A program made the position numbers and the translations under genes. 64,000 nucleotides of DNA, from assembly GCA_944388145.1 (NCBI GenBank), contig CALXHQ010000001.1, forward strand, positions 1 through 64,000, read 5' to 3'. How positions within the stretch are numbered: the first letter of the stretch is position 1; the number at the start of each line of letters is the position of its first letter. Under the pieces are notes generated by a model, which was not told the DNA's origin, did no database searches, and worked only from the letters and a program-made list of their open reading frames with translations. Shown in pieces: positions 1-64,000 of this stretch. The stretch is from an uncultured Gemmiger sp. GTDB taxonomy: Bacteria > Bacillota > Clostridia > Oscillospirales > Ruminococcaceae.

Positions 1-61
1 GCGGATACATGGCGCGGATCTCGGCGGGCGTCGGCAGCTTTCTCAAATAATTGAAACCCAT
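1..61 (-). CDS. 3-deoxy-7-phosphoheptulonate (DAHP) synthase, N-terminal fragment
   Basis: Only the first 20 codons lie in the window; the gene runs off the left edge. Reading leftwards from the ATG at 61-59 gives MGFNYLRKLPTPAEIRAMYP. The KLPTPxEI opening is typical of the class I DAHP synthases of Clostridia, which condense phosphoenolpyruvate and erythrose 4-phosphate as the first step of the shikimate pathway. Upstream there is only a weak AAAGGG ribosome site about 10 bases from the ATG. The call rests on recognising the N-terminus, so it is probable rather than certain. Confidence 0.6.
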   Translation of the reverse strand, partial: MGFNYLRKLPTPAEIRAMYP

Positions 62-236
62 TGGATACAGCCCTTTCTTTTTCGTTCCGGGGAGGGGTTC
101 CCCCTCCGGCCCCTTTCCCTCTTAATAAAGTGGTCGGCGAACCCCTGTCCCTTCCGTGGAACTGCGGGTCCGTTCGTATTTATAATAATATCGCGCACCG
201 TCGGCGCTTGTCAACCAAAGGGGGCCTTTTGACGCG

Positions 237-860
237 TTACAACCTGTCCCAAACGCGCAGGCGGGTTAACAGCAGCAGCGCAACGGCATATTCCGCCGCC
301 AGGAAAACGCCATCGGTTACCAGGTAAAGATGCGGTATTGGCAGAATGTCTGCCAACCACCTTGCCAACACCATAAACGGCAGATAAAGCCCTGCCGCGC
401 AACCCGCCTTGACCATCCAGCGGGCAGGGCGCGCCTGGGACAGCATCCGCCCAATGCCATAGCACACCACACCAATGGCCTGCACCACCATGCCGCCCGC
501 AATGCAATCGGCTGTTCGCTTTTCGTACCAGGCGGCCAGGGCGCAGACCAGCCCGATAACCAGGAAAAACAATGCCGCCAGATACAGCACCCGGCTGGCG
601 AAATCGGCGTCCAGGCGGCGCGCCGGGGCGGGACCGGTTTCCGGCAATGTGCCCTGGCTGCCCTTGAGCAGGTAATCGGTGGTGACGTGGAACAGCTCGC
701 TCAGGGCAATGATTTTATCCAAATCCGGCTGGGCCTGGGCGGATTCCCACTTGGATACCGCCTGGCGGGAAACGTGCAGTTTTTCGGCAAGCTGTTCCTG
801 GGAAAAGCCGCGTTCGCGGCGCAGCTGCTGGATCCGGTCGGCAAGGGTTGGCTGGTTCAT
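237..860 (-). CDS. XRE-family transcriptional regulator with membrane-spanning C-terminus
   Basis: The protein has 207 residues. Residues 7-65 form a Cro/C1-type helix-turn-helix (LRRERGFSQEQLAEKLHVS, then RQAVSKWE), the form typical of Firmicute XRE regulators. A charged linker around residues 66-90 is followed by about four hydrophobic segments between residues 90 and 200. Regulators with this fusion are thought to sense an envelope or membrane signal, but the target is unknown. An AGGAG ribosome site lies 10 bases before the ATG. It stands alone, between the DAHP synthase start and the amidohydrolase, all on the minus strand. Confidence 0.85.
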   Translation of the reverse strand: MNQPTLADRIQQLRRERGFSQEQLAEKLHVSRQAVSKWESAQAQPDLDKIIALSELFHVTTDYLLKGSQGTLPETGPAPARRLDADFASRVLYLAALFFLVIGLVCALAAWYEKRTADCIAGGMVVQAIGVVCYGIGRMLSQARPARWMVKAGCAAGLYLPFMVLARWLADILPIPHLYLVTDGVFLAAEYAVALLLLTRLRVWDRL

Positions 861-984
861 CGTTCGGTTTCTCCTGTTTCCGGGGCATTCCCCATTTCTT
901 GTGGTTTCATCCTGCCATTTTGCCCGGTTGCGGGTCTACCAAGGCGGGCTGGAAGTTTGTCAACCGGGGGTTGCAAAAAAGCAT

Positions 985-1878
985 TTAGCGAATTTGCGTC
1001 ATTTTGTTTACCCCGTCCTGCATCGAGAGTTTTTTTGTTTCAAGGATACTTTTCGCATTTTCGTATGCGATTTGCCTTGCCTCTTTTTCGGTAAAATCCA
1101 TTTGGTTTAAGGCGTCAAAATAAAAGTCATAAATCTGCTGCGGCGGCAATATTCTGCTGTCAGGGTAATCCGTGGCAAAAAGCAGCCTTTCCGCACCGAA
1201 ACGCCGCAGGATTTTGTTGGTTTTTGAGATTCCATAAACCCGGATATACTCCGGTAAAATGGCCGATATATCCACATAGCATCCGATGGGCAACAGCCAT
1301 TCCCACTGGAATGCCCCCATATGGCAGACAATCAATCGCAAATTTGGGAAGCGTTCCGCGACCCTTGCAATACGCCTTGCCGCAGAGACGTCGTCGTCCG
1401 TGTTTGGATAGGAATGGATTGCAACCGGAATCCCCCGTTGCTGAGCAAAGTCGAAAATTGGCCGGTTATAATCAGAATCAATCACGATCCCCGAATTGTT
1501 GGGATGGATTTTAATCCCGTCCAGCAAACCGTCGTCTATTGCACGGCAAATCGCATCGACCGTTTCAGCGATCGAGTTCCTTCCATCAACGTCCGCATAA
1601 GCATACAGTTGCCCCGGATAACATTTCTTCAACGCGCAGAGATTCCTGTGTACCGCGTGGACAGTGAATCCCATCGACATCAGGCAAGGGTCATTAAACG
1701 GCATAACAACCGCTTTTTCAATGTTATTTTCGGCCATAATCTGTTGGTATTTTTGCATATCCGCATATTCCCATACATCATCTGCATCGGGATTGGCTTT
1801 GTGCACTTCATCCGGCAAGATATGGATATGCGCATCAATTTTTTTCAAAGATTTCCAATCCACCAAAACAATATCCAC
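985..1878 (-). CDS. Amidohydrolase-family TIM-barrel metalloenzyme
   Basis: A 297-residue amidohydrolase-2 type protein. Metal-site residues are all visible: the HxH of DAHIHIL near residue 17, IKIHP near 120, AIHSYP near 155, VCHMGAF near 185, and the aspartate of FATDYPDS near 238. Relatives are hydrolases or decarboxylases of the aminocarboxymuconate-semialdehyde decarboxylase group; the substrate here is unknown. The start is a GTG at 1878 with AAGGG just upstream; a second GTG five codons in is also possible. Its base composition (near 40-50% G+C over much of its length) is clearly lower than that of its neighbours, suggesting recent acquisition. Confidence 0.75.
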   Translation of the reverse strand: MDIVLVDWKSLKKIDAHIHILPDEVHKANPDADDVWEYADMQKYQQIMAENNIEKAVVMPFNDPCLMSMGFTVHAVHRNLCALKKCYPGQLYAYADVDGRNSIAETVDAICRAIDDGLLDGIKIHPNNSGIVIDSDYNRPIFDFAQQRGIPVAIHSYPNTDDDVSAARRIARVAERFPNLRLIVCHMGAFQWEWLLPIGCYVDISAILPEYIRVYGISKTNKILRRFGAERLLFATDYPDSRILPPQQIYDFYFDALNQMDFTEKEARQIAYENAKSILETKKLSMQDGVNKMTQIR

Positions 1879-1915
1879 CTGTCCCTTTTCATTTTATAAA
1901 ACCCAATCTTGCAAC

Positions 1916-1960
1916 AATGCCGCCCCGGCTCCCGTTTGAGAGCCTGGGCGGCATTTTTAC
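1916..1960. terminator. Hairpin after plsY, T-tract on the plus side
   Basis: AATGCCGCCC (1916-1925) pairs with GGGCGGCATT (1946-1955), with a further GGCTC/GAGCC pairing inside. The run of five T bases follows on the plus strand (1954-1958), while plsY is read on the minus strand and gets only GTTGC after the stem. It probably ends plsY and blocks transcription from the other direction. Confidence 0.6.
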
Positions 1961-1984
1961 CTGTCGATAGAGAATTGGCAGCCG

Positions 1985-2647
1985 TCACTTCTTTTTGGTA
2001 AAGCGATACTCGGTGCCATCATGCAGGCGCTGGATGTTGGTGCGGTGCATATAGATGACCATGCCGCCCATGATGGCCGCGCAGACGCCGATGAATACCA
2101 GCGAAGGCAGGTTGGCGCCCTCCCACAGCCACCAGTAGAGGATGGCCAGCACCGGGTACAGGCCGGCAACAATGATGCTGCCCAGCGAGACGATGCGGGT
2201 GATGGCAAATTCAATCAGGAAGATGACGAGCAGCGCCACCACAATAATGGGCGAGGTGGCCAGGATAGCACCCGCGCCCACCAGCACGCCCTTGCCGCCC
2301 TTAAAGCCGAAGTAGATGGGCAGCGTGTGGCCGATAACCGCAAAGATGCCAGCCAGATAGGCGCCGCAGATCGGCTCGATGCCGGTGCCGGGCAGCATCC
2401 ACTCAAAGATCAGGCGGCCGAGAATGACCGCCACGGCGCCCTTGGCCACATCGCCCACCGCGGTGGCCGCGCCGGCAGCCTTGCCGTAGTTGCGCAGCAT
2501 ATTGGTCATGCCCGCGCTGCCGCTGCCGTGGGTGCGCACGTCATCGTGGCAGAAGTGCTTGGAAATCAGGATGCCGAACACGATGCTGCCCAAAAGATAG
2601 GCCTCGATTGCCACAAGAATGCAGGCCAGAATCAGTTTGAATCCCAT
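1985..2647 (-). CDS. plsY: Glycerol-3-phosphate acyltransferase PlsY
   Basis: An integral membrane acyltransferase that moves the acyl group of acyl-phosphate onto glycerol 3-phosphate to make lysophosphatidate, the first membrane step of phospholipid synthesis. The sequence shows the PlsY motifs THGSGSAGMTNMLRNYG near residues 36-52 and GHTLPIYFGFKGGKG near 105-119, with about five membrane segments. The start was set at the ATG at 2647 (220 residues) because GGAGGAGG lies 7 bases upstream; a longer frame to 2671 has no such signal. It is the last gene of a group with der and the DUF512 gene, a common order in Clostridia. Confidence 0.93.
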   Translation of the reverse strand: MGFKLILACILVAIEAYLLGSIVFGILISKHFCHDDVRTHGSGSAGMTNMLRNYGKAAGAATAVGDVAKGAVAVILGRLIFEWMLPGTGIEPICGAYLAGIFAVIGHTLPIYFGFKGGKGVLVGAGAILATSPIIVVALLVIFLIEFAITRIVSLGSIIVAGLYPVLAILYWWLWEGANLPSLVFIGVCAAIMGGMVIYMHRTNIQRLHDGTEYRFTKKK

Positions 2648-2681
2648 GGGAGATCCTCCTCCAATCGTCAAAGGTCAATCA

Positions 2682-4016
2682 TCAGGCACGGGCGGTGCCG
2701 TCGCCGTGCTCCCGCACCAGCATGCGGATGGGGGTGCCGGTCATACCGAACGTTTCACGGATCTGGTTTTCCAGATAGCGCTTGTAGGAAAAGTGGAACA
2801 GTGCCTTCTGGTTGACAAAGCAAACAAACGTGGGCGGCCGGATGGAGCTCTGGGTCATGTAGAAGATCTTGAGCCGCTTGCCCTTGTCGGATGGCGGCTG
2901 CACCCGGGCAGTGGCCCGGGCCAGCATCTCGTTCAGCGCGCCGGTGGGGATGCGGGTGCCGTTCTGCTGGTCCACAAACCGGATCGTCTCGAACAGCTTG
3001 TCCAGCCGCTGGCCGGTTTTGGCACTGATGAAAAGGATGGGCGCGTAGGACATGAAGCTGAAATCCTCGGCCAGCTGCTTGCGCATGGTATCCATGGTGT
3101 AGGTATCCTTTTCCACCAGGTCCCACTTGTTCACCGCGATGATGCAGGCCTTGCCCTGCTCGTGGGCATAGCCGGCCACCTTGGAGTCCTGCTCGGTGAA
3201 GCCCTCGGTGGCGTCGATCATGATGACGCAGACGCGGCTGCGCTCAACGGCGGCCAGGCTGCGCAGCACGCTGTACCGCTCCACACCGCTTTCCACCTTG
3301 CCTTTTTTGCGCAGGCCGGCGGTATCGGTGAAGGTAAACTTGCCGAACTTATTGTCCACGCGGGAGTCAATGGCATCGCGGGTGGTGCCGGCCTCGTTGG
3401 CGACGATCATACGGTCCTCGCCCAAAATGCGGTTGACCAGGCTGGACTTACCCACATTGGGCCGGCCGATAACCGCCACGGGGATGCGCTCGTCATCCTC
3501 CGGCTGTTCGTCCGAGAAGTCCAGGTGCTCGCAGACAGCGTCCAGCAGGTCGCCGGTGCCGTGGCCGTGCACACCGGACACCGGGTAAACCTCCCCGATC
3601 CCCAGCGAGTAGAAATCGTACAGCTCCATGGGCGGCTCACCCACCGAGTCGCACTTGCTGACCGCCAGCAGCACCGGCTTGCCGCTGCGCATCAGCATAC
3701 CTGCAATGTCAATGTCCTGCGGGGTGACACCGGCGGTGACATCGCACAGCATGATAACACAGTCGGCGGAATCGATGGCGATCTGGGCCTGGCGGCGCAT
3801 GTGCGCCAGGATGCCGTCATCAATATTGGGCTCGATACCGCCGGTGTCCACCAGCAGGAACTGGTGGCCGTTCCACTCGCAGTCGCAGAAAATGCGGTCA
3901 CGGGTGACGCCGGGGGTATCCTCCACGATGGCCAGGCGCTGGCCGGTGAGTTTGTTGAACAGCGTGGACTTGCCCACATTGGGCCGGCCGACAATGGCAA
4001 CAATAGGTTTCGGCAT
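2682..4016 (-). CDS. der: Ribosome-assembly GTPase Der (EngA)
   Basis: A 444-residue double GTPase needed for late assembly of the 50S ribosomal subunit. Two G domains are visible, each with a GRPNVGKS P-loop (residues about 10-18 and 183-191), a DTxG switch II (DTGG near 58 and DTAG near 233) and NKWD in the second domain (near 296). A KH-like C-terminal domain ends the protein. It follows the DUF512 gene by 6 bases and precedes plsY by 34, so the three are probably cotranscribed. Length and motifs are normal for the family. Confidence 0.97.
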   Translation of the reverse strand: MPKPIVAIVGRPNVGKSTLFNKLTGQRLAIVEDTPGVTRDRIFCDCEWNGHQFLLVDTGGIEPNIDDGILAHMRRQAQIAIDSADCVIMLCDVTAGVTPQDIDIAGMLMRSGKPVLLAVSKCDSVGEPPMELYDFYSLGIGEVYPVSGVHGHGTGDLLDAVCEHLDFSDEQPEDDERIPVAVIGRPNVGKSSLVNRILGEDRMIVANEAGTTRDAIDSRVDNKFGKFTFTDTAGLRKKGKVESGVERYSVLRSLAAVERSRVCVIMIDATEGFTEQDSKVAGYAHEQGKACIIAVNKWDLVEKDTYTMDTMRKQLAEDFSFMSYAPILFISAKTGQRLDKLFETIRFVDQQNGTRIPTGALNEMLARATARVQPPSDKGKRLKIFYMTQSSIRPPTFVCFVNQKALFHFSYKRYLENQIRETFGMTGTPIRMLVREHGDGTARA

Positions 4017-4022
4017 AGGTTG

Positions 4023-5390
4023 TCACTTCCCTTCTTTGTGGGCCCTGCGCAGGCGGGCGGCGAGCCCGGCCAGGCGCTGTTTTGGGCTTTGGGTTTCCAG
4101 CAGGGCGCGGCAGCAGCCGGCGCCATCCGTGGGCAGGATCTGTACCCGGCAGCCCAGCTCTTTGCCCAGCTGGTCGGTGGTGATGTCATCCAGGAAAGTG
4201 CCCTCGCCGTCCCGGAGCATGACCTCGGGCACGCCCAGGGTGCGGCTGCGCAGCCTGCCTTTGCACTGGCGGATGATGTCGGTGGCGGTGACCAGGCCGG
4301 TCACGCTCACATTGCCGCCAAAGAAATGGTTGGTGATGGGATGCACCGTGATCTCCACCTGCGGGTACTGGCGGTGCAGCGTGTCCATCATCTGGGTGAT
4401 CAGCGGCGCAGCCAGCGTACCGGTCACCACATCCACACTGCGGGGCAACACCAGGCCGCGGGGCTCGGCCAGTTCCTCCAGGAAGGTATCGTGGTACTGC
4501 CGCCACATGCCCACGCCGTCCTCCAGCTGGGCATAGTCATCGTAGAACTCCGCCTGCGGTAGCGGGCGGCCGGCGGTCAGGTACCACTCATCGCTGGGGT
4601 AGACGATGCTGCGGCCGAACTCGGCGCGGCATTTGCGGCTGTACTCCTCCAGAATGTCCAACTGTTCGGCGGCGGAGGCGGCATCGTAGGCTTCCAGATG
4701 GTAGAGTCCCTTGCGGTGGGCGGTCAGCCCGGCCGGGACCACCGCGATGCTGCCCACCTGCGGGCGTAGGGCCAGCAGGTCATCGAGGGTGCGGCGCAGC
4801 TCGGCGCCGTCATTGATGCCACGGCAGAGCACGATCTGGCAGTTCATGTCGATGCCGCCCCTTGCAAAGCGGTCCAGGTAAGCCAGCGTGTCCGCCGCCT
4901 TTTTGTTGGCCATCATCCGAACCCGCAGCTGGGGGTTTGTGGTGTGCACCGAGATATAGATGGGGCTGATGTGCATCTGGATGACGCGTTCCACTTCCCG
5001 CTCGGACAAATTCGTCATGGTGATGTAGTTGCCGAACAGAAAGGACAGGCGCTCGTCATCGTCCTTGAAATACAGGCTTTTGCGCAGGCCGCGGGGCATC
5101 TGGTCGATGAAGCAGAACATACAGTGATTATCACAGCTGTGCTTTTCGTCGCCCAGATAGGTCTTAAAGTTGCAGCCCAGGGGTTCATACTCCCCCTTTG
5201 TCACCTGGATGATACGCTGCACGCCGTTCTGGCAGACCCGCAGCGGAAAGCTCGCGGCAACGGTGTAATACTGGTAGTCGATGGAATCCTCCATCTCGTG
5301 GCCATCGGCGGCCAGCAGCAGACAGCCGGGTATAATGCCCAGACGCTCAGCCGGTGAGCCGGGGTCCACGCTCTGCACGCGCAGTGCCAT
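4023..5390 (-). CDS. DUF512 family protein: PDZ-like domain plus radical-SAM-like iron-sulfur centre
   Basis: A 455-residue protein with three parts: an N-terminal PDZ-like segment (VDPGSPAERLGIIPGC, residues about 8-23), a radical SAM-type cysteine motif CDNHCMFC near residues 85-92, and the C-terminal DUF512 region with GTLAAPLI and HFFGGNVSVTGLVT. The family is widespread in Clostridia and Cyanobacteria, yet its reaction is not known to me. Its constant position next to der suggests a link to ribosome maturation, but that is inference. Six bases separate it from der. Confidence 0.85.
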   Translation of the reverse strand: MALRVQSVDPGSPAERLGIIPGCLLLAADGHEMEDSIDYQYYTVAASFPLRVCQNGVQRIIQVTKGEYEPLGCNFKTYLGDEKHSCDNHCMFCFIDQMPRGLRKSLYFKDDDERLSFLFGNYITMTNLSEREVERVIQMHISPIYISVHTTNPQLRVRMMANKKAADTLAYLDRFARGGIDMNCQIVLCRGINDGAELRRTLDDLLALRPQVGSIAVVPAGLTAHRKGLYHLEAYDAASAAEQLDILEEYSRKCRAEFGRSIVYPSDEWYLTAGRPLPQAEFYDDYAQLEDGVGMWRQYHDTFLEELAEPRGLVLPRSVDVVTGTLAAPLITQMMDTLHRQYPQVEITVHPITNHFFGGNVSVTGLVTATDIIRQCKGRLRSRTLGVPEVMLRDGEGTFLDDITTDQLGKELGCRVQILPTDGAGCCRALLETQSPKQRLAGLAARLRRAHKEGK

Positions 5391-5483
5391 GGCGCAGCCT
5401 TCCTTTCATTGAACAGGATACAACAAAACACGGGGCGAAAGCTGCCGCTTTGGCCCGAAACCGGGGTGCCCCGCCGAGACATA

Positions 5484-5512
5484 GAAAAAGGGAAGGGCGA
5501 AGCCCCTCCCTT
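5484..5512 (-). terminator. Rho-independent terminator after rpmF
   Basis: On the minus strand AAGGGAGGGGC and GCCCTTCCCTT form an 11-bp stem with one G-U pair and a 3-base loop, followed by TTTTCT. It lies 11 bases past the rpmF stop codon and separates rpmF from the DUF512 gene. Confidence 0.88.
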
Positions 5513-5522
5513 GTAAGAACGT

Positions 5523-5708
5523 TCAGGCCTCTTTGACCTTGACGACTTCCTGGCCCTTGTAGTAGCCGCACTTGCCGCACACCTGGTGGGGCACCTTCAG
5601 CTCACCGCACTGAGGACATTTCACCAGCGTAGGAGCCTCCAGCTTCCAGACATTGGAACGACGCTTGTCGCGACGGGCTTTGGATTGTTTTCTCTTGGGT
5701 ACTGCCAT
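5523..5708 (-). CDS. rpmF: 50S ribosomal protein L32
   Basis: A 61-residue basic protein beginning MAVPKRKQSKARRDKRRS, the standard L32 start. It carries two cysteine pairs, CPQC (near residue 34) and CGKC (near 49), that form a zinc ribbon, so this is the zinc-binding form of L32. A strong AAGGAGG site precedes the ATG. It lies 25 bases after the DUF177 gene, the usual pairing in Firmicutes, and is followed at once by a terminator. Confidence 0.98.
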   Translation of the reverse strand: MAVPKRKQSKARRDKRRSNVWKLEAPTLVKCPQCGELKVPHQVCGKCGYYKGQEVVKVKEA

Positions 5709-5733
5709 GTTTAAGCACCTCCTTGGTGAAATT

Positions 5734-6234
5734 TCAACTGAGCAGTTGTTTTAATATGCTAAGCCGGGCATCTGCAGGGGCAGCTTCGCCTGCCGGTTGG
5801 CAGGTACATCCTGCCGCCTTCCTTTTTCCACAGATGGGGCATAGGCCAAGACAATCGGGACTGCACAACAGCACCCGCGGAACCGCCAGGACAATTTCCT
5901 GGTAAACCAGTTCCTCTACGTCCAGCAAGCCATCTTCGTCCAGGGGAAGCTCAAAATCCGGGTCTTCCAAATCGACCGGACGAACGGTGTACTGCTGTGC
6001 AATCTGATAAGTCTCCTGCACCGGTGCAAGGCAGCGGGCACATTCCGCCTTCACGGCTGCCTCGGCATTCAGGGCAATTTCAGCGCCCTGCGGCGTGCGC
6101 GTCACCGCGATGGTGCCGGCCACAGGTGCAGGCACCTGATACCCCGGCCAATCATACCCCGACAGGTCGAAGGAAAACGACGCTGTAAAAGGCTTTTTCG
6201 CGGCGGTTATGAATTTGTTCAGATCAAATTGCAT
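5734..6234 (-). CDS. DUF177/YceD-family protein upstream of rpmF
   Basis: A 166-residue acidic protein of the DUF177 (YceD) family, almost always found just before rpmF. It has been linked to 23S rRNA accumulation and 50S assembly in some organisms. Cysteines in ECARCLAP (near residue 62) and in the C-terminal CSPDCLGLCPICGKRK are typical. The start was moved to the ATG at 6234 because GAGGTG lies 6 bases upstream and a near-perfect promoter lies just before it; the longer open frame would begin upstream of that promoter. Cotranscribed with rpmF. Confidence 0.9.
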   Translation of the reverse strand: MQFDLNKFITAAKKPFTASFSFDLSGYDWPGYQVPAPVAGTIAVTRTPQGAEIALNAEAAVKAECARCLAPVQETYQIAQQYTVRPVDLEDPDFELPLDEDGLLDVEELVYQEIVLAVPRVLLCSPDCLGLCPICGKRKAAGCTCQPAGEAAPADARLSILKQLLS

Positions 6235-6259
6235 AGTACACCTCAAAGGTTGCCTAACT

Positions 6260-6288
6260 AGTATACACAAGGGAAAGGGGCTTGTCAA
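6260..6288 (-). promoter_or_regulatory. Sigma-A type promoter of DUF177-rpmF
   Basis: Reading on the minus strand, TTGACA (6288-6283), a 17-base spacer and TATACT (6265-6260). The predicted transcript starts near 6253, about 20 bases before the DUF177 ATG. Confidence 0.9.
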
Positions 6289-6403
6289 CACAATTTTGCA
6301 AAAAAATCTGTTTTTTCCTTCTGGATGGCTTTCCGTACGCCGGCAGGGTGCGACCGCACCGCCATCCCCTCCTATTTGCCCACACAAAGGCAAAGGGGCG
6401 GCA

Positions 6404-7171
6404 TCAGCGGGTCAGCTCAGCACAGATTGGATAGTGGTCGGAGAGATAGACCCCATTCTCCGCGTCGGTCCAGCGTTCCACCCTGCCCTGCCGCAGCTCC
6501 GGCGTGACAAAAATGTAATCGATCTTGCAGATGGGCTCCTGCCCACGGAAGAAGTTGTGGAAGGTGAACGGAAACTCGGCCGTGATGTCCCGCAGACCAA
6601 GAGGCGGGTGTTCTGCTGTCAGCGGGGCCAGTTCCGGGCTGCCCTGCTCGGCATTGAAGTCCCCCATCAGCACAGCGGGCAGCGGCCGGCTGGCAGCGTC
6701 AGCCTGCATGCGGGTCAATACCTGGCGAAGCCCCAGCAGGCGGGCTTCGGCATCCAGATGGTCCAGATGGGTGTTATAAACCCGTACGGGGCACCCCATC
6801 CCCTGAACATTTACCAAGGCATAGGCACAGGTGCGGGGGCAATCGCTTTGATGAGCGTAGCGGGAGCCCGGCTGGTCCGGCTGCGGCGACAGCCAGAACA
6901 CCTCCAGCCCCAGCAGTTCAGCGGTAGCATTGCGGATGGCCAACGTCATGGCCTCGCCGGTATAATCGGCGTTGCGGCCACAGCCCACCACCGTGTAGCC
7001 GGTCAGGTTGTCGCGAAGCCAGCGCTGCACGTGCGGCAGCACCTCCTGAAAGCCAATGACATCCGGCTGCTCCTGCTGGATCTTGTTCAGGATCAGCGGT
7101 TTGCGGTGCGGGAAATTATTCTCCGCATCGATACCAAAATCGCCGCGGATGTTAAAGGTTACAATTTTCAT
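6404..7171 (-). CDS. Endonuclease/exonuclease/phosphatase (EEP) family protein
   Basis: A 255-residue EEP-fold hydrolase. The family's metal and catalytic residues are in place: TFNIR at residues 5-9, the glutamate of FQEVLPH near 42, HLDHL near 136, GDFNAE near 169, and SDHYPI near 246. Members cut phosphodiester bonds in DNA, RNA, sphingomyelin or inositol phosphates; the substrate here is not evident. No signal peptide is seen, so it should act in the cytoplasm. A GGGGGAA site precedes the ATG. It is a single gene between the DUF177 promoter and a decayed transporter gene. Confidence 0.85.
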   Translation of the reverse strand: MKIVTFNIRGDFGIDAENNFPHRKPLILNKIQQEQPDVIGFQEVLPHVQRWLRDNLTGYTVVGCGRNADYTGEAMTLAIRNATAELLGLEVFWLSPQPDQPGSRYAHQSDCPRTCAYALVNVQGMGCPVRVYNTHLDHLDAEARLLGLRQVLTRMQADAASRPLPAVLMGDFNAEQGSPELAPLTAEHPPLGLRDITAEFPFTFHNFFRGQEPICKIDYIFVTPELRQGRVERWTDAENGVYLSDHYPICAELTR

Positions 7172-7194
7172 GGGTTGTTCCCCCTGTTGGAACT

Positions 7195-7220
7195 GCCGCG
7201 CGGCTGCGCGGCTTATTTTT
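7195..7220 (+). terminator. GC-rich hairpin with T-tract on the plus strand
   Basis: GCCGCGC (7195-7201), a 4-base loop and GCGCGGC (7206-7212) are followed by TTATTTTT. Read on the plus strand this is an ideal terminator, but no plus-strand gene lies upstream; the flanking genes are on the minus strand. Confidence 0.5.
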
Positions 7221-7454
7221 CAGCGGCAAGCAGCTCTATCCACGGCACCGGTGAACAGGCCGGAAAGGATCAGAAACAGCCACTTTTGCGGGAAATGCGG
7301 TTCCCCGGTGAGAAAGACCACGCCCCGGGCAAAGGCCACCACAACGGTGCGGGTGCCGGCAGCCAGGTTGGAGTTTGCGTTTTCCCTGCCGCCCTTGGCA
7401 AAGATAGAGGTGGGTGCCACAAACACGGAGGGCCCCAGCGCACACAAACCACAT
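7220..7454 (-). pseudogene. Remnant of an EamA/DMT-family transporter gene
   Basis: Translation from the ATG at 7454 begins MWFVCA, then the matching reading continues in another frame with SIFAKGGRENANSNLAAGTR and WLFLILSGLFTGA before stopping after about 80 residues. Intact EamA drug/metabolite transporters of Clostridia start in the same way, with a short helix, TSIFAK, NSNLATAxRT, then KSWLFLILSGLATG, and reach about 280-300 residues. This copy thus has an early frameshift and lacks the rest. A short out-of-frame ELLAAEK followed by a stop near 7215 could be the original C-terminus, implying an internal deletion, but that is weak. The identification is by memory of the family. Confidence 0.55.
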
Positions 7455-7495
7455 GAAGAAGCCTTCTTTTTTGATGACATTCTGTGACAAGCGGC

Positions 7496-7822
7496 TCATC
7501 GGCCGTGCTTGGGCCGGGGATGGGTTTTGAGAAAATCCGCCGTGTCCTGCACAGCCCCAGGCAGCCAGGGCGCGTTGACGTCATCCAGCGGGATGGGAAT
7601 TTCCTGAATGCTGTCCCCCGGCGCCGGGCGATGCAGCGAGGCAGGCAGACCGGCCAGGCCAACCTCCCGCAGCGAGAAAGTTTCTCCGCTGAGCCAGCCC
7701 ACCGCAACACCATCGCAATAGACACAGTAACAGCCAAACAGTTTGCGGGTACGGACGTTCAGCCCGCGCAGTGCATCCAGCCAGGTTTGCAGGATACCGT
7801 CGTCCGGGTATGCCATTGTCAT
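7496..7822 (-). CDS. TfoX/Sxy N-terminal-domain-like small protein
   Basis: A 108-residue protein whose core RKLFGCYCVYCDGVAVGWLS resembles the TfoX N-terminal fold (RxMFGxxGVY..G). In Gammaproteobacteria TfoX activates competence, but free-standing single-domain homologues in Firmicutes have no defined role. The start was placed at the ATG at 7822, giving MTMAYPDDG, because AGGAG lies 11 bases upstream and an extended -10 promoter lies just beyond. The open frame upstream of that contains the promoter. It stands alone. Confidence 0.6.
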   Translation of the reverse strand: MTMAYPDDGILQTWLDALRGLNVRTRKLFGCYCVYCDGVAVGWLSGETFSLREVGLAGLPASLHRPAPGDSIQEIPIPLDDVNAPWLPGAVQDTADFLKTHPRPKHGR

Positions 7823-7849
7823 TTCCCCCTTTTCTCCTGTTGTGGCCCC

Positions 7850-7855
7850 ATTATA
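7850..7855 (-). promoter_or_regulatory. Extended -10 promoter element of the TfoX-like gene
   Basis: Minus strand TGCTATAAT, a TGn-extended -10. The -35 position holds only a weak TGGATG at 17 bases. Confidence 0.6.
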
Positions 7856-7956
7856 GCACAAACCCAGGCGGACATCCACGGATTTCGCACAAAAAACGGG
7901 CACACGGCAGCGGGTCCCGCCGGCGTGTGCACCGATGTTATTGAAAAGGCACTCGA

Positions 7957-8976
7957 TCAGTTAAATTTGAAGATCTTCTGGGCGATACGATAGCCGCCCA
8001 GGCAGATCTTGCGGCCGACGGCGCCGGGCAGATCGCACAGCCCGGCCAGAGAGCGGCGACACTTTTTGTAGACGCGCTCATCGCGGTGGCGCAGGTAGGC
8101 CCACAGCATCTTTTTCTGCTCCAGCGCTTCGGGGCTGCCGTCCATGGTCAGGAACACCAGCGAGATGGTCATCATCATGAACAGATAGTTGAACATATAG
8201 GCGCGGAGCTTTTTCTGTTCCGGCGGCAGCGCATACAGATCCACCGCATCGATCATGATCTTGGTGACCCGAACCTGCTGGTTCACCCGCTTGACCATGA
8301 CCTGCTCGTTGACGCTCTGATCCTCACGGCCGATATAGTAACGGTACAGGTCCAGATTGAGATAGTACAACGTTTTGACCCAGGGCAGCGGCTGATAGAC
8401 AAAGATATTGTCCACATAGAAGGTGTGCTTGGGCAGCTCGATACCGCAGTCCCGCAACACCTGGGTGCGATAGATGACGCTGTGCATCAGAATGTTCTGA
8501 CTGGGCGGGAACTTGCCGCACTCCTCCCAGACGAAAACACGGTCCTCCGGCAGGATGCCCTTGTAGGAGATCACGTGGCGGGTATTGTCGATGACATGTT
8601 CATACACATAGTTGCACAGCAGCAGATCCACCGGCTTTTCCATAGCGGCAAACCCGCGCAGTTTGTCCATGACACGGGCCAGTGCTTCGCCGTCCAACCA
8701 GTCGTCAGAGTCCACCACCTTGAAGTAAAGCCCCTGCGCGTTGCGGATGCCCTGGTTGACACCCTCGCCATGGCCGCCGTTTTCCTGGTGGATGACCCGG
8801 ACGATAGTGGGATATTTTGCAGCATATTCGTCGGCGATACGGCCGGTTTCGTCGGTGGAGCCGTCATCCACCAGGATGATTTCGGCCTCCTCACCGGCGG
8901 GCAGCAGCGTCTCGATACAGCGGTCCATGTAAGCCGCAGAATTATAGCAGGGTACAGTAAAGGTGATCAGTTTCAT
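7957..8976 (-). CDS. Family 2 glycosyltransferase
   Basis: A 339-residue GT2 enzyme. The GT-A nucleotide-sugar fold is clear: FTVPCYNSAAYMDRCIETLL at the N-terminus, VDDGSTDETG near residue 36, and the metal-binding VDSDDWLDG near 93. The C-terminal part (about 220-330) is helical, without an obvious membrane helix. Likely products are cell-wall, capsule or glycolipid sugars; the acceptor cannot be deduced. The ATG at 8976 is preceded by AGGAGAA. Its neighbours are unrelated, so no operon context helps. Confidence 0.88.
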   Translation of the reverse strand: MKLITFTVPCYNSAAYMDRCIETLLPAGEEAEIILVDDGSTDETGRIADEYAAKYPTIVRVIHQENGGHGEGVNQGIRNAQGLYFKVVDSDDWLDGEALARVMDKLRGFAAMEKPVDLLLCNYVYEHVIDNTRHVISYKGILPEDRVFVWEECGKFPPSQNILMHSVIYRTQVLRDCGIELPKHTFYVDNIFVYQPLPWVKTLYYLNLDLYRYYIGREDQSVNEQVMVKRVNQQVRVTKIMIDAVDLYALPPEQKKLRAYMFNYLFMMMTISLVFLTMDGSPEALEQKKMLWAYLRHRDERVYKKCRRSLAGLCDLPGAVGRKICLGGYRIAQKIFKFN

Positions 8977-9021
8977 GGGTTACACTCCATTCTCCTGTGT
9001 GAGGCAGCCTGGTCCTGCGGT

Positions 9022-9672
9022 TCAGGACAGCTGCGCGGTCCAGTCCGCCCAATTTTCCAGCACGGTATCTGCCGTGGCCCGTATGTCATCCCAGCACGGG
9101 CGAGTGTAGGCATCCAGCACGCCGATGGTATAGAATCCGGCTGCCTTTGCCGTGCGGATGGCCGTGGGCGAATCTTCAAACACCATGATCTGCGCCGGCC
9201 CGGCACCCAAGCGTTCGGCGGCCCGGAAGTAGACCTCCGGTTCCTCCTTGCCGCGGGGCGTGGCACAGCCCAGCGTGAAGGCAAACCGGTCCAATATGCC
9301 AAAATGGGCCAGCGCGGCATCCACCAGCGGTTTCTCCGTACCGGAGGCAACGCAGAGGGTAACACCCCGAGCACGCATGGCATCCAATGCCTGCACCATC
9401 CCGGGTTTGAGACTGGCCATGGTGGCATAGTCCGCACGGGCTTGCCGACGGATGGCATCTGCCATTTTCGCTGCCGTAACCGGCAGCGAAAACCGCCGCA
9501 CATAGTAGGCGGCAGCCCCTTCCACCGTCATGGTGGCGGTATCGCTGCGTTCCTGCCCCGTGTAGCGGATGCCCCAGGGGGCAAGCACCTGAACAGCCAC
9601 CTGATCCCACATTCCGGTGGAATCCAGCAGTGTGCCGTCCATATCCAGGATCGCATAGGGCAAAAGCTGCAT
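9022..9672 (-). CDS. HAD-superfamily hydrolase, beta-phosphoglucomutase-like
   Basis: A 216-residue HAD phosphatase/phosphomutase. Motif I is DMDGT with the nucleophile Asp10 and Asp12, motif II is CVASGTEKP near residue 110, and motif III/IV is FEDSPTAIRTAKAAGF near 168. A helical cap between motifs I and II places it with the beta-phosphoglucomutase/phosphoglycolate phosphatase subgroup; substrate unknown. The ATG at 9672 was preferred since AGGAG lies 7 bases upstream. The upstream extension to 9729 is rich in arginine and glycine and looks non-coding. Confidence 0.85.
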   Translation of the reverse strand: MQLLPYAILDMDGTLLDSTGMWDQVAVQVLAPWGIRYTGQERSDTATMTVEGAAAYYVRRFSLPVTAAKMADAIRRQARADYATMASLKPGMVQALDAMRARGVTLCVASGTEKPLVDAALAHFGILDRFAFTLGCATPRGKEEPEVYFRAAERLGAGPAQIMVFEDSPTAIRTAKAAGFYTIGVLDAYTRPCWDDIRATADTVLENWADWTAQLS

Positions 9673-9807
9673 CGTTGTCTCCTGTCGGTTGCCGGGGCGG
9701 CTGCCGCCGCGGCGTGATCCGGTGTTCATACACTAACAGCATACCCGTTTTTCCCGGAAAAGGCAAGTGGTAAGCGTGTTTTTGTGGAGACTGGCGGGGA
9801 AACGGTG

Positions 9808-9921
9808 TTAATCCTCCAGCTCCTGCCAGGCTTCCTCCATGGTATCGGCAGAAAAGAGGAATTGGCCGCAGGCATTGTAAACTTCGATATGGCCGCAGAC
9901 ATTTCGAAACTGAACAGACAT
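9808..9921 (-). CDS. Conserved-looking 37-residue small protein of unknown function
   Basis: A short open frame (MSVQFRNVCGHIEVYNACGQ at the start, EEAWQELED at the end) with a good AGGAAAGGCGG ribosome site and its own extended -10 element. The pattern GHIEVY..CG.FLFSADT..EA...LE reads like a compact folded domain, and I recall similar short proteins in related gut Firmicutes, though without function. It has two cysteines and no membrane segment. It lies between the HAD gene and the CmpB-like gene, each on the minus strand, with hypothetical status. Confidence 0.6.
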   Translation of the reverse strand: MSVQFRNVCGHIEVYNACGQFLFSADTMEEAWQELED

Positions 9922-9979
9922 GGGGTAAACCGCCTTTCCTTTGCAGTGTGAAAGCTGCCTGACTTTGGATTGTGCTTTC

Positions 9980-9985
9980 AGTATA
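9980..9985 (-). promoter_or_regulatory. Extended -10 element of the 37-residue gene
   Basis: Minus strand TGCTATACT. No good -35 at 16-18 bases. The transcript would start about 50 bases before the ATG at 9921. Confidence 0.5.
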
Positions 9986-10056
9986 GCAAAGGAGCAGGGT
10001 GTTATTTGGGACTTCAGGCGGCATTCCGCGATAACGCAGTCCCTTAAAGCGGTCTT

Positions 10057-10494
10057 TTAATACTCTGCGGCAAGCAGCGGTACGGTGTGCGGTGCTGCGC
10101 GTATTTTTCGCAGGCAGAACAGCAGCCACAGGCATAAAAGATACCACAAAACCGTATAGCGCGGACAGACAAAGCCGGCAATGTTGCCCCACTCGGCGCG
10201 GTAGTCCCATACGCGCACCCGAAGCGCCACAAGGCAAAGCTGCCCCACGGCCAGTTCCAGCACAGTGATGCCCGCCGCCCCCAGCGCTGCAGCAGAGGGA
10301 AGTGTCAGGTTGGGGCGGTGTTCCAGCCAGACCAGCAGGCAAAAGCAACCGCCCCCGGCAAAGAACATGGTCCAGTGGGTGGCGCCGCGCCAGACCAGTT
10401 CCGCCGCCAAATAGGCGGTTCCCCCCATGGCAAAAACAGAGGCCTTTTCCCAGAGCAGCGCGCCTGGCAGGCGTTTGGCGGGCTGTGTCATCAT
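10057..10494 (-). CDS. CmpB-like putative ABC transporter membrane protein
   Basis: A 145-residue integral membrane protein with about four transmembrane helices. The signature RVWDYRAEWGNIAGFVCPRYTVLWY matches in pattern the putative ABC-transporter type IV (CmpB) family, small membrane proteins of Clostridia with unproven transport function. The start is the ATG at 10494 (MMTQPAKR), preceded by GGAGGGGGAG; the longer frame has no ribosome site. No ATPase gene is adjacent, so a role as a transporter subunit is uncertain. Confidence 0.65.
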   Translation of the reverse strand: MMTQPAKRLPGALLWEKASVFAMGGTAYLAAELVWRGATHWTMFFAGGGCFCLLVWLEHRPNLTLPSAAALGAAGITVLELAVGQLCLVALRVRVWDYRAEWGNIAGFVCPRYTVLWYLLCLWLLFCLRKIRAAPHTVPLLAAEY

Positions 10495-10610
10495 GTTGTA
10501 CTCCCCCTCCCGTATTGGCCCAGTCGGCGGGCCGCTTCCCATATTGTGCACCGCCAGCCCGGCCAGTAACCTTTTTGTCATGGATCTGGCAGCTTTTTCC
10601 TGAAAGAGGA

Positions 10611-10647
10611 GGCCGGACCTGCTGGAAACGTTCCTGCAGGTCCGGCC
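10611..10647 (-). terminator. Hairpin after pncB
   Basis: GGCCGGACCTGC (10611-10622) and GCAGGTCCGGCC (10636-10647) form a perfect 12-bp stem just beyond the pncB stop at 10658. The minus-strand tail is TCCTCTTTC, only partly T-rich. Confidence 0.65.
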
Positions 10648-10657
10648 TGAGTACAGA

Positions 10658-12106
10658 TTATTTGGACAGTTCCTTGAGCAGAGCGCTGCGGGTATCCCAC
10701 AGTTTCTGGCTCAGGTCCACATAGTAGCGGTGGGGATTTTCAAAGCGCTTGACCTCGTCCCACAGGGTATTGACCTGGGCCTTGCAGAACTTGCGGATGT
10801 CCGCCAGATCTGGCGAGACATAAACGCGCTTGCCGTTTTGATAGATGAGGGTGGACAGGCAGCGCGCCGTGCAGTTGACGTAGGTACGTTCTTTCCAGGT
10901 TTCCACCGGGTCGAACAGCGTGATGCCGTTTTTGGTTTCCACCGGCTCATCCGCCATGGTGACCAGATCCGCCATGGCCTTGCCATCCTCATCGTAGATG
11001 CGCCAAACCTTCTTCAGGCAAGGGATGGTCATTTTTTCGGCACTTTCGGATAGCTTCATTTTCGGGATATATTCGCCCGTTGCGTCATCCCTGACAGCGG
11101 CCAGCTTGTAGACGCCACCAAACACCGGATCACTTTTGGCCGTGATCATATTCTCGCCGATGCCGAAGCTGTCCACACGGGCCCCCTGCAGAATCAGATC
11201 GCGGACCAGGTACTCGTCCAGACTGTTGGAAGCGCAGATGGGGCAGTCGGGATAACCGGCGGCGTCCAACATCTTGCGGGCCTTCTTGGACAGGTAGGCG
11301 ATGTCGCCCGAGTCGATGCGCACCCCCTTGGGGCGCTTGCCCATGGGTTTGAGCACCTCGTCAAAGACGCGGATGGCATCGGGGATGCCATGACGCAGCA
11401 CATTGTAAGTATCCACCAACAGCACACAGGCATCCGGGTAGAGCTCGGCATACTTTTTGAAAGCATCGTACTCGGTGGGGAACATCTGCACCCAGCTGTG
11501 TGCCATGGTGCCGGAAGCCGGGATGCCGAAGTCCCGCGCAGCCATCACACAAGAGGTGGAGGCACAGCCGCCGATATAGGCCGCACGGGCGCCGAAGTAG
11601 GCGGCGTCGTACCCTTGTGCGCGTCGGGCACCGAACTCCATGACCGGACGGCCGGATGCCGCCCGCACGATGCGGTTGGATTTGGTGGCAATCAGGCACT
11701 GATGGTTGAAGGTGACCAGCAAAAGTGTCTCTAACAGCTGGCACTCGATGGCGGGGCCTTCCACCGTAACGATGGGCTCATGGGGGAAGATAGGCATCCC
11801 CTCCTCAATCGCCCAGATATTGCAGTGCAGCTGGAAATTGGCCAGATAATCTAGGAACTCCTCCTTAAAGCTGCCGGTGGCACGGAGATAGGCAATATCC
11901 TCCGGCGTGAACTTCAGGTGGTCCACCGCATCCACAAATTGCTGCAGGCCCGCCATAATGGCGTAACCGCCTCCGTCCGGTACCCTGCGGAAGAACATAT
12001 CAAAGACGGCATACTTGTCCTGATAGCCTTCGTCCAGATAGCCCGCGGACATGGTCAGTTCATAAAAGTCGGTCATGGTGGTCAGGTTGCGTGCAATATC
12101 CAGCAT
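10658..12106 (-). CDS. pncB: Nicotinate phosphoribosyltransferase
   Basis: A 482-residue enzyme joining nicotinate to phosphoribosyl pyrophosphate to make nicotinate mononucleotide, in NAD salvage. The start MLDIARNLTTMTDFYELTMS, the central EFGARRAQGYDAAYFGARAAY near residue 157, HSWVQMFPTEYDAF near 203, and VRIDSGDIAYLSKKARKML near 261 are family hallmarks, and the length fits the long PncB form. GGGGAG precedes the ATG. It lies downstream of the D-Ala carboxypeptidase gene on the same strand, separated by 131 bases that hold a plus-oriented hairpin. Confidence 0.95.
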   Translation of the reverse strand: MLDIARNLTTMTDFYELTMSAGYLDEGYQDKYAVFDMFFRRVPDGGGYAIMAGLQQFVDAVDHLKFTPEDIAYLRATGSFKEEFLDYLANFQLHCNIWAIEEGMPIFPHEPIVTVEGPAIECQLLETLLLVTFNHQCLIATKSNRIVRAASGRPVMEFGARRAQGYDAAYFGARAAYIGGCASTSCVMAARDFGIPASGTMAHSWVQMFPTEYDAFKKYAELYPDACVLLVDTYNVLRHGIPDAIRVFDEVLKPMGKRPKGVRIDSGDIAYLSKKARKMLDAAGYPDCPICASNSLDEYLVRDLILQGARVDSFGIGENMITAKSDPVFGGVYKLAAVRDDATGEYIPKMKLSESAEKMTIPCLKKVWRIYDEDGKAMADLVTMADEPVETKNGITLFDPVETWKERTYVNCTARCLSTLIYQNGKRVYVSPDLADIRKFCKAQVNTLWDEVKRFENPHRYYVDLSQKLWDTRSALLKELSK

Positions 12107-12166
12107 TTTGGACTCAACTCCCCTTGCGTGGGTCCGACATAAAAGCCGGAGCCTTATTGACAGTGC

Positions 12167-12190
12167 GGCGGGTTTTCACCCGCCTTTTTT
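12167..12190 (+). terminator. Perfect small terminator on the plus strand
   Basis: GGCGGGT (12167-12173), loop TTTC, ACCCGCC (12178-12184), then six T bases. Flanking genes are both on the minus strand, so it faces no annotated transcript. Confidence 0.6.
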
Positions 12191-12237
12191 CTGCAAACGG
12201 CCTGTGCGAATACAGCGGCAGGCCGGGCATTCCTGCA

Positions 12238-13638
12238 TTATTCTCTGCGGCTGCGGCGGGCCGGGGCCGAACGATATGCTGTACGGCGCTTTGCTGCACG
12301 GCCGCCGGGCTTTCCTCGACCGCCGCGGCTGCCGCCCATCAGGATGGCGCACACCCACACAAAGGCATACACAGCCACCACAACCAGTGTGAGAATGATA
12401 ACAACCTTGAAGTAGGTGCTGGAGAAGAATTCCCCCACTTTGGTCAGGGTGAACAGCACCTGATTGCGCGTGACGGTACTGCCTGCCAGCAGATCTACTG
12501 TCCCCAGCTTTTCCCCGTTGATGGAAAGGGTTACCGTTCCCACCACGTCCCCCTGTTTCAGCGGAGCGGTCAGGTATTCGGGCAGATCGAAGGTTTTCTG
12601 GGTCAGGTCAGCCCCGCCGTCAGCGGGCAGCAGCGTCATCATGTTGTCTGCCGGGTAGAGCATGACCGTGTCGGCATCGGTGGAATAGCGCACCGGGCGC
12701 TCGGTGATGGGGCTGGTGGTGTCCAGAGCGGGGGCGATGGAGAAGGTGGAGAACACCCAGTCCATCAGGTTGGCTGTTTCCACCAGGGCCGGCTTGGCAT
12801 ATTTGGGCTCGCTGGCGTTGGGGTCGGCGGCGGCATCGCTTTGCAGCAGCACACTGATATAGGTTTCCCCGTTTTGCGTATGCCAGCTGGCGAAGTTCTG
12901 CCAGCCGGAAGCCAGACTGCCCGTCTTTCCCCCCTGGGTGTATGCCCGATAGTAGGCGGAGCTTGGGCTGATCATGCTGTTGGTGGTATGCAGATTGTAG
13001 GGCGATTCGTGCTGGGTATTGGCGGGCATCTGATAGTCGGTAACACCGGCCGCCTCCACAAAAGCGTCGTACTCCAAAAGAGCCCGCAGAATCAGGTAAG
13101 CGTCCCGGGCGGTGGTCATGTTGCCCTCGTTCAGGCCGCAGGGATCGGTAAACACGGTGCCGGTGCAGCCCAGCGCTTTGGCCTCTTCGTTCATCATGGC
13201 CACAAAGGTATCCGGGTCATTGTTCCCCATAAAAAACGCCACGATATAGGCAGCCTCGTTGCCGGACTGTACCTCCATGCCGTAGAGCAGATTGCGCAGC
13301 GTGACCGTCTCGCCAGGGCGGATATCCGCCAGCGACGCGCCGGTGCCGTAGAGGATGTCATCAATCTCACGGGGCATTGTAACAGTGACGGTATCCAGCT
13401 GGTCCTGATAGGTTTTCAGCATCAGCAGCATAGTCATCATTTTGGTCAGGCTGGCCGCGGTGATGGATGCCTCGCTGTTTTTTTCATAGACAACGATATT
13501 GGTATCCAGGTTGACCACATAGGCAGCTTGGGCGGTGGGCTCCTCAGGCGGGGCATATCCCTCCATGGCTGCGGCGGGCAGGGCCAGCGCAACAGCCAGA
13601 ATGAACATAGCAAGAATGCCGGCAAGACGTTTTTTCAT
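12238..13638 (-). CDS. D-alanyl-D-alanine carboxypeptidase (class A-type PBP5/DacF family)
   Basis: A 466-residue exported serine peptidase that removes the last D-alanine from peptidoglycan stem peptides. An N-terminal signal peptide (residues 1-25, cut after PAAA) is followed by the catalytic SLTK (Ser63, Lys66), SGN (125-127) and KTG (238-240). A C-terminal transmembrane helix (about 405-435) and an arginine-rich tail anchor it, unlike the amphipathic anchor of PBP5. The initiating ATG has AAGGAA upstream. A promoter with TATACT lies at 13730-13735. Confidence 0.93.
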   Translation of the reverse strand: MKKRLAGILAMFILAVALALPAAAMEGYAPPEEPTAQAAYVVNLDTNIVVYEKNSEASITAASLTKMMTMLLMLKTYQDQLDTVTVTMPREIDDILYGTGASLADIRPGETVTLRNLLYGMEVQSGNEAAYIVAFFMGNNDPDTFVAMMNEEAKALGCTGTVFTDPCGLNEGNMTTARDAYLILRALLEYDAFVEAAGVTDYQMPANTQHESPYNLHTTNSMISPSSAYYRAYTQGGKTGSLASGWQNFASWHTQNGETYISVLLQSDAAADPNASEPKYAKPALVETANLMDWVFSTFSIAPALDTTSPITERPVRYSTDADTVMLYPADNMMTLLPADGGADLTQKTFDLPEYLTAPLKQGDVVGTVTLSINGEKLGTVDLLAGSTVTRNQVLFTLTKVGEFFSSTYFKVVIILTLVVVAVYAFVWVCAILMGGSRGGRGKPGGRAAKRRTAYRSAPARRSRRE

Positions 13639-13729
13639 GGGCAGATAGATTCCTTATAACACAGCAGGACCGGCTGTCGGGTTGCACAGTGGCCAGCCCC
13701 ACAGGGAGAACATTCGGTATATAAAGAAT

Positions 13730-13735
13730 AGTATA
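13730..13735 (-). promoter_or_regulatory. -10 element of the D-Ala carboxypeptidase gene
   Basis: Minus strand TATACT with a poor TTTTCC at -35 (17-base spacing). The 5' leader would be about 85 bases. Confidence 0.5.
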
Positions 13736-13793
13736 CCAAAAAATACCGCTTTGGAAAAGGTGCAGAAGAGTGGAATTTTGCCGGGCAGCACCA

Positions 13794-15839
13794 TCAATTC
13801 ATGGTGCCGGCAGTGGTGGCAAACAAACGCTCCACCTCATCCGCCAGCAGGCGGTGCTCCGGGGCGGCCAGGCTGGGGTCGGCGGCCAGCAGGGATTTGG
13901 CCTCCTGCTGGGCAACCGTTAGGGTGCGGGTATCCTCCACCAGGTTGGCCACCCGAAGCGTGGGCAGGCCGTGCTGGGCCTCGCCAAAGAAATCGCCGGG
14001 GCCGCGGGTCTCCAGGTCGTATTTTGCCACCGCAAAGCCATCCTGCGTGTGGCAGAGGAAGGAAAGGCGTTTGCGCACGCTCTCGCTCTCGTTGTCTGAG
14101 ATCAGGATACAGCAGGAATCGGCGGAGCCGCGCCCTACCCTGCCCCGCAGCTGGTGCAGGGCTGACAGACCGAACCGCTCGGCGTTCTCGATTACCATGA
14201 CGGTGGCGTTGGGCACGTCCACCCCCACCTCGATGACGGTGGTGGAGACCAGCACATCCAGTTCTCCCGCCTTGAACGCCTGCATGACGGCATCCTTTTC
14301 TTTGGGTTTGAGCTTTCCATGCAAAAGCCCCACCCGGCGGCCGGGCAAAAGCGGACAGGCGACCTTTTCGTAGTAGCTTTTCACCGACTGGATGCCCGCA
14401 TCCAGCTCATTGTCCTCAATGGCCGGGCAGACAATGTAGACCTGATGCCCGGCGGCGATCTGCTTTTCCAAAAAGCCGTACATATCCCGCCGCTTGCGTC
14501 CGGTGATGAACCAGGTTCTGATGGGCTTACGCCCCGGGGGCAGCTCATCCAGCACCGAGATGTCCAGGTCGCCGTAGAGCAGCAGCCCCAGCGTGCGGGG
14601 AATGGGCGTGGCGCTCATCACGAGCAGGTGCGGGCTTTTGGCTTTGCCTGCCAAAATGCCCCGCTGCCGTACCCCGAAGCGGTGCTGCTCGTCCACAATG
14701 GCAAGGCCCAGGTTTTTGAACTGCACCGCATCGGTCAGCACCGCGTGGGTGCCCACCACCAGCCCTGCGCGGCCGTCGGCGATGGCGGAAAGCGCCACCC
14801 GGCGTTCGGCGGCCTTCATGCCCCCCACCAGCAGCGTGACATTGACGCCGAAGGGTTCCAGCCGGTCGGCCAGCGTGGCGGCGTGCTGGCGGGCCAGCAG
14901 CTCGGTGGGGGCCAGCATGGCGCTCTGCCAGCCGTTCTGTGCCGCATGCCAGATGGCCGCGGCGGCCACCAGCGTTTTGCCGCTGCCCACATCGCCCTGC
15001 AGCAGCCGGTTCATGGGGATGCTGCCGCAAAGGTCGCGGCAGATTTCCTCGGTGGCGCGGCGCTGGGCGCCGGTGGGCGCGTAGGGCAGGCTGCGCCAGA
15101 AGGGTGCCAGATCCACCGGATGCATGGGCGCGCCGGTTTTCTGCCGGCCATGCCCCCGCAGAAGGAAAATGCCCAGCTGCAGGATGTATAGCTCCTCAAA
15201 AATCAGGCGACGGCGCGCGGCGGCGGCATCCTGGGGGGATTGGGGCGCATGGATGGCCCGGACCGCCTCGGCCCGGGTGGGCATGCGGTATTTGGCCAGC
15301 AAAAAGGCCGGCAGCGGGTCGGGCAGGCCGGCGGCGGCATCCAGTGCGGCGGCCACCGCCTTGACGATGCGGCTGCTGGGCAGCCCCTCGGTGCCGGGAT
15401 AGACCGGAACCAGCGGTGCGGCGGCCACATCGGCCTCGGTACGGATGCTGGGGTGCAGGATCTCCCGCCGGGTCAGGCTACCGCCCACGCGGCCCTCAAA
15501 ATAATAGCGCTTGCCGATTTCCAGATGCTCCGCCACATAGGGCGCGTTGAACCAGGACAGGGTCAGCGTGCCGGTATCGTCGGCTGCCAGCACCCGGGTG
15601 AGCATCCGCCCGCCCTTGATGCGGCGGCCGGGTTCCTTTTGCAGGACCTCGGCCCGGACGCAGCAGTCGATGTCATAGGGTGCCTCGGCCACGGCGTAAG
15701 GCCTGGTGTAATCCACATAGCGGCGCGGATAGTGCAGGAGCAGGTCCCCCACGGTGCGGATGCCGAGTTTTTCAAACTTTTTGGCAAACGCCGGGCCTAC
15801 CCCCTTGAGATACTGCACGCTGTCGTTCAGGTCCGGCAT
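13794..15839 (-). CDS. recG: ATP-dependent DNA helicase RecG
   Basis: A 681-residue branch-migration helicase acting on stalled replication forks and Holliday junctions. Residues about 60-160 form the OB/wedge domain; the helicase core holds the Walker A GDVGSGKT (near 286), the DEQHRFG box (near 392), VMSATPIPRT (near 420) and QLRGRVGRG (near 575). The start ATG has AAGGAGG 8 bases upstream. Downstream of DUF1835, yloV and asp23 in the same direction; asp23-yloV-recG is a familiar Firmicute order. Confidence 0.97.
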   Translation of the reverse strand: MPDLNDSVQYLKGVGPAFAKKFEKLGIRTVGDLLLHYPRRYVDYTRPYAVAEAPYDIDCCVRAEVLQKEPGRRIKGGRMLTRVLAADDTGTLTLSWFNAPYVAEHLEIGKRYYFEGRVGGSLTRREILHPSIRTEADVAAAPLVPVYPGTEGLPSSRIVKAVAAALDAAAGLPDPLPAFLLAKYRMPTRAEAVRAIHAPQSPQDAAAARRRLIFEELYILQLGIFLLRGHGRQKTGAPMHPVDLAPFWRSLPYAPTGAQRRATEEICRDLCGSIPMNRLLQGDVGSGKTLVAAAAIWHAAQNGWQSAMLAPTELLARQHAATLADRLEPFGVNVTLLVGGMKAAERRVALSAIADGRAGLVVGTHAVLTDAVQFKNLGLAIVDEQHRFGVRQRGILAGKAKSPHLLVMSATPIPRTLGLLLYGDLDISVLDELPPGRKPIRTWFITGRKRRDMYGFLEKQIAAGHQVYIVCPAIEDNELDAGIQSVKSYYEKVACPLLPGRRVGLLHGKLKPKEKDAVMQAFKAGELDVLVSTTVIEVGVDVPNATVMVIENAERFGLSALHQLRGRVGRGSADSCCILISDNESESVRKRLSFLCHTQDGFAVAKYDLETRGPGDFFGEAQHGLPTLRVANLVEDTRTLTVAQQEAKSLLAADPSLAAPEHRLLADEVERLFATTAGTMN

Positions 15840-15912
15840 GGCGGGGCCTCCTTTCGTTGGAATCAGGAATGGGAATTTTCAGAGCGGCGGGCCGGTTCTC
15901 GCTTTCTGCCGG

Positions 15913-16896
15913 TTATCCGTTTTTGCGATAGGTGCCGGCGCGCCGGTAAGGGGCGTCCGACGGGGCCGGGGCAAGAGCCTGCAGGGCGCCGGCCTCGACC
16001 TGACGCTGCATCCATTGCCAAACCAGCAGATCGCCGGGCAGTCGTGGGTACCGCGCGATCACCTGCCCCAGCAGCGCCGCGCCGGAAAAGGTTTCCGGCA
16101 TCTGATCCAGCACCTGCTGAAAGAACGGGTCATAAAAATCCGCCTGCGCGCTAACCAGCATCCCGCTGACCACCACCCGCAAAGGCGCATTTTCCTGCTC
16201 CAGCCTGCGCCAATGCCTGGCCATTGCCGTTTGAAAGGCGGGCGGCACTCGCTGCGCCAATGGCAGAAAGCGGCCAAGCTCGCCGGGGTGGTGCTCGCCC
16301 CAGCTGCGGCAGCGGACGGTGGTGCCATCCGGCCGGTTTTCAAATTCCGGCAGGCAGATCAGACGGGCGTCTGCCTGCAAGCCGGCACCGTCCAGCTGCG
16401 CCATCAGCCAGCAGGTGCCGCAGGCATTGTCCGCGCGGCTGCCGGTCCAGATGCGCAGCGGCACACCGTCCCTCACGGCGCCAAACAGGCGGACGAGGTT
16501 TTTGCGGGTCCGCTCCGCCCGCTTTCGCAGGTCCCGCAGAATTTCATCCTCGCTTTGCAGCTGGAGCTGGCCTGCATACAGGCGGGCCAGGAACGCCAGC
16601 CGCTCCGGGCCGGCATAACCGCCGGCAACGGGTCCCAGATCGAGATGGCCGGGAAAGCCCAGCACATCGGCGGGGCTGCCGCCAAGCGGCACAGCCTGCG
16701 CCCAGCGGCGGCGCTCTTCCTCCTCGGCCTGGCGCTGAGCTTCGGCAATCTCTTCGGCAGTGGGCGGGGCATCGCTTTTGCTATCGCCGGCAAAAATCAC
16801 GCCGATCGAGCTGCCAATCCGGTATTTCTCCTCGCCGTAATGCTGCGCCAGTTTCAGGGCACCGACAGCGCTTTCCTCAAAAGTGATATCCAGCAT
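15913..16896 (-). CDS. DUF1835-domain protein
   Basis: A 327-residue protein opening MLDITFEESAVGALKLAQHY, followed by GVIFAGD and an acidic-arginine coiled segment, then LRIWTGSRADNACGTCWLMAQL near residue 150. These features are typical of the DUF1835/DUF3658 family, whose function is unknown. No membrane helix or catalytic motif is evident. The ATG has GAGGAGG 9 bases upstream. It sits between yloV and recG where other Firmicutes have no insert, and a terminator separates it from yloV. Confidence 0.7.
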   Translation of the reverse strand: MLDITFEESAVGALKLAQHYGEEKYRIGSSIGVIFAGDSKSDAPPTAEEIAEAQRQAEEEERRRWAQAVPLGGSPADVLGFPGHLDLGPVAGGYAGPERLAFLARLYAGQLQLQSEDEILRDLRKRAERTRKNLVRLFGAVRDGVPLRIWTGSRADNACGTCWLMAQLDGAGLQADARLICLPEFENRPDGTTVRCRSWGEHHPGELGRFLPLAQRVPPAFQTAMARHWRRLEQENAPLRVVVSGMLVSAQADFYDPFFQQVLDQMPETFSGAALLGQVIARYPRLPGDLLVWQWMQRQVEAGALQALAPAPSDAPYRRAGTYRKNG

Positions 16897-16943
16897 ATGA
16901 TCGGCCTCCTCTCCCCCGCCGCGGGCCGCGCTTTGGCCCGGTG

Positions 16944-16999
16944 CAAAAAGGACGAACCCGGCTGCCAGCCATTGACGGCCGTGGAGCCTGATTCGTCCT
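16944..16999 (-). terminator. Terminator after yloV
   Basis: AGGACGAA (16949-16956) pairs with TTCGTCCT (16992-16999), with further internal pairing; on the minus strand the stem is followed by TTTTTGC. Confidence 0.75.
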
Positions 17000-17017
17000 G
17001 CGCAGTGGAATAAGCGC

Positions 17018-18718
17018 TTACTCCACCGAGATCATATAATAGTAAACTGGCTGGCCGCCGCTGATGTGGCTGACCTCGATATTGCCGCCGCACTTGGTGC
17101 GGACCAGGTCGGTGGTCTTTTCAGCGTCCTCATCGCTGACATCGCAGCCGGAGATTACCGTGATAAACTGGGTGTCCTTCTTTTTCATGCTGCGGGCCAG
17201 TCGATAGGTCATCTTGGTGATGTCGGTGCCGGTGGAGACAATTTTACCATTCTGCAACGCCATGATCTCGCCCTTTTTGATGGTCTTGCCATCGTACTCA
17301 CTGTCGCGGGCGGCATAGGTAATCAGGCCGGTGTCCACATGCTCGGCGGCAGACATCATGTTGACGGCGTTCTCGTCAGCGGAAACACCGGGGTCAAAGT
17401 TGAGCATGGCGGTCATGCCCTGGGGCACCGTGCGGGTGGGCAGCACGACAACCTTGCGGTCGGCCAGCTTCTGGGCCTGCTCGGCAGCCATGATAATGTT
17501 CTTGTTGTTGGGCAGCACAAACACCGTCTTGGCAGGCACGCTCTGGATGGCGGCCAGGATATCCTCGGTGGCGGGGTTCATGGTCTGGCCACCGGAAACT
17601 ACCGCGTTCACGCCCAGATCCGCAAAGACATTCTTGAGGCCCTCTCCGGCAGCAACCGCCACAAAGCCGTACTCCTGCTCCGGGTCCACAGCTGCGTAAA
17701 CAAATTGTTCCGATGCACCGGCTGCCTGGGCCTGCTCTTCGGCAGCGGCCTGCTTTTCCAGGCCCTTGCCCTGTGCCTGGCGGGCCAGGAACTGCTCATG
17801 CATATTTTCAATCTTGAAGTTGGTCAGGTAGCCGTACTTGATAGCCTCACTGAGCATCATACCCGGATCAGAGGTATGCACATGGCAGTTGGCCACATCC
17901 TCATCCTCAATGACCACAACAGAATCGCCGTTGGATTCCAGGAAAGCCCGCAGGCGGGCAACGCTGGCACCCGGGTCCTTGTGCAGCAAGAACTGGGTGC
18001 AGTAACCGTTTTTGATGTCCTCCACCTTCATCAGGTCGTCGGTAAAAACGCCCTTTCCTGCGGCAGAACTGGAGACTTTGGGCTTAGCGGCAACCTCCAC
18101 GCCGGCGACAATCTCCCCGCCATCAAACACCTGTTTCATACCCTCGAACACCAGCAGGATACCCTGTCCGCCTGCGTCCACAACGCCGGCCTTTTTCAGC
18201 ACCGGCAGCAGGTTCGGGGTGTCGTCCAGCGCCTTCTGCGCCGCGGCAATCACCTCATCCCACAGCGCAGGCACCTCGGTCTGGGTGCTGGCCGCAGCGG
18301 CCTCGGCCGCAAGACGGGTGACGGTCAGGATGGTGCCCTCGGTGGGCTTCATAACTGCCTTATAGGCGGCGTCCACGCCCATCTTCAGAGCGGCAGCGAT
18401 GTCGGCGGCTTCGGCGTTGGGCTTGCCCTTCAGCGCCTTGGAAAAGCCGCGGAACAGCAGGCTGGTGATGACGCCGGAATTGCCCCGGGCGCCGCGCAGC
18501 ATGGCCGCCGCCGCCGTTTTGCTCACGTCGGCGACGGTGGCGTCGTCCGGCATATTTTCCAGCTCAGTGCGGGCTGCGCCGATGGTCATGCTCATGTTGG
18601 TGCCGGTGTCGCCATCGGGCACGGGGAAAACATTCAGCTCATCGACGCGGGTGCGCTGGTTGGAAATATTGTTGGCTCCGGAAATCATTGCATCGCGCAG
18701 GATTTTGCCAGTAATCAT
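17018..18718 (-). CDS. DhaL/DegV-like fatty-acid kinase-type protein YloV (FakA-like)
   Basis: A 566-residue protein with an N-terminal DhaL (DAK2) ATP-binding domain (NVFPVPDGDTGTNMSMT near residue 28) and a C-terminal domain with VLPNNKNI near 402. The family includes FakA, the kinase that phosphorylates fatty acids bound to FakB for use by PlsX/PlsY. The start was set at the ATG at 18718, with AGGTG 7 bases upstream, rather than the frame-extended start. It follows asp23 by 47 bases in the classic asp23-yloV order. No fakB gene is in the window. Confidence 0.9.
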   Translation of the reverse strand: MITGKILRDAMISGANNISNQRTRVDELNVFPVPDGDTGTNMSMTIGAARTELENMPDDATVADVSKTAAAAMLRGARGNSGVITSLLFRGFSKALKGKPNAEAADIAAALKMGVDAAYKAVMKPTEGTILTVTRLAAEAAAASTQTEVPALWDEVIAAAQKALDDTPNLLPVLKKAGVVDAGGQGILLVFEGMKQVFDGGEIVAGVEVAAKPKVSSSAAGKGVFTDDLMKVEDIKNGYCTQFLLHKDPGASVARLRAFLESNGDSVVVIEDEDVANCHVHTSDPGMMLSEAIKYGYLTNFKIENMHEQFLARQAQGKGLEKQAAAEEQAQAAGASEQFVYAAVDPEQEYGFVAVAAGEGLKNVFADLGVNAVVSGGQTMNPATEDILAAIQSVPAKTVFVLPNNKNIIMAAEQAQKLADRKVVVLPTRTVPQGMTAMLNFDPGVSADENAVNMMSAAEHVDTGLITYAARDSEYDGKTIKKGEIMALQNGKIVSTGTDITKMTYRLARSMKKKDTQFITVISGCDVSDEDAEKTTDLVRTKCGGNIEVSHISGGQPVYYYMISVE

Positions 18719-18765
18719 GGTTTTACACCTCAATCATTTGACTCTTAACGGAAAGGCAGGCCGCG

Positions 18766-19119
18766 TCAATCTGCGGCAATGTCATCCACATACACATCCA
18801 CGCGGGCCACCTTCAGGCCTGTGGCGTGCTCCACCTCGTCACGGACGCGGTGGGTAATGCTTTGGGTGATGGAGGCGATGTTCAGCCCATACCCCACCGC
18901 AATGTGCAGCGAGATTTTCAGCGCACCGTTTTCCTCCTCCACCGCAACGCCCTGCTGGGGCAGACTGCCATGGCGCAGCGCTGCGCGCAGTGTACCGGAA
19001 GGTGTGTTCTGGCCCATAGCCGCGATTCCGTAGCAGTTTTTGGCAGCCTGCGCCACCAGGCCGGAAAAGTATTCGTTTGTCAAAGAGATGCTCCCGCTGG
19101 GGTTCACTTTCGTGATCAT
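18766..19119 (-). CDS. Asp23/Gls24 family envelope stress protein
   Basis: A 117-residue Asp23-domain protein (YloU type). The core GVAVEEENGALKISLHIAVG followed by NIASITQSITHRVRDEVEHATG is typical, ending VNVYVDDI-like (VDVYVDDIAAD). Such proteins lie at the membrane or associate with YloV and are linked to cell-wall stress. AGGAGG is 8 bases before the ATG. It is the first gene of the asp23-yloV unit; the -10 element TATAAT is at 19234-19239. Confidence 0.93.
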   Translation of the reverse strand: MITKVNPSGSISLTNEYFSGLVAQAAKNCYGIAAMGQNTPSGTLRAALRHGSLPQQGVAVEEENGALKISLHIAVGYGLNIASITQSITHRVRDEVEHATGLKVARVDVYVDDIAAD

Positions 19120-19233
19120 CGCCGGACCTCCTAACGTTGTATATTTGAGAGGTTGCTAGGCTGCAGCCGCAACTTGCCAAACCTGCGGCAGAAAAAACGC
19201 ATCGAACAGCTGCAACCTTATGAAATCTTTTTT

Positions 19234-19239
19234 ATTATA
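19234..19239 (-). promoter_or_regulatory. -10 element for asp23-yloV
   Basis: Minus strand TATAAT with a weak TGTTCA at 17 bases. The leader of about 110 bases contains long-range complementarity (AGGTTGC with GCAACCT). The rest of 19120-19458 shows nothing else besides the permease terminator. Confidence 0.65.
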
Positions 19240-19398
19240 CACCATCTCGGTTTTTTTGAACAGATCTGAAAGCAAAGTTTTCCAGCAGATTTGGAAATTC
19301 ACAGCGGCATTTTTTGCCTTTTTTCGTTTTTTCCGCCTTGTACCGCGCCCTCCATCCCGCCTTTTTGTCCGGGCAGGCACAGCCGGCCTTGGGGACAC

Positions 19399-19431
19399 AA
19401 AAAGCCGGCCAGCAGAAAGAAGCTGGCCGGC
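19399..19431 (-). terminator. Rho-independent terminator after the NCS2 permease
   Basis: GCCGGCCAGC (19404-19413) and GCTGGCCGGC (19422-19431) form a perfect 10-bp stem; on the minus strand it is followed by TTTTTG. Confidence 0.92.
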
Positions 19432-19458
19432 AGAAGGATTCGGGATGGAATGGTTGGA

Positions 19459-20781
19459 TCAGTCCTCGGGCGTGTCATCCTTGGGGATGATGATGTTCAG
19501 CACAAACGCAACCAGGAAGGAAACCACCAACGAACTGCCAAAGATGTCCTGGAACAGCTCGGGGGTGTGCTGCAGAATCTGCGGAGCAGACTCAATGCCC
19601 AGGCCCAAGGCCAGCGCAATGCCCACAATCATCCGGTTGCGGTAGTTCATGGGCTGCTCTTTCAGCAGCTGGATGCCGGACATGGTGATGGCGGCAAACA
19701 CAGTGACGGTGGCACCGCCCAGAACCGGCTGGGGAATGGTGGCCATTAAACCGCTGAACTTCGGGAAAACACCTGCCAGCAGCATGATAACGCCCACAAT
19801 GGTGAACACGCGGCGGGACACCACTTTGGTGGTGCAGATCAGGCCGACGTTCTGGCTGTACGGATCGGTGGGCAAACCGCCGATGCAGGCGCCGATCATG
19901 CCGCAGATGCCCTGGCCCTTGATGGCACCGCCCAGTTCCTGATCGGTGGCTTCACGGCCAAAGCCGCCCATGGCGGTGGAAGAAACATCACCAATGGTCT
20001 GCACCGCCTGAACCATGTACATCAGGATCATCATGATGATGGCAGAGGGATGGAATTCAAGGCCGAAGTGGAACGGCACCGGCACCGAGAACCAGGCGGC
20101 ACTGGTAAAGCCCGTGAAGTCCACAATACCGCCCATAATCAGCGCCACCACGTAGCCGACCACAATACCGATCAGCATACCGGAGGCTTTGAGCAGACCC
20201 TTGCCGAAGAAGTTGCAGGCCAGGGTGATGATCAGCGTCAGGATAGCCAGCAGCCAGAAGCGGGGAGAGCCAAAATCCTCGCCGGCGCCACTGCCGCCCC
20301 CGATGTAGTTGATAGCCGTGTTGTAGAGCGACAGGCCAATACTGATGACCACCGTGCCGCTGACAATGGGCGGAAAGAAGGGGCGCAGCTTGCCGATGAA
20401 CATACCGATGAAGATGGATACAAACGCCGCCGCCAGCTGGCTGCCGAAGATCGCGGCGATGCCATATTCTTTGCCGATGATGGTCAAAATCGGCATATAG
20501 GCGAAGGCCACGCCCATGACGTTGGGCATCCGCATGCCGAAGCCGAACACCGGGAACAGCTGCAGCAGAGTGGTGATGCCGCCGATGATCATGGCCGCCT
20601 GGGTCAGCATGATCTGGTCATCCGCAGAAAGACCGCAGATGCCTGCGATCAGCATAGGCGGTGTGATGTTGCCGATCAGCATGGCCAGCACATGCTGCAA
20701 CGCCTGCGGCAGCGCCACACCGAAAGACGGTTTGCCGTCGAATTTCAGCAATTCGGCGTTGGTGTTGGTGGAATTTGACAT
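19459..20781 (-). CDS. NCS2-family nucleobase (purine/uracil) permease
   Basis: A 440-residue nucleobase:cation symporter with 12-14 membrane helices. LPQALQHVLAML at about residue 25 and the nucleobase-transporter signature QNVGLICTTK near 290 place it in the xanthine/uric acid/uracil family. The start is the ATG at 20781 with GAGGAAAGGG upstream. A promoter and a terminator frame it as a single-gene unit. Close linkage to a molybdenum hydroxylase suggests a purine substrate, but uracil cannot be excluded. Confidence 0.88.
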   Translation of the reverse strand: MSNSTNTNAELLKFDGKPSFGVALPQALQHVLAMLIGNITPPMLIAGICGLSADDQIMLTQAAMIIGGITTLLQLFPVFGFGMRMPNVMGVAFAYMPILTIIGKEYGIAAIFGSQLAAAFVSIFIGMFIGKLRPFFPPIVSGTVVISIGLSLYNTAINYIGGGSGAGEDFGSPRFWLLAILTLIITLACNFFGKGLLKASGMLIGIVVGYVVALIMGGIVDFTGFTSAAWFSVPVPFHFGLEFHPSAIIMMILMYMVQAVQTIGDVSSTAMGGFGREATDQELGGAIKGQGICGMIGACIGGLPTDPYSQNVGLICTTKVVSRRVFTIVGVIMLLAGVFPKFSGLMATIPQPVLGGATVTVFAAITMSGIQLLKEQPMNYRNRMIVGIALALGLGIESAPQILQHTPELFQDIFGSSLVVSFLVAFVLNIIIPKDDTPED

Positions 20782-20842
20782 TTCCCTTTCCTCGCTTTCC
20801 AAAAATACTCCCGATAACAGAAAAATCCCGTCAATATCTGAA

Positions 20843-20871
20843 AGTATATCCGAAAAAACGACATAACGCAA
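20843..20871 (-). promoter_or_regulatory. Promoter of the NCS2 permease
   Basis: Minus strand TTGCGT (20871-20866), 17-base spacer, TATACT (20848-20843). No purine riboswitch pattern is seen in the 60-base leader. Confidence 0.7.
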
Positions 20872-20942
20872 GGATTTCTTGAATGTGAGAAGGGCGATAT
20901 TTGCGGTGACAATTCACAGTTTTTTTGTCTATTATTTACAAT

Positions 20943-22094
20943 TTATTCACATTTTAATTCAGCGCACAGGGCTTTCAGCTGCTGCGGCGTATCCACATCC
21001 ACCAGCTCCCTTGCCTCCTGCACCGGAAGGCAGCGCACTCGCTCGGGGAATTGACGGATCACCGCACCGCCCCCCTGCCCCTGCGGCAGCGACTGCAGTG
21101 CAGGGAAAGCCCAGGCCGGGAACAGCACCGGCGCCCCCGCCCTGCCCTGCCATGCAGCGCGCCAGACAGCATCCGGTTCCGCCACGGCTGCAAGCGTCAG
21201 CCCTGCCACAGTCTGCCAGCGCAGCAGCGGCTGGTCGCCAGGGCAAAACAGACAGCCGGTGAGCGGGCCGTCTGTTGGCGCCCGCCACCTTTGATCCGGT
21301 GCCAGCAGCGCCGACAGCCCCAGGCGCACCGTATCGCTGCGGCAGGGCTGGCTGTGCAGCAGCACAGGAACATTTTGACGTCTGCAAAGCTCGGCCACAT
21401 CCCGGTGGCGGGTAACCGCAATACGCCGGGCAAACACCCCCGCAGTGGCATCCAGGGTTCTCTGGATCAACGGAGCGCCGCTAAACTCTGCCATCAGCTT
21501 GTTGCCGCCGAACCGTTTGCCCAAACCGGACGCCATGATGACGCACCCCACCCTGCCAAACGGTGCGTCCAAATCCAGGCAGAACGCATCCCTGCGGTGG
21601 CAGAGCTCCTGCAAAAAGGGCAGCGGCTGCTTGCGCACCACCACAAGCAGCCGTTTTTGTTCCATCAGATCCCGCAATGCTGCGCAGTAGGGCGGACAGT
21701 CCGTCTCCAGAAAACCAACCTCGTCAATGGCAACCCACTCCCCCGGCGCCTGGCGGCAGCGCCGCAGGGCGCTGACCCCAAAGCTGCGGAATGCCTCCGA
21801 GACGGGGCGCATACGGGGTTCCCCCTCGGGCAGGTCAGGGGCAAACCGGCCCACCTGCACCGTGCGGCCGGTGGGATTCTCCCGCAGGAAAACACCGCAG
21901 CCGGGGGCGGCCCAGGAGGTCAGCCCGGGAACCGGTCCCTCCGCCGGCATGGCGGACAGCAGCTTGGCCAGCAGTGTGGTCTTGCCGGCATTGCGCCTGC
22001 CGGTAAGGATCAGGTGCCGCTTACCGCTCGCCCGGAAAGAATTCCAGATACAGTCTGCGGTTAGCCGCCACGCAGGCGTCGCGATACTGTTCAT
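20943..22094 (-). CDS. Fusion of a THEP1-like NTPase and a MocA-like cytidylyltransferase
   Basis: A 383-residue two-domain protein. Residues about 25-175 look like a THEP1/NTPase_1 P-loop enzyme: LTGRRNAGKTTLL (Walker A) and IDEVGFLE (Walker B). Residues about 182-383 form a nucleotidyltransferase of the MobA/MocA type: GCVIMASGLGKRFGGNKLM, then CPGDQPLL. MocA attaches CMP to molybdopterin to give the cytosine-dinucleotide cofactor of xanthine-dehydrogenase-type enzymes. The start ATG overlaps the ModE-like gene by 74 bases and has GGAG about 12 bases upstream; no later in-frame ATG or GTG exists before the P-loop. The role of the NTPase half is not known. Confidence 0.8.
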   Translation of the reverse strand: MNSIATPAWRLTADCIWNSFRASGKRHLILTGRRNAGKTTLLAKLLSAMPAEGPVPGLTSWAAPGCGVFLRENPTGRTVQVGRFAPDLPEGEPRMRPVSEAFRSFGVSALRRCRQAPGEWVAIDEVGFLETDCPPYCAALRDLMEQKRLLVVVRKQPLPFLQELCHRRDAFCLDLDAPFGRVGCVIMASGLGKRFGGNKLMAEFSGAPLIQRTLDATAGVFARRIAVTRHRDVAELCRRQNVPVLLHSQPCRSDTVRLGLSALLAPDQRWRAPTDGPLTGCLFCPGDQPLLRWQTVAGLTLAAVAEPDAVWRAAWQGRAGAPVLFPAWAFPALQSLPQGQGGGAVIRQFPERVRCLPVQEARELVDVDTPQQLKALCAELKCE

Positions 22095-22362
22095 AGCGCT
22101 GCAGCCACTCCTTTCCCTGTGGTGTCAGGTTGCTGCCGCCGCCGTCCCTTCCGCCGGCTGTGCGGGTGGTCAGCGCAAACCCCAGCGCGTTCTCGGCATT
22201 GTTCAGCAGGCGCAGCGCCTTGGAGTATGCCATTCCCATCGCCTGGGCGGCAGCATGCAGCGAACCGGTCTGCTCTATCCCGCGCAGCAGCCGGCAGGGA
22301 CCCTCCCCAAAAAATTTGTTGTCCCGGTCATCGTAGAAGATGATCCTGGTGATTGCTTTCAT
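22021..22362 (-). CDS. ModE-like winged-helix DNA-binding protein (single domain)
   Basis: A 113-residue protein (115 from a TTG at 22368, equally possible; GAGG lies 6 bases before that TTG). It matches the DNA-binding half of E. coli ModE: GPCRLLRGIEQTGSLHAAAQ, YSKALRLLNNAE, and the wing TAGGRDGGGSNLTPQG. The MopI/TOBE molybdate-binding half is absent, so effector sensing is unclear. It is cotranscribed with the MocA fusion and the ABC importer, and a ModE-type operator overlaps the promoter of this operon. Confidence 0.85.
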   Translation of the reverse strand: MKAITRIIFYDDRDNKFFGEGPCRLLRGIEQTGSLHAAAQAMGMAYSKALRLLNNAENALGFALTTRTAGGRDGGGSNLTPQGKEWLQRYEQYRDACVAANRRLYLEFFPGER

Positions 22363-22392
22363 CGACAATGTGAACCTCGCTTGTTCAAGCAG

Positions 22393-23196
22393 CTAATCCG
22401 GCTCCTTCAGCAGCACAATCTGGCGTTGACCGTTGCGGCCGGTACAGTATTGCAGGCTGACCGGGCCATAAATGGCAGCCAGTTCCCGCTCGATCCGGGG
22501 CAGGGCGTCTTTGCCCGGGGTCAGGCACGCCTGTACCCAACCGTCGGACAGGACCAGCAGCTGATCGCAGCAGTTCAATGCCAGCAGCGGGTCGTGCAGC
22601 GCTACCAGTGCACTGCCATTGCCCTTTCCTGCCCAGGTTCGGAGCAGATCCAATATCCGGTAGCGATGGCGGAAGTCCAGCGCGCTCTCCGGTTCGTCCA
22701 GCAAAAGCAGCTGGCTGTCGGCCGCCAGTGTGCGCGCCAGAATGCACAGCTGTTTTTGCCCCTCGCTGAGCTGAAGATAGTTGTCCTTTTCCCGGTGGGC
22801 CAGGCCGGTGAGGGCAAGCGCCCGCCGGGCCTTTTCCCGCATGGCCGGGGTGGGGTGTTCCAGCAACCCCAGCTGCGGGTTGAATCCCATCAGGACCACC
22901 TCCAGCACAGAAAGGTCAATGGAGATCCCGCTGCGCTGGGGAATATAGCCGCAGCGGCGGGCCAGCTGACGGGGTGTAAGCTGTTCCAGGCAGGTTTCCT
23001 GCAGCGTACAGCGGCCCGCATGGGGCAGAATTCCGCAGATGGCTTTGAGCAGCGTGGTCTTGCCGCAGCCGTTGGCGCCAAGGACCCCTGCCAGACAGCC
23101 CTGTTCCAGCGTGAAGGAGATGTCCCGCAATACCGGTTGCCGCCCGTACCCGGCCGACAGATGGATGGCTGCAAAAAAGGGATGCGCTTCATTCAT
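22393..23196 (-). CDS. ABC transporter ATPase, FecE/MolC type
   Basis: A 267-residue ATPase: Walker A GANGCGKTT near residue 40, signature LSEGQ near 140, Walker B LLLLDEPESALD near 160. It groups with ATPases of the iron-siderophore/cobalamin/molybdate class II importers. The ATG at 23196 overlaps the permease stop (ATGAATGA), implying translational coupling. The longer frame to 23217 was rejected because it lies wholly inside the permease gene. Its partners are the permease and lipoprotein encoded directly upstream. Confidence 0.9.
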   Translation of the reverse strand: MNEAHPFFAAIHLSAGYGRQPVLRDISFTLEQGCLAGVLGANGCGKTTLLKAICGILPHAGRCTLQETCLEQLTPRQLARRCGYIPQRSGISIDLSVLEVVLMGFNPQLGLLEHPTPAMREKARRALALTGLAHREKDNYLQLSEGQKQLCILARTLAADSQLLLLDEPESALDFRHRYRILDLLRTWAGKGNGSALVALHDPLLALNCCDQLLVLSDGWVQACLTPGKDALPRIERELAAIYGPVSLQYCTGRNGQRQIVLLKEPD

Positions 23197-24202
23197 AGCC
23201 TTTTCTTCCTCGCACAATCAGAACGATCAAAAAGGGCGCGCCCAACAGACTGGTGAAGATACTGACCGGCAGCTCAGTGGCGGCAACGCTGCGTGCCAGG
23301 ATATCCGCCCCGGTGAGCAGCACCCCACCCAGAATGCCGCCCAGCAGCATGGTGCCGGCATCGTTGCGTCGGGTAAGCAGCCGGGCCCCGTGAGGGGCAA
23401 GCAGCCCCACAAAACTGATCAGCCCCGTCAGGCTGACCACCGCAGAGACTGCCAGGGTTGCCACCAACAGCACTGCCAGACGCAGCTTGCCCACCGAGAC
23501 CCCCAGCATACGGGCCTCCCCCTCCTCAGCGGAGAGAAGCACCACCTGCCGGTGCAGCAGAAACAGCACGGCCACACAGACAGCGCAGAGCAGCAGATTG
23601 CCACCGATGGAATACCCGCTGATACCGTTCAGACTGCCCATGATCCAGTACTCGATGGACGCCAGCTCCCGTTCCGGGTCGGCGGTGAGCTTAAGACACA
23701 TCAGCGCCGTTTGCGCCAGCGAATGGACTGCAATGCCCGCCAGCACGATGGTGGCCTGTTTGCCCGACTGGTCCAGTGCCGAGAGCGCCAGTGCCAGGCC
23801 CATTGCCGCCAGCGCCCCCGCAAAGGAGGCCGCCGTAACCGCCGCCGCACCGGATAAAAACAATATTCCCGCCGCGGCGCCCGCACTGGCCCCGGAGGTG
23901 ACGCCGATCACATCCGGCGAGGCCAGCGGATTGCGGAACACAGTCTGATAGACAAAGCCCGCCGCTCCCAGCGCAAAGCCGCCAATCAGCCCCACCGCGG
24001 TCCGGCTGAGCCGCAGCGTGTAAAAGACCCGCAGCTGCATTCCGTCGCCGCCGGCAAGCCCCTGCCAGGTGAGGGGGTACTTTCCGGTGAACAGGCTGAC
24101 GACAGCCAAAACGATCAGCAGGGCCATCCCTGCGGTGCACAACAGGGCCGTCTTATGCGATCTCACTGTAAGTAAAGCCATAGAAGGTCTGATAGAATTC
24201 AT
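23189..24202 (-). CDS. ABC transporter permease, FecCD/BtuC/MolB type
   Basis: A 337-residue permease with about ten membrane helices. Features include LRLSRTAVGLIGGFALGAAG near residue 50, NPLASPDVIGVTSGASAGA near 88 and the C-terminal LVAPHGAR-like LLAPHGARLL near 270. This fold imports metal chelates, cobalamin or, in Haemophilus MolBC, molybdate/tungstate. The ATG at 24202 (GAGGTG, 5 bases spacing) overlaps the binding-protein gene by 50 bases. Genetic context with ModE and MocA favours molybdate or tungstate over iron. Confidence 0.9.
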   Translation of the reverse strand: MNSIRPSMALLTVRSHKTALLCTAGMALLIVLAVVSLFTGKYPLTWQGLAGGDGMQLRVFYTLRLSRTAVGLIGGFALGAAGFVYQTVFRNPLASPDVIGVTSGASAGAAAGILFLSGAAAVTAASFAGALAAMGLALALSALDQSGKQATIVLAGIAVHSLAQTALMCLKLTADPERELASIEYWIMGSLNGISGYSIGGNLLLCAVCVAVLFLLHRQVVLLSAEEGEARMLGVSVGKLRLAVLLVATLAVSAVVSLTGLISFVGLLAPHGARLLTRRNDAGTMLLGGILGGVLLTGADILARSVAATELPVSIFTSLLGAPFLIVLIVRGRKGYE

Positions 24203-25250
24203 CAATCACCTCGGCAGTCTCGTCCGCCGGGCACTGCTCCGGGTGGAGTATGCCCGCCAGCCAGACGGCGCCGAGGATACCGCCCGGCACCGGGCTGTCC
24301 CATGCCTCGGCATTGCCGGGAATCTGATAGACATGGCCGGTTTCGATGGCCGTGCAGCCCTCCAAGTTTGGGTCGGCCAGCACATCGGCCACCGTGTAGG
24401 TGGCGTCGGACGCCAGAATAATATACTCGGGGTCCCAGGCGAGCACCTGTTCATAGCTGGTCTGTACCCAGTAGGTATCGGTGATTTCCGCCGCCACGTT
24501 GATACCGCCTGCCATAGTGATCAAATCGGATTGGTACATAGCGGCCCCGGCGGTGTTGAGAAAGTCGGAATTGCCGCCCAAATAAACCTTGGGCTTTGCC
24601 ACACCGGCAAGCACATCGGCCAGGCGGTCAGCCTGCGCGTCGGAAAACGCGATCAGGTCAGCGGCTCGGGCTTGGGTGTTGGTGGCCACGCCCAGCAGGG
24701 TGAGCGCCTCCTCAAGCAGCTGCTGATTTTCCGGATTGACATACAACACTGTCAAGCCCAGCGCCTCCAGACTTTCGGCGGAATCCAGCAGCTTGAGGGG
24801 CAGCACCACCAGGTCGGGCTTCAATGCGGCACAGGCCTCCAGGTCAATTTCCTTGGCAGTGCCGATGCTGGCCAGCTCTAAAAATTCCGGTGCGCTGAGG
24901 GCATAAATCGGGCGCTTTTCGGGCTGGTTTTCCACCCCCACCACACGGTCCTGCAGTCCCAGGGCAATGAGCATGCTGGTGGAAATGTAGTAGCTGCTGA
25001 CAAGGCGCCGCGGTTCGCTGCTGACAGTTACCTTCCTGCCGGCCTGGTCAGTCACGATGACGGGGTAGGTGGTTGCAGCGGCAGTCTCCGGCGTGAGAGG
25101 GTCATCTGCCAGCAGGAGCGGCTGTTCCTGCTGACTGGAGGATGCGGGCGCACCGGCGGTCGCCGTGCCTGCAGCCGGGCTGCCGCAGGCCGCCAGAGAC
25201 AGAACCACTGCCCCCGCCAACAGCAGAGAAAGGAGACGGTTTATATGCAT
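24153..25250 (-). CDS. ABC transporter substrate-binding lipoprotein (FecB/MolA type)
   Basis: A 365-residue lipoprotein: signal peptide with lipobox SLAAC (Cys22), a Ser/Ala/Gln-rich linker, then a helical-backbone binding fold with VTDQAGRKVTV near residue 67 and LVVLPLKLLD near 165. The C-terminus reads EFYQTFYGFTYSEIA, common to this class. It delivers substrate to the FecCD-type permease. First gene of the operon importer-modE-like-mocA; AAGGAAG lies 7 bases before the ATG. Ligand unproven; molybdate or tungstate is inferred from context. Confidence 0.88.
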   Translation of the reverse strand: MHINRLLSLLLAGAVVLSLAACGSPAAGTATAGAPASSSQQEQPLLLADDPLTPETAAATTYPVIVTDQAGRKVTVSSEPRRLVSSYYISTSMLIALGLQDRVVGVENQPEKRPIYALSAPEFLELASIGTAKEIDLEACAALKPDLVVLPLKLLDSAESLEALGLTVLYVNPENQQLLEEALTLLGVATNTQARAADLIAFSDAQADRLADVLAGVAKPKVYLGGNSDFLNTAGAAMYQSDLITMAGGINVAAEITDTYWVQTSYEQVLAWDPEYIILASDATYTVADVLADPNLEGCTAIETGHVYQIPGNAEAWDSPVPGGILGAVWLAGILHPEQCPADETAEVIDEFYQTFYGFTYSEIA

Positions 25251-25281
25251 GGTACACTTCCTTTTGTAAACGGGTTGGATC

Positions 25282-25305
25282 CGTTATATTTTCAAAACTA
25301 TAGCG
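25282..25305. promoter_or_regulatory. ModE-type operator between the importer and hydroxylase operons
   Basis: CGTTATA (25282-25288), ten bases, TATAGCG (25299-25305); the minus strand reads CGCTATA-N10-TATAACG. This has the half-sites and spacing of E. coli ModE sites (CGnTATA-N10-TATAACG). It covers about -4 to +20 of the minus promoter and is centred about 65 bases upstream of the plus-strand start. Confidence 0.7.
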
Positions 25306-25307
25306 AA

Positions 25308-25336
25308 ATTATAACAAGCCATCTAGGCAAAAGCAA
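25308..25336 (-). promoter_or_regulatory. Promoter of the ABC importer/modE-like/mocA operon
   Basis: Minus strand TTGCTT (25336-25331), 17 bases, TATAAT (25313-25308). It overlaps the divergent promoter. Confidence 0.75.
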
Positions 25337-25352
25337 GTCATACTGATATAAT
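25324..25352 (+). promoter_or_regulatory. Promoter of the molybdenum hydroxylase operon
   Basis: TAGGCA (25324-25329), 17 bases, TATAAT (25347-25352). The weak -35 fits a promoter that needs an activator. Confidence 0.7.
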
Positions 25353-25483
25353 AGTGTAAGAATAGAAGCGATTCCTGACGGCGGCACGCAATTTTTGTCA
25401 CGTTGCAGGAAGCAAACGGGCCTGCACCGGCGGCGTATGCCCCCGGCGCGGGCATCGGGAGAGAGACAGCAAAGGACGGAGCA

Positions 25484-26278
25484 ATGATCACAATACAAAA
25501 CTATGTGCAGGCAGAAAGCCTGGACGAAGCCTGGCAGCTGAACCAGAAGCGCAACGCCCGGGTGCTGGGCGGTATGCTCTGGCTGAAGATGGGCCAAAAC
25601 CCGGTGGGGACTGCCATCGACCTGTGTAAGCTGGGTCTGGATACCATCGAGGAGGAGGAAAGTAGCTTTTCTATCGGTGCGATGGTCACACTGCGCGCTT
25701 TGGAAAAGCATCCCAGCTTGAACGCCTGGACCCACGGCATGGCAGCCCGGGCCCTGCAGCCGATTGTTGGGGTGCAGTTCCGCAACATGGCCACCGTTGG
25801 CGGCAGCTTGTGGGGACGGTTTGGTTTTTCTGATGTGCTGACGCTGTTCCTGGCGCTGGACACCAAGGTGGAACTGCACAAAAGGGGGCTTGTCCCGCTG
25901 GAACAGTTTACTGCCATGGATTATGACAATGACATTTTGGTACGCGCCGTGGTGCGAAAAGTCCCCTGCCGCCTTTCCTACCAGGCCATGCGCATCCAGC
26001 GCACGGATCTGCCGGTACTGACCTGCGCCGTTTGCCAGCTTGAAGGCGAAACCCGTGCGGTGATCGGCGCACGCCCGGGCAAAGCCCTGGTCATTCGGGA
26101 CGATACCGGCCTTTTGCAGGGCGGTATCACGGCGGAAAGTGCTGCCGCCTTTGCAGACTATGTGACCGGGAAGGTGCCCATGGGGTCCAATTCCCGGGGC
26201 AGCGCGGCTTACCGCAGCCACCTCTGCCGGGTGCTGACCCGGCGTGCCACACTGGAACTGGGAGGGCAAGCACAGTGA
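25484..26278 (+). CDS. Molybdenum hydroxylase FAD-binding subunit (XdhB/CoxM type)
   Basis: A 264-residue subunit that passes electrons between the iron-sulfur centres and FAD. The N-terminal VLGGMLWLKMG (near residue 27) and MATVGGSLWGRFGFSDVLTL (near 102) are the FAD-binding motifs of clostridial XdhB-like proteins. The ATG at 25484 has AAGGA 7 bases upstream; the frame-extended start at 25403 lies in the leader. Its stop overlaps the GTG start of the iron-sulfur subunit. Substrate of the complex is discussed under the molybdenum subunit. Confidence 0.9.
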   Translation: MITIQNYVQAESLDEAWQLNQKRNARVLGGMLWLKMGQNPVGTAIDLCKLGLDTIEEEESSFSIGAMVTLRALEKHPSLNAWTHGMAARALQPIVGVQFRNMATVGGSLWGRFGFSDVLTLFLALDTKVELHKRGLVPLEQFTAMDYDNDILVRAVVRKVPCRLSYQAMRIQRTDLPVLTCAVCQLEGETRAVIGARPGKALVIRDDTGLLQGGITAESAAAFADYVTGKVPMGSNSRGSAAYRSHLCRVLTRRATLELGGQAQ

Positions 26279-26754
26279 TCGAGATGAACCTGACCTTAAA
26301 CGGCAAACCGGTGGCGGCCCGGGTGGACCCCGACCTGCTGCTGATCGACTTTTTGCGGGATCACGGCTGCCTGAGTGTCAAACGCGGATGTGAGACATCC
26401 AACTGCGGCCTGTGCACCGTACTGATGGACGGCACACCAATTTTGTCCTGCTCCATGCTGGCCGTGCGCGCCGCCGGGCATACCATCCAGACGCTGGAGG
26501 GGCTGCAGGAGGAGGCTGCCGACTTTGTCGGTTTTATCGCCGACCAGGGTGCCGACCAGTGCGGCTTCTGCAACCCCGGCTTTGTGATGAACACCATCGC
26601 TCTGCTGCGGGAGAACCCCGACCCCACCGACGACGAGATCCGCGGCTTTTTGGCGGGGAATCTTTGCCGCTGTTCCGGTTATGAAGGTCAGCTGCGGGGT
26701 ATTCGCAGCTATCTGGACAGCCGCGGGAAAGGAGGCACAAGCCATGGCGAATGA
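26275..26754 (+). CDS. Molybdenum hydroxylase [2Fe-2S] subunit (XdhC/CoxS type)
   Basis: A 159-residue subunit with two [2Fe-2S] clusters. The plant-ferredoxin-type cluster uses GCETSNCGLCTVLMDG and the later Cys of SCSML; the helical-domain cluster uses QCGFCNPGF (near residue 97) and CRCSGY (near 132). Starts with GTG overlapping the TGA of the preceding gene, with GGAGGG 9 bases upstream. Its 3' end overlaps the start of the molybdenum subunit by 11 bases, showing tight coupling. Confidence 0.94.
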   Translation: MIEMNLTLNGKPVAARVDPDLLLIDFLRDHGCLSVKRGCETSNCGLCTVLMDGTPILSCSMLAVRAAGHTIQTLEGLQEEAADFVGFIADQGADQCGFCNPGFVMNTIALLRENPDPTDDEIRGFLAGNLCRCSGYEGQLRGIRSYLDSRGKGGTSHGE

Positions 26755-29062
26755 GCCGAACAACCGGTACAGCGACTATAAGGAGATCCACAAGCCGGTG
26801 CGCAAAAAGGATGCCATGCAGCTGCTTTTGGGCAAGCCGGTTTACACCGACGATATCACCCCAAAGGATGCGCTGGTGGTCAAGATCCTGCGTTCTCCCC
26901 ATGCCAATGCCATTGTCCGTGAAATCAACACCGCTTTGGCTTTGAAGGTGCCCGGCGTTGTGGCCGTGTATACCTGGCAGGATGTGCCCCGGAACCGCTT
27001 TACCATCGCCGGGCAAACCTACCCGGAGCCTTCCCCCTACGACCGGCTGATTTTGGACCGCCATGTGCGGTTTGCCGGCGACGCGGTGGCCATCATCGCC
27101 GCCGAGACCGAGAAGGCCGCCCTGAAAGCAATGAAGCTCATCAAGGTGGCATACGAAGTTCTGCCTGCGGTGCTGGATTTTCATACTGCCAAGGATAACC
27201 CCGTGCTGGTCCACCCGGAGGAGGACTGGGTTCCCCCCTGCCCCGTGGGCGGGGACAATCGCCGCAACCTGGTGGCCAGCGACACGAACAGCGACGGCGA
27301 CGTGGAGGCCGTGCTGGCCGGCTGCGATATCGTGCTGGACCGTACCTACCACACCAAGGCCTACAACCAGGCCATGATGGAGACCTTTCGCACATATGCG
27401 GAGCTGGACCGGTACGGACGGCTGCACATCATCTCCTCCACCCAGATCGTCTTTCATGTGCGGCGCATCCTGTCCCGGGCGTTGGGCATTCCCATGAGCA
27501 AGATCCGCGTGGAAAAGCCCCGCATTGGCGGCGGCTTCGGCGCCAAGCAGACCGCCGTGTGTGAAGTCTATCCCGCCTTCGTGACCTGGATGACCGGACG
27601 CCCCTCCAAGCTGATCTATACCCGGGAGGAGTCCCAGATCGCCGGTTCACCGCGGCACGAGATGCAGGTGCGGGTGCGGCTGGGCGCCGACCGGGAAGGG
27701 CATATCCGCGCCATCGATATGTACACCCTGTCCAACTCCGGCGCTTATGGCGAGCATGGGCCCACCACAGTCGGCCTGTCCGGCCACAAGTCCATCCCCA
27801 TGTACACCGGCAACCTGGAGGCTTACCGCTTTTGCTACGATGTGGTCTACACCAACCACCAGGCAGCAGGTGCCTACCGCGGCTACGGCGCTACCCAGGG
27901 GATCTTTGCATTGGAGACCACCGTCAGCGAGCTGGCAGAGCGGCTGGGCATCGACCCCACCGTCATCCGCGACCGCAACATGGTCCGGGAGGGCATGAAG
28001 ATGTCCTCCTACTACAACGAGATGGCCAATGCCTGTGCGTTGGACCGCTGTATGGAGCACTGCCGCCGGATCTTCCACTGGGACGAAAAATATCCGGTGC
28101 GGGACATGGGCAACGGCAAGGTCCGCGCCGCCGGCGTGGCTATGGCGATGCAGGGTTCCTGCATTTCCAACGTGGATGTGGGTTCTGCCACCGTCAAGCT
28201 GAGCGAGGACGGCACCTATCTGCTGATCATCGGTGCGGCGGACATGGGCACCGGGTGTGATACCATTTTGGCCCAGATGGCCGCCGAATGTCTGGACTGC
28301 AGCGTGGATGACATTGCCGTCTTTGGTGCGGACACCGATGTATCCCCCTATGATTCCGGCTCCTACGCTTCCTCTACCACCTACGTCACCGGCAAGGCGG
28401 TGGAAAAAGCCTGCGCGGAATTGAAGGAGAAGATTTGCCAGATCGCCGCCGGCATGCTCCACTGCGCCCCGGATGCGGTGGTATTTGAGGGCCGCCGGGT
28501 CCGCCGCATCGACACCGACGAGAGCGTCACCCTGCGAGACATCGGCTACAAAACCCAGGTGTTCAACAGTACCGCCGCCGAGGCCACCGCCAGCCACTCC
28601 TCCCCGGTTTCGCCGCCGCCTTACATGGTGGGCATGGTGGAGATCGAACTGGACAGGGAGACCGGCCTGGTAACCATCCTGAACTATATGGCCGTGGTGG
28701 ACTGCGGTATCCCCATCAATCCGGCACTGGCCCGCATCCAAACCGAGGGCGGCATCGTCCAGGGCATTGGCCACACCCTGATGGAAAATGTCCAGTATGA
28801 TGCCAACGGCAAGCCGGTGGAGCGTTCCTTCTTGCAGTATAAAATCCCCACCCGGCTGGACATGGGGCATCTGCGGGTGGAATTTGAGCACAGCTTTGAG
28901 CCCACCGGCCCGTTTGGCGCCAAGTCCATCGGCGAGATCGTCATCAATACCCCGGCCCCGGCCATCGCCCATGCCATCTACCGGGCCACCGGCGTCTGGC
29001 ACAGGGAGATTCCCATCACACCGGAACAGATTGCCCTGGCTGTGCCGGAGGATCAAGGCTGA
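26744..29062 (+). CDS. Molybdenum hydroxylase catalytic subunit (xanthine dehydrogenase type)
   Basis: A 772-residue catalytic subunit of the xanthine dehydrogenase family, which hydroxylates purines or other N-heterocycles with water as oxygen donor. Moco-binding motifs GGGFGAKQ (near residue 262) and AYRGYGATQG (near 377) and the catalytic glutamate of GAKSIGE (near 728) are intact, so it should be active. ATG 26744 follows GGAGG by 8 bases. Nearby MocA implies a cytosine-dinucleotide cofactor. Linkage to an NCS2 permease favours a purine substrate, but relatives oxidise nicotinate and other heterocycles. Confidence 0.92.
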   Translation: MANEPNNRYSDYKEIHKPVRKKDAMQLLLGKPVYTDDITPKDALVVKILRSPHANAIVREINTALALKVPGVVAVYTWQDVPRNRFTIAGQTYPEPSPYDRLILDRHVRFAGDAVAIIAAETEKAALKAMKLIKVAYEVLPAVLDFHTAKDNPVLVHPEEDWVPPCPVGGDNRRNLVASDTNSDGDVEAVLAGCDIVLDRTYHTKAYNQAMMETFRTYAELDRYGRLHIISSTQIVFHVRRILSRALGIPMSKIRVEKPRIGGGFGAKQTAVCEVYPAFVTWMTGRPSKLIYTREESQIAGSPRHEMQVRVRLGADREGHIRAIDMYTLSNSGAYGEHGPTTVGLSGHKSIPMYTGNLEAYRFCYDVVYTNHQAAGAYRGYGATQGIFALETTVSELAERLGIDPTVIRDRNMVREGMKMSSYYNEMANACALDRCMEHCRRIFHWDEKYPVRDMGNGKVRAAGVAMAMQGSCISNVDVGSATVKLSEDGTYLLIIGAADMGTGCDTILAQMAAECLDCSVDDIAVFGADTDVSPYDSGSYASSTTYVTGKAVEKACAELKEKICQIAAGMLHCAPDAVVFEGRRVRRIDTDESVTLRDIGYKTQVFNSTAAEATASHSSPVSPPPYMVGMVEIELDRETGLVTILNYMAVVDCGIPINPALARIQTEGGIVQGIGHTLMENVQYDANGKPVERSFLQYKIPTRLDMGHLRVEFEHSFEPTGPFGAKSIGEIVINTPAPAIAHAIYRATGVWHREIPITPEQIALAVPEDQG

Positions 29063-29089
29063 CCGCAAACGCAGATATTCAGCGCCTCC

Positions 29090-29137
29090 AACGCGGCCGG
29101 AGACAGTCCCGCTGTTCCCCGGCCGCGTTACATTTTG
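29090..29137 (+). terminator. Terminator of the hydroxylase operon
   Basis: AACGCGGCCGG (29090-29100) pairs with CCGGCCGCGTT (29119-29129), followed by ACATTTTG. It lies 28 bases after the stop. Confidence 0.75.
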
Positions 29138-29149
29138 CCCGAGCAGAAT

Positions 29150-29179
29150 TTGACAGACGGGGCGGTTCGACGATATTCT
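29150..29179 (+). promoter_or_regulatory. Promoter of the M16C peptidase gene
   Basis: TTGACA (29150-29155), 18 bases, TATTCT (29174-29179). Confidence 0.7.
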
Positions 29180-29228
29180 GTATAGTGCACATGGTCTGCA
29201 ATGGCCACAGAAAGTGAGGAATGTATCT

Positions 29229-32111
29229 ATGAGTGAACCCCATTACGGTTTTTGCGAAACACGCACCACTCCGCTGCCGGAGTTAAACGCCACCCTGCAC
29301 GAGATGGAGCACCAGAAAACCGGTGCCCGACTGGCCTGGGTGGAGCGTGCCGAGGAGAACAAAACCTTTGGCATCGCTTTTCCCACCCTGCCTTCGGATG
29401 ACACCGGTGTGTTCCACATCCTGGAGCATTCGGTGCTGTGCGGGTCGGACAAATACCCGGTGAAGGAGCCCTTTGTCGAGCTGCTGAAGCATTCAATGAA
29501 CACCTTCCTGAACGCCCTCACCTTCCCGGACAAGACGCTGTACCCGATTTCCAGCCGCAACGGCAAGGATTTTCTGACGCTGGTACGCGTCTATCTGGAT
29601 GCGGTACTGCACCCGGCCATCTATCACAAACCGGAGATTTTCCGCCAGGAGGGCTGGCGGTATGAGTTTGACGCCGACGGTAAGCCCCATTACAAGGGCG
29701 TTGTCTTTAACGAGATGAAGGGCGCTTTTGCCGACGCCGACGAGTTGGAGGTCAACGCTGTCAACCGGGCCCTCTTCCCCGACACGCCCTATCGGTATGT
29801 GTCCGGCGGCGACCCGGTTTGTATTCCCGACCTGACCTACGAGCAGTTTATTGCCAATCACCGCAAATTTTACGCTCCCACCAATGCGCTGATCTTCCTG
29901 GACGGCGCAGTGGATCTGGATGCTGTACTGAAGATCCTGGACGAGGAATATCTGTGCGATTTTGATCGTACCGAGCGTACCGTTTTTCCGCCGCTGCAGC
30001 AGCCGGTGGACGGCGGCGTGCAGGCCGTCGTTTACGAGGTTGCCACCCCGGAGGAGGAGGCTGGCCGCACCCGCCTGGCCTATGGCTTTGTGCTGGGCAC
30101 CTTTGCCGACCGGGAGACGCTGGTTGCCAGCCAGGTGCTGGCCGAGGTGTTGGCCGGTGATAATGAATCTCCGCTTTGCAAGGCTGTACTGTCCCGCCAG
30201 CTGGCCGAGGACGTAATGCTGCAGATCTGCGACGGCGTTGCCCAGCCCTGGGTGCTGCTGGAAGTTCGCAATCTGCAGCAGGAAAATGCCGAGGCTGCCG
30301 AGAAAGCCATATTTGACGAGCTGGCCCGCCTGGCCGACCAGGGCATCGACCACACCAAGCTGGAAGCTGCCCTGGCCCACACGGAATTCCAGATGCGGGA
30401 ACGGGATTTCGGCAGCTATCCGCCGGGCATCCTGATGTGCATGCAGGCACTGGAAAGCTGGTTGTACGGCGGCCACCCCGAGGCAAACCTGCAGGTGGGA
30501 GACCTGTTCGACAAGCTGCGGGCCAGGCTGCAGGACGGCTGGTTTGAGCAGCTGCTGCGCCGCCTGTTCCTGGCAAACAATCATCGCTGCAAGGTGGTCC
30601 TGGTGCCCAGCCACACCGCCGGCGCGGCCCGCCGCCAGGCGGAGGCAGACCGTCTGGCCCGGGAGAGCGCCGCCTGGACCGATGCCGACCGTGCTGCGCT
30701 GGTCCAGCTGCAAAAAGATGTGGACACCTGGCAGCAGACGCCTGACAGCCCCGAACAGCTGGCCACCCTGCCCTGCCTGACGCTGGAGGATGTGGATGAT
30801 CAACCGTCCGAACTGCCGCTGGAGGAGATCCGGCTGGCAGGTTTGCCGGTGCTGATGCATCGGATAGGCACCAACGGCATCGCCTACCTGACCCTCTACT
30901 TTGATGCAAACGGGCTGACCAGTGAGCAGATGAGCCAGCTGGGTTATCTGTGCCGGTTGCTGGGCCACATGCCCACCAGCCGCCACACCGCAGAGGAACT
31001 GAACGACCGCATCCGCCTGCTGTGCGGTGAGCTGCGCTTCTTCACCACGGCCTACCCTGTTCCGGGCCGTACCGACTGCTGCCAGGTGAAGTTCTGCGCA
31101 TCGGTGAGTGCGCTGGAAGCCAAGCTGCCGGACGCCCTTGCCCTCCTGACCGAAGTTTTGACCGAGACCCGTTTGGATGACGCCTCCGCTGCATTGGATA
31201 TTCTGCGGCAGCTGCGGATGCAGCGGATGCAAAGCATTATCATGGCCGGGCACCAGACCGGGTTTGGCCGGCTGCTGGCTCAGTTCTCCGCCGTGGGCGT
31301 TGCGCAGGAGCATCTGAGCGGGTTCGCCGCCTACCAGTGGGTCAAGGCCCAGGAGCAGCGCTGGGACTGGTCCGCCCTGCAGCCTGCGCTGGCGGCACTG
31401 CTGAACCAGATATCGGCCAAACAGCGCCTGACCGTGAGTGTGACCGCCGCAGAGAAAATGGCCGAGCCCGCTGTCGGACAGCTGGCCGCTGCGCTGCCGG
31501 AGGGGACGGATTCCCCCGCGTACACCACCCTGGCCCCCTGGGGAGCCCGCCGTGAGGGCATTGCCATCCCCGCTGACATCGCCTTTGCCTGCTGCGGCGG
31601 CAACTTCCTGGCAAACGGGCAGCAATACTCCGGCGCGTGGCAGCTGGTTTCCAAGCTGGTGGGCCTGGAGTACCTGTGGAATGCCATCCGTGTACAGGGT
31701 GGCGCCTACGGCACCGGTCTGGTTCTGCGGGATACCGGCCTGGCCGCCTGCTATTCCTACCGGGACCCCCGGGGTGTACAGAGCCTGGAAAAGTACGGCC
31801 ACTGTGCTGAATTTCTGCGTCAGTTCTGCAGGGAAGGCAAAGATCTGACCGGACTGATCATCGGAGCTGTCTCTGACAGCGAACCGTTGCTGTCGCCCCA
31901 CGCCAAGGGGCTGACTGCCGACGCCTGGCACTGGCAGGGCATCACCTATCCGGACCGCTGCCGCCGCCGTCGGGAGCTGCTTTGTGCCACAGCGGAACAG
32001 CTGACCGCCATGGCGGATACGCTGGACACTGCCCTGCAGGGCGGCGTCTGCGTGGTGGGCGGCCAGCCTCAGCTGGATGCCTGCCATCTGGATGAGATTG
32101 CTTCTGTCTGA
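29229..32111 (+). CDS. M16C insulinase-family peptidase (presequence-protease type)
   Basis: A 960-residue zinc peptidase of the PreP/falcilysin group. The inverted zinc motif is HILEH (His63, Glu66, His67), with the distal glutamate expected in the VFNEMKGAFAD region near residue 160. The length corresponds to two clamshell halves joined by a helical linker, and cytoplasmic digestion of short peptides is the family role. No signal peptide is seen. ATG 29229 was chosen (GAGGA, 9 bases); a GTG at 29214 is in frame but lies in the ribosome site. Single gene with its own promoter and terminator. Confidence 0.92.
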   Translation: MSEPHYGFCETRTTPLPELNATLHEMEHQKTGARLAWVERAEENKTFGIAFPTLPSDDTGVFHILEHSVLCGSDKYPVKEPFVELLKHSMNTFLNALTFPDKTLYPISSRNGKDFLTLVRVYLDAVLHPAIYHKPEIFRQEGWRYEFDADGKPHYKGVVFNEMKGAFADADELEVNAVNRALFPDTPYRYVSGGDPVCIPDLTYEQFIANHRKFYAPTNALIFLDGAVDLDAVLKILDEEYLCDFDRTERTVFPPLQQPVDGGVQAVVYEVATPEEEAGRTRLAYGFVLGTFADRETLVASQVLAEVLAGDNESPLCKAVLSRQLAEDVMLQICDGVAQPWVLLEVRNLQQENAEAAEKAIFDELARLADQGIDHTKLEAALAHTEFQMRERDFGSYPPGILMCMQALESWLYGGHPEANLQVGDLFDKLRARLQDGWFEQLLRRLFLANNHRCKVVLVPSHTAGAARRQAEADRLARESAAWTDADRAALVQLQKDVDTWQQTPDSPEQLATLPCLTLEDVDDQPSELPLEEIRLAGLPVLMHRIGTNGIAYLTLYFDANGLTSEQMSQLGYLCRLLGHMPTSRHTAEELNDRIRLLCGELRFFTTAYPVPGRTDCCQVKFCASVSALEAKLPDALALLTEVLTETRLDDASAALDILRQLRMQRMQSIIMAGHQTGFGRLLAQFSAVGVAQEHLSGFAAYQWVKAQEQRWDWSALQPALAALLNQISAKQRLTVSVTAAEKMAEPAVGQLAAALPEGTDSPAYTTLAPWGARREGIAIPADIAFACCGGNFLANGQQYSGAWQLVSKLVGLEYLWNAIRVQGGAYGTGLVLRDTGLAACYSYRDPRGVQSLEKYGHCAEFLRQFCREGKDLTGLIIGAVSDSEPLLSPHAKGLTADAWHWQGITYPDRCRRRRELLCATAEQLTAMADTLDTALQGGVCVVGGQPQLDACHLDEIASV

Positions 32112-32144
32112 TTGTCCAGACATTTGTAAAACACCTGTTACAGC

Positions 32145-32195
32145 AAGCCAGCCCCCTGTCCGGCCAGTAACCGGACAGGGGGGCTGGCTTTTGAC
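32145..32195 (+). terminator. Strong terminator after the M16C peptidase
   Basis: AAGCCAGCCCCCTGTCCGG (32145-32163) pairs with CCGGACAGGGG and GGCTGGCTT (32171-32190), followed by TTGACTTT. Confidence 0.92.
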
Positions 32196-32203
32196 TTTCT
32201 GCG

Positions 32204-32289
32204 GGGAACCGCGGCAATAATCCCGGATGGTATGGCTTGACCCACACCCAGCGGGTATTGCCTTGTTTGCCGGATAGAAGGCGGTTCCC
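32204..32289. repeat. Nested inverted repeats between the peptidase and ureD
   Basis: Outer stem GGGAACCGC (32204-32212) with GCGGTTCCC (32281-32289); inner stem GGCAATA (32213-32219) with TATTGCC (32256-32262), continued by CCCG (32222-32225) with CGGG (32252-32255). It sits where the plus-strand peptidase and minus-strand ureD converge. There is no T-tract, so it may be a structured 3' end of the urease mRNA. Confidence 0.55.
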
Positions 32290-32309
32290 GATTCCTCCCC
32301 GCAAACAGC

Positions 32310-33113
32310 TTACGAATTGGCTGCAAGAAAGATCCTGTGGATCTCTTGGCTGACAATTTCCAGCTGCTGGGCACGGCGGCCCAACACGCGCAGGGCAAAA
32401 TCGCCGTCCATCAGCTCAGTGACGGCGCCATCACAGTCCGGTTGGGCGTTCAACAGCTCCCGCACCTGCTGCACAAACAAGTTCGGTTGCTTTGGGCGAG
32501 TCACAAACAGGTTGAACAGGTGGGTGTAGCCCTCGTACAGGCCCAGGCCCGCCATGTCCATCCGTGCCGGCGCAAATCGCGTGTTGTCCCGGTAGATCAG
32601 CCGGTCGCCCCGGGTAATCTCCACCAGGTTGTGGTAAAACCGGTACTGGAAGCGCTCGCCGCGGGCATACCTGCCGCAGGAGAAGATCTCGCTGAGCCAG
32701 AAGCAGCTGCTGGCGTCAGCCAGATGCACCGTCATGGCACTTTCAAACGCAGATCCCTGAAACGGGATAGTGGGCTGTGGGTTATAACAAAAGACCGCGC
32801 CGGGTGCAACGTCGATCGAAGTCGTGCGCTTTGCGCAGTCCTCCTTCATCGGGTGGATCTTGTCATAGGACTGGGATACAAAGGTCAGCCTGGCCCCGGA
32901 CCCAACCCGGAACCGGAAATCCTGCCGGTCTCCCTCCATGATGCCGGCGGAAGCCGCCATCAGCATCACTTCCAGCCCGCCGTCCTTCTGCTCAAAGGGG
33001 CGCATCACCTTATAGGGGGCAGTAAAGTACAGGTGCTCCAGGAAGGTCCGCCCCTGCTTGCAGGCAGCCTGCACATTCAGGACCGAGGTGCGGCCAAACG
33101 GGTTGTGCTCCAT
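32310..33113 (-). CDS. ureD: Urease accessory protein UreD
   Basis: A 267-residue scaffold of the urease activation complex, which binds apo-urease and recruits UreF and UreG for nickel delivery. Typical segments are TSVLNVQAACKQGRTFLEHLYF at the start, GIMEGDRQDFRFRVGSGARL near residue 60, and SCFWLSEIFSCGRYARGERF near 145. ATG 33113 begins one base after the ureG stop; the longer frame lies inside ureG and was discarded. Last gene of the ureABC-I-EFGD operon. Confidence 0.95.
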   Translation of the reverse strand: MEHNPFGRTSVLNVQAACKQGRTFLEHLYFTAPYKVMRPFEQKDGGLEVMLMAASAGIMEGDRQDFRFRVGSGARLTFVSQSYDKIHPMKEDCAKRTTSIDVAPGAVFCYNPQPTIPFQGSAFESAMTVHLADASSCFWLSEIFSCGRYARGERFQYRFYHNLVEITRGDRLIYRDNTRFAPARMDMAGLGLYEGYTHLFNLFVTRPKQPNLFVQQVRELLNAQPDCDGAVTELMDGDFALRVLGRRAQQLEIVSQEIHRIFLAANS

Positions 33114-33114
33114 C

Positions 33115-33726
33115 TCATTCCAGCCCTTCCAGCAGTACGTTTTTCCGGATCCAGTCCACGACCTCGTCCACATGCTCGCCGCCGCGGATATTGGTGAAGA
33201 GGAAGGGACGGTCGCCGCGCATCTTGCGGGAGTCTCGCTCCATCACCTCCAGGCTTGCGCCGACATAGGGGGCCAGGTCGATCTTGTTGATAATCAAAAG
33301 ATCCGAGCGGGTGATGCCGGGGCCGCCCTTGCGGGGGATCTTGTCGCCTTCCGCTACATCGATGACAAAGATGGTGGCATCCACCAGCTCCGGTGAGAAG
33401 GTTGCAGACAGATTATCTCCGCCGCTCTCGATAAAGAGCAGCTGGATGTCCGGGAAACGGTCCATCATCTCGTCCACAGCCTCCAGGTTCATGGAGGCAT
33501 CCTCACGGATGGCGGTGTGCGGGCAGCCGCCGGTTTCCACACCGATGATGCGCTCGGTGGGCATCACGCTGTTTTTGGCCAGGAACTCGGCGTCCTCCTT
33601 GGTGTAGATATCGTTGGTGATAACGCCAATGCTGTACTGCTTGGACATTTTGCGGGTCAATGCTTCGATCAGGGCAGTTTTCCCGGAACCGACCGGGCCG
33701 GCGACACCGATTTTAACAAAGGACAT
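33115..33726 (-). CDS. ureG: Urease accessory GTPase UreG
   Basis: A 203-residue SIMIBI GTPase that powers nickel insertion into urease. Residues 7-20 carry the P-loop [14 protein letters not shown]; the metal-binding CPH motif appears as [13 protein letters not shown] near residue 68; NKIDLAP is the base-specificity motif near 146. Length matches the family. Lies between ureF and ureD, 17 bases and 1 base apart respectively. Confidence 0.98.
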
Positions 33727-33743
33727 CTGTGTTCTTTCCTTCC

Positions 33744-34439
33744 TTACGACATATAAAGTCTTGAATATAAAGTTTCGTGCTGCATGCTGCGCAGGTCAAA
33801 GGCCGGGGTGGAAGCGCAGAGCATCTCCTCCCCCGCTGTTTCCACCTGCTGAAGCAGCTCCTCAAACAGCGGGTACATCCCTGAGAGCATCCGCTGGCCG
33901 TCCGACTGGCTGAGCGGGATCAGCTTGACGCTGTTGGTCACCATGGCCGCGGTCTGGGCGTAGAGGAAACAGGCCAGGGTGTCCCGCTCCGGCAGGCCCG
34001 CACAGGCGCAGGCAACACCGTAGGCGCAGGGGTAGCAGACCGGCTCCGATTTGCGGCGGCTGAAAAAGTCCAGGTAGAAGCCGTTTTGCCAAGAGATTTC
34101 CATCTTGTCCAACGTCTTGACAAAACGGCGCCCCAGCCGGCGGGAACCGTCCCGGATCTCCTGCGGAAGGCGGGATGCCTCCAGCAACGTCTCCAACCGG
34201 TCCAGGCCAGCGCCGTCCTGCTGCTGTGCCAGACAATATGCCAGCCGCACCGTCAAAAGATCGGTGTACAGAACATTGTAGCGCAGGCGGCGGCGGATGT
34301 ATTCCTCAGCTGTTTTTGCGTCGTGGACAATCCCCCTCTGAACATAAGTCTCCAACCCGTAGGAATGGGAGTAGCCGCCAATGGGAAACTGGGAATCGTT
34401 GAGCTGCAACAGCAAAAACCGGGTCATCTGTGTTTCCAT
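33744..34439 (-). CDS. ureF: Urease accessory protein UreF
   Basis: A 231-residue helical protein that joins UreD and UreG and gates GTP hydrolysis. [22 protein letters not shown] near the start is the classic UreF motif, followed by [15 protein letters not shown] near residue 53 and [17 protein letters not shown] near 178. Lies ten bases after ureE and 17 before ureG. Confidence 0.96.
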
Positions 34440-34448
34440 GGGTCGGCC

Positions 34449-34931
34449 TCAGTGATGGTGATGCCCCGGCGCACCGGAGGAAATCCGCCTGGAAAAGTCG
34501 GGCTTTTCTGTGCGGACCTCGGTGGTCACGCCGTGCAGTTTGGAAAGCATGAGCAGCATCGGCTCATTGTAGGGCGTCAGGAAGGTGCCCTCTTTGTCCC
34601 CGTAGAACAGCTGAGCGTGGCGATTGCCGATCTCGTAGCAGACCTTGGCGGCCATGAACGCATGGTCGGGGGCCACTGTGACCAGGATCATCTGGCAGGG
34701 CAGGATGCGCACTGCAATCACCCTCGCGCCGTCCTCGTAGAGGATATCGCCGTCCTGCAGGCCGCGGGTCAGCACCGAGTCATCCATACGGATGCCGATC
34801 TCGGTGCCCGCATCAGTGACCTTTTTATGGATCTTTTTGAATGCATCGTCCCAATCCAGGTCCACATATTCAACCTGTTTGCCCCGGGCTTTTTCGGGGG
34901 TCAGTTTTCCCAAAATCTTCTCACAAATCAT
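34449..34931 (-). CDS. ureE: Urease accessory nickel chaperone UreE
   Basis: A 160-residue nickel metallochaperone. The N-terminal peptide-binding domain (VEYVDLDWDDAFKK near residue 20) and the C-terminal metal domain with VAPDHAFMAAKVCYEIGNRH near 87 are present; the last residues are GHHHH, a short histidine tail able to bind extra nickel. Second half of the operon, just after ureI and before ureF. Confidence 0.94.
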   Translation of the reverse strand: MICEKILGKLTPEKARGKQVEYVDLDWDDAFKKIHKKVTDAGTEIGIRMDDSVLTRGLQDGDILYEDGARVIAVRILPCQMILVTVAPDHAFMAAKVCYEIGNRHAQLFYGDKEGTFLTPYNEPMLLMLSKLHGVTTEVRTEKPDFSRRISSGAPGHHHH

Positions 34932-34954
34932 GGATATCTCCTACTGTCCAGCAA

Positions 34955-35461
34955 TTACCACATACCGATCATCATCAGCAGGCCGGGGATCCAGGCGGTG
35001 ACCACGCCCTCGAACACCTGCAGCGCGGGGACGAACTTGCCCAGCTTTTTGCCCATAATGTCCTCCACAAAGGATGTACCCCACAGGATGGCCCACAGGT
35101 ACCAGATCACAGCCCAGCGCCAGTCGGCGGTAATGCCCAGCGCCGTGCTGCCGGTGATTCCCTCAATGGTGCCGCACACCACCGCGTTGACTGCCACGAA
35201 GGTGGAGAACCAGGCAAACGGGATGGGGCTGAGGTTCAGCAGTTTGCTGAACGCCACAAACAGATAGGTAAAGCCGAACAGCAGACCGGTACCGGCGGCA
35301 TAATAATTGCCCTGGACCAGGTTGACCGCATTGATAAAGATGGACAGCCCGCCGGTCAGGATATTCATGACAGCGGCAGATTTGCCATCCACCTTGTAAA
35401 ACGTACACATGCCGTTGTTGATCAGCACAATGCCCACAAAGAGCAGACAAACACCCAGCAC
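34955..35461 (-). CDS. ureI: UreI/AmiS family urea channel
   Basis: A 168-residue membrane protein with six predicted helices of the AmiS/UreI family, letting urea enter for cytoplasmic urease. FVGIVLINNGMCTFYKVDGKSA near residue 8 and FGFTYLFVAFSKLLNL near 62 are typical. It contains no histidine at all, so the histidine-dependent acid gating of the Helicobacter channel is not expected. Starts with GTG at 35461 and GAGGAGGG upstream. Placed between ureC and ureE. Confidence 0.9.
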   Translation of the reverse strand: MLGVCLLFVGIVLINNGMCTFYKVDGKSAAVMNILTGGLSIFINAVNLVQGNYYAAGTGLLFGFTYLFVAFSKLLNLSPIPFAWFSTFVAVNAVVCGTIEGITGSTALGITADWRWAVIWYLWAILWGTSFVEDIMGKKLGKFVPALQVFEGVVTAWIPGLLMMIGMW

Positions 35462-35523
35462 GATCTTTCCCTCCTCAAATCATTGACTGTTGCCGGGGCA
35501 GCCCCGGCACTGTTGTGCCCGAA

Positions 35524-37245
35524 TCAGAACAGGCTGTACAGCTGCGCCAGCGGCAGCTTTTCCGCCGGCTTGCAGGTGACGGGTTCTCCGTCCACGCGCA
35601 CCTCGTAAGTCTCCGGGTTGACGGTAATCTCGGGGGTGGCGTCGTTGAACTTCATGTCCTTCTTGCCGATGTTGCGGCAGCCGGAAACGGGAACCACGGT
35701 CTTTTCCAGGCCGTACTTTTCCTTGACGTGTTCTTCCATGGCCGCCTTGGACACAAAGGTCAGGCAGGCGGCGTACTTGGCCTTGCCATGGGCGGCGAAC
35801 ATCGGCTTGTACATGACCGGCTCGCAGGTGGGGATGGACGCATTGGCGTCACCCATCTTGGAAGCGATGATCATGCCGCCCTTGATGATGATGTCGGGGC
35901 GGATGCCGAAGAAAGCGGGGTTCCACAGCACCAGGTCGGCAAACTTGCCAGTCTCGACCGAGCCGACATACTTGCTGACACCGTGGGTGATGGCTGGGTT
36001 GATGGTGTACTTGGCCACATAGCGCTTGATACGGAAGTTGTCGTTGCCGTGGCCCTCGTCCTCGGGCAGAGGGCCGCGCTCATCGCGCATCTTGCTGGCA
36101 GTCTGCCAGGTGCGGGTGATGACCTCGCCCACACGTCCCATGGCCTGGGAGTCGGAACTCATCATGCTGAACACGCCCATATCCTGCAGTACGTCCTCGG
36201 CTGCAATGGTCTCGGGGCGGATACGGGAATCGGCAAAGGCGACATCCTCCGGGATGCGCTTGTCCAGATGGTGGCAGACCATCAGCATATCCAGATGCTC
36301 ATCCAGCGTGTTGACGGTGTAGGGCATCGTGGGGTTGGTGGAGGAAGGCAGGACGTTGGGGGCCGACGCCGCGCGGATGATGTCGGGGGCATGGCCGCCG
36401 CCGGCGCCCTCGGTGTGATAGGTGTGGATGGTGCGGCCGGCGATGGCATTCAGCGTGTCCTCCACGCAGCCGCCCTCGTTCAGGGTGTCAGTATGGATGG
36501 CGACCTGAATGTCGTAGTCATCCGCCACCTTCAGGCAGTGGTCGATGGCGGCGGGGGTGCTGCCCCAGTCCTCGTGTAGCTTCAGGCCCATGGCGCCGGC
36601 CTTGACCTGTTCGATCAGGGCTTTCTCGTCTGAGCAGTTGCCCTTGCCCAGCAGGCCGATGTTCATGGGGTACTCCTCCACGGCCTTGAGCATCATCTCC
36701 ATGTTCCAGGGGCCGGGGGTGCAGGTGGTGGCATTGGTGCCATCCGCAGGGCCGGTGCCGCCGCCGATCATGGTGGTGATGCCGCTGTACAGCGCGCAGT
36801 CCACCTGCTGCGGCGAGATGAAATGGATGTGGGTGTCCAGACCGCCTGCGGTGACGATCAGGCCCTCGCCGGCCAGCGCCTCGGTGGAAGCGCCCACCGT
36901 CATGCCGGGGGTGACGCCGTCCATGATGGAAGGGTTGCCGGCCTTGCCGATGCCGGCAATCTTACCGTCCTTGATGCCGATGTCGGCCTTATAGATGCCG
37001 GTATAGTCGAGGATCAGGCAGTTGGTGATGACCAGATCCAGGTCGCCGTCCGAGCTGCAGGTGGTAACCGACTGGCCCATGCCGTCGCGCAGCGTCTTGC
37101 CGCCGCCGAACTTGGACTCGTCGCCGTAGGTGGTGTAATCCTTCTCCACCTCCAGGATCAGGGAGGTGTCCCCCAGACGGACCTTGTCGCCCGTGGTGGG
37201 GCCGTACATCATCGCGTACTTTTCGCCGGAAATTTGAATGCTCAT
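35524..37245 (-). CDS. ureC: Urease alpha subunit
   Basis: The 573-residue catalytic subunit hydrolysing urea to ammonia and carbamate. Nickel ligands are visible: HIHF (about residues 136-138), the carbamylated lysine in GLKLHEDWG near 220, HTDTLNE near 275, and aspartate in the [12 protein letters not shown] region near 365. The flap is [21 protein letters not shown] near 322, whose histidine assists catalysis. Overlaps ureB by 4 bases. No change in key residues was seen. Confidence 0.98.
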
Positions 37246-37619
37246 TTTTCGTCCCCCCGATGGATAAAGCCTTTTTCTTCCGCACGGGCCATGGCTGCGG
37301 CCCTGGTGGCGGGCGTTGCCTGGGCGCAGGTCAGATCGTTCAGGCCAAAGATGCGCTTGGTGCCGCCCATTGCGGTGAGCTGCACTTCCTTCTCCTCGCC
37401 CGGTTCAAAGCGGACCGAGTTGCCGGAAGGCACGTCCAGGTGATAACCGTAAGCCTTCTCCCGGTCAAAGACCAGGCAACGGTTTACCTCAAAAAAGTGG
37501 AAATGAGAGCCCACCTGTACCGGACGGTCGCCCACATTGGTGACCGTCAGGGTAACCGTGGGTTTGCCCGCGTTGAGGGTGATTTCCCGGTCGAGAGTGA
37601 TGACTTCGCCGACTTTCAT
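37242..37619 (-). CDS. ureB: Urease beta subunit
   Basis: A 125-residue structural subunit beginning [19 protein letters not shown], with [18 protein letters not shown] near residue 32 and [17 protein letters not shown] near 66, all characteristic of UreB. It overlaps ureC by 4 bases and follows ureA by 13. It stabilises the alpha subunit in the trimer. Confidence 0.97.
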
Positions 37620-37632
37620 GTTCAGTGCCTCC

Positions 37633-37935
37633 TTAGCGAATGGGGTTGTGGACCGTGACCATCTTGGTGCCGTCCGGGAAGGTTGCCTCCACCTGGACCT
37701 CGCCGACCATATCGGCCACGCCGTCCATCACATCGTCGCGGGTCAGCAGTTCCGCCCCCAGCTGCATCAGCTCGGTCACCATCTTGCCGTCCCGCGCCAT
37801 CTCCATCAGTTCCGAGCTGATGTAGGCGACGGCTTCCGGGTAGTTCAGCTTCAGTCCCCTTGCCTTGCGCTCCTTGGCGAGATTGCCCGCCATGTGGAGC
37901 ATCAGTTTTTCCTGTTCCTTGGGTGTAAGACGCAT
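37633..37935 (-). CDS. ureA: Urease gamma subunit
   Basis: A 100-residue subunit beginning [20 protein letters not shown], with [21 protein letters not shown] near residue 33 and [21 protein letters not shown] near 72. First gene of the urease operon; GGAGG lies 10 bases before the ATG. Its transcript starts near 38033 and must pass a terminator-like hairpin in the leader. Confidence 0.98.
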
Positions 37936-37983
37936 AGCCGTTTCCTCCGCTTCTATGTTTTATCGCGTCAGGTCTGAAAGAAA

Positions 37984-38028
37984 CAAAAAACGCCTGAGAA
38001 GGCCAAAGCCTTCTCAGACGTCTTCGTC
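37984..38028 (-). promoter_or_regulatory. Attenuator-like leader hairpin of the urease operon
   Basis: On the minus strand ACGTCTGAGAAGGC (38021-38008), loop TTTG, GCCTTCTCAGGCGT (38003-37990) and then TTTTT form a 14-bp terminator between the promoter and ureA. The short hairpin GACG-AAGA-CGTC (38028-38017) uses the base of the same stem, so the two folds exclude each other. What would switch them is unknown. Confidence 0.75.
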
Positions 38029-38039
38029 GCTACTGGTTA

Positions 38040-38068
38040 TTTATAGCATGATGCCCACAAAATGTCAA
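38040..38068 (-). promoter_or_regulatory. Promoter of the urease operon
   Basis: Minus strand TTGACA (38068-38063), 17 bases, TATAAA (38045-38040) with TGC just before it. A strong sigma-A-type promoter. Confidence 0.88.
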
Positions 38069-38108
38069 GCCGCACTTTTGATGGGGCGTGCGCTTTCCCG
38101 ACGAAAAC

Positions 38109-38122
38109 AGCGGTGCCACCCG
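38109..38122 (-). promoter_or_regulatory. T-box-like motif upstream of the urease promoter
   Basis: Minus strand GGGTGGCACCGC matches the core of the tRNA-sensing T-box. A hairpin CCCGGCA/TGCCGG-type stem precedes it, but there is not enough space for a full stem I and no aminoacyl or amino-acid gene follows. Possibly a remnant or a coincidence. Confidence 0.3.
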
Positions 38123-38157
38123 ATGTGAGCCCTTCCGGCAGAATTGCCGGGTTTGTC

Positions 38158-38186
38158 TTGACGAATACGCTGCTACGTGCTAAAAT
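38158..38186 (+). promoter_or_regulatory. Promoter of the lipoprotein/sortase locus
   Basis: TTGACG (38158-38163), 17 bases, TAAAAT (38181-38186). Transcript begins near 38193, about 110 bases before the TTG start. Confidence 0.82.
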
Positions 38187-38302
38187 GTGAATAGTTTATA
38201 GACTTTCGGAAAGAATAAAAATTGTCAGCCGGCGGGTATGCCGGCTGGAGGTTTGCTGCCGTTTTGGCCTGCTTGTATACAAGAGTAAGGAGGATCACTC
38301 CG

Positions 38303-38620
38303 TTGAAACGTATAATCGGTGTTTTGCTGGTTGCTGCGCTGATGGTGCTGTTTGTCGCCTGTGGTGTACCGGGTATGCGTCAGGAAAGTGCCCCCGCCCC
38401 TTCCCCCACCGTGGCTGCTACCTCCCGCGATGTGCGCAATGAACCTGTGCGGGTGGACGAGACCTACGCCATGGCAGATGTGACGGATGCGTCGCCGACG
38501 CCTGCCCCCAGCGCGGTCCCCACCCCTGCCACCGGGGACGCTTCCCTGCCGTATGTGGTGGGCACTGTGGGGTTGATTTTGTTCTGTTCGGCCGGGCTGC
38601 TGCTGTTGAAGCGGGTGTGA
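38303..38620 (+). CDS. Small lipoprotein with C-terminal sorting-like signal
   Basis: A 105-residue exported protein. It starts with TTG at 38303 (AGGAGG, 8-9 bases upstream), has a signal peptide with lipobox-like FVAC (Cys20), a Pro/Ala/Thr-rich middle, then TPATGD (residues 74-79), a hydrophobic helix (about 84-102) and a KR end. That C-terminal plan is that of sortase substrates (xPxTG, helix, positive tail), with T in place of L. The class B sortase gene follows, so it is a likely substrate. A double anchor (lipid and sorting signal) would be unusual; the N-terminal segment may be an ordinary signal peptide. Confidence 0.65.
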   Translation: MKRIIGVLLVAALMVLFVACGVPGMRQESAPAPSPTVAATSRDVRNEPVRVDETYAMADVTDASPTPAPSAVPTPATGDASLPYVVGTVGLILFCSAGLLLLKRV

Positions 38621-38637
38621 CAGCCCCATATTGCTGG

Positions 38638-38681
38638 GTCCCTTGTCCTTGCCATGCGGCGGGATAAGGGACGTTTGTTTT
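38638..38681 (+). terminator. Terminator between the small lipoprotein and sortase
   Basis: GTCCCTTGTCC (38638-38648) pairs with GGATAAGGGAC (38662-38672), 11 bp with one G-T, followed by GTTTGTTTT. Sortase expression probably depends on read-through or a nearby promoter. Confidence 0.8.
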
Positions 38682-38710
38682 CCTGTGGCAAAATCGGAAG
38701 AGGTTATATT

Positions 38711-39664
38711 ATGCCCAAGAAGGCCCGCTATTCCCACTTGCAGGGGGACTCTGCCTACTATCCGTTCGGGGCCCGAACCCGGCTGCGCAGGCGTCTGCGC
38801 CGGCATGCGGCACTGTTGCGGACAGTGGGGCTGCTTTTGTTTGTGCCGGTGGCGGTGCTGGTGGTCCGTCAGACCGTTTTTCGCGGCGGACAACCCCAGC
38901 GCCCGGAAGCACTGACGGTGGAGTCGGCAGCACCCGCCCCGCAGCAGCAGGAGAGCTCCGCCGGAGGCTCCGTGCAGGTAACCGTGCAAGCTGCCGACGC
39001 GGCGGCGATGGATGACGGGCTGTCCGGGATGCCCACCGCACCTGCCACGCCTGCGCCGACAGCCGATCCTTGCCAGTCTCAGCGGCAGATTTTGCCGGAG
39101 TTTCAGGAGCTGTACCGGCAAAATTCCGATTTGGTGGGTTGGCTGACGGTAGAAGCCGCCGGCATTGACTATCCGGTGGTGCAAACACCGGAGGAGAACG
39201 AACGGTATCTGCGCCGGGGATTTGACGGGTTGTACTCCATGGCAGGTACCCTGTTTCTGGATGCACAGTGCAGGCTGTATGACCCGGCCACCGCCAACTG
39301 GATCATCTACGGCCACAACATGAACGACGGCAGTATGTTCGGGCATCTGGACCGGTTTGAGGATGCGGCGTTCTGCCAGGAGCATCCCACCTTCTCCTTT
39401 GACACGCTATACGAGAAAATCGACTGGCAGATCGTGATGGTGCTGCACACCAAAGTGGGTGCCGATGAACTGCCGTATTACAGCTTTTTTGATGCCTCCG
39501 GTCCCGAGGAATGGCAGCGGCGCTACGACGCCATGAAGGCACGCGCCCTGTTTGAAACCGGCGTGGAGGCACAATACGGCGACCAGCTGCTGACTCTGTC
39601 CACCTGCGGCAGCAACAATGAGGACCGGGTTGCCGTGGTGGCAAAACGCCTCCGCACGGATTAG
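38711..39664 (+). CDS. Class B sortase
   Basis: A 317-residue membrane transpeptidase that links surface proteins to the cell wall. A basic N-terminus and one helix (about residues 36-55) anchor it, followed by a long Pro/Ala/Gln linker and the sortase domain: IIYGHNMNDGSMF with catalytic His202, LTLSTCG with Cys299, and Arg306. TLSTC and the insert after the histidine are class B features. ATG 38711 has AAGAGG 8 bases upstream. Partner of the small protein upstream; no other substrate is in the window. Confidence 0.93.
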   Translation: MPKKARYSHLQGDSAYYPFGARTRLRRRLRRHAALLRTVGLLLFVPVAVLVVRQTVFRGGQPQRPEALTVESAAPAPQQQESSAGGSVQVTVQAADAAAMDDGLSGMPTAPATPAPTADPCQSQRQILPEFQELYRQNSDLVGWLTVEAAGIDYPVVQTPEENERYLRRGFDGLYSMAGTLFLDAQCRLYDPATANWIIYGHNMNDGSMFGHLDRFEDAAFCQEHPTFSFDTLYEKIDWQIVMVLHTKVGADELPYYSFFDASGPEEWQRRYDAMKARALFETGVEAQYGDQLLTLSTCGSNNEDRVAVVAKRLRTD

Positions 39665-39676
39665 TCCTGCATATCA

Positions 39677-39724
39677 AAGTGCCCCCGCCTTTCCGATGGC
39701 TATCGGTCAGGCGGGGGCGCTTAA
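39677..39724. terminator. Bidirectional terminator between sortase and pnp
   Basis: AAGTGCCCCCGCCT (39677-39690) pairs with AGGCGGGGGCGCTT (39709-39722), with an inner CCGAT/ATCGG stem. It lies between convergent genes and can serve both. Confidence 0.85.
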
Positions 39725-39755
39725 TTGGTTTAACTATGTGGAAGGATCACACGGC

Positions 39756-41900
39756 TCACTTTTTGTTCTGTTCCGCACGTTTTTTGGCAATGGCAGCCAG
39801 CGCGTCACGGCGGGACAGGTTGATGCGGCCCTGCTGGTCAATATCGGTGACCATGACAAAGACGGGGTCGCCCACGGCGACAACATCCTCGACCCGCTCG
39901 ACGCGGTGGTCGTCCAGCTTGGAGATATGGACCAGGCCCTCCTTGCCGGGGGCGATCTCGACAAAGGCGCCGAAGTTCATCAGCCGGGTAACGCGGCCCT
40001 TATAGATGGCACCAATCTCAGGATCTTCCACGATGGTCTTGATGGTGGAAATGGCACGGCGAGCATCGTCGGCGTCAATGGCAGAGATAAAGACGCGGCC
40101 ATCCTCCTCCACATCGATCTTGCAGTTGCAGGTGGCACACAGCTCCTGAATGACCTTGCCGCCTTTGCCGATCACATCCTTGATCTTGTCCACGGGGATC
40201 TGCATGCTGAACATCTTGGGCGCATACTTGCTCAGTTCCTTGCGGGGCTCAGCAATGCAGGGCTTGATGATCTCGTCCAGGATATACAGACGGCCCTTGC
40301 GGCACTTTTCCAGCGCCTCCTCAACGATTGCATAGGTCAGACCGTCGATCTTGATGTCCATCTGGATGGCGGTGATGCCGCGGCGGGTGCCGCCCACCTT
40401 GAAGTCCATGTCGCCGTGGAAATCCTCGACGCCCTGAATGTCCAGCATGGTCATCCAGCGGTCGCCCTCGGTGATCAGGCCGCAGGAAATACCGGCAACC
40501 GGCGCCTTGATGGGCACCCCGGCATCCATCAAAGCCAGGGTGGAACCGCAGATGGAAGCCTGAGAGGTGGAGCCGTTGGACGACAGTACCTCGGACACAC
40601 AGCGGATGGTGTAGGGGAACTCATCCATCGAAGGCAGAACCGGAAGCAGGGCACGTTCCGCCAGGGCACCGTGGCCAATCTCGCGGCGGCCGGGGCTGCG
40701 GGGGGCGCGGGCCTCGCCGGTGGAGTAGGGCGGCATGTTATAGTGGTGAATATACCGCTTGGAGGTAATATCGGACAGATCATCCATCGTCTGGGCATCC
40801 TTGGTATTGCCCAGGGTGCAGATAGTCAGCACCTGGGTCTGGCCGCGGGTGAACATGCCGGAGCCATGCACGCGGGGCAGCAGGCCAACCTCAGCAGCCA
40901 GCGGGCGGATCTCGTTGATGCCGCGGCCGTCCACACGCTTACCCTCGTCCAGCAGCCAGCGGCGGACGACGTACTTCTGCATCTTGTAGCTGACGTAGTC
41001 CAGCGCGGCGGCATCCAGCTCAGGATGTTCCTCAGCAATTTTGTCCATAATGGGCAGCAGGGCAGCGTCGCGGACGTTCTTGTCATCGGTGTCCATGGCG
41101 GCCTTGAACTCATCCAGGTGCTTGGCCTTGACATCGGCCAGCATTTCCATGTCCAGATCGGCGGACTGGAACTCCACCTTCGGCTTGCCGATCTCGGCGA
41201 CGATGGACTTGATGAAAGCGATCATCTTTTTGATCTCGGCATGGCCGGCCTTGATGGCGTCCATCATGGTAGCCTCGTCCACCTCGTTGGCGCCGGCCTC
41301 AATCATGACGATTTTTTCCTCGGAGGCGGCCAGGGTCAGGGCCAGGTCGCTCTTCTGGCGCTGCTCAAAGGTGGGATTCAGTACGATCTCGCCGTCCACC
41401 AGGCCCACCTGAACACCGCCGATGGGGCCGCGCCAGGGAATGTCGGACATGGCAATGGCCAGGGATGCGCCGTTCATGCCGGCGATCTCGGGGGAGTTGT
41501 CCGGATCCAGACTCATGACGGTCATGGTGACACAGACATCATTGCGCATCTCCTTGGGGAAGAGCGGACGGATGGGGCGGTCCACCACGCGGGAGTTGAG
41601 GATGGCATGCTCGCCGGGGCGGCCTTCGCGGCGCATAAAACTGCCGGGAATGCGGCCTGCGGCGTAGAGTTTCTCCTCAAACTCAACGCTCAGCGGGAAG
41701 AAGTCGATGCCCTCGCGGGGCTTTTCGCTCATGGTGACGTTGCACAGCACACAGGTCTCGCCATAGCGGATCATGGCGCTTCCGTTGGCCAGGCCGCACA
41801 TCTTGCCGGTTTCGACAACAAAAGGACGGCCCGCAAAGGTGGTTTCAAACTTGCGGTAATTGGGGAACGTTTCCTTGCGGGATGCAAATTCCAGGGCCAT
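39756..41900 (-). CDS. pnp: Polynucleotide phosphorylase
   Basis: A 714-residue 3'-5' exoribonuclease of the RNA degradosome. Two RNase PH domains (residues about 10-140 and 315-545, with GSGMFTRGQTQVL and TGEARAPRSPGRREIGHGALAE) flank a helical linker; a KH domain (VIGKGGKVIQEL near 570) and an S1 domain (GAIYKGRVTRLMNFGAFVEI near 625) end it. Catalytic DxxxD and SSNGSTSQAS near 440 are present. AAGGAGGAAACC lies before the ATG. Downstream of rpsO after a strong terminator. Confidence 0.98.
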   Translation of the reverse strand: MALEFASRKETFPNYRKFETTFAGRPFVVETGKMCGLANGSAMIRYGETCVLCNVTMSEKPREGIDFFPLSVEFEEKLYAAGRIPGSFMRREGRPGEHAILNSRVVDRPIRPLFPKEMRNDVCVTMTVMSLDPDNSPEIAGMNGASLAIAMSDIPWRGPIGGVQVGLVDGEIVLNPTFEQRQKSDLALTLAASEEKIVMIEAGANEVDEATMMDAIKAGHAEIKKMIAFIKSIVAEIGKPKVEFQSADLDMEMLADVKAKHLDEFKAAMDTDDKNVRDAALLPIMDKIAEEHPELDAAALDYVSYKMQKYVVRRWLLDEGKRVDGRGINEIRPLAAEVGLLPRVHGSGMFTRGQTQVLTICTLGNTKDAQTMDDLSDITSKRYIHHYNMPPYSTGEARAPRSPGRREIGHGALAERALLPVLPSMDEFPYTIRCVSEVLSSNGSTSQASICGSTLALMDAGVPIKAPVAGISCGLITEGDRWMTMLDIQGVEDFHGDMDFKVGGTRRGITAIQMDIKIDGLTYAIVEEALEKCRKGRLYILDEIIKPCIAEPRKELSKYAPKMFSMQIPVDKIKDVIGKGGKVIQELCATCNCKIDVEEDGRVFISAIDADDARRAISTIKTIVEDPEIGAIYKGRVTRLMNFGAFVEIAPGKEGLVHISKLDDHRVERVEDVVAVGDPVFVMVTDIDQQGRINLSRRDALAAIAKKRAEQNKK

Positions 41901-42063
41901 TCAGGTTTCCTCCTTGTGGTTTGGATTCTTTATTTTTGGGCGCATCCCGGTTTTGAGCAATAAATCCAGTGGCTGACCCCGCAAAAATACGGTCAGACAT
42001 TCGATTTACTGCACAAAACATCAGGCGCAGCCCGGATTCCATAAAAAACAGAAGGCCTTTGAA

Positions 42064-42110
42064 CAAAATAATAAAAAGCGGGCAGGGCGCATCATCATGC
42101 GCTCTGCCCA
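42064..42110 (-). terminator. Terminator after rpsO
   Basis: GGGCAGGGCGCAT and ATGCGCTCTGCCC (42080-42109) form a 13-bp stem with one G-T, followed on the minus strand by GCTTTTTATTATTTTG. Confidence 0.92.
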
Positions 42111-42123
42111 GCGTTTTGCAAGA

Positions 42124-42381
42124 TTACTTGCGCAGACCCAGCTCAGCGATCAGGGCGCGGTAACGGTTGATGTCCTTCTTCTGCAGATAGGCCAGCAGGT
42201 TACGGCGGCGGCCGACCATCTTGAACAGACCGCGGCGGCTGTGGTTGTCGTGCTTATTGGTTTTCAGGTGCTCGGTCAGGTGATTGATCCGGGCAGTCAG
42301 CAGTGCAACCTGAACCTCCGGGGAGCCGGTGTCGCCCTCGTGGATGGCGGCCTTTTCGATGATAGCCTTCTTGTCTTGCAT
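42124..42381 (-). CDS. rpsO: 30S ribosomal protein S15
   Basis: An 85-residue primary rRNA-binding protein of the 30S platform. [21 protein letters not shown] and [20 protein letters not shown] are the family hallmarks. The start is the ATG at 42381 (MQDKKAII) with AGAGG upstream; the longer frame has no ribosome site. rpsO-pnp order is conserved, here split by a terminator. Confidence 0.97.
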
Positions 42382-42578
42382 GATGCATACCTCTCTTTGT
42401 ATGAATTTGCCATCGGCGCAGCAGGGGGCAGCAAGGTTCCCTTTCGCGGAAAAACCGCAGGGCATACACCCGAAGCCGGGCCGCGGTAACATTAGAGATT
42501 ATACCACAGGGAAATTGCTTTTACAAGCGGTATTTTGCGCAATTTTTGCGACAGATTTTTGGCAGATACAGCAGCTTG

Positions 42579-43511
42579 TCAGCCGTTATCCCGCCGGGCG
42601 GCAAAGTATTCTCTGCTTTGCCGGGCTGCGTCCCGGATCAGCGCGCTGAGCGCCTGCATCGAATCGAACTTGCGGACCGGGCAGAGATACTTGTAAAATT
42701 CCAGCCGGGGGGACTGTCCATAGACATCCCCCGAGAAATCCGGCACATACGTTTCACAGGTGATCGGGGCGCCCGCCTGATCCACCGTTGGCCGGCGGCC
42801 AATGCCGGTGGCGGCGGGGTACCATTTTCCTTCAATCCGGATGCGGGTAATATAGACGCCGCAGCCAGGTTCCAGCGCCCCTGCAGGAAAATTCTGGTTG
42901 ATGGTGGGGGTGCCAAGCCGCGATGTGCCCATGTGTTTGCCGTGGGTTACCGGCCAGTCGATGGCGTAAGGCTCCCCCAGCATGGCATTGGCGTCCTCAA
43001 TGCGGCAGGCCTGCAGGGCGGCGCGGATGCGGGTGGAGGAAACGGTCACGCCCTGATAACTTGCCATTTCCACCACATGGGCCGCGATACCGCGGGCTGC
43101 GCAGAGGGACTTGAGCATATCCACATTGCCCGCAGCCTTTGCACCAAAAGTGAAGTTATCCCCGCAGAATACTGCCTTTGCAGCGAAGCAGCCGGTCAGC
43201 ACTCTGCCGACAAAATCCTCCGGAGAGAGCGCGCAGAAATCGGCAAAGGGGGCCTCCTGGTATTCGGCAATGCCCAGGGCTGCCACCCGCCGATGCTTTT
43301 CCCGGTCCGGGAAGATGCGCGCGCCCTTCATGGGATGGTTTGCCGGCAGCGAGAAGGTGAAGGCAGCCGGCGTCAGCCCATGGTCCGCTGCGTATTCCAC
43401 CGCCGCCCGCAGCACCGCCCGGTGCCCCAGGTGGACACCGTCAAAAAAGCCAAGGGCAACGGCGCTGCCCGTTGGCGCGTCGATGGGGGTGAGTGTGGTG
43501 AGAATATGCAT
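42579..43511 (-). CDS. ribF: Bifunctional riboflavin kinase/FAD synthetase
   Basis: A 310-residue enzyme making FMN then FAD. The N-terminal FAD-synthetase domain has ALGFFDGVHLGHRAVL near residue 20 (HxGH-type site) and FCGDNFTFG near 113; the C-terminal kinase domain has GKHMGTSRLGTPTIN (near 190) and DVYGQSPRLEFYKYL near 270. ATG 43511 lies 4 bases past the truB stop with GAGGGGAAG upstream. Last gene of the rimP-nusA-infB-truB cluster. Confidence 0.95.
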   Translation of the reverse strand: MHILTTLTPIDAPTGSAVALGFFDGVHLGHRAVLRAAVEYAADHGLTPAAFTFSLPANHPMKGARIFPDREKHRRVAALGIAEYQEAPFADFCALSPEDFVGRVLTGCFAAKAVFCGDNFTFGAKAAGNVDMLKSLCAARGIAAHVVEMASYQGVTVSSTRIRAALQACRIEDANAMLGEPYAIDWPVTHGKHMGTSRLGTPTINQNFPAGALEPGCGVYITRIRIEGKWYPAATGIGRRPTVDQAGAPITCETYVPDFSGDVYGQSPRLEFYKYLCPVRKFDSMQALSALIRDAARQSREYFAARRDNG

Positions 43512-43515
43512 GCGG

Positions 43516-44400
43516 TTATCTTCCCCTCTCACAAAACAGTTTTTCGACGTTCAATACGCCACCCTGAATCCCAGCCAATCCCAGGAAGGCACCGGTTTCG
43601 TCGTAAACACGGTACCGACCGTCGGCAGCCTGGTAATGGCTGGTGGGGCAGCCGTTGAACAGATGGCATTTGACCCCATCGTTGACCGTGAGGGCGGGCA
43701 GCGATGGAAACGCAGCGTCGGTATCCAGCACCCAGTCTTGCAGGCGTCCCTCCCCCGCCGCCTGCAAGATGTCCGGCAGCGTATGGGCCTGTTCGATGGA
43801 GAAAGCGCCGGCGCGGGTGCGCCGCAGCGCGCTGAGCGTTGCAGGCAACCCCAACGCCTTGCCGATGTCCTCGGCCAAGGCACGAATGTAAGTGCCCTTG
43901 GAGCAGGATACCCGAAGCAGGTACTCATCCTGTCCGGGGCTGCCCAGGTAATCAATGGCATATACCGTGATGGTACGGGGTCTGCGCTCCACGGTTTTCC
44001 CCGCGCGGGCGGCCTTGTAGAGCGGCTGTCCATTGACCTTGACCGCCGAGTACATGGGCGGCAGCTGGGAAAGCGGGCCGGTAAACTGCGGCAAAACAGA
44101 AAGCAGCTCGCGCTCCCCCACCGTTGCCGGCACTGATTCCAGAACAGTACCGGTGATGTCGCCGGTATCGGTGGCCAGGCCCAAGCGAATGGCAGCCTCG
44201 TAGATTTTATCATGGTCGGGCTGGCGGTCGGCGGCAGCGGTGGCCTTGCCGATAAACACAGCGAGCACGCCGGTGGCCATAGGGTCCAGCGTGCCCGAAT
44301 GTCCCAGTTTCCGCGTGCCCAATGCGCCGCGCAGCTTGGCCAGAACATCAAAGCTGGTCCAGCCTGCGGGCTTATCGACAAGCAAAATACCGTTTTTCAT
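43516..44400 (-). CDS. truB: tRNA pseudouridine-55 synthase
   Basis: A 294-residue enzyme converting U55 of tRNA to pseudouridine. GILLVDKPAGWTSFDVLAKL opens it; the catalytic aspartate is in GHSGTLDPMATGVL near residue 38, and YSAVKVNGQPLYKAARAG is near 120. A C-terminal PUA-like stretch follows. ATG 44400 was chosen over the extended frame because MKNGILLV is the family start. Followed by ribF. Confidence 0.96.
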   Translation of the reverse strand: MKNGILLVDKPAGWTSFDVLAKLRGALGTRKLGHSGTLDPMATGVLAVFIGKATAAADRQPDHDKIYEAAIRLGLATDTGDITGTVLESVPATVGERELLSVLPQFTGPLSQLPPMYSAVKVNGQPLYKAARAGKTVERRPRTITVYAIDYLGSPGQDEYLLRVSCSKGTYIRALAEDIGKALGLPATLSALRRTRAGAFSIEQAHTLPDILQAAGEGRLQDWVLDTDAAFPSLPALTVNDGVKCHLFNGCPTSHYQAADGRYRVYDETGAFLGLAGIQGGVLNVEKLFCERGR

Positions 44401-44478
44401 TCCTATTTCCGATCGTAGGCAGGCAAACATCGCCGGGGGATTTCCCGCCCGGGATTGTATGCCATGCTTGTGTGTTGG

Positions 44479-45471
44479 TCAGCTTTCCTGGCCGGCAGCA
44501 ACGTCCTGTTTAGCCAGTTCCTTTTCCACTTCCTGCAGGATGGCACGCTTGGCGTTGTCCAGATTGCCGGAGATCTCGCAACCTGCCGCCCGGGCATGGC
44601 CCCCGCCGCCCAGACGCCTGGCAATGGCGCAGGCATCGTAATTGCGGGAGGTGCGCACGCTGATCTTAAAGCTGCCGTCCGGCTGCTGGCGCAGCGTCAG
44701 GCCCACGTCCACCCCCTCGATGGAGCGGGGCAGGCTGGTCAGATCCTCCAGCTCGGCATTTGCAACGCCAGTTTGCAGGATCTGGTCCCGGGTCAGGCAG
44801 ATCATGGCGCAGCGGCCATCGCAGTAATATTCCAGGCTTTCCAGTGCCTCGCGCTCCGCCTCGATGCGGCTGCGGCTGCGGCACTCAAACAGGATCTCAT
44901 TCAGGCGGCCAATGTCGGCCCCCGCCTCGATCAATCGCGCCGCCATCCGGTGGGTTTGCGCGGTGGTGCTGGTAAAGCGGAAGCAACCGGTGTCGGTGGC
45001 AAGGCCGGTGTACAGGCAGGCCGCAATCTGCGGGGTGAGCGGCACCCCCAGATTGTCCGGGATAAGCTCGGTCAAAATCTCGCAGACGGCAGCTGCCTGG
45101 GGCTCCACCAGCGTGGCGTAGGCATACCCCGCATTGGAGCCGTGATGGTCGATGCAGAGGTTTGCCCGCCTGACATAGTCCTGCACATGGTTGTTCTCGC
45201 CGAACAGCTGGATGCTGGCAACATCCACCGCAACCACAAAGGCAGGCTCAAAGCTGCCGTCGAACCAGGTAATGTCCAGATAACTGTACATTTTGGGAAT
45301 CGGGTCACTGCAAAGCACTGCGGCGTTTTTGCCCAGTGCCTGAAGTGCCAGGCAAAGCCCGGTGGCACTGCCGATGGTGTCCCCATCCGGGTTCTTGTGG
45401 CTGAGGATCAGAATGTCATCGGCGGCACGCAGCCGTGTGGCGGCGGTCTGACGATCCACAGTTTCGGTCAT
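44479..45471 (-). CDS. nrnA: DHH-family nanoRNase/pAp phosphatase NrnA
   Basis: A 330-residue phosphoesterase degrading short RNA oligomers and 3'-phosphoadenosine 5'-phosphate. HKNPDGDTIGSATGL near residue 35, DVAS near 82, and CIDHHGSNAGYAY near 108 (the DHH motif) bind two metal ions; GGGGHARAAGCEI near 292 is the DHHA1 domain signature. Located between rbfA and truB as in many Firmicutes. Confidence 0.94.
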   Translation of the reverse strand: MTETVDRQTAATRLRAADDILILSHKNPDGDTIGSATGLCLALQALGKNAAVLCSDPIPKMYSYLDITWFDGSFEPAFVVAVDVASIQLFGENNHVQDYVRRANLCIDHHGSNAGYAYATLVEPQAAAVCEILTELIPDNLGVPLTPQIAACLYTGLATDTGCFRFTSTTAQTHRMAARLIEAGADIGRLNEILFECRSRSRIEAEREALESLEYYCDGRCAMICLTRDQILQTGVANAELEDLTSLPRSIEGVDVGLTLRQQPDGSFKISVRTSRNYDACAIARRLGGGGHARAAGCEISGNLDNAKRAILQEVEKELAKQDVAAGQES

Positions 45472-45493
45472 AGTGTGTTCCTCTTTTCTGCAT

Positions 45494-45549
45494 ATGCAGG
45501 CACAGCAGCCGGCCAGCGGGACAGCGGCCTGCCGACGGAACCTGCCTGC
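45494..45549. repeat. Inverted repeat in the rbfA-nrnA gap
   Basis: TGCAGGCA (45494-45501) and TGCCTGCA (45542-45549) can pair across an internal GC-rich region. No T-tract follows; it may be an mRNA processing or stability structure. Confidence 0.4.
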
Positions 45550-45560
45550 ATGTGGAAAAA

Positions 45561-45953
45561 TCAGTCAGACGGTGCGTCCGCCTCAGGGGAAGCCTCCCCC
45601 GCGGGCGCTGCGTCATCCAACTGCTTGAGCAACGCATTGATGTGCGCCGCATAGGCAGCACTGTCATCGGCAACGAAGACATAGCGGGGCGCCTTGCGGA
45701 TGTGCATCCGGCGGCTGATCTCGGTGCGGACATGGCCGGCGGCCCGGTTCAGGGCCTTGATGACCTCGGTCTCGCCGCCCTCACGGCCCATAACACTGAT
45801 GTGGACCTTGGCCACATCCAGGTCAGGGGTGACATCCAACCGGGTCACAGTCAGGATACCGCCCGTAATGCGGGGGTCCTTCATGTGGCCGATGATATCA
45901 ATCAGTTCGCGTTTCATATCCTGGGCCATGCGGCCCTGGTTTTTGCTGGGCAT
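45561..45953 (-). CDS. rbfA: Ribosome-binding factor A
   Basis: A 130-residue 30S maturation factor with a KH-like fold: DMKRELIDIIGHMKDPRITGG near residue 11, VTPDLDVAKVHISVMG near 43, RMHIRKAPRYVFVADDS near 81. An acidic C-terminal tail follows. GGAGG lies 5-7 bases before the ATG. Between infB and nrnA. Confidence 0.95.
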   Translation of the reverse strand: MPSKNQGRMAQDMKRELIDIIGHMKDPRITGGILTVTRLDVTPDLDVAKVHISVMGREGGETEVIKALNRAAGHVRTEISRRMHIRKAPRYVFVADDSAAYAAHINALLKQLDDAAPAGEASPEADAPSD

Positions 45954-46005
45954 AGCTGCCTCCTTCCATGGAACATCGGGCAGCCGTTTGCAGGCAATGC
46001 CCGGA

Positions 46006-48444
46006 TCAGTCGCGGTACTCCTCGAGCTTGAAGCACTCGAAGACGTCGCCCTCCTTGATGTCGGAGAACTTGTTCAGGGTGATGCCGCACTCAAAGCCCT
46101 CGGCCACTTCCTTGGCGTCGTCTTTGAAGCGTTTGAGGGAGGCAATGGCGTCCTCACAGATAACAATACCATCGCGCACCACACGGATCTGGGCATCGCG
46201 GGTAACCTTGCCGGAGGTCACACGGCATCCGGCAACCATACCCACAGAAGAGATCTTGTAGACCTGGCGAACCTGCGCCTCGCCCAGGGAAACCTCACGG
46301 ATTTTGGGAGCCAGCATACCCTTCATGGCGTCGGAGACATCATTGATGGCATCATAGATAACGCGGTACATCCGCATCTCCACCTTGGCCTGCTCTGCCT
46401 CCGCCTTGGCGATGGGGTCGGGGCGGACGTTGAAGCCGATGATGATGGCGTTGGAAGCATCGGCCAGCGAGACATCGGACTTGCTGATGGCGCCGACGCC
46501 CGCATGGATGACCCGCACGCGGACTTCCTCGTTGGAGAGCTTTTCCAGACTCTGCTTGACGGCCTCGGCGGAACCCTGCACATCTGCCTTGACAACGATG
46601 GGCAGCTCTTTCATATCGTTCTGTGCCATCTGGTCAAACAGGTTATCCAACGTCACCTTGGTGTAGCTGGCAAACTGGCGCTCCTTGGCCTCGTTCATGC
46701 GCTTATCGGCCAGCTCACGGGCCAGGCGCTCGTCGGCAACGGCCTCAAAGCTGTCACCGGCCTCCGGCACGTCGGTCAGACCGGTGATCTCCACCGGCGT
46801 GGAGGGACCAGCCTCGGTGATATCCTGGCCCTTATCATTGCGCATGGTGCGCACATGGCCCACAGAGGTACCGGCAATCACGCAGTCGCCGCGGTGCAGG
46901 GTACCATTTTGTACCAGCAGGGTGGCAACGGGGCCCTGGCCCTTATCCAGGCGGGCCTCGACCACAGCGCCTTTGGCGCGGCGGTTGGGGTTGGCCTTCA
47001 GCTCCATGACCTCAGCCTCCAGCGCAATACGCTCCAGCAGATCGCTGATGCCCATCCCGGTGATGGCAGAGACAGGAATGCAGGCAACGTCACCGCCCCA
47101 GTCCTCGGGAACGATGTCATACTTGGTCAGCTGCTCCTTGACGCGCTCAGGGTTGGCGGTGGGTTTATCCATCTTGTTGATGGCGACAATCAACTTGACG
47201 TTAGCAGCCTTGGCGTGGTTGATGGACTCGATGGTCTGGGGCATAATGCCGTCGTCGGCGGCAACCACCAGAACCGCAATGTCGGTCATGTTGGCACCGC
47301 GGGCACGCATGGCGGTGAAAGCCTCGTGGCCGGGGGTGTCCAGGAAGGTGATAATGCTGTCGCCGGTTTTTACCTGGTAGGCGCCGATGGCCTGGGTAAT
47401 GCCGCCAGCCTCGCCCGCAGTCACATTCGTCTTGCGGATGGCATCCAGAATGGAGGTCTTGCCGTGGTCGACGTGGCCCATAACCACAACGACCGGCGGA
47501 CGGGTGACCAGATCGGCCTCGTTGTCCTCATCCTTTTCAAACAGGCGCTCCTCGATGGAGACATGGACCTCGTGCTCAACCTTGGCGTGGAATTCCTCCG
47601 CCACCAGGGCGGCGGTATCGAAATCCACCACGTCGGAGGCGGAATGCATCTCGCCCATCTGCATGAACTTGGCAACCACCTTGGCCACGTTCTGCTTCAG
47701 GCGGGAAGCCAGCTCACTGACGGTGATCTCATCGGGGATGGAGATCTTCAGCTGGGCATTGCGGGCTTTCTCCAACTGAATGCGCTGCAGGCGCTCGGCC
47801 TCAGTCTCACGACGGCGCTGGTACTGGTTGCGGCCGCGGTTTTTGTTGTTGAACTTCTGCTTGTTGCCCACCGGCTGGTTTTTGCGCTTGGCAGGCATAT
47901 TGCGGCTGTCTGCCAGATCGTCATAGCGGGCGCTGAACTTATCCACATTCACATCCACCGTGCGGGTATCCACCTGCACGCGGGCGCGCTGGACTTCCAC
48001 CTTCTCGGTGGCCACCGGCTGCTTGACGCCGGTATCGGCAGCCAGGTCCTGCATGGTGACGCTCTTCTCTTTGCGCTTCTCGGCGGGACGCTTGTGCTCC
48101 TGCTGATGCGCCTTGGGCTCGGCGGGTTTTGCCTCAGCCTTTGCTTCTGCCTTGGGCTGTGCCGGAGCAGCCGCCTTGGGCTCGGGCTTTTTGTCCGCAG
48201 GCTTGCTGGCCTTGGCAGGTTTTTTCTCCGCCGGCTGCTCACTCTGGCTGGCGAAGTAAGCGTCAAGAGACGTTTCGGCAGTTTCGCTGGTCAGCTTTTC
48301 CACCAAATAGTTCAGTTCTTGCTCGTCGACAGTGCCGCCGGTCTTTTTGGTCTCGCCGGTGACAGCCGCCAGAGTCTCGATAATTTTTTTGTTGGGCACG
48401 CCAAAATCCTTGGCAACATCCGTGATCTTATACTTAAACTCCAT
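46006..48444 (-). CDS. infB: Translation initiation factor IF-2
   Basis: An 812-residue GTPase bringing initiator tRNA to the 30S subunit. The N-terminus has an IF2_N-like domain (KDFGVPNKKIIETLAA), then a Lys/Ala/Pro/Glu-rich disordered linker (about residues 80-230), a second IF2_N (VSELASRLKQ near 250), and the G domain with GHVDHGKTSILDAI near 325, DTPGHEAF near 372 and NKMDKP near 425. C-terminal domains follow. It overlaps ylxQ by 11 bases. Confidence 0.98.
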   Translation of the reverse strand: MEFKYKITDVAKDFGVPNKKIIETLAAVTGETKKTGGTVDEQELNYLVEKLTSETAETSLDAYFASQSEQPAEKKPAKASKPADKKPEPKAAAPAQPKAEAKAEAKPAEPKAHQQEHKRPAEKRKEKSVTMQDLAADTGVKQPVATEKVEVQRARVQVDTRTVDVNVDKFSARYDDLADSRNMPAKRKNQPVGNKQKFNNKNRGRNQYQRRRETEAERLQRIQLEKARNAQLKISIPDEITVSELASRLKQNVAKVVAKFMQMGEMHSASDVVDFDTAALVAEEFHAKVEHEVHVSIEERLFEKDEDNEADLVTRPPVVVVMGHVDHGKTSILDAIRKTNVTAGEAGGITQAIGAYQVKTGDSIITFLDTPGHEAFTAMRARGANMTDIAVLVVAADDGIMPQTIESINHAKAANVKLIVAINKMDKPTANPERVKEQLTKYDIVPEDWGGDVACIPVSAITGMGISDLLERIALEAEVMELKANPNRRAKGAVVEARLDKGQGPVATLLVQNGTLHRGDCVIAGTSVGHVRTMRNDKGQDITEAGPSTPVEITGLTDVPEAGDSFEAVADERLARELADKRMNEAKERQFASYTKVTLDNLFDQMAQNDMKELPIVVKADVQGSAEAVKQSLEKLSNEEVRVRVIHAGVGAISKSDVSLADASNAIIIGFNVRPDPIAKAEAEQAKVEMRMYRVIYDAINDVSDAMKGMLAPKIREVSLGEAQVRQVYKISSVGMVAGCRVTSGKVTRDAQIRVVRDGIVICEDAIASLKRFKDDAKEVAEGFECGITLNKFSDIKEGDVFECFKLEEYRD

Positions 48445-48766
48445 GGGCGGGTTCCTCCTTGTCTTGGGTCAGATGTTTGGCGCACAGGCGGGCCAGATTT
48501 TCGTCCGTGACCGCAAACACGGCAGCTGGCCGCGGCGTCAGTGCGCTGAGCTGTGCGATGGTAAGGGGCATGGCCCGGCATTCGACCAGATCCTGGCAAA
48601 AGGCCCGGATATGGGATACCGTGCGGTCGCTGGCGTCCGAAGCCAGCAGGACCAGACTTGCCTTTCCGCTTGCCACTGCATCGCAGACGCGGTCGTAGCC
48701 GTGCAACAGCCCGCCCGCCTTGCGGCAGATGCCAAGCGCCCCCAGCAGCAAATTGGGATCATTCAT
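48434..48766 (-). CDS. L7Ae-family RNA-binding protein YlxQ
   Basis: A 110-residue kink-turn-binding protein of the L7Ae/L30e/YlxQ family, with LGICRKAGGLLHGYDRVCDAV near residue 11 and LVLLASDASDRTVSHI near 38. It is encoded between ylxR and infB in most Firmicutes, with an ill-defined role in ribosome or RNA binding. It overlaps both neighbours slightly (8 and 11 bases), showing tight operon packing. Confidence 0.88.
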   Translation of the reverse strand: MNDPNLLLGALGICRKAGGLLHGYDRVCDAVASGKASLVLLASDASDRTVSHIRAFCQDLVECRAMPLTIAQLSALTPRPAAVFAVTDENLARLCAKHLTQDKEEPAHGV

Positions 48767-49058
48767 GGGGAGATACCCCCTTTGCCGCCTCTTCCAGAGC
48801 CTGGATCTCGGCCGTCAGGCGCTCAAACACCTCGTCCGGCACCGGCACGCCAAAGGCGTTTTGCAGGCGCTTGGCCTTGCGCGCCTTGGCCAGGCAGGTG
48901 GTATTGGGGCACAGGTAAGCGCCGCGCCCGGCTTTTTTGCCGGTCGGATCAACGCTTACTGTGCCGTCCGGACTGCGAACCACACGCACAAGCTCTTTTT
49001 TCGGCTTTTGGGCGTTGCAGCCCACGCACCGGCGAACCGGGATCTTTCTCTGCTGCAA
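48759..49058 (-). CDS. YlxR family (DUF448) RNA-binding protein
   Basis: A 99-residue protein of the YlxR family: KIPVRRCVGCNAQKPKKELVR at the start and GRGAYLCPNTTCLAKARKAKR near residue 44, with the usual conserved cysteines and basic patch. Homologues have been proposed to act as nucleoid-like regulators or RNA-binding proteins. It starts with TTG at 49058, with GAGGT upstream. Lies between nusA and ylxQ. Confidence 0.9.
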   Translation of the reverse strand: MQQRKIPVRRCVGCNAQKPKKELVRVVRSPDGTVSVDPTGKKAGRGAYLCPNTTCLAKARKAKRLQNAFGVPVPDEVFERLTAEIQALEEAAKGVSPHE

Positions 49059-49132
49059 ATAGCTGACCTCTTTTCAAACTGCATTTTGGCCGGGGAACCT
49101 GCCCCGCGCCTTATTGTTCTCTGCCCACGGGA

Positions 49133-50209
49133 TTATTCCTCGCCATAATAGCCGGATTCGGGGCGGATATCGATATTATAGCCGGTCAGACGCGCGCACA
49201 GGCGGGCATTCTGGCCTTTGTTGCCGATAGCCAGGCTGAGCTGATGATCCGGCACGGTGACACGGCAGCTTTTGGTGTCGCCGGTCAACAGCTCGACCTT
49301 GACCACCTTGGCGGGTGACAGCGCCGCGCCGATAAAGGTGGCAATGTCCTCGCTCCAGGGGATGATATCAATCTTTTCGCCGCCCAGCTCCTCCACGATC
49401 TTTTCCACGCGGGAGCCATGGGCACCGATGCAGGCGCCCTGGGCGTCCACATTGGGATCATGGCTGTAAACGGCCATCTTGGTGCGGGCGCCGGCCTCGC
49501 GGGCAATGGCTTTGATTTCAACGGTACCGTCGTAAATCTCGGGCACTTCCAGCTCAAACATGCGCTTGACAAGGCCGGGATGGGTGCGGCTGATGGTGAT
49601 GCGGGGGCCGCGCTCGGTGGAGATCACATCCACCACATAGACCTGCAGGATCTGCCCCTCGGTGTAGGTTTCGCCGGGGACCTGCTCGTTGCGGGGCAGC
49701 ACCGCGCTGCCGCCTTTGCCCAGGTCCAGCGTCACATTGCCGCGCTCGGGATCAATGGAGACAACGGTGGCCGAGATGATCTCGTGGGCACGGGACTGCA
49801 TCTCGGTATACTGGGCACTGCGTTCAGCCTCGCGGATGCCCTGACGGATCACATGCTTGGCTGTCTGGGCAGCGATGCGGCCGAATTCCTTGGTTTTGAG
49901 AGGCGTGAAAAACTTCTGCCCTACCTGATAGCTCTTGCGCACCCGCTGAGCGTCCTCCAGGCTGATCTGGGTGTGAGGGTTCTCCACCTCTTCCACAATG
50001 TCCTGGGCAAGCGTGGCGCGGAAGGCGCCAATGGAAGGATCGATGTCCACGATGACGTTCTCGTCCTCGACATTATAATCCTTCTTGACCGCAATGACGA
50101 TGGCGGCCTTGATCTTATCGATCAGGTAATCCTCGGGCAAACCGCGCTCCTTTTCCAGCGCGGAGAGTGCCTCGAAGAACTCGTTGTTGTTCGTGGATGC
50201 AGTTGCCAT
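49133..50209 (-). CDS. nusA: Transcription termination/antitermination factor NusA
   Basis: A 358-residue factor that binds RNA polymerase and nascent RNA. N-terminal domain (residues 1-125), S1 domain (ATVVSIDPERGNVTLDLGKG near 140), then KH1 (MAVYSHDPNVDAQGACIGAHG near 245) and KH2 (LSLAIGNKGQNARLCARLTGY near 325). No acidic repeats at the C-terminus, as usual for Firmicutes. It follows rimP after 149 bases. Confidence 0.96.
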   Translation of the reverse strand: MATASTNNNEFFEALSALEKERGLPEDYLIDKIKAAIVIAVKKDYNVEDENVIVDIDPSIGAFRATLAQDIVEEVENPHTQISLEDAQRVRKSYQVGQKFFTPLKTKEFGRIAAQTAKHVIRQGIREAERSAQYTEMQSRAHEIISATVVSIDPERGNVTLDLGKGGSAVLPRNEQVPGETYTEGQILQVYVVDVISTERGPRITISRTHPGLVKRMFELEVPEIYDGTVEIKAIAREAGARTKMAVYSHDPNVDAQGACIGAHGSRVEKIVEELGGEKIDIIPWSEDIATFIGAALSPAKVVKVELLTGDTKSCRVTVPDHQLSLAIGNKGQNARLCARLTGYNIDIRPESGYYGEE

Positions 50210-50358
50210 TTTTCCGGTTTCCTCCCAAAATGATAATGAAAGCGAACGACCAACAGGTCAGGGTTCTATTCTTCAAACAGTATTCAGAGATATAGGCTAT
50301 TGTATGCGGTCCCGCCGGCCGAACATCCTTGTGTTCCTTTGCGGGATGCGGGCCTGTG

Positions 50359-50850
50359 TCAGAACAGGTCCTCGTCATCGCAAAGCTTGACGTAACTTGC
50401 CGCCTCCAGCGGGAATGCGACAGGGCCCTGCGGGGTATCCAGCGTGACGGTGCCACCGTCCAGGCCGACCAGCAGGCCGGAGATTTCGCGGCGGCCCTGG
50501 GCATCCGGGCGGTAAAAGTGCGCCAGGCATTTTTGCCCCTTCAACGCCTCGTAATGTTCCGGTCGGGTAAGGCGGCGGCCAAGGCCCGGGCTGCCCACCT
50601 CCAGGTAGTAACTCTGCTCGATGGGATCCGCCTCGTCGAGAATGGGGTCAATGGCGCGGGAGGCAGCCTCGCAGGTATCGGTATCCAATGGGGTGTCCCG
50701 GTCAATCAGCACGCGCAGGAACCAGTCGGGGCCTTCCTTTTCGAACCGGACGTCCCACAGCTTCAGGCCCATGCCTTCAACGATCGGTCGGACCAGACGC
50801 TCGACCCGTGCCGCAGCGCCCTCGCCCTGTGCCTTTTTGGCTTTGCCCAT
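50359..50850 (-). CDS. rimP: Ribosome maturation factor RimP
   Basis: A 163-residue 30S maturation factor, first gene of the nusA-infB operon. ERLVRPIVEGMGLKLWDVRF near residue 18, RVLIDRDTPLDTDTCEAASR near 46, and YLEVGSPGLGRRLTRPEHY near 81 identify it. ATG 50850 has AGGGGG 7 bases upstream; the longer open frame runs through the promoter and leader. Confidence 0.95.
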   Translation of the reverse strand: MGKAKKAQGEGAAARVERLVRPIVEGMGLKLWDVRFEKEGPDWFLRVLIDRDTPLDTDTCEAASRAIDPILDEADPIEQSYYLEVGSPGLGRRLTRPEHYEALKGQKCLAHFYRPDAQGRREISGLLVGLDGGTVTLDTPQGPVAFPLEAASYVKLCDDEDLF

Positions 50851-50867
50851 GCAATATCCCCCTATCA

Positions 50868-50898
50868 TAAAAAGAAAGCGGACCATTGCGGCCCACTT
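50868..50898 (-). promoter_or_regulatory. Leader hairpin before rimP (possible attenuator)
   Basis: On the minus strand AAGTGGGCC (50898-50890), loop GCAAT, GGTCCGCTT (50884-50876), then TCTTTTTA, just before the ribosome site. Looks like an intrinsic terminator in the operon leader; similar rimP leaders are known in other bacteria. Confidence 0.65.
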
Positions 50899-50924
50899 CC
50901 CAAAGTCAATCATCGAACAATAGG

Positions 50925-50953
50925 AATATACCACACGGGCGCGGAAAATGCAA
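50925..50953 (-). promoter_or_regulatory. Promoter of the rimP-nusA-infB operon
   Basis: Minus strand TTGCAT (50953-50948), 17 bases, TATATT (50930-50925). The rest of 50954-51132 shows no gene. Confidence 0.8.
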
Positions 50954-51132
50954 GCCTTTTTGCCCATTTTCCGGCCAAAAGCAGGCGTTTGTGGGGATTT
51001 GGGCCGCAATTTTGCCTCAAATCAGCGGCTTTTTTGGGGGCGGTCACCCAAACATGACAAACGGTTTGCTGCAATGCGGCGAACGCTTCCGCGGCGCAGC
51101 CCGGCGGCACACGCCGCAGGTTTGACAATTGA

Positions 51133-51161
51133 TTGACAATCCCGGCCAGCCGGTCTATAAT
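51133..51161 (+). promoter_or_regulatory. Consensus promoter of the YhfC gene
   Basis: TTGACA (51133-51138), 17 bases, TATAAT (51156-51161): perfect sigma-A consensus at both elements. Confidence 0.93.
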
Positions 51162-51233
51162 AGCGGTAAATTTCCAGGGCCGCTCTGCCCGCTTTGCCGG
51201 CTGCGGGCGTCCACGCAAAAGTGAGGGATCGTC

Positions 51234-52037
51234 ATGGTTTCGCCTGTTCCTGTATTGTCCATCGTATTCAGCGCTGTTGCCGCACTGATCTGCTTTGGTG
51301 TGCCCATCGCGTTGGGCGTACATTGCTTCAGGGTCTCCCGCCACTGTCTGACCGCCATCTGCACCGGCGCCATCTGCTTTATTTTATCTGTATTGGTGCT
51401 GGAACAAATTTTCCACTCGATTGTATTTGCGCTCCTTCCAGCGCTGCCCACAAGCCCGCTGGCGTACACCGCATATGGCTGCCTGGCCGCAGGTTTGTTT
51501 GAGGAAACCGCACGGCTGCTGGGGCTGAAATACCTCTGCAAAAAGTTGAGCGATGCGCCGGTGATGGGCCTGGCCTACGGTGTGGGTCACGGCGGCATTG
51601 AGGCCATTATGCTGTCCGGTATGTCCATGATCAGCAACCTGATGGTGATGGTTTCCATCAACATGGGCGATTCTGAGGCGCTGCTGGCCGGCCTGGAGGG
51701 CGACACCTACGACATTGCACTGGCCCAGCTGCAACAGGCATCCAGTATTTCCCCCGCCGACTTTCTGGCCGGCGGCGTGGAGCGTCTGGCTGCCATAGGA
51801 CTGCATATTGCCCTGTCTATGCTGATCTGGATGGTGGTAACCCGGCGGCTGCCCCTGTGGGGCTATGCGCTGGCCATCTTGCTGCATGCGGTGAGCAATG
51901 TGCCCGCCGGGCTGTATCAGACTGGTATTTTGTCCGGCATCTGGCCAACCGAGGTACTGACCATCCTGGCCGCCGCCGGCATTGGTTTTGCAGTTTGGAA
52001 ACTGTACCAAAAGCACCGGGCAGCCCCCGCGGCCTGA
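51234..52037 (+). CDS. YhfC-family integral membrane protein (CPBP-protease-like)
   Basis: A 267-residue protein with seven to eight membrane helices. GLFEETARLLGLKYL near residue 86 and GVGHGGIEAIMLSG near 117 match the YhfC pattern, where glutamates and a histidine resemble the metal site of CPBP intramembrane peptidases. Function is not established. ATG 51234 has GAGGG 7 bases upstream. Single-gene unit with a perfect promoter and its own terminator. Confidence 0.82.
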   Translation: MVSPVPVLSIVFSAVAALICFGVPIALGVHCFRVSRHCLTAICTGAICFILSVLVLEQIFHSIVFALLPALPTSPLAYTAYGCLAAGLFEETARLLGLKYLCKKLSDAPVMGLAYGVGHGGIEAIMLSGMSMISNLMVMVSINMGDSEALLAGLEGDTYDIALAQLQQASSISPADFLAGGVERLAAIGLHIALSMLIWMVVTRRLPLWGYALAILLHAVSNVPAGLYQTGILSGIWPTEVLTILAAAGIGFAVWKLYQKHRAAPAA

Positions 52038-52073
52038 GACCTGCCCATCAGTTTTCACACCCCGCAAAAACAG

Positions 52074-52117
52074 AAAATCCGCTGCCGGCAAGACAAACCG
52101 GCAACGGATTTTTTTGT
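52074..52117 (+). terminator. Terminator of the YhfC gene
   Basis: AAAATCCG-TGCCGG pairs with CCGGCA-CGGATTTT, with one mismatch, followed by a T-run at 52110-52116. The A-rich opposite side lets it serve in both directions. Confidence 0.88.
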
Positions 52118-52205
52118 TGCAGCAGCAAACCGCGATGCCCGCGTGATGCGGGAAGGCGCAAACTGCGCAAGGGCGCGCCTTTTTCGCAAATGGCTCCCGC
52201 GGCGG

Positions 52206-53537
52206 TCAGATCCCGGCGGGAACTGCAGTTTCCACCTTCGGGGTACCGCCGGCCAGATCCGCAGCAGTAACCGGGGCAACATCTTTGCCGCCGTTCTCCA
52301 GCCGCTCTTTGGCGACAGCCAGCATCAGCTTGATGCGGTTTTCCTGGTTAACGCGGGTGGCGCTTGGATCATAGTCCACGGGGGTGATATTAGCCTCCGG
52401 GTGCAGGGCGCGGATCTTGTTGATCATTCCCTTGCCCACAATATGATTGGGCAGACAGCCGAAGGGCTGCGCGCAGACGATGTTGGGGTAACCGCCCTCC
52501 ACCAGCTCGATCATCTCGGCGGTAAGCAGCCAGCCCTCCCCCATCTTGGCGCCCAGCGAGATGATGCCCTCCGGCTTTTTCATCAGCTCGCGGAAGGAAC
52601 CGGGGGCGTAGAAGCCGTGCTTGCGCAGCGCCTTGTTTTGCGCCTCGCCCACAGAATCCAGGTAGCCGAGCAGTGCGTCGGCACCTCCGGCTACGATGGC
52701 ATTGCCGCCGTAGAGATGTTGGGTGATGGTGTAGTTGGCGACGCAGTATTCCACAAATCCCATCAGACCGGGCAGGTTGACCTCACAATCCTGAGATTCC
52801 AGGAACTTTTCCAGATCGTTGTTGCCCAAGGGCGAATACTTGACATAGATTTCTCCCACAACGCCCACCTTGACCTTGGGGGTGCGGGTGACGGGAATCG
52901 TGGCGTAGTCGGCCACGATGGGCTCAAACTGGCGCTTCATGTCATGGGCGCTGTAATACTTGTCCTCATGCATCCAGCCCTGAATGGTCTTGATCCACTT
53001 CTGGGTCATGGCCTCAGCATCGCCGTGGCGATTCTCATAGGGATGGACCTGGTTGCGCAGGCTGGCCAACAAATCGCCGTAGAAGATCGCGGCAATGACC
53101 TTGCGGATCAATTTGGCGGTCAACGGGATGCCGCTGTCCTTCTCCAGGCCGGAAAAGTTCAGCGACGCCACCGGGATGTTTCCGTAGCCCGCCTTGACCA
53201 GCGCCTTGCGCAGCAGGGCAATATAGTTGGAGGCGCGGCAGCCGCCGCCGGTCTGGGTGATCAGCAATGCGGTGTGATCCAGGTCATATTTGCCGCTGTT
53301 GAGAGCGTCGATGAACTGGCCGATGACCAGCAGCGCCGGGTAGCAGGTATCGTTGTGGACATATTTCAGACCCAGCTGGGCGACCTCGCTGCCGCAGTTG
53401 CCCAGCACTTCCACATTGTAGCCCTCCCGTTCCAGGGCTGCCTGCATCAGGCTGAACTGGATAACCGCCATATTGGGGATCAGGATCTTGTGGGTGTGGA
53501 TCATGTCCTTGGTGAAATTGGGGGTAGTGTATTCCAT
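52206..53537 (-). CDS. 2-hydroxyacyl-CoA dehydratase (HgdB/DUF2229-associated) family protein
   Basis: A 443-residue protein with cysteine motifs NDTCYPALLVIGQF near residue 77, TGGGCRASNYIALL near 97, and CAQPFGCLPNHI near 360. These belong to the C-terminal, dehydratase-like part of the large acyl-CoA dehydratase activase-related proteins of anaerobes, which probably hold a [4Fe-4S] cluster. No substrate is known. It follows the 972-residue activase protein by 46 bases and is surely its partner. Confidence 0.8.
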   Translation of the reverse strand: MEYTTPNFTKDMIHTHKILIPNMAVIQFSLMQAALEREGYNVEVLGNCGSEVAQLGLKYVHNDTCYPALLVIGQFIDALNSGKYDLDHTALLITQTGGGCRASNYIALLRKALVKAGYGNIPVASLNFSGLEKDSGIPLTAKLIRKVIAAIFYGDLLASLRNQVHPYENRHGDAEAMTQKWIKTIQGWMHEDKYYSAHDMKRQFEPIVADYATIPVTRTPKVKVGVVGEIYVKYSPLGNNDLEKFLESQDCEVNLPGLMGFVEYCVANYTITQHLYGGNAIVAGGADALLGYLDSVGEAQNKALRKHGFYAPGSFRELMKKPEGIISLGAKMGEGWLLTAEMIELVEGGYPNIVCAQPFGCLPNHIVGKGMINKIRALHPEANITPVDYDPSATRVNQENRIKLMLAVAKERLENGGKDVAPVTAADLAGGTPKVETAVPAGI

Positions 53538-53583
53538 GGGATCTCCTCGCTATGCCAGGTGATGAAAAAAGCGAATGGTCCGG

Positions 53584-56502
53584 TCACATTTTGCCGTTGC
53601 GCTCATCCAGTGCGGCAAACAGGCTGCGCAGACGGATGTTGACGGCGCCCAGGTTGGTGATCTCGTCAATCTTGAGCTGGGTGTACAGCTTGCCGCCGGC
53701 CTGCAGAATCTCTCGGGTCTCGTCGGTGGTGATGGCATCCACACCGCAGCCGAAGGACACTAGCTGCACCAAATCCATATCCGGCTGAGTGGTGCAGTAT
53801 TTGGCCGCCGCATACAGGCGGCTGTGGTAGGTCCACTGGTTGAGCACCGTGGTCTTGAACGGCTGCACCCGGTCGGAGATGGAATCCTCAGTGACGACGG
53901 CGGCCCCCTGCTGGAGGATCAGCTTGTCAATGCCGTGGTTGATCTCCGGGTCCACATGGTAAGGCCGGCCTGCCAGCACAATGATACGGCGATGCTCTGC
54001 GCGGGCCTTCTCGATGATCTGCTCGCCCTTCTGGCGGATGAGCGCCATATGGCGGGCATACTCGGCGTAGGCGGCATCGATGGCCTGCTTGACCTCATGG
54101 CGAGGGATGCCGGGCAGGTATTTGTCCAGCAGCTTGGGCATCTTGGCGGTGAAGTCCTTACGGCGGGCAATATCGATGTACTCGTAAAAGAAGGGAATGT
54201 GCTCCAGCTCCGGGCAGTTGCCTGCCAGAACCTCGGGATAATAGGCAACCACCGGGCAATTGTAGTGGTTCTGGCCCAGGCCCTCATCCACATTGTAGGT
54301 CATGCAGGGGTAGAAGATCAGATCCACCCCCATCTTGGCCAGTTCGGCAATATGTCCATGACTGAGTTTGGCCGGGAAGCAGGCGGTATCGCTGGGAATG
54401 GTAGCCTGCCCTTCCTGATAAAGTTTGCGGCTGGACACCGGGCTGACAACCACCTCATAGCCCAGCGTGGTGAAAAAGCTGTGCCAGAAAGGCAGCAGCT
54501 CATACATATTCAGGCACAGCGGGATGCCAATCTTTTTGCCCCGCTTGCCGGCCACAGGCTTGTACTCCAGCAACAGCGACAGCTTGTAGGCGTACAGGTC
54601 AAGCGACTCGTCAGTGGCTTTGCCGGTAACCGGCTTCTCACAGCGGTTGCCGGAGATGAAGCGCTTGCCGTCGGCAAAGATATTGATGGTCAGCTGGCAA
54701 TGGTTGCCGCAGCCGTTGCACTGTACGGTATTGACCTTCTGGCTGAAATTCTTCAGCTGCTCAAGGGTGAGCACCGAGCTGATGTGACCCTCGGCAGTTT
54801 TGCTCTTGCCGTGAAGGGCAGCGCCATAGGCGCCCATCAGGCCGGCGATGTCGGGGCGGATGACGTTGACGTGCATTTCCTTTTCAAAGGCACGCAAAAC
54901 CGCCTCGTTGTAGAAAGTACCGCCCTGCACCACGATGTTGCGGCCCAGTTCCTCCGGGCTGGAGGCGCGGATGACCTTGTACAGCGCATTTTTGACCACC
55001 GAGATGGACAAACCGGCGCTGATGTTTTCGATGGAGGCACCGTCCTTCTGCGCCTGCTTAACCGACGAGTTCATGAACACGGTGCAGCGGCTGCCCAGAT
55101 CCACCGGGTGGTCGGCGAACAGGCCCAGAGCAGCAAATTCCTTGACATTGTAGCCCAACGCCTCGGCAAAGGTCTGCAGGAAGCTGCCGCAGCCGGAGGA
55201 ACAGGCCTCGTTCAGGAAGATATTGCTGATGGCACCGTCCTCGATCTTAAAGCACTTCATGTCCTGGCCGCCGATGTCGATAATAAAGTCCACATTGGGC
55301 ATAAAGTGCTTGGCGGCGGTGAAGTGAGCCACCGTTTCCACCAGGCTGTAATCGGCGTGGAAGGCATTTTTGACCAATGCTTCACCGTAGCCGGTGGTGG
55401 TAACACTGGCGATCTTCAGATTGGGATGCTTCTCATACAACTCAGTCAGCACCTGGCGCACCAGCGGGATGGGGTTGCCGTTGTTGGGCTGGTAGCTGGT
55501 GAACAGGATGTTCTTGTTGTCATCAATGACCACCAGCTTGATGGTTGTGGAACCGGAATCGATACCGATATGCACCGGCCCCACATCCGCTCCGAACGGC
55601 AGGCAGGGCACAGTGGCCTTCATGTGGCGTGCATGGAATTCCTCATATTCCTGCTTGCTGGCAAACAGCGGCGGCAGACTGGCGTAGGTGGAGGTGGCGC
55701 TGTAATCATCCAGCCGTTTTGCCACATCGTCCAGATCGAACGCCTCGTCGGCATAGAAAGCAGCGCCCAGCGCCACGTAGAGCAGGCTGTTTTCAGGGCA
55801 GGTTCCCTTGACATGCAGTGTTTCGTCAAAGCACTGGCGCAGCACGGTGGAGAAGGTCAGCGGGCCGCCCAGATACAGAACATTGCCCTTGATGGGGCGT
55901 CCCTGGGCCAGGCCGGCGATGGTCTGGTTGACCACCGCCTGGTAGATGGACCTGGCAATGTCCCCCGCCTGGGCACCCTGGTTGATCAGCGGCTGAATGT
56001 CGCTCTTGGCAAAAACGCCGCAGCGGGATGCAATGGTGTAGGTGCGGGTGGCCTTCTGGGCCGCCTTGTCCATCTCGTCGGCGGACATTTTCAGCAGGGT
56101 GGCCATCTGGTCGATGAAGGCGCCGGTGCCGCCGGCGCAGCTGCCGTTCATGCGAACCTCGGTGCCGTTGGTCAAAAAGAGGATCTTGGCATCCTCGCCG
56201 CCCAGCTCAATGATGCAGTCGGTGCCGGGGGCCAGGCGGTTGGCCGCCACACGGGTGGCGAACACCTCCTGCACAAAAGGCACCTTGCAGCTGTCTGCCA
56301 GGCCCATGCCGGCAGAGCCGGAGATGGCCAGAAGCGCTTTTTGTCCGTGAAGATAGTCCTTTTCAATGCGGGCCAGAATCTCATGGCCCTTCTCCAGAAT
56401 ATGACTGTAATGGCGTTCGTATGTGGAATATACCAGCTCATCAGCGTCGTTCAGCACAACGCACTTGATCGTGGTGGAACCGATATCCAGCCCGACTCTC
56501 AT
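53584..56502 (-). CDS. Tandem acyl-CoA dehydratase activase (BadF/BadG) protein with DUF2229
   Basis: A 972-residue protein with two ASKHA ATPase/activase modules. The first has GLDIGSTTIKC at the start, GGEDAKIL near 104 and SCAGGTGAFIDQM near 121; the second has GIDSGSTTIKL near 322, GGQDMKCF near 414 and CSSGCGSF near 432. The cysteines after the phosphate loops normally bridge a [4Fe-4S] cluster. The DUF2229 part follows (about 650-960). ATG 56502 has GGAGGG upstream. In relatives this and the next gene are often one protein of over 1,400 residues; function remains unknown. Confidence 0.88.
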   Translation of the reverse strand: MRVGLDIGSTTIKCVVLNDADELVYSTYERHYSHILEKGHEILARIEKDYLHGQKALLAISGSAGMGLADSCKVPFVQEVFATRVAANRLAPGTDCIIELGGEDAKILFLTNGTEVRMNGSCAGGTGAFIDQMATLLKMSADEMDKAAQKATRTYTIASRCGVFAKSDIQPLINQGAQAGDIARSIYQAVVNQTIAGLAQGRPIKGNVLYLGGPLTFSTVLRQCFDETLHVKGTCPENSLLYVALGAAFYADEAFDLDDVAKRLDDYSATSTYASLPPLFASKQEYEEFHARHMKATVPCLPFGADVGPVHIGIDSGSTTIKLVVIDDNKNILFTSYQPNNGNPIPLVRQVLTELYEKHPNLKIASVTTTGYGEALVKNAFHADYSLVETVAHFTAAKHFMPNVDFIIDIGGQDMKCFKIEDGAISNIFLNEACSSGCGSFLQTFAEALGYNVKEFAALGLFADHPVDLGSRCTVFMNSSVKQAQKDGASIENISAGLSISVVKNALYKVIRASSPEELGRNIVVQGGTFYNEAVLRAFEKEMHVNVIRPDIAGLMGAYGAALHGKSKTAEGHISSVLTLEQLKNFSQKVNTVQCNGCGNHCQLTINIFADGKRFISGNRCEKPVTGKATDESLDLYAYKLSLLLEYKPVAGKRGKKIGIPLCLNMYELLPFWHSFFTTLGYEVVVSPVSSRKLYQEGQATIPSDTACFPAKLSHGHIAELAKMGVDLIFYPCMTYNVDEGLGQNHYNCPVVAYYPEVLAGNCPELEHIPFFYEYIDIARRKDFTAKMPKLLDKYLPGIPRHEVKQAIDAAYAEYARHMALIRQKGEQIIEKARAEHRRIIVLAGRPYHVDPEINHGIDKLILQQGAAVVTEDSISDRVQPFKTTVLNQWTYHSRLYAAAKYCTTQPDMDLVQLVSFGCGVDAITTDETREILQAGGKLYTQLKIDEITNLGAVNIRLRSLFAALDERNGKM

Positions 56503-56640
56503 TCGATGTTGCCCTCCCGAAAAATGCATAAGTAGGTTTTAGGGGATGCCGTCGTGCGGCATTCTGCCGCATGCAGCCAGTGTGTCCGCCGCCGCACGTT
56601 TTGCCCAATGGCGCAGGCGCACAGCAGCTCATATTGGGCA

Positions 56641-56658
56641 GTGGGCCGGCAGGCCCAC
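56641..56658 (-). other. Hairpin in the long leader of the activase gene
   Basis: GTGGGCC and GGCCCAC form a stem near the 5' end of a leader of about 180 bases (56502-56679). Another stem, TGCGGC/GCCGCA near 56557-56575, follows. No known riboswitch pattern was recognised. Confidence 0.45.
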
Positions 56659-56685
56659 GCCACAACAGACAAAAGAAATCAATAT

Positions 56686-56714
56686 ATTGTAGCGCAAAGC
56701 ACGAATTTTGGCAA
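56686..56714 (-). promoter_or_regulatory. Promoter of the activase/dehydratase pair
   Basis: Minus strand TTGCCA (56714-56709), 17 bases, TACAAT (56691-56686). Confidence 0.82.
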
Positions 56715-56786
56715 GATGCCGCAACGGAAAACTTCCGCCGGCCAAAAATAGCGGCGTCCCGGCGAGAGGAAATATTGCAGACGGGA

Positions 56787-56824
56787 AAACAGCGCACCGG
56801 TCCCTGTTCCGGTGCGCTGTTTCT
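56787..56824. terminator. Perfect hairpin upstream of the queC remnant
   Basis: AAACAGCGCACCGG and CCGGTGCGCTGTTT (about 56787-56822) form a 14-bp stem with an 8-base loop. T bases on both sides make it usable in both directions. It may end a small RNA or insulate the divergent units. Confidence 0.6.
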
Positions 56825-56867
56825 GGGGGATCACCCCCATGCCAAAAGAAGAAAAAGAGGAGCGGAG

Positions 56868-56948
56868 ATGAAAAAGATAGAAGCGGTGGTCCTCAATTCA
56901 GGGTCCCTGTTCCCTTGGCGGTGCGTCCCTGTTTGCTCCGCCTCTTGA
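56868..56948 (+). pseudogene. N-terminal remnant of queC
   Basis: A 26-codon frame starting MKKIEAVVLNSG with a good GAGGAGC site 5-6 bases upstream. This is the opening of clostridial QueC (7-cyano-7-deazaguanine synthase), where the ATP-loop normally continues SGGLDSTTC. Here the similarity ends after NSG and a stop follows, so most of the gene is missing. Located 160 bases before queH, another queuosine gene. The overlapping inverted repeat GTCCTCAA (56889-56896) and TTGAGGAC (56945-56952) could instead point to a structured RNA. Confidence 0.5.
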
Positions 56949-57018
56949 GGACAGTTTTATAATACCGGCAAATTGTGACAAAATAGTGACAAAATCTTCA
57001 ACATTTCACGAAAGAAGT

Positions 57019-57024
57019 TATAAT
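57019..57024 (+). promoter_or_regulatory. -10 element of queH
   Basis: TATAAT at 57019-57024 with only a weak TTCAAC about 16 bases upstream. Leader of about 80 bases. Confidence 0.6.
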
Positions 57025-57107
57025 GAATTGTGAATGAAAGGTTGCCGCCCGGGCAGACAGCCTGCCGGTGTCACACAAGCCGCATTGATGGAAAGAGAGT
57101 ATACGCC

Positions 57108-57728
57108 ATGCCCAACCGCATCAACTACGAGAAAGAGATGGAAAAGACGCTGGACGCACTGGCTGCCGCAGGCGAAAAGCCAAAACTTTTGCTGCACGCC
57201 TGCTGTGCCCCCTGTTCCAGCGCCACGCTGGAACGACTGGCCGGGCACTTTGACCTGACTATCCTGTATTACAATCCCAACATTTACCCGCCGGAGGAAT
57301 ACCACCGCCGCGAGAGCGAGCTGGAACGCTTTGTGAAGGATGCAGGTTACGCCGGCGTTGCCGTGATTGAGCTGCCCTACGAACCGCAGGAATTTTACGA
57401 TGCAGTCAAAGGGCTGGAGGAGGAACCGGAGCGGGGCGCACGCTGCACCGTCTGTTACCGGCTGCGGCTGGAACGGGCTGCCCAGTATGCGGCGAAACAC
57501 GGGTTTCCATGGTTTACCACTACACTGTCCATCTCGCCGGTAAAGGACCCCGTGCGCCTGAACACCATTGGTATGGAGCTGGCAAAGCAATACGGACTGC
57601 ACTACCTGCAAAGTGAATTTCGAAAGAAAGACGGCTACAAGCGCAGCCTGGTGCTGAGCGCCGAGTACGGCCTGTACCGGCAGGATTACTGCGGGTGCGA
57701 GTTCAGCAAGCGGGCACGCGGTGTATAA
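57108..57728 (+). CDS. queH: Epoxyqueuosine reductase QueH
   Basis: A 206-residue enzyme reducing epoxyqueuosine to queuosine in tRNA, the cobalamin-independent alternative to QueG. Conserved cysteines: HACCAPCSS near residue 29, ARCTVCYRLRL near 110, and YCGCEFS near 197, which bind a [4Fe-4S] cluster and a second metal. YNPNIYPPEEY near 53 is also typical. ATG 57108 was chosen over the frame start at 57030 since MPNRINYEKEM is the usual beginning and GAGAG lies upstream. Confidence 0.93.
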   Translation: MPNRINYEKEMEKTLDALAAAGEKPKLLLHACCAPCSSATLERLAGHFDLTILYYNPNIYPPEEYHRRESELERFVKDAGYAGVAVIELPYEPQEFYDAVKGLEEEPERGARCTVCYRLRLERAAQYAAKHGFPWFTTTLSISPVKDPVRLNTIGMELAKQYGLHYLQSEFRKKDGYKRSLVLSAEYGLYRQDYCGCEFSKRARGV

Positions 57729-57877
57729 CGCATATGCTCCGCCGGCAATGCTGTGTGGCAGCGAACGGGCGTATGCCGGGAAGAGCCGCTATCAGGGGGG
57801 GTATCCGTGTTTCCGGCGGCGCGGGACAGCTTGTGCAGTTGGTTCCTGAAAGGTACCGCGCACCGGCTCGAAACCTG

Positions 57878-57905
57878 TTGACATCCCCTGATTCTATGGT
57901 ACAAT
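57878..57905 (+). promoter_or_regulatory. Promoter of the polyamine operon leader
   Basis: TTGACA (57878-57883), 16 bases, TACAAT (57900-57905). Transcript expected from about 57912. Between queH (57728) and here nothing else was recognised. Confidence 0.82.
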
Positions 57906-57911
57906 AAATGT

Positions 57912-58308
57912 GGTATGCATAGATGTTGCTGCGGCACTTCTCATGCAAATATATTTGGCCGGGCGGGTGTTCCGCCTAAAGCTCATCGGACAGGGCTGGC
58001 CGCTGCCGCGTGCGGTGTAAGGCACCGCAATTATTGATGAACCTTTCGGTTCAAATTTTATAAGTTGGTCCCCTTTCCCGTGCGAACGCACACCACTTGT
58101 GAAACGTCAATAAGAGTAGGTAAAGTATATTTGCTGGGGCGCAGGTTTTGCGCCAAAACTCTGAAGTGTACGGATCAGGCATCTGGATGCTGGCAACCTC
58201 CCTGCGGGCAGTATCGCGCCCGTTGCAGGCAGATTGTGTTTTCCGTATCTGTGTTTTGCAGGCAGTGTGTCTCGCCTTTTTCAGCGGGCACTGCCTGCTT
58301 TTCTTTTG
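57912..58308 (+). ncRNA. Long structured leader of the polyamine operon, two related modules
   Basis: About 395 bases lie between promoter and terminator, with no open frame. Two segments share a layout: TATATTTG (57950-57957 and 58126-58133), a short spacer, a GC stem-loop with a five-base loop (GGCGG-GTGTT-CCGCC; GGCGCA-GGTTT-TGCGCC) and an AAA.CTC tail. In the second, AGAGT (from 58113) can pair with ACTCT after the stem. A hairpin TGAACC-TTTC-GGTTCA (58038-58053) with AATTTTA ends the first module. I could not match it to a riboswitch class I know; it may be a tandem riboswitch or another regulatory RNA. Confidence 0.6.
58258..58308 (+). terminator. Terminator at the end of the polyamine leader
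   Basis: GCAGGCAGTG (58258-58267) pairs perfectly with CACTGCCTGC (58289-58298), followed by TTTTCTTTT. It lies 65 bases before the speA start, so it would stop transcription before the operon unless prevented. Confidence 0.88.
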
Positions 58309-58372
58309 TCCGCGCCGGGCCTGCTCGTGCTCCGGCTGCGGGGATCATGCTTGAACGCAGGAGGAATGAGAT

Positions 58373-59824
58373 TTGGACAAGGAACGCCAAAAGCAGGCGC
58401 CGATCTACACGGCGCTGGAACGGTTCCGCCGCCAGCGGGTGGTACCTTTTGACGTGCCGGGCCACAAGCGCGGCCGCGGCAATCCCGAGCTGGTACAGCT
58501 GCTGGGCGAACGGTGCGTGAGCATCGACGTTAACTCAATGAAGCCGCTGGATAACCTGTGCCATCCGGTATCGGTCATCAAGGAGGCGGAGGAACTGGCT
58601 GCCGATGCTTTCGGCGCGGCCAACGCCTTTTTGATGGTGGGCGGCACCACCTCCTCCGTGCAGGGGATGGTATTGTCTGTCTGCAAGCCGGGCGACAAGA
58701 TCATCCTGCCCCGCAACGTGCACAAAAGTGCCATCAACGCGCTGGTGCTGTGCGGCGCCACCCCGGTCTACATCGATCCCAAGGTGGACAAGCGGCTGGG
58801 CATCCCCCTGGGCATGGAAGTGGAGGACGTGCGCGCCGCCATGGAGGCCAACCCGGACGCGGTGGCCGTTTTTATCAACAATCCCACCTATTACGGCATC
58901 TGCTCCGACCTGAAAACGCTGGTCAAGCTGGCGCATGAGCACAATATGCTTGCCCTGGTGGACGAGGCCCATGGCACCCACCTGTATTTCGGCCCTGGCC
59001 TGCCCTGCCCCGCCATGAAGGCCGGGGCTGACATGGCCGCCGTTTCGATGCACAAGTCCGGCGGCAGCCTGACCCAGAGCTCGCTGCTTTTGCTGGGCCC
59101 CGCCATGGACGCCGGGTATGTGTCCAGCGTCATCAACCTGACGCAGACCACCAGCGCCAGCTATCTGCTGATGGCCAGCCTGGACATTTCCCGCCGGAAC
59201 CTGGCGCTGCGCGGGGCCGAGAGTTTCTCCCGCGTGGTGGATATGGCCGAGTATGCCCGCCGGGAGATCAACGACATCGGCGGCTATTACGCCTACGGGT
59301 CCGAACTGATCAACGGCGGCAGCATCTACGATTTTGACGTGACCAAGCTGGCCGTCTACACCCGCGGCATCGGCCTGACCGGCATCGAGGTCTACGACCT
59401 ACTGCGGGACGAGTACGACATCCAGGTGGAATTTGGCGACCTTTCCAACATGCTGGCCTACATCTCCATTGGCGACCGCATCCAGGACATTGAGCGCCTG
59501 GTGGGCGCACTGGCGGACATCAAGCGGCTGTACTCCAAGCCGGAGACTAACATCTTTACTTCGGAGTACATCACCCCCATTGTGGCGGCCACCCCGCAGC
59601 GGGCTTTCTATGCCGAGAAGGAGTGCCTGCCCATCGAGGACACCGCCGGGCGCATCTGCAGCGAGTTCGTCATGTGCTACCCGCCGGGCATCCCCATCCT
59701 GGCCCCGGGCGAAGTGATTACCAAAGACATTATCGACTACATCCAGTTTGCCATGGAAAAGGGCTGCTCGATGCAGGGGCCGGCCAGCTCGGATATTTCG
59801 CACCTGTATGTGTTGAAGGAGTGA
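58373..59824 (+). CDS. speA: Arginine decarboxylase (Orn/Lys/Arg decarboxylase family, fold I)
   Basis: A 483-residue PLP decarboxylase. VPGHKRGRG near residue 28, the DEAH motif at 197-200 and Lys228 in SMHKSGGSL, which binds PLP, are conserved. The family acts on arginine, lysine or ornithine; linked agmatine deiminase makes arginine the best choice, giving agmatine. It starts with TTG at 58373, GGAGG 9 bases upstream. Lengths of about 480 are normal for this short form lacking a wing domain. First gene of the polyamine operon. Confidence 0.9.
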   Translation: MDKERQKQAPIYTALERFRRQRVVPFDVPGHKRGRGNPELVQLLGERCVSIDVNSMKPLDNLCHPVSVIKEAEELAADAFGAANAFLMVGGTTSSVQGMVLSVCKPGDKIILPRNVHKSAINALVLCGATPVYIDPKVDKRLGIPLGMEVEDVRAAMEANPDAVAVFINNPTYYGICSDLKTLVKLAHEHNMLALVDEAHGTHLYFGPGLPCPAMKAGADMAAVSMHKSGGSLTQSSLLLLGPAMDAGYVSSVINLTQTTSASYLLMASLDISRRNLALRGAESFSRVVDMAEYARREINDIGGYYAYGSELINGGSIYDFDVTKLAVYTRGIGLTGIEVYDLLRDEYDIQVEFGDLSNMLAYISIGDRIQDIERLVGALADIKRLYSKPETNIFTSEYITPIVAATPQRAFYAEKECLPIEDTAGRICSEFVMCYPPGIPILAPGEVITKDIIDYIQFAMEKGCSMQGPASSDISHLYVLKE

Positions 59825-59828
59825 TCGT

Positions 59829-60692
59829 ATGCAGGATATGGACCTGTGGTTCGGTGAACTGCACACCGATAACGTGAAGCTGAGCATCCGCGTGGAGCAG
59901 CAGCTGTTCCACGGAGAGAGCGAGTTCCAGCGCATTGATGTGTTCGATTCGCCGGAATTCGGACGGTTTCTGACCTCGGACGGCAGTGTGATCTTTTCTG
60001 AGAAGGACGAGTTCACCTACGATGAGATGATCGTCCATGTGCCCATGGCGGTGCACCCCAACGTGCGCCGGGTGCTGGTGCTGGGCGGCGGCGATGGCGG
60101 TGTGGCCCGTGAGTTGTCCCAGTATGACGAGATTGAGGTCATCGATGTGGTGGAACCGGACAAGCTGTTTGTGGATGTCTGCTGCAAATACTTTCCGGAC
60201 AACGCCTGCGGTCTGCGGGACAGCCGGGTGCGCATCTTTTATGAGGACGGCCTGAAATTCCTGCGCACCAAGTCGGACGATTACGACCTGATCATCAACG
60301 ACTGCACCGACCCGCTGGGGCACGCAGCCGGGCTGTTCACCAAGGAGTTTTACGGCAGCTGCTACAAAGCTCTGCACGAGGACGGCATCATGGTGTACCA
60401 GCACGGCAGCCCTTTCTACGACGAGGACGAGGAAACCTGCCGCGCCATGCACAAGCGGGCCTATCGCAGCTTCCCCATCAGCCGGGTGTACCAGGCGCAC
60501 ATTCCCACCTGCCCGGCGGGCTACTGGCTGTTCGGGTTTGCCTCCAAAAAGTACCACCCGCTGAAGGATTTTGACGCTGCCCGCTGGGATGCGCGGCACA
60601 TCAAAACCTGGTACTACTCCACCCACCTGCACCGTGGTGCTTTTATGCTGCCGCGGTATGTGGAAGAATTGCTGGAAGAGGAGGAAAGCTGA
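59829..60692 (+). CDS. speE: Spermidine synthase-type aminopropyltransferase
   Basis: A 287-residue enzyme with the Rossmann fold of SpeE: LHTDNVKLSIRVEQQLFHGES near residue 12, DGSVIFSEKDEFTYDEMIVH near 52, the nucleotide loop VLGGGDGGVAREL near 82 and DCTDPLGHAAGLFTKEFY near 157. It normally transfers aminopropyl from decarboxylated S-adenosylmethionine to putrescine. No speD gene is nearby, so the donor source is unknown. Four bases after speA. Confidence 0.9.
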   Translation: MQDMDLWFGELHTDNVKLSIRVEQQLFHGESEFQRIDVFDSPEFGRFLTSDGSVIFSEKDEFTYDEMIVHVPMAVHPNVRRVLVLGGGDGGVARELSQYDEIEVIDVVEPDKLFVDVCCKYFPDNACGLRDSRVRIFYEDGLKFLRTKSDDYDLIINDCTDPLGHAAGLFTKEFYGSCYKALHEDGIMVYQHGSPFYDEDEETCRAMHKRAYRSFPISRVYQAHIPTCPAGYWLFGFASKKYHPLKDFDAARWDARHIKTWYYSTHLHRGAFMLPRYVEELLEEEES

Positions 60693-60726
60693 ACCGCCCA
60701 CATTCCTCATTGTTGGCCTTCCGCCC

Positions 60727-60760
60727 TTTGAACCCACAAGTTTGAACCAAACTTTGAACC
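60727..60760 (+). repeat. Three TTTGAACC direct repeats between speE and the CANSDH gene
   Basis: TTTGAACC starts at 60727, 60741 and 60753, spaced 14 and 12 bases, in the 92-base gap before a strong AAAGGAG ribosome site. Confidence 0.6.
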
Positions 60761-60784
60761 CAACCAAAAAAGGAGTGTATTTTT

Positions 60785-62044
60785 ATGAGCAAACTGCTTG
60801 TCATCGGCTGCGGCGGCGTTGCCTCAGTCGCTATCCAGAAATGCTGCCAGAACAGCGGCACCTTCACCGAGCTGTGCATCGCCAGCCGCACCGTATCCAA
60901 ATGCGACGCCCTGAAAGAAAAACTGGCGGGCAAAACTGCCACCAAGATCACCACCGCCCAGGTCAACGCCGACGATGTGGAGGCCCTGAAGGCTTTAATC
61001 AACAGCTACAAGCCTGATGCTGTGCTGAACGTTGCCCTGCCCTACCAGGATCTGACCATCATGGACGCCTGCCTGGCCTGCGGTGTGGACTACATCGACA
61101 CCGCCAACTACGAGCCGGAAAACACCGACGACCCCGCCTGGCGCGCCATCTACGAAAAACGCTGCAAGGAGGAGGGCTTTACCGCCTACTTTGATTACAG
61201 CTGGCAGTGGGCCTACAAGGACAAATTCAAGGATGCCGGCCTGACCGCCATCCTGGGTTCCGGCTTTGACCCGGGTGTCACCAGCGTCTTCTCCGCCTAT
61301 GCGCTGAAGCACTATTTTGACGAGATCCACACCATCGACATTCTGGACTGCAACGGCGGCGACCACGGCTACGCCTTCGCCACCAACTTTAACCCCGAGA
61401 TCAACCTGCGCGAGGTCTCGGCCAACGGCAGCTATTGGGAGGACGGCCACTGGGTGGAGACCAAACCCATGGAAATCCACCGCACCTACAACTTCCCCCA
61501 GGTGGGCGAGAAGGATATGTACCTGCTGCACCATGAGGAGATCGAGTCGCTGGCCAAGAACATCCCCGGCGTCAAGCGCATCCGCTTCTTCATGACCTTC
61601 GGCCAGAGCTATCTGACCCACATGAAGTGCCTGGAGGATGTGGGCATGCTGTCCACCAGCCCGGTCCAGTTTGAGGGTCGCGAGATTGTGCCTATCCAGT
61701 TCCTGAAAGCCCTGCTGCCCGACCCGGCCTCGCTGGGCCCCCGCACCAAGGGCAAGACCAACATCGGCTGCATCTTTACCGGCGTGAAGGACGGCAAAGA
61801 AAAGACCATCTATATCTACAACGTCTGTGACCACCAGGAGTGCTACAAGGAGCTGGGCAGCCAGGCTATCAGCTATACCACCGGCGTGCCCGCCATGATC
61901 GGCGCCGCCCTGGTGGTGAACGGCACCTGGAAAAAGCCGGGTGTCTTTAACCTGGAGGAGATGGACCCCGATCCGTTCATGGAGATGCTGAACCAGTACG
62001 GCCTGCCCTGGGTGGTGGATGAGCATCCCGCCACCGTCGAGTGA
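60785..62044 (+). CDS. Carboxynorspermidine/carboxyspermidine dehydrogenase (saccharopine dehydrogenase family)
   Basis: A 419-residue NADPH-dependent enzyme that couples aspartate semialdehyde to a diamine, giving carboxyspermidine. The N-terminal LLVIGCGGVASVAIQKC loop, GVDYIDTANYEPE near 98, GSGFDPGVTSVFSAYALKH near 158 and CNGGDHGYAFATNFNPEINL near 188 identify CANSDH. AAAGGAG precedes the ATG. Its stop overlaps the nspC start. The true diamine (putrescine or propane-diamine) is not shown by sequence. Confidence 0.93.
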   Translation: MSKLLVIGCGGVASVAIQKCCQNSGTFTELCIASRTVSKCDALKEKLAGKTATKITTAQVNADDVEALKALINSYKPDAVLNVALPYQDLTIMDACLACGVDYIDTANYEPENTDDPAWRAIYEKRCKEEGFTAYFDYSWQWAYKDKFKDAGLTAILGSGFDPGVTSVFSAYALKHYFDEIHTIDILDCNGGDHGYAFATNFNPEINLREVSANGSYWEDGHWVETKPMEIHRTYNFPQVGEKDMYLLHHEEIESLAKNIPGVKRIRFFMTFGQSYLTHMKCLEDVGMLSTSPVQFEGREIVPIQFLKALLPDPASLGPRTKGKTNIGCIFTGVKDGKEKTIYIYNVCDHQECYKELGSQAISYTTGVPAMIGAALVVNGTWKKPGVFNLEEMDPDPFMEMLNQYGLPWVVDEHPATVE

Positions 62045-63186
62045 GCCCCGTGGCGACCTGCCGCGCAGAAGATCTGCGCACCCCGGTTTATCTGGTGGAC
62101 GAAGCCGCGCTGACCCGCAACCTGGAGATCCTGCGCGGGGTCGAGGAGCGGACCGGCTGCCACATTCTGCTGGCGCAAAAAGCATTCTCGATGTATAAGG
62201 TCTACCCGCTGGTGGCCAAGTACCTGTCCGGCGCCACCGCCAGCGGCCTGTACGAGGCCCGGCTGGCTCACGAGGAACTGGGCAAGGAAAACCACGTCTT
62301 CTGCCCCGCCTACACCGACGAGGAAATGGCGGAGCTGTGCAAAATCTGCGACCATATCAGCTTCAACTCTCTGCGCCAGCTGGAGCATCACCGGCCGGTG
62401 TGGCAGGCCGCGGGGGTCGGCGTGGGGCTGCGGGTCAACCCGGAGCACTCCACCCAGGAGGGCCACGCCATCTATGACCCCTGCGCGCCGGGGTCCCGCC
62501 TGGGCATCCTGCGGTCCGTGCTGGGCGATGCTTTGCCTGAGGGCGTGGAGGGCCTGCACTTTCACACCCTGTGCGAGCAGGACGCCGCCCCGCTGGTGGA
62601 AACCTTCGCCGCCTTTGAGGAAAAATTCGGTTCCCTGCTGAAGGGACTGAAATGGCTGAACCTGGGCGGTGGGCACCACATCACCCGCCCCGGCTATGAC
62701 ATTGCGGCGCTGGAAAAGCTGATTTTGTACATCCGGGACAAATATGGCGTGGAGGTGTATCTGGAGCCGGGCGAGGCCATCGCGCTGAATGCCGGCACGC
62801 TGATCACCACCGTGCTGGACGTGGTGGAAAACACCATGCCCATCCTGATTTTGGACGCCTCCGCCGCCTGCCACATGCCGGATGTGCTGGAGATGCCCTA
62901 CCGCCCGCCGCTGTTCGGCGCGGGCGAGCCGGGCGAGAAGGCCGTCACCTGCCGGCTGGGCGCCCGCACCTGCCTGGCTGGGGACGTGATCGGCGATTAC
63001 AGCTTTGACGCGATGCCTAAGATCGGCGACCGGCTGGTATTTGGCGATATGGCCATCTACTCGATGGTGAAAAACAATACCTTCAACGGGATGCCGCTGC
63101 CGGACATTGCCCTGCAGCACACCGATGGCAGCTGCGAGGTGGTGCGCCGGTTCGGTTACGAAGATTTCAAAGGGAGGCTTTCCTGA
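62041..63186 (+). CDS. nspC: Carboxynorspermidine/carboxyspermidine decarboxylase
   Basis: A 381-residue PLP enzyme of the alanine racemase fold. TPVYLVDEAALTRNLEIL opens it; the PLP lysine is in LLAQKAFSMY near residue 46; GLRVNPEHS near 130 and LNLGGGHHITRPGYD near 206 are typical. It decarboxylates carboxyspermidine to spermidine. Start is a GTG overlapping the previous stop (GTGA); a second GTG three codons in is possible. Its stop overlaps aguA by one base (TGATG). Confidence 0.93.
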   Translation: MSPVATCRAEDLRTPVYLVDEAALTRNLEILRGVEERTGCHILLAQKAFSMYKVYPLVAKYLSGATASGLYEARLAHEELGKENHVFCPAYTDEEMAELCKICDHISFNSLRQLEHHRPVWQAAGVGVGLRVNPEHSTQEGHAIYDPCAPGSRLGILRSVLGDALPEGVEGLHFHTLCEQDAAPLVETFAAFEEKFGSLLKGLKWLNLGGGHHITRPGYDIAALEKLILYIRDKYGVEVYLEPGEAIALNAGTLITTVLDVVENTMPILILDASAACHMPDVLEMPYRPPLFGAGEPGEKAVTCRLGARTCLAGDVIGDYSFDAMPKIGDRLVFGDMAIYSMVKNNTFNGMPLPDIALQHTDGSCEVVRRFGYEDFKGRLS

Positions 63187-64000
63187 TGGTGCTGCTCTCT
63201 ACCCTGCCTGCGGCGGACGGCTTTGCCATGCCCGCCGAGTTTGCCCCCCACAAAGCCACCGTGCTGATCTGGCCGGTGCGCCCCGGAAGCTGGGGACGGG
63301 ACCCCTCCGCCGCGCAGAGGGCGTTCCTCGATGTGATCCGGGAGATCGCAAACGGCGAGGATGTCTACCTGCTGGCCGGCGCCGCGGATCTTGCCGCCGC
63401 GAAGGCCGCTGCGGCAGGCATCCCCCGCGTGACGGTGTTCGAGATTGAGAGCGACGACGCCTGGGCGCGGGATGTCGGCCCCACCTTTGTGACCAACGGT
63501 AAAATCCTGCGGGGCATCAGCTGGAAATTCAACGCCTGGGGCGGCGAGGTGGACGGCCTGTATGCCCAATGGGACAAAGACGATGCCGTGGCCGCCGCGC
63601 TGTGCGACCGGCTGGGCGTAGACTGTTACGATGCAGGGGACTTTGTGCTGGAGGGCGGGTCCATCCACACCGATGGCGAGGGCACCCTGCTGACCACCGA
63701 AGCCTGCCTGCTGAGCGCCGGGCGAAACCCCGGTATGACCCGGGAGCAGATTGCGCAGAAGCTGGCCGGCTATCTGGGCATTCGCAAGGTGCTGTGGCTG
63801 CCGCGTGGCATCTACCAGGACGAGACCAACGAGCACGTGGATAATGTCTGCGCCTTTACCGCACCCGGCGAGGTGGTGCTGGCCTGGACGGATGATCAAA
63901 ACGACCCGCAGTATACGCTGTCCAAAGCCTGCCTTGACTATCTGGAGAGCGTTACGGATGCGGCAGGCCGCAGGCTGAAGGTGCGGCTGCTGCCCATCCC
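63186..64000 (+). CDS. aguA: Agmatine deiminase, partial (cut by window end)
   Basis: The first 271 codons are present; the C-terminus and its catalytic cysteine lie outside. MPAEFAPHKATVLIWPVRPGSW near residue 15, DDAWARDVGPTFV near 92, FNAWGGEVDGLY near 117 and LEGGSIHTDGEGTLLTTE near 159 are AguA signatures. It converts agmatine to N-carbamoylputrescine, feeding putrescine to this operon. ATG 63186 overlaps the nspC stop. An N-carbamoylputrescine amidase gene would be expected just beyond. Confidence 0.93.
   Translation, partial: MVLLSTLPAADGFAMPAEFAPHKATVLIWPVRPGSWGRDPSAAQRAFLDVIREIANGEDVYLLAGAADLAAAKAAAAGIPRVTVFEIESDDAWARDVGPTFVTNGKILRGISWKFNAWGGEVDGLYAQWDKDDAVAAALCDRLGVDCYDAGDFVLEGGSIHTDGEGTLLTTEACLLSAGRNPGMTREQIAQKLAGYLGIRKVLWLPRGIYQDETNEHVDNVCAFTAPGEVVLAWTDDQNDPQYTLSKACLDYLESVTDAAGRRLKVRLLPI

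Follow-up and report, generated by a model that had tools for sequence, protein, structure and literature searches.

An operator set between two back-to-back promoters in the genome of an uncultured Gemmiger sp. probably switches the cell between molybdenum import and synthesis of a molybdenum enzyme. We consider it rather likely that this site is used by a ModE-type repressor without a molybdate-binding domain, which works with a MocA-like protein and reads the state of the molybdenum cofactor. A second site at a selenium-cofactor operon, the tie between the helix-turn-helix (HTH) and MocA proteins and the genome-wide absence of the Mop domain are additions to what a first-pass annotation had made of the window, the whole stretch of 64,000 nucleotides analysed here.

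A ModE-type palindrome between importer and hydroxylase genes

The palindrome (CGTTATATTTTCAAAACTATAGCG) is 24 bp long, has the arms CGTTATA-TTTTCAAAAC-TATAGCG and was found at 25282-25305 exactly as the first-pass annotation had given it (CGTTATA-N10-TATAGCG). Leftward from it run, in this order, genes for a binding protein, a FecCD-type permease, an ATPase, the HTH protein, a P-loop NTPase-MocA-like protein and a xanthine permease-like protein (possibly the last gene of the operon); rightward lie the three subunits of a molybdenum hydroxylase (Table 1). The reading frames of the HTH and P-loop-MocA proteins share 74 nt (22021-22094), and in many relatives the MocA match begins 67 or 70 nt ahead of the HTH stop, an overlap that suggests translational coupling. 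The best PDB match of the importer's binding protein is 4hn9 (iron-complex binding, E 1.1e-104) and the second best 3psa (HI_1472, E 2.4e-25). A ModA-type importer was rejected, as the genome, with one MoCoBD_1 protein, one match to the window HTH and one selenium-cofactor operon, has no ModA match. Elsewhere in the window (36795-37089, + strand) there is an Rfam match to 5_ureB_sRNA (119.8 bits, gathering threshold 40) beside genes at 32-34 kb that we take to be urease genes; this match may merely be conserved urease coding sequence.

Table 1. Features of the window around the putative operator
Feature	Position	Strand	Basis
Xanthine/uracil permease-like gene, downstream	19459..20778	-	domain matches
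P-loop NTPase-MocA-like protein	20943..22094	-	domain matches; TIGR03310 98.1 bits (cut-off 186.45)
113-aa ModE-type HTH protein without Mop domain	22021..22362	-	HTH_1; TIGR00637; profile matches 2ijl, 1b9m
Importer ATPase	22393..23217	-	domain match
FecCD-type permease	23189..24205	-	domain match
Substrate-binding protein of importer (Peripla_BP_2)	24153..25250	-	domain match; PDB 4hn9, then HI_1472 3psa
Putative ModE-type operator	25282..25305		sole exact genome match; kept in orthologous regions
Predicted importer promoter, TTGCTT-17-TATAAT, extended -10	25308..25336	-	sequence; same layout in relatives
Predicted hydroxylase promoter, TAGGCA-17-TATAAT, extended -10, interlocked with importer promoter	25324..25352	+	sequence
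Hydroxylase FAD subunit	25484..26278	+	domain match
Hydroxylase [2Fe-2S] subunit	26275..26754	+	domain match
Hydroxylase molybdenum subunit	26744..29062	+	genome's only MoCoBD_1 match

Relative to the predicted importer transcript the operator spans -4 to +19, in line with the earlier suggestion that it covers the start of the importer operon. Its centre falls at -65.5 from the predicted start of the hydroxylase transcript, whose sigma-70-like promoter combines a weak -35 (TAGGCA, 25324-25329) with a TATAAT box (25347-25352); a centre near -65 and a weak -35 had likewise been read in the first-pass annotation.

A pattern scan with CGNTATA-N10-TATANCG returned a single exact match in the window, which is also the single one in the 2.73-Mb genome, and none for the reversed control. 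When one mismatch was allowed the genome gave three matches and the reversed control also three, so that the exact match alone stands out. With two mismatches the window gave 2 matches against 0.37 expected, a number reached by 5 of 100 shuffles. The second of these, at 13715-13738 (CGGTATATAAAGAATAGTATACCA), one mismatch off the ModE-type pattern, is flanked by two genes in which no molybdenum link is seen (the downstream one presumably resembles D-alanyl-D-alanine carboxypeptidase) and is probably due to chance. The window has no match to the molybdenum-cofactor riboswitch at the gathering threshold.

Conservation of the operator in relatives

Conservation of this operator emerges only from a comparison of orthologous regions with a refined motif. 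The exact E. coli-type pattern occurs in 29 of 197 family genomes and its reversed control in 33 (the latter counted by hand); as a family-wide test it was therefore at chance level and was replaced by a motif drawn from seven orthologous regions. Among the 34 loci first examined, all six relatives sharing the divergent layout (6/6) carry a palindrome at the equivalent position, and a matrix was built from these six sites and that of the window. Beyond the sites it was trained on, the matrix also detects sites ahead of importer genes in L067, L070 and L076. The refined motif is approximately CGTTRTAGTTTNNAAACTAYAACG, with the half-site CGTT(G/A)TAGTTTT in 64 distinct contexts; in most relatives the arms take the variant form CGTTRTA-N10-TAYAACG, whereas those of the window fit CGnTATA-N10-TATAnCG exactly. 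The derived pattern CGTTRTANTTTNNAAANTAYAACG, with up to two mismatches, is found in 48 of 396 family genomes, as against 13 for the reversed control (again counted by hand). The surroundings of its matches were read in 20 regions in addition to the loci already examined, and the matches in L152 and L153 appear, from the neighbouring genes, to be due to chance.

Of 211 loci confirmed in a GTDB scan, for which 17 aligned HTH proteins served as query, 80 were kept. Conservation was then scored, with a matrix threshold of 20, on 81 loci from all sources that have both a good hydroxylase FAD match and an HTH. The site reaches the threshold in 58 of 59 regions between FAD and importer genes (the exception, L198, scores 16.3), although several of these 59 loci are of the same or nearly the same sequence and many are kin, so that they do not count as independent events. 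This is the outcome, for the refined motif, of the search for the spaced palindrome in related genomes that the first-pass annotation had proposed. When the six loci used for training and their two duplicates are removed, 50 of 51 such regions still reach the threshold, and any of 20 permuted matrices does so in only 2 of the 81 loci. Where the FAD gene faces another kind of neighbour the operator is present in 4/4 regions, and in the loci without a divergent neighbour in 0/4.

Regions between FAD and HTH genes are more mixed, with 6 of 14 reaching 20 and two more at 17.7 and 19.0. The other six (L176, L177, L183, L184, L188 and L193) have no recognisable operator, with HTH and MocA present. 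By eye, these six loci, two of them recorded as Candidatus Faecousia, keep promoter boxes at the interlocked positions.

Geometry of the two promoters

Promoter geometry was compared across 54 distinct contexts with facing FAD and importer genes (the window included), start sites being predicted and promoters chosen by score. Counted from the predicted start of the importer transcript, the first position of the operator is -6 to -3 in 50 of the 54; counted from that of the hydroxylase transcript, the operator centre is at -64.5 to -66.5 in 43. The promoters are interlocked: in 39/54 the hydroxylase -10 starts 16 bp away from the nearer end of the importer -35 (25331 to 25347 in the window). 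The -35 of the importer scores higher than that of the hydroxylase in 40/54 and equally in 9/54. These counts include outliers that may be mis-assigned promoters (such as L139, L140, L202, L225, L226, L233) and leave uncorrected one context, L200, which was tallied in the wrong orientation (its site is a perfect palindrome) and by eye fits the common layout. The spacing of operator and importer is thus stricter than that of operator and hydroxylase; the operator is tied first to the importer start. Two promoters on shared DNA could hardly both hold polymerase.

A first alternative is that a molybdate-responsive ModE represses uptake and activates the hydroxylase directly, by contact with RNA polymerase from about -65. 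The type and position of the operator agree with this, and the centre found in most contexts would suit contact activation; the reading nevertheless seems unlikely. The fixed distance to the hydroxylase promoter follows automatically from the operator-importer spacing and the interlock, and the operator is displaced away from both promoters, by 13 bp in L062 and by 3 bp in L185 and L221, with the interlock unchanged at 16 bp. Since the operator is tied first to the start that would be repressed, repression combined with relief of occlusion is favoured over contact activation. The Mop domain (TIGR00638), moreover, was not found in the protein itself or in any of the 16 genomes searched, that of the window included (five controls, E. 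coli and four others, were positive). This also speaks against a separate Mop protein as sensor in 16/16 genomes and renders an E. coli-like, molybdate-sensing ModE unlikely.

The first-pass annotation had one site doing two jobs, repression of the importer and activation of the hydroxylase. The placement for importer repression and the conserved distance to the hydroxylase promoter speak for that view; its activation part is less certain, as with so tight an interlock a block on one promoter may simply release the other. Repression of the importer by the putative operator is well supported by the anatomy of the site and its conservation; the hydroxylase promoter, in turn, may be relieved of occlusion rather than activated by contact.

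The putative regulator and its probable MocA partner

The 113-aa protein (22362-22021) has matches to HTH domains only, in keeping with the earlier remark that the regulator encoded in the operon lacks the molybdate-binding domain. It matches TIGR00637 below the cut-off (E 1.4e-16, 60.3 bits, cut-off 98.5), and the best PDB matches of its HTH profile are 2ijl (5.8e-16) and ModE 1b9m (1.3e-9). The neighbouring protein covers nearly the whole TIGR03310 model, also below the cut-off.

The tie between the two proteins is close in relatives. Among the 80 GTDB loci, which were selected by similarity to the window HTH subfamily, 79 have the HTH either as an in-frame fusion with MocA (10 loci) or followed by MocA within 1.5 kb (66 loci where the two adjoin or overlap, 3 where they stand farther apart); the contig of L165 terminates within MocA. 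In the 34 more varied loci of the family a MocA match near the HTH is absent from 19. In ten HTH-MocA fusions of relatives the nucleotidyltransferase motifs show little or no variation. More distant HTH homologues show other arrangements: the HTH stands behind a MocA-like domain in L087, L089, L092, L094 and L095, and a P-loop NTPase_1 domain is fused ahead of a ModE-type HTH in L077, L079 and L078 (under the Pfam cut-off in the last). MocA would on this pattern be the signal-bearing partner of the HTH, although its adjacency could reflect a shared operon function instead of sensing.

A ligand-free autorepressor, by which the HTH protein would hold expression of the genes for importer, MocA and selenium step constant with no sensing at all, accords with a short HTH without a ligand domain encoded inside the very operon to be repressed. 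It is nonetheless improbable, as the HTH is fused repeatedly to MocA, either ahead of it or behind it, and to P-loop NTPases as well, which suggests a partner that bears a signal.

The palindrome might also belong to another regulator unrelated to the ModE-like gene, the motif being not wholly E. coli-like. This is very improbable: the outer arms fit the E. coli consensus given in the relevant part of PMC545781, and the motif co-occurs with the HTH. Of the 197 genomes sampled, 16 have a close HTH homologue and 13 of these contain the motif, against 12 of the remaining 181, the homologue cut-off having been chosen after the list was viewed; with the seven training genomes removed the figures are 6/9 and 12/181 (Fisher p 2e-5). 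Two genomes with close HTH homologues (G140, G134) have no match at two mismatches, G134 having a weaker one behind the HTH gene, and matches away from known target genes in G025 and G137 may be due to chance. Similar palindromes lie just 5' of more distant ModE-like genes at L083 9825, L085 10220, L088 10403 and L082 5254 (the last two low-scoring), which suggests autoregulation there; those of L083 and L085 also argue against an unrelated regulator. That the palindrome itself is a chance occurrence is hardly credible, for all that the exact E. coli-type pattern is no commoner over 197 genomes than expected by chance, because it is conserved in orthologous regions, with a constant geometry and a refined motif well above its reversed control.

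A second site at the selenium-cofactor operon

The refined pattern with up to two mismatches occurs at two places in the genome, the window operator and a selenium-cofactor operon. The second site (G000:C11:18964-18987) lies 8 bp behind a TATAAT box, over the predicted operon start, upstream of genes for a Se/S carrier, csd, YedF, SelD, YqeB and YqeC/XdhC. SelD, YedF and YqeB (G000:C11:22090-22869) score above their cut-offs and the YqeC/XdhC domains are present; the genome thus has all of selD, yqeB and yqeC, the trait of selenium-dependent molybdenum hydroxylases. The window hydroxylase, as sole MoCoBD_1 protein of the genome, is the candidate for carrying labile selenium.

The operator is placed likewise at the selenium genes of L143, L147, L094 and L156, and in L265 and L266 a variant site begins 96 nt before the aligned YqeC start, followed by YqeB. 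In L186, L201, L204 and L229 the selenium operon is divergent from the hydroxylase, with a single common operator, and an HTH-MocA fusion gene comes next after it, while in L231 the selenium genes come after HTH-MocA. No good operator site was seen at the selenium genes of L267, L268 and L269. L094 also carries, about 3.6 kb upstream of its selenium operon (operator at 13850-13873), a MocA-HTH fusion gene with the reverse domain order (9263-10264). Position, together with the same arrangement in relatives, supports placing the selenium-cofactor operon under the same putative operator. As yqeB was found in 10 of 31 genomes tested and many operator-bearing genomes lack the selenium trait, the signal would be molybdenum or its cofactor and not selenium.

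Proposed mechanism and its significance

In the mechanism that we propose, the bound repressor would cover the start of the importer-HTH-MocA transcript and turn transcription off, and the same repressor would act at the predicted start of the selenium-cofactor operon. With the stronger importer promoter blocked, the interlocked hydroxylase promoter would be freed or activated. The signal would most likely be the state of the molybdenum cofactor, conveyed through MocA, and not free molybdate: when the cofactor is scarce the importer and the cofactor machinery would be made, and when it is sufficient, the apoenzyme. More generally, and as a tentative suggestion, such loci may represent a transcription factor that has a cofactor-finishing enzyme as its sensor, a Mop-less ModE-type HTH that forms a single polypeptide with MocA (whichever domain comes first) or is encoded with it in overlapping genes and that senses the amount of finished cofactor passing through MocA, with one operator and interlocked promoters toggling between import and cofactor building, the selenium step included, and apoenzyme synthesis.

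In 2004 the mode of sensing of HTH-only ModE proteins was termed unclear, in the part of PMC545781 that concerns them, and the locus offers a testable answer. It also offers a candidate regulator for selenium-dependent hydroxylases, for which the available portions of the literature found name no ModE-type operator. If correct, the mechanism would indicate when a xanthine-dehydrogenase-like enzyme is produced by Gemmiger, Faecalibacterium and Lachnospiraceae relatives of the gut, with possible consequences for the breakdown of purines in that habitat.

Comparison with known systems

The E. coli ModE operator has the consensus ATCGNTATATA-N6-TATATANCGAT in the pertinent section of PMC545781. 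The system described here resembles what is available on E. coli ModE in its HTH homology (below the TIGR00637 cut-off), in the outer arms CGnTATA-N10-TATAnCG and in a site that covers the point where an uptake operon starts. It differs in lacking Mop domains, in the inner operator sequence (GTTT..AAAC) and the R at position 5, in the type of importer, in the tie to MocA and in the inclusion of a selenium-cofactor operon in the regulon.

The HTH-only ModE of Desulfovibrio, like the 135-aa chain 2ijl, is a ModE-type HTH without molybdate-binding domains, as far as the accessible descriptions go. Its predicted site (CGGTCACG-N14-CGTGACCG) differs from the window operator, its sensing is termed unclear and the corresponding part of the account does not mention a link to MocA (PMC545781). 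A vestigial ModE regulon is reported, in outline, for Geobacter (PMC2700814). The accessible parts of further literature (including PMC11980592, PMC5322559, PMC2276186, PMC11448449 and PMC6147048, subscription papers falling largely outside this scope) contain neither a ModE-type operator at selenium-cofactor genes nor an HTH-MocA fusion.

In E. faecalis, ModE EF2572 lies beside a cluster of SelD, MobA-related, XdhC and hydroxylase genes (PMC2432076), so that, from the part of that account at hand, a ModE-type gene adjoins selenium-cofactor and hydroxylase genes, as in the system described here; the same part describes no operator, regulon or HTH-MocA fusion. The importer itself resembles HI1470-HI1472 of Haemophilus in its FecCD-type permease and in a binding protein for which HI_1472 is the second-best PDB match. 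We take HI1470-HI1472 to be the MolBCA importer; unlike it, the importer of the window is linked to an HTH protein and MocA, and its molybdenum substrate is predicted.
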